40,125 nucleotides of DNA. It comes from Alphaproteobacteria bacterium. GTDB taxonomy: Bacteria > Pseudomonadota > Alphaproteobacteria > UBA9219. Within the stretch, counting starts at the first letter, position 1; each line of letters begins with the position of its first letter. A program made the translations under genes and the position numbers. The DNA is taken from assembly GCA_028690155.1 (NCBI GenBank), contig JAQVBU010000017.1, positions 1-40,125 of the forward strand, given 5' to 3'. Shown one piece after another: positions 1 through 40,125 of the stretch. The notes beneath the pieces were generated by a model. It worked only from the letters and a program-made list of their open reading frames with translations, ran no database searches and had not been told where the DNA came from.

Positions 1-45
1 TTGGTAAGGACGGGGTCGTAGGTTCAATTCACATCGGCAGCACCA
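1..45 (+). tRNA. tRNA-Thr (GGU), 3' half, cut by window edge
   Basis: The first seven bases fit an anticodon loop TTGGTAA with anticodon GGT. They are followed by the 3' anticodon strand (8-12), a 5-nt variable loop (13-17), a T-arm with loop TTCAATT (18-34), acceptor strand CGGCAGC (35-41), discriminator A and an encoded CCA (43-45). Every element has the standard length, so the register is convincing. The T-stem strands GTAGG and CACAT leave two mismatches, A-C and G-A, which is unusual for a working tRNA. The 5' half lies outside the window. It could be a functional but divergent tRNA or a decayed or duplicated 3' end left by an integration event. Confidence 0.65.
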
Positions 46-120
46 CCCCATAACGGGCGAAGCCGGGCCCCCGCCGCGCGAGCTACGGCTCGGCAAGCCC
101 AGCTGGGCAGCCCCGCAGAC
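46..120. repeat. GC-rich palindromic stretch after the tRNA
   Basis: This short GC-rich block contains a 5-bp stem CGAGC/GCTCG closed on a TACG loop (79-92), which is the stable UNCG tetraloop class. It also holds a perfect 12-bp palindrome (97-108, GCCCAGCTGGGC). It differs sharply from the A+T-rich sequence that follows. It could be a REP-like element or structured 3' sequence of the tRNA transcript. I saw no second copy in this window. Confidence 0.4.
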
Positions 121-143
121 ATTTATCTTTCGTTCTTCCAAAA

Positions 144-173
144 CAAAAAAGCGCGGCCTTTATGGGGCCACGC
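144..173 (-). terminator. Rho-independent terminator
   Basis: Read on the minus strand, GCGTGGCC pairs with GGCCGCGC (8 bp with one G-U) around a 7-nt loop and is followed directly by six T. It lies 24 bases past the stop codon of the minus-strand gene at 197-1063. Confidence 0.85.
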
Positions 174-196
174 CTTAATGAGAAAAATACTTCGTA

Positions 197-1063
197 TCAG
201 GAGTTAAGCTTCAAGCAATTGGCAGTGTCTTTCTTTTTTCCGACACTTTCTCTTTCCGGCGGTTCTACACCATAGCTACTATCGTTCTTTTGGGTTAGCC
301 CACTCCTCTCATTGCACCATGCACAAAGCTGTTTTTCATACACCCAACCCCCGCGAACCAAAAGAAAAGCAGCATCTGCATAATGGGCGCCAAAAACACC
401 CTCACCATCGGCAAGATTCGCTGCCTTTTCCGCAACTTGAGATAACGGCTGGCCAGTTACCTTCGTTTCATGCTGTATTAGCTTTGCCCAACGTTCAGTA
501 AAATCAATGAGAGCGATACCAAGGAGACTGCCCTTCGTCAAATCAACGACGTTTTGCCACCCTTCGGCATCCTTTAATTCAAGGGGAGTCTTATCGATAA
601 TTTTCTGCGCAGCATCCAGTTCGTTGATTCTGGCGGCATCCTCTGCGGCGACTTTCGCTTCATAGAGACAGCGGTTTTCTTCCATGGCTTCCCACCAGCG
701 CACGACAACATCTTGAGGGTTATCAGAAGATGTAACTTCAACTTTTGCTCCGTTAAAATCAAAGGTAACAGGAGCAGATTGTAAAATTCCGCTAAGATGA
801 ATAGCTGCACGCACAGTATCGTCGATTGGTTTGCTTACACCCACTTCTGCTTTAACGTCTTTAATCAACTTGTCGCCATCTTCTGCGGTCGGCTCGATTT
901 TCTTGACGCTAATCAGGTTATCCCCACAAACGGCGGCTAGAGCTAGATCCCCGGGCGTAACATTCTGATATAACCCTCCGAGAATATCCACAAGCGGAGA
1001 GAAAGAACCTTTTTGATCGAAAGCTGTAATTTCAATTTTTGAAAATGTTCCAAATAATCTCAT
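197..1063 (-). CDS. Hypothetical protein, unrecognised family
   Basis: I do not recognise this 288-residue protein. The ATG at 1063 follows an AGGAG motif at good spacing, and a clear terminator follows the stop, so it looks like a real monocistronic gene. There is no signal peptide or membrane segment. The C-terminal third has a CxxC pair (CAWC, near residue 247) that could bind metal, followed by a charged, polar tail ending in a lysine cluster. The DNA is visibly richer in A+T than the later housekeeping genes, and it sits next to a tRNA 3' end, so acquisition by transfer is possible. No function is proposed. Confidence 0.7.
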   Translation of the reverse strand: MRLFGTFSKIEITAFDQKGSFSPLVDILGGLYQNVTPGDLALAAVCGDNLISVKKIEPTAEDGDKLIKDVKAEVGVSKPIDDTVRAAIHLSGILQSAPVTFDFNGAKVEVTSSDNPQDVVVRWWEAMEENRCLYEAKVAAEDAARINELDAAQKIIDKTPLELKDAEGWQNVVDLTKGSLLGIALIDFTERWAKLIQHETKVTGQPLSQVAEKAANLADGEGVFGAHYADAAFLLVRGGWVYEKQLCAWCNERSGLTQKNDSSYGVEPPERESVGKKKDTANCLKLNS

Positions 1064-1413
1064 CGTCGTCGCTCCTATTATGCCGTGTTTTTTAGAGGGC
1101 TATCTGAAACGATATACCATCATTTTCAAAGAAACGGGGAACGTTGAAATACTTTCATTGTCAAAGTATCGTTTTCCGATAAGCGTTAAAATCTTAACCC
1201 TACATAAGTTGGCAAGCGACAACGCTGAGGGGCGCTTGCCCTTCCCTAATTTTTTGGGCACATGGAAGTTGAATCTGCTCTGCTAATGTTCATAAAGAAG
1301 CGGTTTAGTGAAAAGCAGATTATTGGTGTGCCGAAGGAGCACATAGAAGAAGGGAACGGCGGCGACCTGTGCCGGAAGAAGGAAGGGAGCCTACTCAGGC
1401 CCCCTTCCCATGC
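1064..1413. other. Intergenic stretch, A+T-rich
   Basis: No convincing gene is seen. A 68-codon open frame at 1080-1286 (+) has no clear ribosome site or recognisable content. The region should carry the promoter of the minus-strand gene ending at 197, but I see no boxes I would defend. Its right end holds a hairpin read on the minus strand (about 1385-1409, AAGGGGGCC/GGCTCCCTT with one G-U), followed by a pyrimidine-rich run. It may end transcription of the methyltransferase gene. Confidence 0.5.
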
Positions 1414-2166
1414 CTATGGCTTCTGCAGAATATGAAACACATAGCCGTAGTACTCGTTGTTCTGCCGGAAGAAGTCGATCTCCCGACGGTTCGCGCGCAC
1501 GATGTCCCGCAGTCCCGGCGAAGCGGATGGATCGGCCTCGATAGAGGCAATCACGCGCTTCATCGGTTGAAAGTAGCTTTCTTCCCACATGTCGGGCGTC
1601 AACCGCTCGGCATGCAAAAAACGATAGCCAAGCCGCTCGGCAATTTTCATGCTGTCGGCAACGGTTTTGATATGAGGGTCCCATTCGTCCCACTGTTTGC
1701 GAACGTGCTGGGGAACCTTTTCCTGAAACAGGAAACAGTCTGAAACGCCAAGAAGGCCGCCCTTTTTCAGGATCGCCCAAAACGCCTGAAGCGCGTTTTC
1801 AAACCCAACGGTAAAAACCGCCCCTTCCGACCAGATTAAATCGAGGCTTTCGTCGCCCAAGCCCGTCTCAAGCATGCTTGATTGGCAGGTTCTGACCAAA
1901 GGCCCCAAACCTTCTTGATCGGCCTTGTGCCGCAGCGCCTCCAGAAAGGGTGCGTGGACATCGACGCCCGTCACGGAAATGCCTTGACGAGCCAGAACCA
2001 ACGTCGCGGCCCCGCTTCCGCAGCCCATGTCGGCCGCGACAGGATGCGACGGCAGAAGCGAACGAAACGTTCGGAGAAGGCGTTCTGTCAAGACAAGAGA
2101 GCCAGGCCCCTGTCTTGGCATCTTTTCAAAAAAGTCGAAGAGAGCTTGAGGAATGTTATCCATCAT
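1414..2166 (-). CDS. Class I SAM-dependent methyltransferase
   Basis: This 250-residue protein has the Rossmann-type SAM-binding motif I (DMGCGSGAA, about residues 46-54), an acidic residue ending strand 2 (VTGVDVH, about 65-71), and a later WSEGAVFTVG segment where these enzymes close over substrate. It fits the methyltransferase-11/25 group, which methylates small molecules. The substrate cannot be read from the sequence. The start at 2166 is supported by AAGGA six bases upstream, with a second ATG directly after it. The gene stands alone between two candidate terminator hairpins. Confidence 0.85.
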   Translation of the reverse strand: MMDNIPQALFDFFEKMPRQGPGSLVLTERLLRTFRSLLPSHPVAADMGCGSGAATLVLARQGISVTGVDVHAPFLEALRHKADQEGLGPLVRTCQSSMLETGLGDESLDLIWSEGAVFTVGFENALQAFWAILKKGGLLGVSDCFLFQEKVPQHVRKQWDEWDPHIKTVADSMKIAERLGYRFLHAERLTPDMWEESYFQPMKRVIASIEADPSASPGLRDIVRANRREIDFFRQNNEYYGYVFHILQKP

Positions 2167-2236
2167 GATGTTCCTTTATGTTTGAATTCGGTAAACCGCG
2201 ACGCAAGCGCAAGCACGGCTTGCACCGGGAAAAGGG

Positions 2237-2260
2237 GCTCAAAAGCTTACGCCTTTGAGC
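2237..2260 (-). terminator. Candidate terminator hairpin
   Basis: On the minus strand GCTCAAA pairs with TTTGAGC (7 bp) across a 10-nt loop and is followed by CCCTTTTCCC. It lies downstream of the M20 hydrolase gene and upstream of the methyltransferase. The tail is short for a rho-independent terminator. Confidence 0.4.
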
Positions 2261-2435
2261 GTTCTCAGCAGGTTCCCGAAAGGAACATCCAATCTCCATA
2301 GAACGAAGGGCTGTAGTCTGAACAAAAAAAGCGACCGCGTCAACGGCGTCATTTTTTCGGGCGTCCTTCTTTTCTTATAAAGCGATCCTGGTCCGCCCCC
2401 CCTTCTTGGCGCCCCTCTTTGGCGTTCAAGAAACG

Positions 2436-3893
2436 TCACGCAACAAGGGAAGGAAAGAAGGAATGCCGCTCGCCGAATATCTCCCTTGCGCGGTTTTCGC
2501 ATAACTCCTTCGTAAACGAGCCTTCTCTGGTGCGCGAAGAGGCACCGGGCTTCATCATAAAAGAAGCCGCAAGCCTAACCGCCGCACCGACATCGCTGTC
2601 GGGAACGAAGGGATCCTTTTGCAGGCAAAGATCTTCCATAGGGTTGTGGCTCTTGCCGCTGTGCCTCATCAAAACAAGCGCAGACGCCACGCCCGCATTC
2701 TGAAGCCGCATAATGTCGTGTCCGGCACCCGAAACCATATCATAAGTCGATAAACCCAAACGACGCGCGTGCCCCCGCAAAAGCTTTTGGACGGAAACAT
2801 CCATGAAAACAGGCTCCGTTCTGTTCATAGGGCCGACCGTCACCTCGCCGCCATGCTTCGCAACAGCGTTGTTTGCGGCGGCCTCGACCGTCGAGGCCAT
2901 TTTGTCGAGCGCTTTCGCGTCAACGGATCGAGCCTCGAAAGCAACGGCGACATAGTTCGGCGTCGTTGTCGAATTATCGTTGGGTTGACCAATCAGGGGA
3001 AAGGAATGCACAAGATCTTTTTTAGCCCCGATCTTTTCCGCCTGAGACATAACCTGACCCATGAACGCCCCCAACATAAGGCTGGCGTCCTGCCGATCCC
3101 CCTGAAAGCCGCCGCCTGTATGCTGACTTTTCCCAAAAAATTCAACGGATGGAAAACGGACGTTCCCGCGTATAGCCGAAACGATGCCCAAGCTCTTATC
3201 ATTGCGTCTCAAAGTATCGGCCTGCTCGATATGGAACTCGACGGCATGCGCAATATGGCCTACGGGCAAAATGGGATCGCGAGCCTTAAGGCGCTCTTCC
3301 AAGAACAAAAGATCCGCGTCGTGACGACCCTTGGAGGAGCTATAGGCCTGAACCAAAGAGTCCTTAAGGGAAACCCCCTTCAAATTCGTTTTTTCAAGAA
3401 CGGACGTCGGTAGGGCGGCCGTCGCCATGCCGGAGCCCACACCAAACTGTTTGAAATTCGGGCTTTCTTCGCAGCGCCAAATCGCAACGGCTACGTCCTG
3501 CGGCGGAACCGCGCCCTCTTCCTGAAGCGCTTTGATCGCCGCAAGAGGCACGACGACGCCGGTTGTCCCGTCGTAAAGGCCGCCCTGTTTTACCGAATCG
3601 AGATGAGAGCCCATAAGAAGAACGGGTTTGTGGCGATCCTTGCCCGGAAAAACAAGAAAGGCATTGGCCGCAACATCCTCATAGAGCTCCAGACCGAGCT
3701 TTTCTCCCTGCTCGAGAACCATGCCGACAGCTTCGCATTCCTGCGCCTCATAGCCCAGACGGCTCAACCCCTGCTTTCCATCCGCGTGACGTCCAAGTTT
3801 TTTCGGGGAAAGAAGCTCTTTCGCAAGAGACAACCCCGTCAGAACGCTTTCTTCATCCACGCGATGACCTTCAATTCTTCCCGCTGCAAGCAT
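2436..3893 (-). CDS. M20 family amidohydrolase (N-carbamoyl-amino acid hydrolase / allantoate amidohydrolase type)
   Basis: This is a 485-residue metal-dependent hydrolase of peptidase family M20. Visible ligands and motifs are GSHLDSV (about 95-101), LYDGTTGV (106-113), the CEESPNF pair of glutamates (141-147), and EFHIEQ (219-224), which is typical of the carbamoylase/allantoate group. Later come GAGHDIM and SHNPMEDL. These enzymes remove carbamoyl or ureido groups from amino acids or allantoate. Which substrate applies here is unknown. I chose the ATG at 3893 because GAGGGAGGG lies just upstream; a longer frame reaches 3935 without such a site. It is divergent from the polysaccharide operon, and no hydantoinase or purine-catabolism partner is adjacent. 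At 485 residues it is longer than the usual 410-430. Confidence 0.85.
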   Translation of the reverse strand: MLAAGRIEGHRVDEESVLTGLSLAKELLSPKKLGRHADGKQGLSRLGYEAQECEAVGMVLEQGEKLGLELYEDVAANAFLVFPGKDRHKPVLLMGSHLDSVKQGGLYDGTTGVVVPLAAIKALQEEGAVPPQDVAVAIWRCEESPNFKQFGVGSGMATAALPTSVLEKTNLKGVSLKDSLVQAYSSSKGRHDADLLFLEERLKARDPILPVGHIAHAVEFHIEQADTLRRNDKSLGIVSAIRGNVRFPSVEFFGKSQHTGGGFQGDRQDASLMLGAFMGQVMSQAEKIGAKKDLVHSFPLIGQPNDNSTTTPNYVAVAFEARSVDAKALDKMASTVEAAANNAVAKHGGEVTVGPMNRTEPVFMDVSVQKLLRGHARRLGLSTYDMVSGAGHDIMRLQNAGVASALVLMRHSGKSHNPMEDLCLQKDPFVPDSDVGAAVRLAASFMMKPGASSRTREGSFTKELCENRAREIFGERHSFFPSLVA

Positions 3894-4255
3894 GACAGCC
3901 CTCCCTCTTGAAAAGCAAAACCAGAAGCAACACACATAAAAAATGTCCTAAAAGAATGGGGCTCATCGTCCCAAAAAAAGCCCTTTCTGTAAACCGGTTC
4001 TTTTTGTTTCCCGGAAAAATAAAGCCCCTTTTCCAAAGAAATATCCGTTTAATAAAACGGCGTCTTGGATTTTAACCCTGTTTGATTTGTGTTAACCCAA
4101 AAGTTACGGTCGATCTGAAAAACTCCTTATGAAATCCGAAAAGTCCTTGCGGCACTGGCGACGGAAGGTTTTTTGAATAAGGGTTGCTTTCTTGTGGGGT
4201 TGTGTCCAACATACGAAAAGACATATCCCGCCTGCTGATCCCAAGAAAAAGCGCC
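3894..4255. other. Divergent intergenic region
   Basis: This stretch separates the M20 hydrolase (minus) from the polysaccharide operon (plus), so it should hold both promoters. It is A+T-rich with several A and T runs. Short overlapping frames on the minus strand (about 4072-4414) have no ribosome sites or recognisable content. I see no operator-like repeat that I would call. Confidence 0.5.
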
Positions 4256-5611
4256 ATGAAAACCCGCCGCGGCAAAAAAACATTTTGTCTGATTTTTTGC
4301 AGCGTTTTTCTTGGCCTTTTTGTGGGCACAGTTCCTTCTCTTTCCGCCGCGCCATCGAACGAAAGCCCTGTCAAAAGCGGCTTCCTTTATGGTTTTTGCA
4401 TCCATCTTGGCCAAGAAGAAAACCGCGCCTATACCGGCCCGGACACGCAGACGAAGCTCTCCCGGATCGGAGCCGCCTCAACGCGCGACGACCTGTCATG
4501 GGATATACGCGCCGCCGCGTCGCTTCACGACATGCCTCCGTCCATGACAAAGATCGCCTACGGCCTGAAAAACGTCGACACACGGCCGCTTCTTATTCTT
4601 GGGGATGACAGGCGTTTCATCCCCGAAGGACAGCCGACAACCGACGCGTCGCGGAAACGCTTTGCCGCCTATGCGACGGACGCGGCAAAAATTCTCAAAG
4701 AAAAAAACCCGATTTTCGAGATCTGGAATGAATGGAATCGAGGAACGGGAAACCGGCAGGAACGCCCCGGCTCGCCCGCCTCTTATGTCGCGCTCGTGAA
4801 AGACGTCTATCCGGCCATAAAAAGCGTCATGCCGCACGGGTTGGTTCTTGGCGGCGCGGTGGGAAGGAAACCCGGAACAACAGAATTGGACGTTGACTGG
4901 ACGCTCAAAGCGGTACGTCTTGGTTTGCTGAATTACGTCGACGGGCTCTCGGTCCATGTGTACGACCGCTGCATGAAACCGGCCCAAGGTACCGGCGTCG
5001 AAGTTCTGGAACACGTCAAAGCCCTGCATGACGCCGTCATGAAAGTCTCTCCCGGCAAAGACGTTCCTTTTTATATAACCGAGCTTGGATGGCCCGGCGA
5101 GCGGGGCGTCTGCGGCGGCCAAGGCGAGGCGTTGGCCGCCGACGGTATAGCCCAGACCTTGCTGGCCGCGCCGACGTTGCCGTGGCTTAAGGGCGTATGG
5201 TTTTACGACCTGATCGACGACGGCGACGCCCCCGAAAACCGCGAGCACCACTGGGGTCAGTACCGTTTCGACGGAAACCAAAAACCCTCCGGATGCGCGG
5301 CGCGCGCGGTCTGGTCGTTTATCGCCGAAACGGGATCGCCGCATAGGACGAAACCCGCGCCGAACGTAACGATGGTTACATACAAAACGAAAGAAGGTCC
5401 CCTGCGCGTCGCGCTGTGGCAAACGGACGTCCCCGTTTGGAAAAAAGATCCGCCATCGGCGCCGCGCCGCGTACGCCTGCCGTCCACGGCACGGCTTCTT
5501 CCTTTCTGCGGCAAGGAACCGATAAAAGAAAAAGGCTCTGTTCTTCTGGGGCGAACGCCTCTTTTGATGGAAATTCCCGCAGACGCCCTTTCCGCCGTCA
5601 AAGTCGAGTAG
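4256..5611 (+). CDS. Secreted glycoside hydrolase, PslG-like (GH39 / clan A)
   Basis: This 451-residue exported (alpha/beta)8 glycosidase has a signal peptide: basic MKTRRGKK, a hydrophobic core at about 10-30, and likely cleavage after SLSAA. The clan A acid/base motif is EIWNEWN (Glu159), and the nucleophile motif is YITELGWP (Glu276). HVYDRC between them fits a substrate-binding loop. PslG of Pseudomonas, encoded in a polysaccharide locus, has this organisation and cuts its own polymer. Here too the flippase and glycosyltransferases follow directly, so trimming or release of the locus product in the periplasm is the likely role. The start at 4256 gives a proper signal peptide; an upstream ATG at 4184 adds 24 residues that spoil it. 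The flippase gene begins 13 bases after the stop. Confidence 0.8.
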   Translation: MKTRRGKKTFCLIFCSVFLGLFVGTVPSLSAAPSNESPVKSGFLYGFCIHLGQEENRAYTGPDTQTKLSRIGAASTRDDLSWDIRAAASLHDMPPSMTKIAYGLKNVDTRPLLILGDDRRFIPEGQPTTDASRKRFAAYATDAAKILKEKNPIFEIWNEWNRGTGNRQERPGSPASYVALVKDVYPAIKSVMPHGLVLGGAVGRKPGTTELDVDWTLKAVRLGLLNYVDGLSVHVYDRCMKPAQGTGVEVLEHVKALHDAVMKVSPGKDVPFYITELGWPGERGVCGGQGEALAADGIAQTLLAAPTLPWLKGVWFYDLIDDGDAPENREHHWGQYRFDGNQKPSGCAARAVWSFIAETGSPHRTKPAPNVTMVTYKTKEGPLRVALWQTDVPVWKKDPPSAPRRVRLPSTARLLPFCGKEPIKEKGSVLLGRTPLLMEIPADALSAVKVE

Positions 5612-5624
5612 CCGCGAGGTTGTC

Positions 5625-6953
5625 GTGATCCTTTTTCCCGTCATTCCCCGAAAGAACGCCTCGCGGCAACGGACCGCTCCGAACGGGCTGAAGAAAAACA
5701 CGTTCTGGATGATGCTTGGCAACGCTTATTACGCGGCATGCCAGTGGCTCGTTCTGATCGTCCTTGCGCGTTTCGGAAGCGTCGAGGATGTCGGCATCTT
5801 CACGCTGGCCTTGGCGCTGACCGCGCCGGTCGTCGTTTTTTTCGGCCTCGGCCTGCGCACGATCCTCGCCTCGGATGTCCGACACGAACGACGCTTCAGC
5901 GCCTATGTGACGGTAAAAACCGTGACGGCGACGAGCGCCTTTCTCGCCTGCTCGGTCATCGCCTTGTGGTATACGGGACCGACCCGCTGGACCATTCTTG
6001 CGGTTGCGGCGGCCAAGACCGTCGAGACCGTATCGGATCTCTTCTACGGCTACGCGCAACGGGAACAACGGTTGGACCGGATCGCCCTCTCGCTTGCCTT
6101 AAGGGGAACGATCGGCACGGCCCTTTTGACCGTCCTTTACCTAACGACGCACAATCTGGCGCTTTCGTCCTGCGCCTATGCGGCTGGTTGGCTTGGCGTC
6201 CTGTGGTGTTATGACCGGAAAAACGTCCACGAAACGCGCCGGCCGTTCGACAAACATCCATGGGCCGCGGCGTCCCCGGTTTTTCGGATCGGGCTTCCTC
6301 TGGGACTGACGGGATTAATGGGGCTTTTGGGCCCCAACATCCCGCGTTACGTATTGGAAAACTCTTACGGCGCCGCCGCGTTGGGCGTCTTTTCTGGCAT
6401 GGCGTATTTCATGGTGGCCGGGAATATTCCGGTCATGGCGCTGGGCCAATCGTTGGTGCCGATTCTGGCGAGGCTTCACGCAAACGGCGAAAAACAAAAA
6501 TTTACCGCTCTCGTCCTGCGCGCGCTTGGCGGCGTTTTTCTTTTGGGCATGCTTGGCGTTGCCGCCGCTTATTTTTTCGGAGCCTTTGTTCTCGACGGCA
6601 TCTATGGCCCCGCGTTCGCGGCGCACGCCGATATCCTTCCTCTCATCGCCATCGCCGCCGCCATCGTCTATTTGGGAAACATCCTCGGCTTTGCCATAAG
6701 CTCGGCCAGAATTTTCGTCGCCCAAGCGCCCGCGTTTACGCTTGTCGCCTTGGCAAGCCTTGCAGGCGCGCTTCTCTTCATCCCCGCCTATGGACTGAAA
6801 GGCGCGGCCTATACGCTTATTCTGAATGCCGTCGCGTTTTTCCTCGCCCCGCTTCTTTTGCTGGTTTTTCACCGGGAGAAAAGAAACAAAACGACCGGAG
6901 AAAACACGATGCCGCAAACCCCATCCTTCGCCGAAGACGGCCTGTCTCCTTAA
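5625..6953 (+). CDS. Polysaccharide flippase, Wzx / MATE-like
   Basis: This 442-residue inner-membrane protein has about 12 hydrophobic segments and belongs to the Wzx/RfbX-type polysaccharide transporters of the MOP superfamily, which move lipid-linked sugar repeats to the periplasmic face. The N-terminal pattern (KNTFWMMLGNAYYAACQW, about 24-41) and the GVFSG segment near residue 250 are typical. I chose the GTG at 5625, since GAGG lies six bases upstream; an ATG at 5709 would cut into the first helix. It is the second gene of the plus-strand operon. The hydrophilic C-terminal tail of about 25 residues is not conserved in the family as far as I know. The glycan carried is unknown. Confidence 0.88.
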   Translation: MILFPVIPRKNASRQRTAPNGLKKNTFWMMLGNAYYAACQWLVLIVLARFGSVEDVGIFTLALALTAPVVVFFGLGLRTILASDVRHERRFSAYVTVKTVTATSAFLACSVIALWYTGPTRWTILAVAAAKTVETVSDLFYGYAQREQRLDRIALSLALRGTIGTALLTVLYLTTHNLALSSCAYAAGWLGVLWCYDRKNVHETRRPFDKHPWAAASPVFRIGLPLGLTGLMGLLGPNIPRYVLENSYGAAALGVFSGMAYFMVAGNIPVMALGQSLVPILARLHANGEKQKFTALVLRALGGVFLLGMLGVAAAYFFGAFVLDGIYGPAFAAHADILPLIAIAAAIVYLGNILGFAISSARIFVAQAPAFTLVALASLAGALLFIPAYGLKGAAYTLILNAVAFFLAPLLLLVFHREKRNKTTGENTMPQTPSFAEDGLSP

Positions 6954-7001
6954 ACCTCGCCCAAAAACACATGTAAGCATTCAGACAAAGAGGCCGTCAT
7001 C

Positions 7002-8183
7002 TTGGAAAAGCAAAGAAGAGAAATCGAAGCCGCCCCACCCATGAAAAAAACGAAAGTGCTTCATGTCGTCTCGTCCATGGAATATGGCGGCGTCCAAACG
7101 TGGCTCGTCGATCTGATCAAGGAAGCGCGCCCCGGCGGCATCCAGATGGATATCCTGACCTACTCGGACAGAAAATATCCTCTTGCGGAAAAGGCCAAGG
7201 CCTATGGAAGCCGGGTTTTTGTCTGCACAAACCATCGCCATCCATGGGCGCTCTATCGAACGTTGCGCCACATCAACCGAACGAGCGGCCCTTATACGGT
7301 CGTTCACGCGCACAACATGGCCCAAAACGGAATGGTTTTATGGTGCGCCGAGCCCTTGGGAATCCCGATACGGATCAGTCACAGCCATAACGACACGCCG
7401 GTTCCCCGGTCAAAGCCCCTTCGGCGTCTTTATCATTCGCTCATGCGGTTTTTTATCTTTCGTTTCGGAACGCACCTGCTGGCGGGCAGTTCGGCGGCCG
7501 GGGAAAGACTCTATGGGAAAGGATTTTTAACGCACAGAGCGTGCCGCGTTCTTCCATGCGGCCGGGATTTTCTGTCTCTTGCGAACGACGCGCTTGGCGT
7601 CCAGGACACGCGGCACGCGCTCGGCATTCCCGAGGACGCCAAAGTTATCGGCCATATCGGTCGTTTCTCGCACGAAAAAAACCACACCTTCCTGTTGGAC
7701 ATGGCCGCGCCGCTTCTCAAAAACCATCCTGACTTTTGGCTCATTCTGGTCGGCGACGGCCCCCTCAAAGTCCAAATGGAAGCCAAGGCGAAAAGGCTCG
7801 GCATCGCCTCCAAAACCCTATTCACCGGCGCGCGAAACGAGGCCAGCCGTTTGTTGCGCGAGGTCATCGACGTGCTCGTTTTCCCCTCGCACAGTGAAGG
7901 CCTTGGGCTCGTCCCGCTTGAAGCTCAAAGCGCCGGAAAACCATGCCTTCTCTCAACAGCCATTCCCTCGGAAGTCGATGTCGTCCCCGATCTGATCGCA
8001 AGGCTTCCGCTCGAGGCAGGGATAAAAGCATGGCAAGATGCGTTAACCCATCTTCTGTCTTCGCCGCCCGCGCTGTCGCAAGACGCCGCGCGGCTTAAAG
8101 TCGCTCACAGCGTCTTCTCTATTGAGCGATCTTTTTCGTCGCTTCGTACGATCTATGAGGAAGCGCCGCCCCGCTCCTCCTGA
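7002..8183 (+). CDS. Glycosyltransferase family 4
   Basis: This 393-residue GT-B fold enzyme uses a nucleotide sugar to extend the polysaccharide repeat at the cytoplasmic membrane. The N-terminal acceptor domain opens with VLHVVSSMEYGGVQTW, including the glycine-rich GG loop. The C-terminal donor domain has IGRFSHEKNHTFLL and the retaining ExxxxxxxE signature in SEGLGLVPLEAQ. A TTG at 7002 has GAGG eight bases upstream; an ATG at 7041 would also keep the whole domain but lacks a good ribosome site. It is the last gene of the plus-strand operon. Its 3' end overlaps the converging membrane-protein gene by 65 bases. Confidence 0.88.
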   Translation: MEKQRREIEAAPPMKKTKVLHVVSSMEYGGVQTWLVDLIKEARPGGIQMDILTYSDRKYPLAEKAKAYGSRVFVCTNHRHPWALYRTLRHINRTSGPYTVVHAHNMAQNGMVLWCAEPLGIPIRISHSHNDTPVPRSKPLRRLYHSLMRFFIFRFGTHLLAGSSAAGERLYGKGFLTHRACRVLPCGRDFLSLANDALGVQDTRHALGIPEDAKVIGHIGRFSHEKNHTFLLDMAAPLLKNHPDFWLILVGDGPLKVQMEAKAKRLGIASKTLFTGARNEASRLLREVIDVLVFPSHSEGLGLVPLEAQSAGKPCLLSTAIPSEVDVVPDLIARLPLEAGIKAWQDALTHLLSSPPALSQDAARLKVAHSVFSIERSFSSLRTIYEEAPPRSS

Positions 8184-9360
8184 AAAGGCACGACAAGGCA
8201 TACGCCATCTGAAGGCAAACGAGGGGGAGGATGGGCATGGTTTTGCGCATCATGTCGTCGCCGCCGAGCCCCCATTCGTCGTAAAGGCCTCCCTTCAAGA
8301 CGACGACGTTGTTATAGCCGACCGCGACGGCGACGCATCCGTACAAGGCGATGCTCCACGCGATCCGGTCCAGCCCCTTTCGCCGCAAGGAACCGGCGAG
8401 GATTTGCACAACGCTCATCGCCCAACCCCAAAAGAAGAAAAGGCCCTGCGCCGTTGCCAGCCCCGTAGGGAAAGCCCAGTTTTCAATTTTGTAAGGAAGG
8501 GGGTTGACGTAAACATACCCCGTCGCAAAAACCATGTTGAAAAGCGCCACAGGATCGAAACGAACGAGCCCAATCATGGCGACAAAAAAAGCGAACAAAA
8601 GCGCGTAATCCGTCTTTCCCGGTGGTTTAACGGCCATGACGTAAAGAAAAACGATCAGGACATTATAAAGGCGCACGCCCGAGGCAAGACAAAGAACAAA
8701 GAAGCCTAAAACGACATGCCGCCGCACGAACAAAAGCGCGCTCAGCAAGACAAGAAGCATCGACGCCTGATCTTTAAGCAAGCCGTTTGAATAACAAAGG
8801 GTCGTTGGCGAAAGAAGAAACAAGGCCAAAGCCGTTTGGACGATCAAAGAAACGCGGGGCGACAGGCCATGATGTGCCGCGAAATCGGCCGCCAAGCCCC
8901 GGAGCGTCATCGCGGCCAAGGATAAAAGGAAAAGATTAAGCGGGATAAACCCCCCATCTTCGTAGGGGATCGCATGGTTGGCGAAAGGATACGTTAAAAA
9001 AAGAAAGAAGCCGCGAAGAAACCAGCTCGACTCCTGCCCCAAAAGCGCGGCCTTATAGCGTGCGGCCATGTCGCCGAAGCCAAGGCCCAAAATGTATTCG
9101 TATCCAAAACTGTCCGGCCTGTGCGCCAGCGTATCGAAAACGACAAACGGCATGACGACAAAGAAAAGGGCGGCCAAGGCCACGAGCGGCATGCGTTGCC
9201 ATAAGGCATAAAGAACGAGCGCAAAACCGACATACGCCGCCAAAAGAACGGGCGACGCCCCCAAAGGGCTGTTGTTCAAAGCGGCAAACCCGGCGATATA
9301 AAGAAAAAGAACGCCAACAAAAGGCGCACCGGATACCGTTTTCATTCCGGCTTGCGCCAT
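8119..9360 (-). CDS. Multi-spanning membrane protein, Wzy-like polymerase candidate
   Basis: This 413-residue protein has roughly ten hydrophobic segments and no soluble domain. It has the size and shape of O-antigen/exopolysaccharide polymerases (Wzy or EpsG-like), which join exported repeats at the periplasmic side. Such polymerases share little sequence, so the call rests on topology and on its place after two GT4 genes in a locus with a flippase. Its ATG comes one base after the stop of the upstream GT4 gene, which shows translational coupling. The last 65 bases lie over the 3' end of the converging GT4 gene. An alternative is a membrane glycosyltransferase of the GT-C type. Confidence 0.65.
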   Translation of the reverse strand: MAQAGMKTVSGAPFVGVLFLYIAGFAALNNSPLGASPVLLAAYVGFALVLYALWQRMPLVALAALFFVVMPFVVFDTLAHRPDSFGYEYILGLGFGDMAARYKAALLGQESSWFLRGFFLFLTYPFANHAIPYEDGGFIPLNLFLLSLAAMTLRGLAADFAAHHGLSPRVSLIVQTALALFLLSPTTLCYSNGLLKDQASMLLVLLSALLFVRRHVVLGFFVLCLASGVRLYNVLIVFLYVMAVKPPGKTDYALLFAFFVAMIGLVRFDPVALFNMVFATGYVYVNPLPYKIENWAFPTGLATAQGLFFFWGWAMSVVQILAGSLRRKGLDRIAWSIALYGCVAVAVGYNNVVVLKGGLYDEWGLGGDDMMRKTMPILPLVCLQMAYALSCLFRRSGAALPHRSYEATKKIAQ

Positions 9361-9361
9361 G

Positions 9362-10537
9362 TCAGCCCCCTCGCCTCGCCTGCTTCAAAACAGTATAAAA
9401 AAGCGTTCTCTTTTCAGCGACCCGGTCCGCGTGATAACCGCGCGCGACCTCAAGGTTGCGGGCGGATCGCCGCGCCAAGCCTTCGGGATCGGCAAGGATT
9501 TCCTGAAGACGCCCGAACAGCGCGTCGATGTCGTCTTTGGGAACGAGGTCTTCCTTCGGCACAAGCTCGGACGTTCCGCCGACGTCCGAGGCCACGCAAG
9601 GCAACCCGCGCGCCATGGCTTCGAGCATCGCGCGCGGCAATCCTTCCTGCCGCGACGGAAGAACGAAAAGATCCGCACGATCCAAAACGTCGATCAACGC
9701 CGGTCCTTTTGGCAAAAGCCCCGCAAACGTCACATATGGGGCCATTCCAAGATCCTCGGCCATGCGTTCGAAAAAAGGCCGATAATCGCCGTCGCCGACA
9801 AGAACGAGTTCGGCCTCGACGCCCGAACGTCGAAGTTTGGCGAACGCCTTCAAAGCGACGTCCTGCCCCTTGATGGTTTTCTGCATCATGGCAACGTTGA
9901 CCAACACCGGATGCTCGAGAGAAAAATCGGCCGCCCTGCGCGGACATTCTGCAAAATCCGGGTCGTGCAGATTCAGCGACGTAAAACTGAACGTCGGCCT
10001 TGATGCGGCCGGTGGATACGCCTTTTGCAACGCGGATGAGGTAACATAGGCCGTGGCAACGGCCGTGAGGCATTGTCGTTTTGTCGTCCAGACCAGAAAA
10101 AGACGCAAAAGACTCTGAAACGGCTGCCGCGACGCGCCTCGAGCCATGACATCGGCGGGATCGGCCATGACCTCGACGCCGAAAGGAGTGCGGCGAAGGA
10201 CCAGCACGCCCCACGCCAACGCCGTAATAAAACCGGGCACTCTCAGAATATAGGCCGCGTCGCGCGGCAACCGCCACAAAAGCAAAAGAAGACGAGGGAT
10301 GTATAGAAGAAACGAGAAAAAACTGCGTTTATCCGGCAAAGCGAGAACGTTCAGGCCCGGGCCTTCCATCGGCATGGCGGACGGATCATTTCGATCCCCG
10401 ACCCGGGTTATGACCGTGACCCGCGAAAAGACGCGCGTGTAGCGCGACCAAAAATTCTCATAGCCCAGATGGGAACTCGACGGACGCCCGTGCGTTCGGC
10501 TGAAGTAGCCGTCTAGGATGACATAGGCGCTATCCAT
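9362..10537 (-). CDS. Glycosyltransferase family 4
   Basis: This 391-residue GT-B enzyme has a donor-domain opening VNVAMMQKTIKGQDVALKAF, where the usual basic residues contact the sugar nucleotide phosphate. The signature stretch QEGLPRAMLEAMARG carries the two spaced glutamates, followed by VASDVGGTSELV. The first strand is looser than in the two other GT4 enzymes of the locus (YVILDGYFSRTHG). Its start overlaps the end of the preceding GT4 gene by eight bases, and its stop is one base from the next start, so the three genes are one transcript. The sugar and linkage are unknown. Confidence 0.85.
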   Translation of the reverse strand: MDSAYVILDGYFSRTHGRPSSSHLGYENFWSRYTRVFSRVTVITRVGDRNDPSAMPMEGPGLNVLALPDKRSFFSFLLYIPRLLLLLWRLPRDAAYILRVPGFITALAWGVLVLRRTPFGVEVMADPADVMARGASRQPFQSLLRLFLVWTTKRQCLTAVATAYVTSSALQKAYPPAASRPTFSFTSLNLHDPDFAECPRRAADFSLEHPVLVNVAMMQKTIKGQDVALKAFAKLRRSGVEAELVLVGDGDYRPFFERMAEDLGMAPYVTFAGLLPKGPALIDVLDRADLFVLPSRQEGLPRAMLEAMARGLPCVASDVGGTSELVPKEDLVPKDDIDALFGRLQEILADPEGLARRSARNLEVARGYHADRVAEKRTLFYTVLKQARRGG

Positions 10538-11603
10538 GAACGGCCTCCGCGTACACGGCCTCGATCAGCGGCGCCAAGCGGGCGGCCGTAAATTTGTCAA
10601 GGAAGCGGCGACGCCCCGCAAGGCCCATCTCTCGAAGAGAGGATCGATCGACGGTTGCAAGAATCGTTTTAAGCCGCCCCGCGTCGCCTGGGGGAAACAA
10701 AATCCCCGTCTTGCCGTCCTCCACCAGCTCAAGAAGCCCCCCGACGGACGAAGCAATGACGGGCTTGGCCTGTTGCATCGCCTCGAGCGCCACGTATCCG
10801 AAGCCCTCCCAACGCGACGGCACGACGACCACATCGCACGCCTTCATATGCGCGGCCACGACATCCCGTGACTGCCAGCCCAAAAACGCGACATGAGCCC
10901 CCACGGATGTCATGGGCGTCGCGTCGCCGCGCACGGGCGCGCCGATAAGGCGTACGCTCAAACGGTCTTCCAGACCCTCGACCGCCCGAAGAAGAATATC
11001 GGGCCCCTTTTGCCGATCCAACCGTCCGGCAAAAAGAACGTTGAGCCGCGCGTCGTCCCACGGAGCCGCCCGAACGCAAGGCCCTTCGCAGGCAAGTCCG
11101 TTATAGATCGTGACGATTTTTCCGGGCGCGAGGCCAAGGGCCAACCCTCGCCGCCGTTCGTGTTCGGAAACCGCTATGATTTTCCGGCAAAGAAAGGAAA
11201 GGGCGACTTCGATCCACGAAATGAAACGCCTTTGGAGCGCCCCCTGCTCGATATCCATGGCCCATCCGTGAGGGCAGTAAACCACGGGAACGCGAAAGAA
11301 GGGGGAAAGAAGGCGGGAAACGATCCCGGCAAAAGTCGAATGCGCATGAACGACATCCGGCCGGAACCGGCGCAAGGACAGAAAAACCGCGACGAAAAAA
11401 TGGGGAAGGCCTTTCAGCCGGCCCGGACGATCGAAGAAAGAAAGGATGGAAGGATCGATGGAGGAGAGTTCGGCCCTGTGCTGCTGCGGCAGCAGAAGCC
11501 TTACGTTGCCCGGCCCCATGTGCTCGCAAAGAAGCGGGATCAACGTCGCCAAATAGGTGGCCGTGCCTCCTTTCGCCGTTTCGCAAACATGAAGGACTTT
11601 CAT
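10530..11603 (-). CDS. Glycosyltransferase family 4
   Basis: From the chosen ATG this is 357 residues. The enzyme opens with MKVLHVCETAKGGTATYL, a typical GT4 first strand and glycine loop. The donor domain has AGRLDRQKGPDILL, and WEGFGYVALEAMQQAKP carries the two-glutamate signature. The reading frame is open upstream to 11675 with alternatives at 11621 (ATG) and 11675 (TTG). None has a strong ribosome site, so the start is uncertain, but 11603 matches where family members begin. It follows the phage-fibre-like gene by about 90 bases on the same strand. Confidence 0.85.
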   Translation of the reverse strand: MKVLHVCETAKGGTATYLATLIPLLCEHMGPGNVRLLLPQQHRAELSSIDPSILSFFDRPGRLKGLPHFFVAVFLSLRRFRPDVVHAHSTFAGIVSRLLSPFFRVPVVYCPHGWAMDIEQGALQRRFISWIEVALSFLCRKIIAVSEHERRRGLALGLAPGKIVTIYNGLACEGPCVRAAPWDDARLNVLFAGRLDRQKGPDILLRAVEGLEDRLSVRLIGAPVRGDATPMTSVGAHVAFLGWQSRDVVAAHMKACDVVVVPSRWEGFGYVALEAMQQAKPVIASSVGGLLELVEDGKTGILFPPGDAGRLKTILATVDRSSLREMGLAGRRRFLDKFTAARLAPLIEAVYAEAVHG

Positions 11604-11696
11604 AGCGGCCGCGGTTCCCATTCCCAAACGAACAAGGAGAACGCCTTTGTAGCATTTCTCGCCCGCGCCGCACAAGAGAGGCGCGCGCCCCGGCCC

Positions 11697-12623
11697 TCAC
11701 AAAAACCGAACCGTCCTGATCCATGGGCGACCAAGCGTCGTCGGAACCGTATAGGCGCCCGGACTGACGGCGACGTCTTGCGTGCTGTTGTCGTCGAAGC
11801 GATAGCGAAGCGCGGTCACCCCGGCCGGGACGGTAAAGGACAACGCATCGGCCGCCCGCGTCGCCGGAGCCGTCTCGGTGGCGATAAACGACGTGGCCGA
11901 CGCGCCCTCTTCCATTTGAGGCGCGTAAAGCCGGAAGGTATGATCCACGGCAAGGCCCGATCCGGCCAAAACGACCCGGATGCCGGGATGAACCGTATAA
12001 CAGGAAGACGACACGAGCGCTTCCGTCAACGTCACCTTGACGGGTGATGAAGACAAGGGAATTGTCGCCGAACTATGCGAGGCCGTCCAGGCGGGCGCGG
12101 ACGTATACTCATCGAAAACGGCCTGCCACCCGGAAACGTTAGCCCCCCCTTCCACGAGTTTGATATAGAAATGCGCGCTCCATGTCTCATAGCGCGCGGC
12201 GGAAATCGTTTCATCGAAATACGTGACGTTCTGCGTGCCGACGCTCGTTCCGTTGACGCGAATGTCAACATAAGGCATGCCGTATTCGGTGCCGACGCCC
12301 ACAATCGTCCGCGTCAACCCCCCTGCCGATCCATTGACCCACCCCGTGGGAAGCGTCGACGGCGATGCCGAGGCGCCTTGCATCGTCGAATTGCCGATAG
12401 CGTTGGTCCGTTGCGGTTCGATCAGAAGGCCGCGTAGGCTTTGCGTCAAAAGATCGTGGGAAAATCGGGGCGCGTCGGCGGAAACGGTTTCAAGAGCGCC
12501 GGATGCGTTGAACCGCGCGCCCCCAGACGCGCGGGCAAAGCTTAAAGCCGGAGAGAGCGAATCGCCCAAAAAAGACCACGGCGCGGAACAAAAACCGGCA
12601 TCGAAAAGACAAGAATTGATCAT
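11697..12623 (-). CDS. Phage tail-fibre / head-spike-like protein
   Basis: This 308-residue beta-rich protein resembles phage fibre or spike proteins. The opening segment (SFARASGGARFNASGALE, about 28-45) and SLRGLLIEPQRTN (about 64-76) match a motif family common in phage fibre proteins. A second such match is APQMEEGASATSFIATET (about 231-248), followed by TRAADAL, which in phages closes a carbohydrate-binding-like domain. No signal peptide is seen. The ATG starts one base after the stop of the preceding gene, so the two are coupled, and the GT4 genes follow on the same strand. It is either a prophage remnant or a recruited glycan-binding protein. The domain resemblance is from memory and was not searched. 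Confidence 0.65.
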   Translation of the reverse strand: MINSCLFDAGFCSAPWSFLGDSLSPALSFARASGGARFNASGALETVSADAPRFSHDLLTQSLRGLLIEPQRTNAIGNSTMQGASASPSTLPTGWVNGSAGGLTRTIVGVGTEYGMPYVDIRVNGTSVGTQNVTYFDETISAARYETWSAHFYIKLVEGGANVSGWQAVFDEYTSAPAWTASHSSATIPLSSSPVKVTLTEALVSSSCYTVHPGIRVVLAGSGLAVDHTFRLYAPQMEEGASATSFIATETAPATRAADALSFTVPAGVTALRYRFDDNSTQDVAVSPGAYTVPTTLGRPWIRTVRFL

Positions 12624-12624
12624 G

Positions 12625-12987
12625 TTACACCGCGCGAAGTATGAGGATGAGCGACCGGGCAGCCTCTTGGGCTATTGGCGTCAACGACGTCCCCGACCGG
12701 ACGCGCACAAAACGCAGCGACGCAAAAAGCGAAGGAAACAAAACCGTGCAAACGCCCGGCGCGGCCACAGCCACCACTTCGTTGCCGTTTTGGTCGTGCA
12801 GATCGACCCATGTTGCCCCCTCGTCAAAAGAGGTTTGAAACGTCAGATTGGCCGTTGTCCACGCCGAAGGCAGCGTAACGCTCGCGAGCCTGAGGCCTCG
12901 GCAGGCAATCGTCTCCGTCAGCGAAGCGTTTTCGGCAACAGTCGCCGTCATCGTTTCCGAAATACAAAACGTATCGTTAAGCGACAT
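12625..12987 (-). CDS. Phage-structural-like beta-sandwich protein
   Basis: This 120-residue protein resembles a small family found among phage and prophage structural genes. The core runs from SVTLPSAWTTANLTFQTS through a Trp-containing strand and an FRV-type end (LRFVRVRSGTSLTPIAQ) to hydrophobic LILILRAV. It looks like a single beta-sandwich, with predicted strands throughout. The start at 12987 has an AAGGA motif a few bases upstream, and the terminator at 13032-13059 separates it from the gene further upstream. It would therefore need its own promoter in the short gap, or read-through. It is translationally coupled to the fibre-like gene. Confidence 0.6.
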   Translation of the reverse strand: MSLNDTFCISETMTATVAENASLTETIACRGLRLASVTLPSAWTTANLTFQTSFDEGATWVDLHDQNGNEVVAVAAPGVCTVLFPSLFASLRFVRVRSGTSLTPIAQEAARSLILILRAV

Positions 12988-13031
12988 CCCTTGTCCTTTC
13001 CGTCAAACCTAAAAAGCGAATTCGCACGCAT

Positions 13032-13059
13032 AAAAAAAAACCCCGCCAAACGGCGAGGT
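13032..13059 (-). terminator. Rho-independent terminator
   Basis: On the minus strand ACCTCGCC pairs with GGCGGGGT (8 bp with one G-U) around loop GTTT and is followed by nine T. It lies about 100 bases past the stop of the gene at 13164-13502. Confidence 0.88.
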
Positions 13060-13163
13060 CCTTAAAAAATCCTCCTGCGGGCACAAAAACCCGTAGGCCT
13101 GTCAATAGCACGAGGCGGCCCCAAGGTCAAGGGATTTTTCCCTCATATTAAGGGAAACAACCT

Positions 13164-13502
13164 TTATTCATGCCCTTCAGGCGGTGGTTCGTTTTGGGAA
13201 GCCGTCGGCTCCCTTTGCAACGCCGCTTGGCGCGGATCGAAATCAACAAGATAGGCGACGGCGTTATCGTAGTCGGCGCTGGAAATATTTTTCACGTCGT
13301 CGGCATGAAAACGCGTCTGCACAAAACCACGAACGACATCCTCCTCAAGGCCGTGCGTGTAGGCCACATAGGAAACGAGAGCCCGAATGGAGGTTTGTTC
13401 CATCGCATTAAGCGTCTGGACGTCTTTGGGCTTTGCCACAGAGGCCCATTCGTCGGAGGAAGCGTTTTGGTTAACGGAGTGTCTTTTCGTTTTCATACTC
13501 AT
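13164..13502 (-). CDS. Small hypothetical helical protein
   Basis: This 112-residue protein is of unknown function. The frame is open to 13763, but the ATG at 13502 has GGAGG eleven bases upstream, and the protein looks well composed only from there; a second ATG follows two codons later. A polar N-terminus leads into one compact helical domain (about 35-90, containing YVAYTHGLEEDVVRGFVQ and a closing DYDNAVAYLVDF), then a Pro/Glu-rich tail. Domains of this shape, ending in an Asp-x-Tyr-x-x-Ala-x-x-(Tyr/Phe)-Leu helix, occur at the C-terminus of some phage antirepressor- and recombinase-type proteins. That resemblance is weak. A strong terminator follows. Confidence 0.6.
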   Translation of the reverse strand: MSMKTKRHSVNQNASSDEWASVAKPKDVQTLNAMEQTSIRALVSYVAYTHGLEEDVVRGFVQTRFHADDVKNISSADYDNAVAYLVDFDPRQAALQREPTASQNEPPPEGHE

Positions 13503-13869
13503 AGCGTCTCGGGCCTCCAAAGAAAAGCGGCGACAAAAACCGTCTGGACGTGATTGTGCCTTCCTCGCTTCGTTTCGACAAGCGTAACGATGACGAAGGG
13601 CGCAACACGCCCACATGTTCGCAAGGCGGCGGCATAAACCGTCCCCTTGCGGCATAAGAACCGCCTTAAACTCAAGCATCATTCCCTGATTGAAAAAAAT
13701 CGCCGGGCTGTTATGGCCAGCTCCGGAGATATACGAAGTGCTTAGACGGGGGGAAAGAAGCAAAAATCGCGCGCGCAGTCAAAAACTTTTTCTGAAAAAA
13801 AGAACGTCTCTCTTTAGAAAAAAATAACTCTTTTGGTCTTTGGCCCGCCGGAAGAAAAAACGCCGCCCG
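13503..13869. other. Intergenic stretch
   Basis: Most of this region is an open upstream extension of the small minus-strand frame, rich in Arg and Cys codons and unlikely to be protein. A+T-rich sequence at about 13775-13835 could hold the promoter of that gene, but I see no defensible boxes. Its right edge is the terminator of the CYTH-fusion gene. Confidence 0.45.
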
Positions 13870-13877
13870 TCAGGCGG
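13855..13877 (-). terminator. Terminator with the stop codon in its loop
   Basis: On the minus strand CCGCC pairs with GGCGG around a 5-nt loop TGACG and is followed by CG and six T. The loop contains the TGA stop codon of the gene at 13870-14841, so the hairpin begins inside the coding sequence. Confidence 0.6.
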
Positions 13878-14841
13878 GGCCGAAACGAGGGGAAGAGTCG
13901 CCGCCGTATGTCGGAAAAGATCCGGGACGCGACGCGCAAACCTGAGCCAGTCTCCTCGCGAGATAGCGCGTCGAATATCCGGGCGTTATAAGAAGACGCG
14001 CCGTCAGGTCCGGAGGAAGCACCTTGGCCTCGAAATCGTCGCTGACGGTAACGGTCGAACTGCGTTCGCCGTCAAGAACGGAAAACTCGCCGATCAACGT
14101 GCCGGGGCCGCGCGTCTCGCCCGTTTCGACGATATAAGCGTTGCCTTCCGTAACGAGATAGGATTCGAAACTTTTTTCTCCCTTTTTGATCAGCGGGCCT
14201 GACAAAGGGGCCTGGACAGAAGGACAGGCCTTAAGGGCGTCGAGCAACGGCACGGGAAGCTCGGAAAGCATAGCCATGCTGGCCGGATTTTCCCCTATTG
14301 TCTCATGAGCGACAAGCGTGGCGTAGGAATCCTTGACCGCGTGCGCGGGATCGAGCCCCAGCGCGGATATAATCTCCCCAATAACGGATGGGGGAACCGT
14401 CGTTTCGGCTTGAATTTCGAGAACGCGCATGACCGCCGCGCCGCGAACCCAATTGTCCAAGTAAAAGCGCACATCCGCATTGGCAGGCCGAGAAAAGTGC
14501 CGCCGCATTTTTTTGAGAAAGCAATCCTCTTTTCCAAGAAGATCCTGAACGTCCACGTCGCGAGTCCCACCGCGCGGAAAAAGCACGCAAATATCGGACA
14601 CGCGCGTTTCGTCGTCGGCCTGCGTGGCTTCGAAAATAACTTCGGGCTTTTTCTCTTCGTACCGGCGCACTTTGATCAGGAACGCGTTTAACGCGTTGGT
14701 CGTCAAGTAATAGATGGCGTCGGTCTGGGTCTCCGTCTCTTGAACGGCTCCCTTTCCCAAAACGGACAAAATTTCTTGCGCAAGCGTCTCGTCGCTCCTG
14801 ATCTCGGGCTCAAGAAAAAATTTAAAGCTTTTGTGCGACAT
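13870..14841 (-). CDS. CYTH (CyaB-like) domain fused to a CRP-type cyclic-nucleotide-binding domain
   Basis: This is a 323-residue two-domain protein. Residues 1-180 follow the CYTH/class IV adenylyl cyclase pattern: ETQTDAIYY (36-44), FLIKVRRYEEKKPEVIFE (54-71), basic LKKMRRHF (109-116), VRFYLDNW then VLEIQ (124-144), and the closing helix ending DSYATLV (171-177). The ExExK metal motif expected in strand 1 is replaced by FKFFLEPE, so catalysis is doubtful. Residues about 205-300 look like a cNMP-binding domain. IGEFSVLDGERSSTV (250-264) keeps the Gly-Glu and Arg-Ser that hold the cyclic phosphate and ribose in CRP. No DNA-binding helix-turn-helix follows. The gene stands alone, divergent from the antiporter gene. 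The ribosome site is weak. Confidence 0.65.
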   Translation of the reverse strand: MSHKSFKFFLEPEIRSDETLAQEILSVLGKGAVQETETQTDAIYYLTTNALNAFLIKVRRYEEKKPEVIFEATQADDETRVSDICVLFPRGGTRDVDVQDLLGKEDCFLKKMRRHFSRPANADVRFYLDNWVRGAAVMRVLEIQAETTVPPSVIGEIISALGLDPAHAVKDSYATLVAHETIGENPASMAMLSELPVPLLDALKACPSVQAPLSGPLIKKGEKSFESYLVTEGNAYIVETGETRGPGTLIGEFSVLDGERSSTVTVSDDFEAKVLPPDLTARLLITPGYSTRYLARRLAQVCASRPGSFPTYGGDSSPRFGPA

Positions 14842-15058
14842 GGCTCAAAAAAAACATACATAAAAAAGACGGGCTTATTTTACAAAAAGACGGGCCTCGT
14901 CAAAAGACCTTTTCCCATTTGGTTAATCATCGACAACCTCCTAAAAAATAAAAATCTTTTCCATAAATGGACGCTGTTGAAAGTATTAACGATGACGCGC
15001 AAGGCTTTCGTTTTCTTTGGCAACGAGGTTATACTGACACTCTTCGTAAAATCCTTGC

Positions 15059-15079
15059 TGCCGCCGAAAGACGGCGGCA
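15059..15079 (+). promoter_or_regulatory. Leader hairpin upstream of the antiporter gene
   Basis: TGCCGCCG and CGGCGGCA form a perfect 8-bp GC-rich stem around AAAGA, followed by a pyrimidine-rich run (TTCCTTTTTTCTT) that ends just before the start codon at 15119. It resembles an intrinsic terminator and could attenuate transcription of the antiporter gene, or end an unseen upstream transcript. No ligand-binding fold is recognisable upstream. Confidence 0.5.
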
Positions 15080-15118
15080 CACTTTCTTCCTTGGTTCCTT
15101 TTTTCTTGTGCCCTCACA

Positions 15119-16426
15119 ATGTTTCGTTCCGAACTTGCCGCCAAACTTTTCTTTTCCCCGGACTTTGCGTCGCCCAACATCCTCTTCGTCTTCGGCCTGT
15201 TCCTCATCCTCGGCGTGCTGGGCGCCACCTTGACGCACAGGGTGCGCTGGCTCCCTTCCATTTCCGCCTTCATGCTGATCGGCTTTCTGATCGGCCCCAG
15301 CGGCGCCAATCTCATCACCGCGGACATTCTCCATAAATCGCAGATCATCATCGACGTCGCTCTGGGCCTGATCCTTTACAACCTCGGCGCCGACGTCCAG
15401 CTCCGGCATCTTCTGCGCTCAACCCCCATCTGGCGGTCCGCGCTCGTCGAAGCCAGCCTGAGCTTCATCATCATTTTCCTCGCCGCCGTCGCCTGCGGCA
15501 TCGGCACGCTGGTCGCCGCCTTCGTCGCCGCCATCGGCGTGTCCTCATCGCCCGCCGTTCTGGTGCACACCGCCAACGAAATGCGCGCCAGGGGCCCGAT
15601 CGTCTATCACGCCAAGGCCCTCGTGACGCTGAACAACGTGCTGGCCTTCTTCATTTTCTCTCTGTTGCTGCCGATCGCGCTCGGCGAAAAGAAAGTCAAC
15701 ATCCTCGATATGGTGGGCATTCCCCTCTATCGCGCCGCCGGCGCCGCCTTGGTCGGCTTCGTCGTCGCCTTGGTCATGGAGCGCATGGACCGCTTCCTGA
15801 ACAAGGAAGACCAGCATTTCCGTTTCGCGCTGATCGTCGGCGGAATCACAACGACCTTGGGCTTGGCGGACATGTTCGGCATTTCGTCGCTGTTCGCGGC
15901 GTTGACGTTGGGGATTGCGACACGCTGGCTTGAAACGCAACGCCAAGGCCTGTCGAACATCGAGTTCGGCGCCAGCGGCGACATGTTTTTCATCGCCCTG
16001 TTCGCCATGGCGGGAGCCAATCTGCACGTCCAGAACCTTGCCGTCGTGGGGCTTGCGGCGAGCGCCGCCATTCTCGCGCGGTTCGTCGCCAAAGCCGCCT
16101 CGCTTGTCATGAACCGCCGCCGTTCCGAACACAACCGCAAGCAAATAACGGCCGTGTCGTTGATGCTGATGCCCTTGGGCGGTCTGGCCATCGGTCTGGC
16201 GCAGACGCTGCAAACCTTCGCGCCCGAGACGGGAAGCAAGGTCGCGTTGGTTGTCTTTTCGATGGTGGCGGTTCTCGAAACCCTGGGGCCGTTTTTTGTC
16301 AGCGGCGCCATCAAAATTTCGGGCGAAAGCCCCCTTTACCCCAAGGCATCCCAAGAGCCTAAAGAAAACGAGGAGAATCAAAAGCCCGAAGACGCCGCGC
16401 TTCTCCCGTCCGCTCCATCGAATTGA
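15119..16426 (+). CDS. CPA2-family cation/proton antiporter (KefB/YbaL membrane domain)
   Basis: This 435-residue inner-membrane protein has about 12-13 hydrophobic segments. ISAFMLIGFLIGPSG (about 43-57) is the typical second-helix signature of Kef/NhaA-type exchangers, and GVSSSPAVLVH (about 140-150) sits where the ion-binding helix pair lies. Such proteins exchange K+ or Na+ for H+. The TrkA-N/RCK nucleotide-binding domain found in KefB, KefC and YbaL is absent; the protein ends with a short hydrophilic Glu/Pro-rich tail. It is therefore a membrane-domain-only member, or control comes from another protein. The ATG at 15119 has no strong ribosome site, and a terminator-like hairpin lies 40 bases upstream. 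Confidence 0.85.
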   Translation: MFRSELAAKLFFSPDFASPNILFVFGLFLILGVLGATLTHRVRWLPSISAFMLIGFLIGPSGANLITADILHKSQIIIDVALGLILYNLGADVQLRHLLRSTPIWRSALVEASLSFIIIFLAAVACGIGTLVAAFVAAIGVSSSPAVLVHTANEMRARGPIVYHAKALVTLNNVLAFFIFSLLLPIALGEKKVNILDMVGIPLYRAAGAALVGFVVALVMERMDRFLNKEDQHFRFALIVGGITTTLGLADMFGISSLFAALTLGIATRWLETQRQGLSNIEFGASGDMFFIALFAMAGANLHVQNLAVVGLAASAAILARFVAKAASLVMNRRRSEHNRKQITAVSLMLMPLGGLAIGLAQTLQTFAPETGSKVALVVFSMVAVLETLGPFFVSGAIKISGESPLYPKASQEPKENEENQKPEDAALLPSAPSN

Positions 16427-16430
16427 GCGG

Positions 16431-17003
16431 CTAGCGGCGGCAGGCGGCCAAGCCTTTCCAGTCTTCGAGGTCGAGTTCAGGTTTTTCCTTCCGGTACGCC
16501 GCGTAAAGCGCGACCCCCATGGGATCTTCCAGAATATCGACCGCGATCCCCTTGGCCCGCAGAAAATCTTCGTTGCCGGAGGCGTTGGTCACGTCGCCCA
16601 CGACCACGCGGGGAAACTGGCGCATATAAATAAGCGTCGCGCAAATGTCGCACGGGCTGAGCGTCGTAAAGATGGTCGTCTTGCTGAAATCGATCCGCCC
16701 GGCGTCGCGTACGGCCGAGGTTTCGCCGTGATTATACGGATCGTTATCCTGCACAAGGGTGTTGTGCCCCTTCCCTACAATGCGGCGCGTGGCGTTGTCG
16801 AGGATCACGCCGCCGATGGGGCACCCCCCCTCGTCATAGCTCTTGCGTGCCAGAAGAACGGCCACGCGCATGACATCACGATCCGTCAACTTGGCAAAAA
16901 AAGCGTCCTCGACCGTCGAGGCGAGGCTGGGCGTCGGAAGGCGCGCAAGAACGTTCAACGCGGCGTCCGAGATGCCGGTGTCTTTTGTAAAGAAAGGAAC
17001 CAT
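16431..17003 (-). CDS. Cytosine/nucleoside deaminase, yeast Fcy1-like
   Basis: This is a 190-residue zinc deaminase. The ligand and proton-shuttle motif is HGE (92-94), and the second zinc motif is TLSPCDIC (114-121). The surrounding sequence follows fungal cytosine deaminase closely from memory: EGGCPIGGVILDN (58-70), KGHNTL, NHGETSAVRDAGRI, a VVGD strand, and a C-terminal acidic LEDW. The expected reaction is cytosine to uracil plus ammonia; related guanine or tRNA-adenosine deaminases have different surroundings. Residues 1-40 are an extra N-terminal part. The ATG at 17003 has TGGAG eight bases upstream and is preferred over an upstream start at 17060. Its stop is four bases from the antiporter stop (convergent). 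Confidence 0.8.
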   Translation of the reverse strand: MVPFFTKDTGISDAALNVLARLPTPSLASTVEDAFFAKLTDRDVMRVAVLLARKSYDEGGCPIGGVILDNATRRIVGKGHNTLVQDNDPYNHGETSAVRDAGRIDFSKTTIFTTLSPCDICATLIYMRQFPRVVVGDVTNASGNEDFLRAKGIAVDILEDPMGVALYAAYRKEKPELDLEDWKGLAACRR

Positions 17004-17364
17004 GGAAAAACTCCACCCAAAACAACGCCAAACGAAAGAACAAAAGCGCCGACGCGTCAAGAGGCCTTCTCGCCAACGCGATCGACAAGAAAAAACACCA
17101 ACGCAAAAACTTATAACGTGTTTTCGGATTGCGCGTATTTTTTAGGAATGGGCCTACGTCCGGAAGCTTCATCGTCCTTTCGAGTGGCGACACGCTCGCA
17201 GCGAAAGGCTGAGACGAAATCAGTCCCTTAATCCGATCTTCAACCGCTCTTTCTGACGATCTTTAAAAAAGGGAGCACGGCATTATGAAAATAAATTTCA
17301 TTACTTTCATTCTCCTCATTAAAAAATATGTGTACAAAACAAGAACGTTCGGTAAAATGCCGTC
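17004..17364. other. Divergent intergenic region before radA
   Basis: It lies between the deaminase (minus) and radA (plus). The part at 17280-17345 is strongly A+T-rich and probably holds the radA promoter. GAACGTTC occurs at 17342-17349 but is not a full alphaproteobacterial SOS box. No gene is seen. Confidence 0.45.
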
Positions 17365-18768
17365 ATGAGTAAAAACGCATCCCTCTTTGCCTGCCAGAAC
17401 TGCGGCGCGACCTATCCCAAATGGACGGGAAAATGCGAGGCGTGCGGCGCATGGAACACGCTGGTCGAAGAAACGACAGCAAGCGGGCCTCCCAAAAGCC
17501 TTCAAAGCCGAAAAAGCAAAACAAATCCTCTTACTTTCGTTCCGTTGAAAGGCGACGGCGGAGAGCGCATCCCCCGCCGTCTTTCCGGAATAAGCGAATT
17601 CGACCGGACGCTTGGCGGCGGGCTTGTTCCCGGCTCGGCCACGCTCGTAGGCGGCGATCCCGGCATCGGAAAATCGACCCTTCTGTTACAGATCGCGTGC
17701 CGCCTCTCGCAAGAAAAGAAGGGCCACCGCGTCGCCTACATTTCCGGCGAGGAGGCCGTCGACCAAGTCCGCTTGCGCGCGGCACGGCTCGGCTTGGAAG
17801 ATGCCGCCGGCTCCCTCGCCAACGAAACATCGGTGCGCGATATCGTCACCGCGCTCGACAGCCGCGACGCGCCGGACATCGCCGTTATTGATTCCATTCA
17901 GACCATGTATGTGGACACGCTCGACAGCGCGCCGGGAACAGTGACCCAAGTCCGAAGCTCGGCGCAAGAATTGATCCGCGTCGCTAAAAAACGAAACATT
18001 TCGCTGATCCTTGTCGGCCATGTGACAAAGGACGGCGCGCTGGCCGGACCGCGCGTCTTGGAACATATGGTCGATACCGTGCTGTATCTGGAAGGCGACC
18101 GCGGTCATCAATTCCGAGTTTTGCGCAGCGTGAAAAACCGCTTCGGCCCGACGGACGAAATCGGCGTTTTTGAAATGACCGAAAAAGGCCTTCAGGAAGT
18201 TCACAATCCCTCGGCGTTGTTTCTAACCGACAGGCGGGAAGACATGTCGGGCGCCGCCGTGTTCGCTGGCCTTGAAGGGACTCGCCCCGTTCTTGTGGAA
18301 ATTCAGGCGCTTGTCGCCCCAACGGCTTATGGAACGCCGCGACGCGCCGTCATCGGATGGGATGCGGGCCGATTGGCTATGGTATTGGCCGTGCTGGAAG
18401 CCCGATGCGGAATCGTTTTCGGCAACAACGACGTCTATCTCAACGTCGCCGGCGGCTTTCGGATTATGGAACCGGCGGCCGACTTGGCCGTGGCCGCCGC
18501 CCTTCTGTCGTCGTTGACAGGAACGCCCGTCCCCGCATCCTGCGTGGCCTTTGGCGAAATCGGCCTATCCGGCGAGGTCCGCCGTATCAGCCAACCGGAA
18601 GTCCGCTTGAAAGAGGCCCTGAAACTCGGTTTCACGCATGCCCTCGTCCCGAATGGGAAAACCCCTTCCCAAAACGCCTCGGCCGCCATTCTTAAAACGA
18701 CGCCGATCCGGCAGCTTAGCGATTTAATCCCTCTTTTCGAAGCGGTTCCTACCGTAAAAAGAGCGTGA
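17365..18768 (+). CDS. radA: DNA repair protein RadA
   Basis: This 467-residue RecA-like ATPase promotes branch migration and processing of recombination intermediates. An N-terminal zinc finger has four cysteines (10, 13, 24, 27). Walker A is GGDPGIGKS (97-105), and the family-specific KNRFG motif is at 257-261. The C-terminal third is the Lon-protease-like domain. Length and order are normal for RadA. The ATG at 17365 is the natural start; no strong ribosome site is visible. It is followed by cvpA and purF, an arrangement common in alphaproteobacteria. Confidence 0.97.
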   Translation: MSKNASLFACQNCGATYPKWTGKCEACGAWNTLVEETTASGPPKSLQSRKSKTNPLTFVPLKGDGGERIPRRLSGISEFDRTLGGGLVPGSATLVGGDPGIGKSTLLLQIACRLSQEKKGHRVAYISGEEAVDQVRLRAARLGLEDAAGSLANETSVRDIVTALDSRDAPDIAVIDSIQTMYVDTLDSAPGTVTQVRSSAQELIRVAKKRNISLILVGHVTKDGALAGPRVLEHMVDTVLYLEGDRGHQFRVLRSVKNRFGPTDEIGVFEMTEKGLQEVHNPSALFLTDRREDMSGAAVFAGLEGTRPVLVEIQALVAPTAYGTPRRAVIGWDAGRLAMVLAVLEARCGIVFGNNDVYLNVAGGFRIMEPAADLAVAAALLSSLTGTPVPASCVAFGEIGLSGEVRRISQPEVRLKEALKLGFTHALVPNGKTPSQNASAAILKTTPIRQLSDLIPLFEAVPTVKRA

Positions 18769-18848
18769 TCGATCCCAAAAGAGCAAATGGGGATTAACTT
18801 TCCGGCAAAGTGTGCTAGATAGAGGCGGTCTCTTAGCGGGAAGATTCC

Positions 18849-19604
18849 ATGGAATTCCACGGTTTTCTTAATTCTCTTGATGCCATCGTCATTGGCGTCG
18901 TCCTTTTTTCGGCCTTTTTGGCTTTTATGCGCGGCTTCGTGCGCGAGTTCTTCTCGCTCATCGCCTGGATTGGCGCCTACTTCATCGGCACAACCTTCTA
19001 TGAGCCGGTCGTTCCTTGGATGCAGAATTATATCAAGAGCGAACGCCTTGCCGAATGGGCTGCCGTCGCCTTTGTTTTCCTCATCGCGCTCATCCTCTTG
19101 AGCGTTTTAGGCTACGTTGTTTGCGGTTTTGTCCGCGGACAGATGGCCACAAAAATTAATCGGTGGCTTGGCTTTGTCTATGGCCTCGTGCGCGGCGCCT
19201 TGGTTGTCTGTCTGATCTATTTAGGCGCGGTTCTTATTTTCTGGCCTAATATCGATTCCCCCCCCCTCTTTGAAAGCGAAGACGAAGCGCCGCCGGAAGT
19301 TCTTATGAAGGCAAGCACACGGCCTTTGATGGCTTATGGGGCCAAGATGCTTGTCAAGCTCATCCCCGAAGAGATCGTCGACGATCCTTGGGCCAGCCTC
19401 GACGAAGGCCACGATTCCCTTAAGCGGGCGCTACGCGACAATGACTTTGAAGAAATGAAAAACAATTATTTGGGCGACAGCGACGACCGTGACGACGAGG
19501 ACAATGAAAAAGAAAGTCTTAGCGTCGATGAAATTTTTACGGACGAGAATGTCGGGGGGCCCGTCAACATTCACAAACTTTTCAATCAGGATGACGACGA
19601 ATGA
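18849..19604 (+). CDS. cvpA: CvpA family membrane protein
   Basis: This 251-residue protein has four hydrophobic segments in its first 135 residues (starting LDAIVIGVVLFSAFLAF and MRGFVREFFSLIAWIGAYF, with a later KINRWLGFVYGLVRG) that match CvpA. In E. coli, CvpA is needed for colicin V production and is co-transcribed with purF. The C-terminal 100 residues are an unusually long acidic cytoplasmic tail with a DDRDDEDNEKE stretch near residue 215. The gene overlaps purF by four bases (ATGA), so translation is coupled. Confidence 0.92.
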   Translation: MEFHGFLNSLDAIVIGVVLFSAFLAFMRGFVREFFSLIAWIGAYFIGTTFYEPVVPWMQNYIKSERLAEWAAVAFVFLIALILLSVLGYVVCGFVRGQMATKINRWLGFVYGLVRGALVVCLIYLGAVLIFWPNIDSPPLFESEDEAPPEVLMKASTRPLMAYGAKMLVKLIPEEIVDDPWASLDEGHDSLKRALRDNDFEEMKNNYLGDSDDRDDEDNEKESLSVDEIFTDENVGGPVNIHKLFNQDDDE

Positions 19605-21058
19605 TGCTTTCGACCGATCCCTTTGACGACGACAAGTTAAAGGAAGAGTGCGGTATCTTTGGCATTATGGGCAAGGATTCGGCCGCCGCAATGACGGCGC
19701 TGGGGCTCCATGCGCTTCAGCACCGGGGCCAAGAAGCCGCCGGAATTGTGTGCTTTGACGGCGAACACTTCAACGCCCACCATGCGCGCGGCCATGTTGG
19801 CGAAAACTTCAACTCGGACAGCGTAGTGGCCAAACTTGTGGGCAACGCGGCCATCGGGCATACGCGCTATCCGACAACGGGCGAAACATCGCTCAGGAAC
19901 ATCCAGCCTCTTTTCGCCGACTTCGATTTCGGCGGTTTTTCAATCGCGCACAACGGTAACCTGACCAACGCGCACACCCTTCGCCGGAATCTTGTCAAAC
20001 GTGGCTGCCTTTTTCGTTCAACCACGGACACCGAAGTCATCATCCATCTTATGGCCATCGCTCAGGCCGAACGGCCTCTTGATCGTTTGATCGAAGCGCT
20101 GAAACAGGTCGAGGGCGCTTTCTCGCTTGTGTGTCTTGGGAAAGACATGCTCATCGGCATCCGCGATCCGCACGGCGTAAGGCCCCTCGTTCTGGGTCGA
20201 CTGGATACGGCGTACGTCTTGGCTAGCGAAACCTGCGCGCTGGATATCATTGGGGCCGAGTTTATTCGCGATATTGAGCCGGGCGAGCTGGTGGTCATCT
20301 CCCAAGACGGCCTGAACAGTTTTCATCCCTTCCGACCGGTGCCTAAAAAATTCTGCATTTTTGAGTATATTTATTTTGCGCGGCCCGACTCGTCGCTTGA
20401 AGGCCTGTCGGTGTACGAAGCGCGCCGCAACATTGGGGCCGAGTTGGCGCGCGAAGCGCCAATCGAGGCCGACGTCGTCGTCCCCGTGCCGGATTCGGGC
20501 GTACCGGCGGCCATTGGTTACGCAGCCGAAAGCGGCATTCCCTTCGATCTTGGCATCATCCGCAACCATTATGTGGGGCGCACGTTTATCCAACCCACGG
20601 ATCGCATCCGACATCTGGGCGTCAAGCTTAAACACAACGCAAACCGACGCTTTATCGACGGCAAACGGGTCGTGTTGATCGACGATTCAATCGTCCGTGG
20701 AACGACGTCGACCAAAATTGTCGAGATGATACGCGCGGCGGGCGCCAAGGAAGTCCATATGCGCATCTCATCGCCGCCGACAGCTCACAGCTGTTTCTAC
20801 GGCATTGATACGCCTGAATCGGAGAAACTTCTGGCGCATAATTATACGGTCGAGCAAATGTGCCGCTTTATCGGCGCAGACAGTTTGGCGTTTATCTCCC
20901 TTAACGGACTTTATCGCGCGGTAGGGGAAAAAGTGCGCAACGACGCCGAGCCGCAATACTGCGACGCATGCTTCAGTGGCACCTACCCCATCGCTCTGAC
21001 CGACCATACGGCCAAGGACGTGCAACCCGTTCTGTCATTCCTGTCGCAAGACGAGTAA
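19601..21058 (+). CDS. purF: Amidophosphoribosyltransferase
   Basis: This 485-residue enzyme performs the first committed step of purine synthesis, making 5-phosphoribosylamine from PRPP and glutamine. A short propeptide precedes the nucleophile Cys17 in KEECGIFG; processing exposes it, as in the Bacillus-type enzyme. The glutaminase domain spans about residues 17-240. The PRPP-binding site is VVLIDDSIVRGTTSTK (about 362-377). C-terminal cysteines in CDACFSG fit the iron-sulphur type of PurF. The first of two adjacent ATG codons overlaps the cvpA stop. It ends five bases from the converging gyrB stop. Confidence 0.97.
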   Translation: MMLSTDPFDDDKLKEECGIFGIMGKDSAAAMTALGLHALQHRGQEAAGIVCFDGEHFNAHHARGHVGENFNSDSVVAKLVGNAAIGHTRYPTTGETSLRNIQPLFADFDFGGFSIAHNGNLTNAHTLRRNLVKRGCLFRSTTDTEVIIHLMAIAQAERPLDRLIEALKQVEGAFSLVCLGKDMLIGIRDPHGVRPLVLGRLDTAYVLASETCALDIIGAEFIRDIEPGELVVISQDGLNSFHPFRPVPKKFCIFEYIYFARPDSSLEGLSVYEARRNIGAELAREAPIEADVVVPVPDSGVPAAIGYAAESGIPFDLGIIRNHYVGRTFIQPTDRIRHLGVKLKHNANRRFIDGKRVVLIDDSIVRGTTSTKIVEMIRAAGAKEVHMRISSPPTAHSCFYGIDTPESEKLLAHNYTVEQMCRFIGADSLAFISLNGLYRAVGEKVRNDAEPQYCDACFSGTYPIALTDHTAKDVQPVLSFLSQDE

Positions 21059-21063
21059 AGCCA

Positions 21064-23876
<2,813 letters not shown>

Positions 23877-25670
23877 ATGATGAATACAGCGGCAAATTTT
23901 CGTCCCAACGCCTCAAGTTTAGAAGATTTTTGGTGGCAAACCAATCCGACGACGAGCGCAGAAACTTTTCAAGAAAAGTTTGAAGAGCTGATGGAGCTGA
24001 AATACCTCACGGCACACGATCTGGCCCGCGTGGCCTATGTCGCGGCGTTAAACGAAAAGGCCTACCAAAATTCCGAATCCGCCTTTGAATCCTCTTACAA
24101 AGATTCCGTCCTGTCGCCGCGCAAGCTTTGGCAAACGCGCAGTGCGGAATGGTTCAACTTCGTCATTCAAGAGCGCGAGCAAATGACGCATCACGATCTT
24201 TGGACGATGTTTTCTGGGCTCGCGCGATTCAACGCGAAACCACCCCAAAAATTTTTCGACGCGGTTTTTAAAGAAGCGCCGCCCCTGTTGCCCAAGCTCA
24301 CCCCCTACGAAAGGAAGGACTTTGTTCATAGCCTTCTCTACCTGCGGTCGAAAGGACCGCATCCGGCCTTCGACCAGGCGTTCCTTTATCTTCTGAAGAA
24401 CGATTTGGGCCTCATGACGGCCAAGCAGCTCACGCGTCTGCCGCGCGCCCTTCATAACCATGGAATCAGGCCGGATCATTCCTTTGTGGGTTCGTATTTA
24501 TCCGTTGTCCGAAAACACCTGGAGGCCGAACACTCCCATTTGTCCATGGTCGACTTCCCGGCGCAAGATCTTGTCTGGATTCCCCGTCTGTTCAAGGATG
24601 CCGGGCTTTCCCCTTCTCTGGGGGCGCAAGGCCCCTTCTGGAATTTGTATTTCTCGCTCGCGCGTCGCAAGCTTCCGGCCATGAGGAACGAAGACATTCC
24701 GCGCTGGCTTCATGCTTGCGCTCGTTACGGCGTTCTTCCGAATGAAGATTTTTTTCACGCCTTTTGGCCTGATCTGGAAAAAAGGCTGAAAGGATTCAGT
24801 CCGCAAGAGCTCTCAACCACGCTTTATGCGCTTGCTCTTATGGGAAAGACTCCCCCCCAATCCATCCTAACCAGCGCCTGCCAGAGGATCTTAGCCCATA
24901 TAAATGATTTTGAATCTCAGGCGACGACGAACGCTTTTTGGGGACTGGCGGTTTTGTCGGTGGCCTGTCCCTTGCCGGATACGACTCGAGACTGCGCCCG
25001 CGCCCTTCGAGATCATGCCGCCACGCTACCGCTGAAGGATATTGAAGCGGACGCCTGCTTCCATGCGGCACGGCGCCTTTTCCCGGACGAGTCCCCCCAT
25101 CCCTTTGCCCCCAAGCCGGAAAAACAAATCCTCTCGTCTTACCGAACCACATGTCTTGAAAAGTTTTTTCCCAACAGGACTTGGGATGACAAAACGAATA
25201 CGACCCTATCCTCTTTGCCCGGCGCACCCGGACAAGCGCTCAACAGGACCCTCTTGCTGCACAACATGGTGGATCGCGCATGGATCGAAAGAACAAACAC
25301 CCCCGTTTTCGTACGCTTTGACTCACCGTGGCTCTACATGCGCGACCTCCCTTTAAAAACGCCCCGCTACAACGGAAAGGCCTCCCTTTTGAACGCGCTT
25401 GTTTTGCAACATTACCCCAAGGCGCTTTTCCTTCGCGTAATGCCCGAAGCGGCCTACACGCTTTCAGAAGAGGATTTTCGAAACATTCTGCAAAAAACGC
25501 CTCTTCTCAAACCCGGCGCTTATCGGCTTGCCCTTGATCAAAAAGCCGGACCGGTTCTCCGAAGACTACCGCCTCCAAGCAACCCTTTCGCGGACCCCGA
25601 ACCGCGCCGCCCTTCGCATCACAGTCTCTGGCTCATAGTTGAAAAGGCGAGAAAGAATCTTTTCCGGTGA
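23877..25670 (+). CDS. Helical-repeat protein with RAP-like C-terminal domain
   Basis: From the ATG at 23877 this is 597 residues. About residues 45-390 are a chain of helix pairs spaced near 36-40 residues, with repeating cores such as FSPQELSTTLYALALMGK, TNAFWGLAVLSV and RWLHACARYGVLPNEDFF. This is the pattern of octotricopeptide or FASTK-type repeats that bind RNA. The C-terminal part, with VFVRFDSPWLYMRDL, RYNGKASLLNALVL, LFLRVMP and an LSEEDF helix, resembles a RAP domain, which has a restriction-endonuclease-like fold. Such proteins act on RNA in organelles; bacterial members are few. The start is uncertain because the frame extends to 23679 and only AGGG is present. It is probably monocistronic. 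Both domain calls are from pattern, not search. Confidence 0.6.
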   Translation: MMNTAANFRPNASSLEDFWWQTNPTTSAETFQEKFEELMELKYLTAHDLARVAYVAALNEKAYQNSESAFESSYKDSVLSPRKLWQTRSAEWFNFVIQEREQMTHHDLWTMFSGLARFNAKPPQKFFDAVFKEAPPLLPKLTPYERKDFVHSLLYLRSKGPHPAFDQAFLYLLKNDLGLMTAKQLTRLPRALHNHGIRPDHSFVGSYLSVVRKHLEAEHSHLSMVDFPAQDLVWIPRLFKDAGLSPSLGAQGPFWNLYFSLARRKLPAMRNEDIPRWLHACARYGVLPNEDFFHAFWPDLEKRLKGFSPQELSTTLYALALMGKTPPQSILTSACQRILAHINDFESQATTNAFWGLAVLSVACPLPDTTRDCARALRDHAATLPLKDIEADACFHAARRLFPDESPHPFAPKPEKQILSSYRTTCLEKFFPNRTWDDKTNTTLSSLPGAPGQALNRTLLLHNMVDRAWIERTNTPVFVRFDSPWLYMRDLPLKTPRYNGKASLLNALVLQHYPKALFLRVMPEAAYTLSEEDFRNILQKTPLLKPGAYRLALDQKAGPVLRRLPPPSNPFADPEPRRPSHHSLWLIVEKARKNLFR

Positions 25671-25815
25671 AAAACTCCCTAACGTCGAGTTCCGGCCGCG
25701 CCGTCTTTTCTTTCGATAACGGCGAAAACGCAGACATGACCCGGCGTTGCCGATTTTTCCCTTTGGGGCGCCAAAAAGCTCCCCCTGCCCTGAAAAGTAC
25801 GGTATAAGCGGCGTT

Positions 25816-26712
25816 ATGAACAGACCGATGCCCCATCTCCCCGCTTTGAGGCGCGACGGGAACCTTGCGATTTATCTCAGCGATATCCGCAAGTTTCCGA
25901 TCCTCGATGCCGACGAGGAATATATGCTCGCCAAGTCTTGGAAGGAGCATGGCGATCTTGAGGCCGCGCATAAACTGGTCACCAGCCATCTTCGCCTCGT
26001 CGCCAAGATTGCCGTGGGATACAGGGGCTACGGGTTGCCTTTGGCGGACCTGATCGCGGAGGGAAACATCGGCATGATGCAAGCGGTGAAACGCTTTGAT
26101 CCGGATCGCGGCTTCCGTCTTTCAACCTATGCCATGTGGTGGATCCGCGCGGCAATACAGGAATACATTCTGCATTCGTGGTCGTTGGTCAAAATCGGCA
26201 CGACCGCCGCCCAGAAAAAACTGTTTTTCAATCTGCGCCGGTTAAAGGGCGAAATGAAAGCCATCAACGACGGCGATCTTTCCTCCGAGCAGGTTGAGGA
26301 AATCGCCGAACGCCTTTCCGTTCCGAAAGAAGATGTGATTACGATGAACCGACGGATGATCGGCTCGGATCAATCGCTGAACGCGCGGGTCAGCAAAGAT
26401 GGCGAAAGCACCGAGGAATGGCAGGACTGGCTTGTCGAGCCGTCGAGCGGCGCGGACGAACAGCTCGGCGAAGAGCAAGAGCTAACCCTTCGGCAACGGC
26501 TTTTGTCCGAAGCGATGGAAGGGCTAACGGCACGCGAAAGAATGATTATCGTTGAGCGACGGTTGAGCGAGAAGCCCTCGACTTTGGAAGAGCTTTCACA
26601 AAAATTGGGCATCAGCCGCGAACGCGTTCGCCAAATCGAACTCCGCGGCTTCGAAAAACTCCAATACGCCATCAAACGCGCTGCCGAAGAAGAAAGCGCC
26701 GCCGATTTTTGA
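25816..26712 (+). CDS. rpoH: RNA polymerase sigma-32 (heat shock) factor
   Basis: This 298-residue sigma-70-family factor directs transcription of heat-shock genes. Region 2 has LADLIAEGNIGMMQAVKRFD and STYAMWWIRAAIQEYIL. The RpoH box QKKLFFNLRRLK follows, which marks it as sigma-32 and not RpoD. Region 4 ends with a typical helix-turn-helix (TLEELSQKLGISRERVRQIE). The ATG at 25816 fits other family members. The gene converges on the rluD-type gene with 61 bases between them, an arrangement frequent in alphaproteobacteria. No thermosensor hairpin is evident. Confidence 0.95.
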   Translation: MNRPMPHLPALRRDGNLAIYLSDIRKFPILDADEEYMLAKSWKEHGDLEAAHKLVTSHLRLVAKIAVGYRGYGLPLADLIAEGNIGMMQAVKRFDPDRGFRLSTYAMWWIRAAIQEYILHSWSLVKIGTTAAQKKLFFNLRRLKGEMKAINDGDLSSEQVEEIAERLSVPKEDVITMNRRMIGSDQSLNARVSKDGESTEEWQDWLVEPSSGADEQLGEEQELTLRQRLLSEAMEGLTARERMIIVERRLSEKPSTLEELSQKLGISRERVRQIELRGFEKLQYAIKRAAEEESAADF

Positions 26713-26773
26713 TAGGCCCAACCGCTCGTTCTTCATGTTCAGGAACGAAAAGCGCGTGGATCCTTGAAGCTCT

Positions 26774-27751
26774 TTAGCCGTTCCTTGTCTGCCGAAGACG
26801 ACGCAGAAGACCGGCCATATCGTCAGGCAAAGGCGACGTCAAAGAACAAACGCGGCCGGTTTCAGGATGGACAAAGCGAAGCTTAACCGCATGCAACGCT
26901 TGACGTGGAAACCCGTCCACGGCATCGCGCACGGCTTTAGACGTTTTGCCTGCGCGTTTGCCGTAAACAGGATCGCCCACAACAGGATGCTTGATATGCG
27001 CCATGTGCACACGAATCTGATGCGTGCGGCCAGTTTTGAGGACACACTCAACCAACGAAACGCCGTCAAAAACCTCGATCGTTTTATAATGAGTCACCGC
27101 CGCCCGGCCCTTGCCCGAAACCGCCATCTTTTTTCTGTCGCGAGGACTGCGGCCGATGGGCGCATCGACCGTTCCGGAAGGCGGCACAGGGATGCCCCAC
27201 ACCAACGCTCGGTATGTCCGGCTCAAGCTTCGATCGGCGAACTGCGCCGATAACGCTTGATGCGCCTTATCTCTTTTGGCCACAACCATAAGGCCGCTGG
27301 TATCCTTGTCCAAGCGATGCACAATCCCAGGCCGCGCGACACCGCCGATGCCGGAAAGACTGTCGCCACAATGGGCCAACAACGCGTTGACAAGCGTATG
27401 ATCTCGGTTGCCCGGCGCCGGATGAACGACCAGCCCGGCGGGCTTATCGACCACAATCACATCGTCGTCTTCGTAGACGATGGAAAGCGGCATGGCTTGG
27501 GCTTCAAGAGCCGTTTTCTGAGGAGGAGGAAGGATCAAAACATACGTCTCACCCGTTTTAACTTTGCGCTTGGCCTCGACCACAGATCTTCCTCCAAGGC
27601 TTACATGGCCTTCAGCCACAAGCGCCTGAATACGCGCGCGTGATAACGCTTCGCTCTCGGGCGCCAAAACCGTCAACGCTTTATCAAGGCGCTGCCCGGC
27701 CAAGGATTCGGGAATAATCAGCGTTCGTTTGGTGCCGATATCTTGAATCAT
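26774..27751 (-). CDS. rluD: RluA-family 23S rRNA pseudouridine synthase (RluD type)
   Basis: This 325-residue enzyme makes pseudouridine in rRNA. An N-terminal S4 RNA-binding domain (about 15-75) precedes the catalytic domain. The catalytic motif HRLDKDTSGL (145-154) carries the nucleophile Asp148. VECVLKTGRTHQIRVHM and HPVVGDPVYG follow as in RluC/RluD. Having the S4 domain fits RluC or RluD; the position next to rpoH favours RluD. It is the last gene of the six-gene minus-strand operon, 11 bases after its neighbour. Confidence 0.88.
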   Translation of the reverse strand: MIQDIGTKRTLIIPESLAGQRLDKALTVLAPESEALSRARIQALVAEGHVSLGGRSVVEAKRKVKTGETYVLILPPPQKTALEAQAMPLSIVYEDDDVIVVDKPAGLVVHPAPGNRDHTLVNALLAHCGDSLSGIGGVARPGIVHRLDKDTSGLMVVAKRDKAHQALSAQFADRSLSRTYRALVWGIPVPPSGTVDAPIGRSPRDRKKMAVSGKGRAAVTHYKTIEVFDGVSLVECVLKTGRTHQIRVHMAHIKHPVVGDPVYGKRAGKTSKAVRDAVDGFPRQALHAVKLRFVHPETGRVCSLTSPLPDDMAGLLRRLRQTRNG

Positions 27752-27762
27752 CGCTGCCCCCC

Positions 27763-28299
27763 CTAACGCGATACCGGAACGGGCTGATCAATCTGATACC
27801 GCTGGGCGAACCCGTGCGCCAAAGCGGTCAACATTTCCGAAACCTTGCGCGCATGCGCGGCGCGCGAACTCATGACCCGCGCGCCATCATGCCAATAAAC
27901 AATCGTCACGCTGCGTGGAACGCGAACCGGCGGCACAACGACCGATGCCTCGCTTTGCGCATCAAGATCAAGCCACGACACGCACCCCAACGCCTCGTCG
28001 ACATAAGAAAAAACTCTGGGGGCCAGAAAAAGCCGAACCCGGTCAAAACGCGGGGGTTTGGCGTCGGGGGCCGCCACGGCAGGAACCGACGTTCCCTTGA
28101 ACGCGGTCATCAAGGCCTCTAAGAGGGGCGTGCGTTCAAGGCCGCATCGATCGGAAGCCTCGGCGTCGGCAAAGACGGGAAAATCGACGACAACCTCGCC
28201 CACCCCGAACATCGCCGGGGCTCTGTTCTGAGCGTTCGCCGACAACGGCGCACCCAACCCAAAAAGGAAGAGAAGAAAAAAGAAACCTTTTTTCACCAT
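27763..28299 (-). CDS. Exported protein of unknown function
   Basis: This 178-residue protein has a clear signal peptide (MVKKGFFFLLFLFGLGAPLSANAQ), with cleavage expected after ANA. The mature part contains two cysteines (in DRCGLE and GCVSWL) that could form a disulfide. It is likely periplasmic. I recognise no enzyme motif. It lies 17 bases after dksA and 11 before rluD, so all are likely on one transcript. Confidence 0.8.
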   Translation of the reverse strand: MVKKGFFFLLFLFGLGAPLSANAQNRAPAMFGVGEVVVDFPVFADAEASDRCGLERTPLLEALMTAFKGTSVPAVAAPDAKPPRFDRVRLFLAPRVFSYVDEALGCVSWLDLDAQSEASVVVPPVRVPRSVTIVYWHDGARVMSSRAAHARKVSEMLTALAHGFAQRYQIDQPVPVSR

Positions 28300-28316
28300 G
28301 CCCTCTTCGGCCGACG

Positions 28317-28745
28317 CTACTCCCGTTCGTCGCGCTGCGTCCGCTCCTTCCGTTCATGGCGCTCTTGGGCCTCGATCGTCAACGTCGCGATCGGCCGCGC
28401 ATCAAGGCGTTTCACGCCAATGGGTTCGCCCGTCTCTTCACAATAGCCGTATTCGTTGTGCTCGATCCGCTCCAACGCCTCGTCGATCTTGCTGATCAGC
28501 TTGCGCTGACGATCGCGCGTCCGAAGCTCTAACGCAACCTCAGTCTCGGCCGACGCCCGATCCGCCAGATCAGGTTCTTGCATGCCGCCGTCGTCCTGAA
28601 GCTCTTGCAGCGTAAGATCGGCTTCACGAATAATGTCGGCTTTCCAATGGAGAAGCTTGTTCCGGAAATACTCAAGCATAACCGGATTCATATACGGCTC
28701 TTTCTCGGTGGGCTTATAATTCTGGGGGACGGTAACGGTAACCAT
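28317..28745 (-). CDS. dksA: DksA family transcription regulator, cysteine-poor type
   Basis: This 142-residue protein binds the RNA polymerase secondary channel and, with ppGpp, adjusts transcription in starvation. A long coiled-coil (about 22-95) carries the tip motif DLADRA (59-64), matching the DxxDxA needed for activity. The zinc-finger region is changed: only Cys102 of the four cysteines remains (CEET and TIEA where CxxC would be). Such zinc-less forms are common in alphaproteobacteria. The ATG at 28745 has AGGAGG six bases upstream, better than the ATG at 28763. Confidence 0.92.
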   Translation of the reverse strand: MVTVTVPQNYKPTEKEPYMNPVMLEYFRNKLLHWKADIIREADLTLQELQDDGGMQEPDLADRASAETEVALELRTRDRQRKLISKIDEALERIEHNEYGYCEETGEPIGVKRLDARPIATLTIEAQERHERKERTQRDERE

Positions 28746-28763
28746 AACTTCCTCCTGCTGCAA

Positions 28764-29072
28764 CTAACCAAGGGCAGAGGAAGATAGGGGAACCCGCCGC
28801 ATCGAGTCAACGAAGGAAGTAAGTTCTTTTTCTTTAATAAATTCATTGGGTTGATCCGCCTGCGCCCTTGATCCCGGCCCAAAAACTATCGCATCGGCGC
28901 AACAATCCTGAAAAAGTCCGGATTTGGTCGCAAAGCCGGCGGCAGAAAAAGAAAGGAGGCCCAAGGCGTTAAGCAACGCCGAAACGCCCTTGTTTCCATC
29001 CCGGCTTATGAAGGGAGCAAAATCAAACGGGGTGGTGTTTTCAACGCGTGCCGAGGGTGCAAAAGGCTCCAT
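28764..29072 (-). pseudogene. C-terminal remnant of acetylornithine deacetylase (ArgE-like, M20)
   Basis: This 102-residue frame matches only the last quarter of ArgE: ATKSGLFQ (where TEAGLFQ-type is usual), then IVFGPGSRAQADQPNEFI. In ArgE the last motif reads GPGS..QAHxPDE, with the histidine a zinc ligand; here it is Asp, and the conserved Glu of TEA is Lys. The rest of the enzyme, including all other metal ligands, is missing. The ATG overlaps the stop of the beta-propeller gene (TGATG), and dksA follows, so the piece is probably still translated. It is either a decaying fragment or a kept small protein with a new role. Confidence 0.65.
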
Positions 29073-30106
29073 CAACGCGCATAAGAAAAAGCCTTTCGAA
29101 CGCTCTTCAGCGTGAACAAAAGAAGGATATCAGGGCGTACGGCCGCAAACAAGGCATCGCCGGGACCGTTCCAAGAAAGCCCGCAAACGCCCGCCCCACA
29201 CGGCGGACGAAGAATAATTTCACGGCGGCCATCAAGCGGAGCCAAGACAAGAAGTCCATCGTCATACCCCAACGCGACCAAGGCCTCGGATGGATGCGGC
29301 GCGACAAAAGAAACGAGCCTCTTGCCCGGTTCCCCTAAACGGAAGGGCGAGGACGCAAAGCCCGATGCCTTTTTCTCCCAGCACAAAGCCTGCGGCGCGC
29401 CCGAGGTCACAAGGAAACGCCCGCCCGCGGAAAAACCCATAGACAAAGGAGGCGCATCATATCCGGGCAAAAGGATTACCGCGCGATCCCCAAGCGTCCA
29501 TCCGCCCAACGCGCCGTCACGCAGAAAGGCAAAAAGAACGCCGTCGCCCCACACAGGCTCAAGCGCGACGCCCTCTTCGCTCAAAAGATCAGGCTCGGAT
29601 CGCGACGGATCAACCGACCATAAAAAAACGCGCCCGTCACAGCTAACGGCAAGCTGCGTTCCATCGGGACAAAAAGACATTCCGCGCAACGAGGCCGTTA
29701 TCGTCATCGGTTTCGGGAATTGGGGTGTCCCGTCATCCCTTAACACGATCACGTCGCGTCCAGCGCCATAGGCCCGTTTTTCGCCGTGAGGCGTCGAAGA
29801 AACGCCGGATAAAACCTGTCCGCTTCGCTCTTCCAAAACCGTGGGGGCCTCGATTAACGGGTCCAAAATAGAAAACGTCCCGTCCTCCCCGGCCGACAGA
29901 AAGGCATGAGCGTCCGCATCCGGCGCCAAAAGAAACGCCCCCTTATGGGCAGAAACAGTTACGGGAGCGATGGCCTCGTCACTTGCCGGAAGAAAACGAA
30001 CGCCGCCGTCAGCGCACGCGACGGCCATCCAATCGCCGCGGCGATTGGAGCAAAGGGACAAAATGGGCGCGCCCAAGGCCCACTGAGCGTAAACGGTATC
30101 GGTCAT
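29072..30106 (-). CDS. WD40-like beta-propeller protein
   Basis: This 344-residue protein is built of repeated four-strand units. Recurrent cores are DWMAVACADGGVRFL (about 25-39), AHAFLSAGEDGTFSILDP, TQLAVSCDGRVFLWSVD and ALVALGYDDGLLVLAPLDG. The spacing of about 40-45 residues gives probably seven blades, as in WD40 domains that act as protein-binding scaffolds. No signal peptide is seen, so it is likely cytoplasmic. The partner is unknown. It is preceded by the HAD gene (27-base gap) and coupled to the ArgE remnant. Confidence 0.75.
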   Translation of the reverse strand: MTDTVYAQWALGAPILSLCSNRRGDWMAVACADGGVRFLPASDEAIAPVTVSAHKGAFLLAPDADAHAFLSAGEDGTFSILDPLIEAPTVLEERSGQVLSGVSSTPHGEKRAYGAGRDVIVLRDDGTPQFPKPMTITASLRGMSFCPDGTQLAVSCDGRVFLWSVDPSRSEPDLLSEEGVALEPVWGDGVLFAFLRDGALGGWTLGDRAVILLPGYDAPPLSMGFSAGGRFLVTSGAPQALCWEKKASGFASSPFRLGEPGKRLVSFVAPHPSEALVALGYDDGLLVLAPLDGRREIILRPPCGAGVCGLSWNGPGDALFAAVRPDILLLFTLKSVRKAFSYAR

Positions 30107-30133
30107 GCGAACGAGATTAAAAGGTTCCTCTGC

Positions 30134-30790
30134 TCAACGCAAAGCCTTTGCAAGATCCTCCATAGAGGAAAAAACGCGCGACGCACCGGCGTGCATCAAC
30201 GCATCGGCTTGCCCCGGACGGCAATGAGACGCGCCCACAAAACCAAAGGAGCGCATACCGGCGGCTTGGGCCGCCTCGATGCCGGGAATGCTGTCCTCGA
30301 TAACAAGGGCATCCTTGGGCGCAACGCCTAGAGACGAAGCGGCAAAAAGAAAAAGATCCGGAGCCGGCTTGCCGCGCTCGACTTGCTCGGCGCTGAAAAT
30401 GTTGGGAGCAAAGAGATCCCAAAGTCCTGTCAATCCCAGCGAATGCTTCAGCCGATCGGGCGCACTGCCCGAGGCCACGCATTTGGCCGCAGGCCATGCC
30501 CGGACAAAGGGAAGCACGCCCGGGATCGGCTTCAAGCCTTCTTCAAAAAAACGCCTTAACCGCGCATGGTTTTGCGCCATAAAATCGTCGGGTAGCTTGT
30601 CGCCATAACGCCTTTTCAGGTCGGAATCCGCAAAAACCTCGGCCCGGCCGCAGTAACGATCCAACGCCTCCTCAAACGACAGCGCAACGTCCCACGAAGC
30701 CAGACTTTCGACCAGCGACCGGATGGACAACGCCTCGCTGTCGAGCAACACGCCGTCGCAGTCAAAGATCAATAAAGCGGGTTTTTCCAT
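30134..30790 (-). CDS. HAD-superfamily phosphatase (phosphoglycolate phosphatase / beta-PGM group)
   Basis: This 218-residue enzyme has motif I FDCDGVLLDSE with nucleophile Asp10 and Asp12, a helical cap (about 18-85), motif II SGS (near 107-109), motif III Lys in RGKPAPDLF, and motif IV IEDSIPGIEAA. It would hydrolyse a small phosphate ester or interconvert a sugar phosphate. The specificity cannot be told. It is the first gene of the minus-strand operon that ends with rluD. Confidence 0.9.
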   Translation of the reverse strand: MEKPALLIFDCDGVLLDSEALSIRSLVESLASWDVALSFEEALDRYCGRAEVFADSDLKRRYGDKLPDDFMAQNHARLRRFFEEGLKPIPGVLPFVRAWPAAKCVASGSAPDRLKHSLGLTGLWDLFAPNIFSAEQVERGKPAPDLFLFAASSLGVAPKDALVIEDSIPGIEAAQAAGMRSFGFVGASHCRPGQADALMHAGASRVFSSMEDLAKALR

Positions 30791-31111
30791 AAAAAATCCT
30801 TCGGCTCCTTTTTGTCATAGACCGAGAAAAACAAAGAACACAACCTAAAATAAAAGCTACAACCGCCGTTTGTATTATTGTTACCCAAAAGCATCATCGA
30901 CGAAATCTTGGCCCCGAAAGTAAAAGACCCCTTCCAAACGGTTTGATTCTTCGATACAAGAGGCGCGTTCCTCGCCGTTCTTCCGGTAAGAAACACGAAA
31001 AAGATCGCGTTATATCCCGCCGTCGCGTTACGCTTTATAAAAGCGCCTTTCGGTGGAGGATGCGCGTTTTTGAAAAGAAAGAACAAGAAAAATCACAAGA
31101 AGGAGCCCTTA
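30791..31111. other. Divergent intergenic region
   Basis: It lies between the HAD operon (minus) and the DJ-1-like gene (plus) and is A+T-rich on the left side. It should carry both promoters. I see no gene or strong repeat. Confidence 0.5.
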
Positions 31112-31672
31112 ATGACCGCCATGCTTGCCGGTAAAACTGTTGCCATTCTCGCCGCCAACGGCTTTGACGAAAACACAATGACCGAAATTCAGCGCGCGCT
31201 TACATCCGCCAAAGCAAGCTTCAAAACGATCGCTCCCGAACAAGGCCTTGTCAACGGATGGCAAGATAATCGCTGGGGGCACTATTTTCCCGTCGACGCC
31301 CTGATCGGCGAAGCTCTGGGATCGGATTTTGACATCCTCGTCATTCCCGGAGGCGAACGCGCCACAGCCAAGCTGGAAACAAACCTGCATACGCGGCGCA
31401 TCGTGAACCACTTTCTGGAAGCCGGAAAACCGGTCGCCGCCGTCGGAGACGGGGTCAAGCTTTTAGCCCTTTCTCCCAAAATCGCGGGGATCTGCGTCGC
31501 CGCGCCCGAAACATCACAAGACGCTTTAGTCCACGCGGGCGCGCTGATCAGCGATGATTCAACCGAGCTTTGCAACGCGGTCCTGACGTCCGAAGGACCG
31601 GCCAACAAGGCGTGGATTGACGAAGCGCTCGCGTTGTTCGACGACTCGGAACGCGAACTTCAAGCGGCGTAA
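31112..31672 (+). CDS. DJ-1/PfpI-like protein without catalytic cysteine, catalase-tail type
   Basis: This 186-residue class I glutamine-amidotransferase-like fold starts KTVAILAANGFDENTM and has DILVIPGG (74-81). At the nucleophile elbow, where DJ-1/PfpI proteins have Ala-Cys-His-Gly, it has VGDGVKLLA (111-119): Gly112-Asp113 replace Cys-His. The same Gly-Asp elbow and the KPVAAVGD context are seen in the C-terminal domain of large-subunit catalases (KatE type). This looks like a free-standing version of that domain and is probably not a protease or glyoxalase. The ATG at 31112 has AAGGAG six bases upstream. No catalase gene is adjacent. Confidence 0.75.
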   Translation: MTAMLAGKTVAILAANGFDENTMTEIQRALTSAKASFKTIAPEQGLVNGWQDNRWGHYFPVDALIGEALGSDFDILVIPGGERATAKLETNLHTRRIVNHFLEAGKPVAAVGDGVKLLALSPKIAGICVAAPETSQDALVHAGALISDDSTELCNAVLTSEGPANKAWIDEALALFDDSERELQAA

Positions 31673-31740
31673 GCCCTTCTTTCTGCGCCCCGCGCAATCT
31701 TTTCTTTCTTACAAAGAAGGAAAAAGCGTACACTTGGGGC

Positions 31741-32625
31741 ATGAACGACAAAACGTTTTCCGCCTCGATGGCCCCCTTTCGAGAGGCTGTCGATCGGTAC
31801 AAAGACCTTTTGGATCGACCTCTTCCGCCGCCACCCCTGCATGGCGCGCCGCTGGGCACAACGCTTCGCACGGATCGATCTTCCGCGCCGTGCGCCGTTC
31901 TTCTCGCGCCGCACCCCGACGACGAAACGTTGACGGGAGGCCTTCCGTTGCGTCTGCGGCAAGAAGAGGGTTGGCGCATCGTCGTGATTGCGACCACGCT
32001 GGGCAGCAACGAAACACGCCGGACCGAACGGAAAGCTGAACTTGCCGACGCCTGCGCCGTTCTGGACTTCGAAGGAGTCCTTCCGGCCGAAGAGGGCCTT
32101 AATGACGTTACCCTACTGAACCGAGAAAACGACCCCCTCGCGTGGAACGAAAAAGTTGCCTGCGTTCAAGCCCTTCTTCAACGCATCGCTCCGCAGGCCC
32201 TTTTTATCCCCCACAGCGCCGACGGCCACGCCACGCACATCGGCACCCATGTTTTGGGCATGGACGCGTTAGCCGAGATGCCAAAAGATTTTTCTTGTGC
32301 GCTCATCGAAACGGAATATTGGACGCCTCTTCGCGCGCCAAACGCCCTGATTGGCCTTGCCCCTCAAACCGTCGCCCAGCTTATGGCCGCGCTGGCGTGT
32401 CACAAAGGCGAGGTTGCGCGCAATCCTTACGATCGCCGTTTCCCCGCGTTTCTTATCGACAGCGTGCGTCGAAGCGAACCGCTCTTTGGCGCAGGCACGG
32501 CAACACCCCCCTTTGCTTTTGGACAATTGTGCCGACAGGGGCGATGGATAAAGGGACGCTTCATCCCCTCCGCTCTTCGTCCTGTTAGAGGGGCGGAGGA
32601 TTCTTTGGCGACACTCTTCGCCTGA
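31741..32625 (+). CDS. PIG-L / LmbE family deacetylase
   Basis: This 294-residue zinc hydrolase has the metal and base motif PHPDDE (57-62) and the third ligand in PHSADGHATHIGTH (about 158-171). Family members remove acetyl groups from N-acetylglucosamine conjugates such as GlcNAc-PI, mycothiol and bacillithiol precursors, or chitobiose. The substrate is unknown here. The first 45 residues are an extra N-terminal part. It starts 68 bases after the DJ-1-like gene and may share its transcript. Confidence 0.85.
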   Translation: MNDKTFSASMAPFREAVDRYKDLLDRPLPPPPLHGAPLGTTLRTDRSSAPCAVLLAPHPDDETLTGGLPLRLRQEEGWRIVVIATTLGSNETRRTERKAELADACAVLDFEGVLPAEEGLNDVTLLNRENDPLAWNEKVACVQALLQRIAPQALFIPHSADGHATHIGTHVLGMDALAEMPKDFSCALIETEYWTPLRAPNALIGLAPQTVAQLMAALACHKGEVARNPYDRRFPAFLIDSVRRSEPLFGAGTATPPFAFGQLCRQGRWIKGRFIPSALRPVRGAEDSLATLFA

Positions 32626-33133
32626 CGGCAATTCAGACGCAAGGGGCGCGATTCGTCACAAGCGACGAGGAAACCGATTCGGCCTTTTCCAAAAAGAAAT
32701 GTTATATCAATCCTACCCGCGATCGCGTCATAAGCTTACGCGCGGTTTTCTTTGGACTTTTTTGGCACGGCGAATCACCTCGGGCACGAAACCGTTTTTT
32801 AATCCCCAAGAGTCGAAAAATTCTTTTTTTATAAATTACAATAGGTTAGATGCTTTTTACCCAAACATCCGCATCGTCTTTAACCTTTTTTGAGGAATTT
32901 CTCGAAAAACTGCCCTTGAAGAGCCCTTCGCCCGATATCAAATTCATCCTTTGAAGCCCGTTATAAATCCTTTATATACAGCCTTTCCTTGGGGTATAGC
33001 GAGGGGCCCTCAGACTGTTATTTTGGAAGAGGCTCCACGATGAAGCAAGCTGATGGGTAAAAGCAGGTTCGGCGAACGTCTCCTTATCATAAAAGAGGGG
33101 TAGCGGAAAATCGCGAACCGGGACAAAGGTAGC
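32626..33133. other. rpoD upstream region, no gene seen
   Basis: This is 508 bases without a convincing frame and is A+T-rich at 32790-32980. It holds a small hairpin (CGCGT/ACGCG, about 32724-32742) followed by T-rich sequence that may end the PIG-L transcript, and the rpoD promoter and leader. The usual dnaG neighbour of rpoD is absent. Confidence 0.5.
32951..32978 (+). promoter_or_regulatory. Candidate sigma-70 promoter for rpoD
   Basis: TTGAAG (32951-32956) and TATATA (32973-32978) are separated by 16 bases, about 155 bases upstream of the rpoD start. The fit is fair but the region is A+T-rich, so chance matches are likely. Confidence 0.3.
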
Positions 33134-35674
<2,541 letters not shown>

Positions 35675-35763
35675 AGGAGCGGAAAGCCTTCGCCAAAAAA
35701 TGTCGCAAAAAAGAAGAGGCGTCTGCGCCACCGTTGGAAGCGCGCGGGTTGTTTAGAAAAAGC

Positions 35764-37080
35764 ATGATGACCGATACTTCCTCGCGTATTTTCGAACGGC
35801 TTCGGCTCGCCCATGGCAAGGATATCGATCTAAGCCTAAGGCCGGCCTATCGCGACCTTCTTGCAAAGCTGGGGGATCCCCAAGAGCATCTCCCTCCCGT
35901 TTTTCATGTCGCGGGCACGAATGGAAAAGGATCGGTCTGCGCGTTTTTGCGCGCGGTTCTGGAAGCATCGGGCAAACGGGTCCACGTCTACACGTCGCCG
36001 CATCTTATAACGCTCCACGAAAGAATTCGGCTTGCCGGACGCCTAATTGATGAAGAAGAGCTCGTCGACGTTCTTCTGGAAACGGAGGCCAAGGCGGCGT
36101 ACGGAAGCGTCAGCTTTTTCGAAGCGCTGACAGCGGCCGCTTTCGTCGCTATGGCGCGCCACCCTGCCGATTTCGTCATTCTCGAAACGGGCATGGGCGG
36201 CAGGCTCGACGCGACGAACGTCGTCACCAAACCGCTGGCGAGCATCATCACGCGCCTCTCTTACGATCATCGTGAATATCTAGGCAACACGCTCGATAAA
36301 ATTGCGAGGGAAAAAGCGGGCATTCTGCGCGCTTATGTTCCATGCTTCGCCGCCTTCCAACCCGATCCGGCCGCCCGCGCCGCTCTTCACGCGGAAGCCC
36401 AAGCCAAAAACGCTCCTTTGATGATGGAAGGGGAGAGCTGGACCATCGAACGGACCCCAAACGGCTTCCGATTCAAGGACGGCACGCGCACGGATGACCT
36501 CCCCACGCCCTCTCTTTTGGGCGAACACCAATATCACAACGCCGGGCTGGCGCTCGCCGCCCTCTCAGCCGTTTCGCCAACGCCGTCTCGGACCGCACGC
36601 AAACAGGGCATGCTAACGGTCGAGTGGCCCGCGCGGCTCCAACGCCTCGGTCCGGGCGCGCTGACGGCCCACGCGCCGGACGACGCCGAAATCTGGCTCG
36701 ACGGAGGCCACAATGACTCGGCCGGCGAAGTTCTGAAAAAACAAGTCGACCTCTGGCGCGTCGAGGACGGCAAAACGCCCAAGCCTCTTTATGTCGTTCT
36801 GGGCATGTTGAAGACGAAAAAACCGATGGAATTTATCGGCCCGTTTGCGACGGACATCGCCCATCTTGGCATCGTACCGATTCCGCACACGGCGGCGGCC
36901 TTCACACCGGAAGCCTTGGCCGAAAGCGTAGGCCCTTTAAAAATCGAAAAAGTCGATGTCTTTGAAAGCGTCATCCAAGCCCTTGAGCACATAAAGCGCA
37001 CAGGCGTTTCCTCCCCGCGTATTTTGGTATGCGGGTCGCTGTATCTTGCGGGAAGCGTTCTCTCCGAGCATAAAGTCTAA
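35764..37080 (+). CDS. folC: Folylpolyglutamate synthase / dihydrofolate synthase
   Basis: This 438-residue Mur-ligase-like enzyme adds glutamate to dihydropteroate and folates. It has the P-loop GTNGKGS (51-57), FFEALTAAAF, LETGMGGRLDATNV, and SYDHREYLGNTLDKIAREKAGI, all diagnostic; the C-terminal domain has DGGHN. The start is either the ATG at 35764 or the next codon; the ribosome site is weak. It begins 90 bases after rpoD on the same strand. The stop codon overlaps that of the small minus-strand gene. Confidence 0.95.
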   Translation: MMTDTSSRIFERLRLAHGKDIDLSLRPAYRDLLAKLGDPQEHLPPVFHVAGTNGKGSVCAFLRAVLEASGKRVHVYTSPHLITLHERIRLAGRLIDEEELVDVLLETEAKAAYGSVSFFEALTAAAFVAMARHPADFVILETGMGGRLDATNVVTKPLASIITRLSYDHREYLGNTLDKIAREKAGILRAYVPCFAAFQPDPAARAALHAEAQAKNAPLMMEGESWTIERTPNGFRFKDGTRTDDLPTPSLLGEHQYHNAGLALAALSAVSPTPSRTARKQGMLTVEWPARLQRLGPGALTAHAPDDAEIWLDGGHNDSAGEVLKKQVDLWRVEDGKTPKPLYVVLGMLKTKKPMEFIGPFATDIAHLGIVPIPHTAAAFTPEALAESVGPLKIEKVDVFESVIQALEHIKRTGVSSPRILVCGSLYLAGSVLSEHKV

Positions 37081-37292
37081 ACAGGGACGTACCCCTGTTG
37101 TTCATACGTCGGGATAGGATTTCCTTTTATAAGCGACAACGCATCATTGTCGAGAACAACAAGCAGACAATCGCGTGCACGAACAAGGTGCTGATAGGAT
37201 TCGAGAAACCCGCGTTTGTGAAGCAAAACCGCAAGTTCTGCGAGCTCATAGGCGATATCTTCTTCAAGGCTTACATAGCGAGAGGGGCGCAT
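37077..37292 (-). CDS. Small hypothetical protein (71 aa)
   Basis: This short, mostly helical protein has acidic and leucine-rich helices (VSLEEDIAYELAELAVLLHK, then YQHLVRARDCLLVVLD). GGAGG lies five bases before the ATG at 37292, which supports translation; the frame extends further upstream without such a site. Its stop codon overlaps that of the converging folC. It has no known function. The size and helix pattern would suit a small regulator or a subunit of a larger complex. Confidence 0.6.
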   Translation of the reverse strand: MRPSRYVSLEEDIAYELAELAVLLHKRGFLESYQHLVRARDCLLVVLDNDALSLIKGNPIPTYEQQGYVPV

Positions 37293-37473
37293 CATATCCT
37301 CCAAGCCAAAGTTGATGGAAGGAATTAAAAATAATACGCTTTTTGAGTAATAAAAAAAAGAAGGAGCCTTCCCGCGACGCAACAATTCATTGCTTCTTAT
37401 TGTTTTTTTGGGCGACTTCTGGAAAAAAGGAAGCATGACAAAACGCGCGTCTTCTGCTTAACTTGCACGCTGT

Positions 37474-37551
37474 TCATCCGGGGTGCCCCTCCTAAAAGGG
37501 GCTGAGATTATACCCGCAAAACCTGATCTGGGTCATGCCAGCGAAGGGAGA
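37474..37551 (+). promoter_or_regulatory. TPP riboswitch (THI element)
   Basis: The conserved THI core is present: GGGGTGCCC, then a P3 stem GCCCCT/AGGGGC, GGCTGAGA, TACCCGC, and ACCTGATCTGGGTCATGCC with AGCGAAGGGA at the 3' end. These match the pyrimidine- and pyrophosphate-sensing halves. The 3' end runs into the ribosome site GGGAG seven bases before the GTG at 37557, so thiamine pyrophosphate binding would most simply hide that site and block translation. No separate terminator hairpin follows. Confidence 0.95.
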
Positions 37552-37556
37552 TTATC

Positions 37557-38525
37557 GTGACAAAAAACTTTTGCGCACGTTTGGCGCCTACCAACGGGCA
37601 TCTTTTTTCAAAAAGCACCTTCTCACAAAGCACCCGCGCGCGTTTCTTCGACACGCCGCCGTGTGCGGGCCGAACCGTGACGGCGGGGTTCACTTATCTT
37701 CAGCGTATTGGCAAGGCAGCAAACTACGACATGTGGTTTCCCGCAGACCGTCGACAAGACCTGTTCAAAAAATACAGCGAAGGCACGCTCGCCGCCGGAG
37801 ATTTCCCGACTCAGTGGGCCGCCATAAGAGAAATCGAACTTCTGCATGAATCGGGAAACCACAAGATCTATGATCTTGATCCTCAAATGTTCGAACGCGC
37901 CGTTCTCGACCTCTCGCGCAGTATGCGCGCCGGAGGATACCGTCTAACCATCGCCACGCTTGGCGCGTATGACGAAGGGGCCGAACGCGACGATCTGGAA
38001 ATCCTCGACCAACGCCTGCAAGAAGGCCTCTCAAACGCCATCCACATGCTTTATCTGGAAGAAACAAGCGAGCAAATTAACGCTGAAAACGCGGCCAATC
38101 TGACCTCCGCCGCGTGGGATTACCGCGAGGCGCTTCCCCATGTCGGCATGGTGCTGGGTGCGCAACGGGTTTTCGGGCACAAGGAGACGGAACGCCATCG
38201 CCTCGCCGGGCGTTTTTTCGATATTCTGAACGCCCTGCCCCACACGCACATCGCGCACGATACGGCCGTCGGTCTTCAGATTCCGGAACTGTCGGGTGAA
38301 AATCAATGGAACTACATCGCCTCGCCCGAAGAAACGTTGAATGCCTTCAACCGCGTCTTGTCTCATGTCTTCGATAAATTCAACGGCGTGTCTCTCGGTC
38401 GCCTGCATGGGCGCGAAGATGCTTCCGACGAAATCCGCGCGTCAACGCTGCATCTGAGGGGATACGGTGATCGCCTGAACGAAAGCCAACGCTTTTATCA
38501 AAGCGCGGCCTTGGCGCTTGGTTGA
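37557..38525 (+). CDS. TPP-riboswitch-controlled protein of unknown function
   Basis: I do not recognise this 322-residue protein. The GTG at 37557 is fixed by the riboswitch-borne GGGAG seven bases upstream. Residues 1-45 are polar and Phe/Thr/Arg-rich. From residue 46 a mostly helical soluble protein follows (segments SEGTLAAGDFPTQWAAI, FERAVLDLSRSMRAGGYRL, EETSEQINAENAANLTSAAW, FNRVLSHVFDKFNGVSLGRL). No signal peptide, membrane segment or known thiamine-pathway motif is seen. It is not ThiC, ThiM, ThiD, ThiE, TenA or a TonB receptor. Regulation implies a link to thiamine synthesis, salvage or a TPP-dependent process. It is monocistronic and converges on the GGDEF gene with seven bases between stops. 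Confidence 0.85.
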   Translation: MTKNFCARLAPTNGHLFSKSTFSQSTRARFFDTPPCAGRTVTAGFTYLQRIGKAANYDMWFPADRRQDLFKKYSEGTLAAGDFPTQWAAIREIELLHESGNHKIYDLDPQMFERAVLDLSRSMRAGGYRLTIATLGAYDEGAERDDLEILDQRLQEGLSNAIHMLYLEETSEQINAENAANLTSAAWDYREALPHVGMVLGAQRVFGHKETERHRLAGRFFDILNALPHTHIAHDTAVGLQIPELSGENQWNYIASPEETLNAFNRVLSHVFDKFNGVSLGRLHGREDASDEIRASTLHLRGYGDRLNESQRFYQSAALALG

Positions 38526-38532
38526 TTTTCTC

Positions 38533-39123
38533 TCACCGGCTTGTCGACATCATAAGCTGAGCGGCTTCTTTGAGTCCGACCGATAGATCTTCATTGTCGC
38601 GGAACGTATAGGCCCCATAGCTGATCCGGGTCGGGGACAAGCCCTCGCCGACACGAGCCAACGCGTCCTGCAACGTCGCGGACAAGGATTCCGCCTTGCG
38701 CCACGCCGAGGCGTTATCGCATCGCATAAGAAGGATGCCAAATTCGTCGGGAGCCAAACGCCCCACAATATCCGAGCTGCGCACACCATGAACGAGGACC
38801 GAAGCGACTTCACGCAAGGTCGCGTCGGCTGTCGTCGGGTTCATCCCCTCAACATCAAAATAAAGGATGCTGGACATACCCCCATAGCGTTCGTCAAAGG
38901 CAAGCATGCGAGCGACTTCACGATTGAAGTCAACGCGGGTCAAAACAGCCGGTTCATCGGCGATTTTTTGCTGCTCGTATGCGCGAAGTTTCTCTTCGAG
39001 CTCTTGATTTTTAGCCAGCGCGGACGCCATCTCGCCACGGAAAGCGTTCCAAACGCGGCGCTGCTCGATCGTCAGAGCGGCCGAGGCCAAAGGATCGATA
39101 GAAAAGTCGAAAGAACGGGGCAT
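38533..39123 (-). CDS. Degenerate GGDEF-domain protein
   Basis: This 196-residue protein has an N-terminal helix and short coiled-coil (about 18-55, with LAKNQELEEKLRAYEQQ) that leads into a GGDEF fold (60-196). The metal strand reads ILYFDVEGMN (86-95), and the signature loop reads RLAPDEFGILL (122-132), where active diguanylate cyclases have RLGGDEF. Loss of both glycines predicts no c-di-GMP synthesis. No transmembrane or receiver domain is present. It may sense or scaffold. It is divergent from purE. Confidence 0.8.
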   Translation of the reverse strand: MPRSFDFSIDPLASAALTIEQRRVWNAFRGEMASALAKNQELEEKLRAYEQQKIADEPAVLTRVDFNREVARMLAFDERYGGMSSILYFDVEGMNPTTADATLREVASVLVHGVRSSDIVGRLAPDEFGILLMRCDNASAWRKAESLSATLQDALARVGEGLSPTRISYGAYTFRDNEDLSVGLKEAAQLMMSTSR

Positions 39124-39244
39124 GGAAAAACAATCTCGCCCAAAAAGGCGTCAGAAAACGTTTTCAGGGCCGTAAGAAATATATCATTTTGATGAAAAAC
39201 AAGTTAAAAAGAAGTGGTTTTGTCGAACAGAGGCGGGAAAAAAC

Positions 39245-39802
39245 ATGGCACAACGGCGTATAAAAAAAGAGAAAAAACCGCTTGTTAGCGTGATCATGGG
39301 GAGCCAATCGGATTGGGAAACCATGGAGCACGCGACAAAAATCCTTGAAGTGTTCCATATCCCCTTCGAAACAAAAATCATGTCGGCGCACCGAACGCTT
39401 GGACGGGTGACGACCTACGGAGAAAACGCAGCCGAGCGGGGGCTGAAGGTGATTCTTGCGGGCGCAGGTGGCGCCGCGGCCCTGCCCGGACTTTTGGCCG
39501 CGTTAACCACAATTCCTGTGCTGGGCGTGCCGATGGCGACGCCGATGATGGGAGGGCTCGACAGTCTTCTGTCGATGGCCCAGATGCCCGGCGGCATCCC
39601 CGTAGGGACGTTGGCCGTCGGCAAGGCCGGGGCCAAAAACGCCGCCCTTTTGGCGGTATCAATTCTGGCCTTGAGCGATAAAGAGCTTGCGGCAAAGCTG
39701 GTCGCATGGCGCGCCGCGCAAGCCGCGGCCGTATCGCAAGCGCCGGTTAAGGCCCCCAAAAACCAAAGGGCTCAAAAAGCCAAGGGAAAGAAGGAACCTT
39801 GA
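39245..39802 (+). CDS. purE: N5-carboxyaminoimidazole ribonucleotide mutase, PurE (variant active site)
   Basis: This 185-residue enzyme belongs to purine synthesis (N5-CAIR to CAIR). VIMGSQSDW (17-24 region), MPGGIPVGTLAVGKAGAKNA and the C-terminal helix are typical of class I PurE. Two conserved spots differ: SAHRTP reads SAHRTL (47-52, catalytic His49 kept), and GGAAHLPG reads GGAAALPG (75-82, His replaced by Ala79). A basic tail (KNQRAQKAKGKKEP) extends the protein. No purK follows; terminators and a tRNA come next. The ATG at 39245 lies after a GAGGCGGG stretch. Confidence 0.9.
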   Translation: MAQRRIKKEKKPLVSVIMGSQSDWETMEHATKILEVFHIPFETKIMSAHRTLGRVTTYGENAAERGLKVILAGAGGAAALPGLLAALTTIPVLGVPMATPMMGGLDSLLSMAQMPGGIPVGTLAVGKAGAKNAALLAVSILALSDKELAAKLVAWRAAQAAAVSQAPVKAPKNQRAQKAKGKKEP

Positions 39803-39810
39803 CGGACGGG

Positions 39811-39835
39811 CGGCGACCCCCTAATAAGGTCGCCG
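39811..39835 (+). terminator. Terminator hairpin after purE
   Basis: CGGCGACC pairs perfectly with GGTCGCCG (8 bp) around a 9-nt loop and is followed by TTCTTGG. It starts nine bases past the purE stop. Confidence 0.55.
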
Positions 39836-39843
39836 TTCTTGGA

Positions 39844-39865
39844 AAAGGCCGAAAGCTCGGCCTTT
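39844..39865 (+). terminator. Second hairpin between purE and tRNA-Cys
   Basis: AAAGGCCGA and TCGGCCTTT form a perfect 9-bp stem on a 4-nt loop (AAGC). A residues precede it and T residues close it, so it could stop transcription in either direction. It lies ten bases before the tRNA. Confidence 0.55.
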
Positions 39866-39874
39866 ATTAAAGAA

Positions 39875-39948
39875 GGCGCGGTGGCAGAATGGCTATGCAG
39901 AGGACTGCAAATCCTTGTATGCCGGTTCGATTCCGGCCCGTGCCTCCA
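39875..39948 (+). tRNA. tRNA-Cys (GCA)
   Basis: This is a 74-nt tRNA. Acceptor strands GGCGCGG and CCGTGCC pair with one G-U. The anticodon loop CTGCAAA carries GCA inside stem AGGA/TCCT. The T-arm GCCGG-TTCGATT-CCGGC is perfect, and CCA is encoded after discriminator T. The D-arm is short, as usual for tRNA-Cys. Confidence 0.95.
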
Positions 39949-40125
39949 ATAGCTTGTTTCCGATAGAGGGAAGCCCGACATCAACGCGGTCAAAAAACGG
40001 CAAAAGACGCGCTAACCTAAACGCACATCCTCTCTCAAAAAAACATTGAATGTTGTTTTGTCCGGCAAACAAGGACGCCCCCATGCAACGGGAAGAGGAT
40101 AGGAAGAAAAGCTGTCCTGCGCCTT

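Follow-up and report, generated by a model that had tools for sequence, protein, structure and literature searches.

What is the function of a protein that stands behind a TPP riboswitch and resembles none of the families scanned? The window, by which we mean the whole stretch of 40,125 nucleotides analysed here from an alphaproteobacterial contig, raises this question through three overlapping or adjoining features:

37469..37566, + strand: TPP riboswitch aptamer (THI element), Rfam RF00059, whole model
37543..37550, + strand: probable ribosome binding site GAAGGGAG, within the aptamer
37557..38525, + strand: orphan-family gene, an ORF of 322 aa with a GTG start and its stop codon at 38523-38525

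The aptamer and the orphan protein

The match to RF00059 at 37469-37566 on the forward strand scored 73.5 bits (E 8.5e-13, model positions 1-105; gathering score, 54.3), in agreement with the first-pass annotation, which had called the THI element canonical, and it was the only match returned by the Rfam TPP scan of the 2,099,647-base genome. At its 3' end the aptamer includes the ribosome site and runs into the GTG start at 37557, with GAAGGGAG ending 6 nt upstream of the start codon; the placement of the ribosome site inside the aptamer and the 322-residue frame opened by this GTG had thus both been read correctly from the letters. In the alignment of the window aptamer with 23 others, the CTGAGA core is invariant in all 24 sequences, and compensatory (two-sided) changes occur in 7 of the 17 pairs predicted by their consensus. 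The terminal helix P1 is absent from this predicted consensus, and in RNA folding the window sequence taken alone did not outperform shuffles (z -0.54).

The next ORF downstream encodes a GGDEF-type protein on the opposite strand and starts at 38533, only 8 bases past the orphan stop, and the orphan transcription unit therefore looks monocistronic, as had been supposed. This neighbour (38533-39123, - strand) bears the signature RLAPDEFG in place of what we take to be the GGDEF motif, and may be an inactive cyclase. On the other side, a 119-aa ORF (37077-37436, - strand) with no Pfam or NCBIfam match lies between the riboswitch and a gene that we assume to be folC.

The orphan protein of the window is 52-59% identical to its homologs in nine further genomes of the genus that bear the gene (two of these homologs are cut by contig ends), and the differences between the window gene and that of G010 amount to 0.32, 0.21 and 0.62 at the three codon positions. 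The homologs, with differences concentrated at third positions, show that the frame is a real protein. Nevertheless, comparison of the window protein with Pfam, NCBIfam and the PDB sequences gave no credible match, and 28 family members scanned singly against Pfam and NCBIfam at E up to 1 yielded scattered weak matches and no thiamine family; among the 12 (Pfam) and 13 (NCBIfam) families listed, ThiC, ThiE, ThiL, TPK and TenA do not appear. A profile built from the 28 members and run against the PDB sequences at E up to 10 retrieved one FolD chain alone, with E 0.0059 across 54 positions. Kinship with FolD was rejected as chance, resting as it would on one PDB chain and 54 positions, with weak NCBIfam FolD models (best E 0.13). 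Searches with two single family members gave nothing useful, and the hhalign comparison of the orphan family with 4-row alignments from the sister family returned probabilities of 0.14% for ThiE and 0.04% for ThiL, i.e., no sequence relation to the latter; likewise, none of the 28 members matches the TPK family. Hence the earlier statement that the product belongs to no known thiamine family was upheld in the Pfam, NCBIfam, PDB-sequence and hhalign comparisons, and in the literature we found no title or abstract opening that describes the orphan family.

By a crude test on 28 rows, no segment attains transmembrane strength (highest 19-residue mean hydropathy, 1.19) and no N-terminal segment attains signal-peptide strength (12-residue maximum, 1.50), so that the marks of a thiamine transporter, membrane segments or the signal peptide of a binding protein, are absent by this measure. 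The N-terminus of the family is variable, and arginine and aspartate residues at R39, R50, R91, R129, D145 and D151 are near-invariant. Two AlphaFold runs on 2-row alignments ended at a mean pLDDT of 38.2 and 38.0, which is too low for a fold search.

Two members (L015:1456-2703 and L016:1393-2673) possess an insert of about 100 aa between the positions of window H195 and F220, and a match to the phage family phrog_8234, whose function is unknown, overlaps with it (3.3e-5 and 4.1e-10, respectively). A phage or plasmid origin of the family itself was rejected, as tblastn against 50,697 phage and 72,556 plasmid records found nothing at E 0.01; two viral-contig scans gave no orphan-family match, and an anti-phage library produced isolated weak matches only (best E 0.02).

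Distribution of the riboswitch-gene pairing

Our sample of the order comprised 34 genomes, namely 25 of the window's own family (f1), 5 of the sister family (f2) and 4 of f3. The orphan gene was found in 27 of them, the window's own genome included (f1, 23/25; f3, 4/4; f2, 0/5). Among 97 relatives, orphan-family matches were confined to f1 and f3 genomes, and the four matches obtained in a class-wide draw of 385 genomes all belong to f1 or f3; outside the order, no relative of the family appeared in the genomes searched. A peptide scan of genome contigs matched a single record (L032), an Alphaproteobacteria metagenome bin.

A TPP element, one in each genome, was detected in 23 of the 25 f1 genomes by a scan whose filters can lose weak matches, and these are identical to the 23 genomes that bear the gene. 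In every one of them the element lies directly upstream of the orphan gene, that of G014 scoring 53.2 bits, just below the Rfam threshold. Within f3 the element was found in G026 only, again before the orphan gene, which brings the genomes with the pairing to 24; G030 and G032 have diverged orphan copies without the riboswitch, and the copy of G028 is cut by a contig end. Neither gene nor element was seen in two f1 genomes, G005 (98% completeness) and G013 (63%), and about 2.2 misses would be expected from the stated completeness if all 24 f1 relatives carried the gene.

The geometry of the pairing is also conserved. In the 23 rows tabulated (22 f1 genomes, without G014, plus G026), the start codon always falls inside the riboswitch match, 7-16 nt from its end, the exact codon being a judgement since in each row the first codon after the element that seemed suitable was taken as the start. 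The ribosome site is exactly GAAGGGAG in 17 of the 23 rows, and close variants occupy the other six.

A few copies depart from this picture. The second orphan copy of G017 (L029:1456-2427, - strand) has no riboswitch, and a same-strand tRNA lies some 70 bases past the 3' end of this copy; in G024 a second orphan-gene fragment sits at a contig end. Just upstream of the orphan gene of G030 there is an inverted repeat (L026:1319-1419) with 33-nt arms that are 91% complementary and 35 nt apart, possibly an insertion that displaced the riboswitch.

We further compared 21 neighbourhoods of at most 14 kb each, taken from the window, 18 other f1 genomes, G026 and G030. Apart from the orphan family, no protein family occurs in more than four of the 21 (neighbours were not annotated singly), and groups of close kin share some neighbours, e.g., folC in three. 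The orphan gene was picked in 19 neighbourhoods, the mechanical ORF picker having taken an antisense frame in the other two, and the ORF following it lies on the opposite strand in 12 cases and on the same strand in six, with a contig end in one. In the protein tree, starred forks unite the genus group (10 rows) and 11 other f1 rows, a pattern consistent with vertical descent; the branches of the f3 rows are long and their placement is uncertain.

These results settle two points raised by the first-pass annotation. Homologs do stand behind TPP elements, in 23 of 23 gene-bearing f1 genomes and in G026, and the suggestion of a gene that came to stand behind a lost thiC's riboswitch has to be abandoned as far as a recent move is concerned, the pairing being common to all of these genomes in differing wider neighbourhoods. 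A recent rearrangement at 37550 is ruled out by the same conservation across f1 and in G026. The pairing is old and marks a lineage-specific member of the TPP regulon, not a recently stranded gene; an ancient capture of a thiC riboswitch is possible.

Thiamine genes and other TPP elements

The genome-wide search for thiamine proteins covered ThiC, ThiE, ThiL, TPK and, of the thiamine transporters, ThiB. ThiC was found in all five f2 genomes and in 0/29 genomes of f1 and f3, and precisely the same division holds for ThiE and for ThiL above their cut-offs. TPK was not detected by TIGR01378 in any of the 34 genomes of the order, nor by PF04263 in 34 relatives, 30 of which belong to this order (25 of the 29 f1 and f3 genomes), and ThiB/sfuA was absent from all 34 genomes of the order.

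Weak matches were inspected as possible hidden enzymes. Three f1 genomes gave ThiE matches of 19-21 bits against a cut-off of 27, and the one examined of these (G008) is an IMP dehydrogenase. Weaker ThiL matches turned up in every f1 and f3 genome, eight f1 genomes reaching 69-91 bits against a cut-off of 184; seven of these eight were examined and are HypE (335-410 bits), while the eighth, in G024, has a stop inside. The best ThiL match in the window's own genome is PurM, and likewise in G026 and G028. Since the ThiL-like matches examined turned out to be HypE and PurM, the absence of ThiL is strengthened.

The TPP-enzyme domain PF02779, by contrast, is present in 34 of 34 genomes, with two copies in the window's own genome and four matches in G005. 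It follows that the f1 and f3 bacteria need TPP but show no recognised synthesis of it among the enzymes searched. Moreover, the orphan gene and an above-cut-off ThiL never occur together in any of the 34 genomes, a complementarity that does not represent many independent cases because the losses amount to one or two events in the tree.

Beyond the orphan pairing, 29 other TPP elements were found, and the downstream gene was inspected for the 15 with loci at hand. Nine precede a thiamine synthesis gene, comprising thiC in six (G033, G042, G047, G036, G027 and G045) as well as ThiS-ThiG, ThiD and ThiE; five precede a transport-type gene, i.e., an NMT1-type binding protein, an ABC ATPase (2), an MFS/sugar-transporter-type protein and a TonB plug protein; and one precedes an alcohol dehydrogenase. 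Such targets provide a prior for calling the orphan gene thiamine-related. In f2 the TPP element precedes thiC in 5/5 genomes, three of them below the Rfam cut-off. Compared with the TPP riboswitches of thiC and other genes in Alphaproteobacteria, the window carries the same aptamer, with a complete model match and before one gene, whereas the protein controlled here matches no known family scanned.

Possible roles of the orphan protein

We consider it slightly more probable than even that the locus is a conserved TPP-repressed translation unit encoding a soluble, lineage-specific protein of thiamine or TPP salvage. When TPP is plentiful, it would bind the aptamer, the 3' end with the ribosome site would be held in the fold, and the protein would not be made; when TPP is low, the ribosome site would be free and the protein made. 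Translation is probably blocked in the TPP-bound state, to judge from the anatomy of the element and from known TPP riboswitches. The protein's task would then be to obtain or finish TPP in bacteria whose de novo synthesis has been lost. A role in thiamine metabolism is most likely in view of the regulation and the genome content, and the orphan gene probably helps f1 bacteria to obtain vitamin B1 in a way not yet described. Since the crude test revealed no transmembrane-strength segment in any member, the likeliest candidate is a soluble salvage protein, in the most plausible case an enzyme whose substrates are imported thiamine or its phosphates. A bolder reading, less probable but not remote, is that the family took over the final step of TPP formation from thiamine or TMP as a non-orthologous replacement, or forms the core of a TPP acquisition route not described so far. 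Counting against the salvage reading are the copies without a riboswitch (G030, G032 and the second of G017), the small number of thiamine-loss events, and G005, which lacks gene and riboswitch despite its PF02779 domains, so that the gene would be dispensable there unless an assembly gap is responsible. Even so, we have a concrete candidate gene for how TPP-dependent bacteria without recognised TPP synthesis obtain TPP, and the family-wide riboswitch pairing links an otherwise featureless protein family to one metabolite, which renders its function directly testable.

Among specific roles, a non-orthologous TPP-forming kinase (thiamine or TMP to TPP) that replaces both ThiL and TPK would fit the gene content best. 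ThiL above cut-off and TPK are both missing in the 29 f1 and f3 genomes where TPP-enzyme domains persist, 27 of these 29 carry the gene as against 0/5 of the ThiL-bearing f2, and the protein is soluble with the near-invariant arginines and aspartates given above. Nevertheless, there is no match to a known kinase family and no fold, direct import of TPP would equally explain the missing kinases, and G005 and G013 show neither gene nor kinases, so that we judge this precise role unlikely. B12 riboswitches control B12-independent enzymes, and by analogy the orphan protein, induced by TPP shortage, might be a TPP-independent substitute for a TPP enzyme. Its solubility, its presumed production at low TPP and its standing as the only TPP-riboswitch target found in the genome agree with such a substitute, to which we give somewhat less credence still, because the protein has no similarity to any known enzyme family and PF02779 domains are kept in 34/34 genomes.

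Import of TPP itself, suggested by the failure to find a TPP-forming kinase, could in turn involve the orphan protein as an exported or partner protein that aids uptake of TPP or thiamine from a host or neighbours, the variable N-terminus or the phage-like loop insert of two members serving as targeting parts. That proposal seems improbable to us, given the lack of an N-terminus of signal-peptide strength by the same crude test and of any recurring neighbour gene in the 21 neighbourhoods. Finally, the function may have nothing to do with thiamine: upon the loss of thiC, its riboswitch could have been taken over by an ancestral gene, with the pairing then kept by inertia. The TPP element stands before thiC in all five f2 genomes and before the orphan gene in f1, and the diverged f3 copies without a riboswitch accord with such a capture. 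However, f1 and G026 have kept the aptamer core and the ribosome-site geometry although their wider neighbourhoods differ; this points to selection on TPP control and makes inertia the least probable of the explanations considered.

Kazanov et al. (2007; PMC2211319) reported twelve THI elements in metagenomes, upstream of genes for which databases offered no relatives, two of them being alike; the pairing described here extends over 24 genomes.

Among the other elements inspected in the present study, the one in G049 (L041:1501-2800) has a zinc alcohol dehydrogenase 165 nt downstream, which is an unusual target for a TPP riboswitch.
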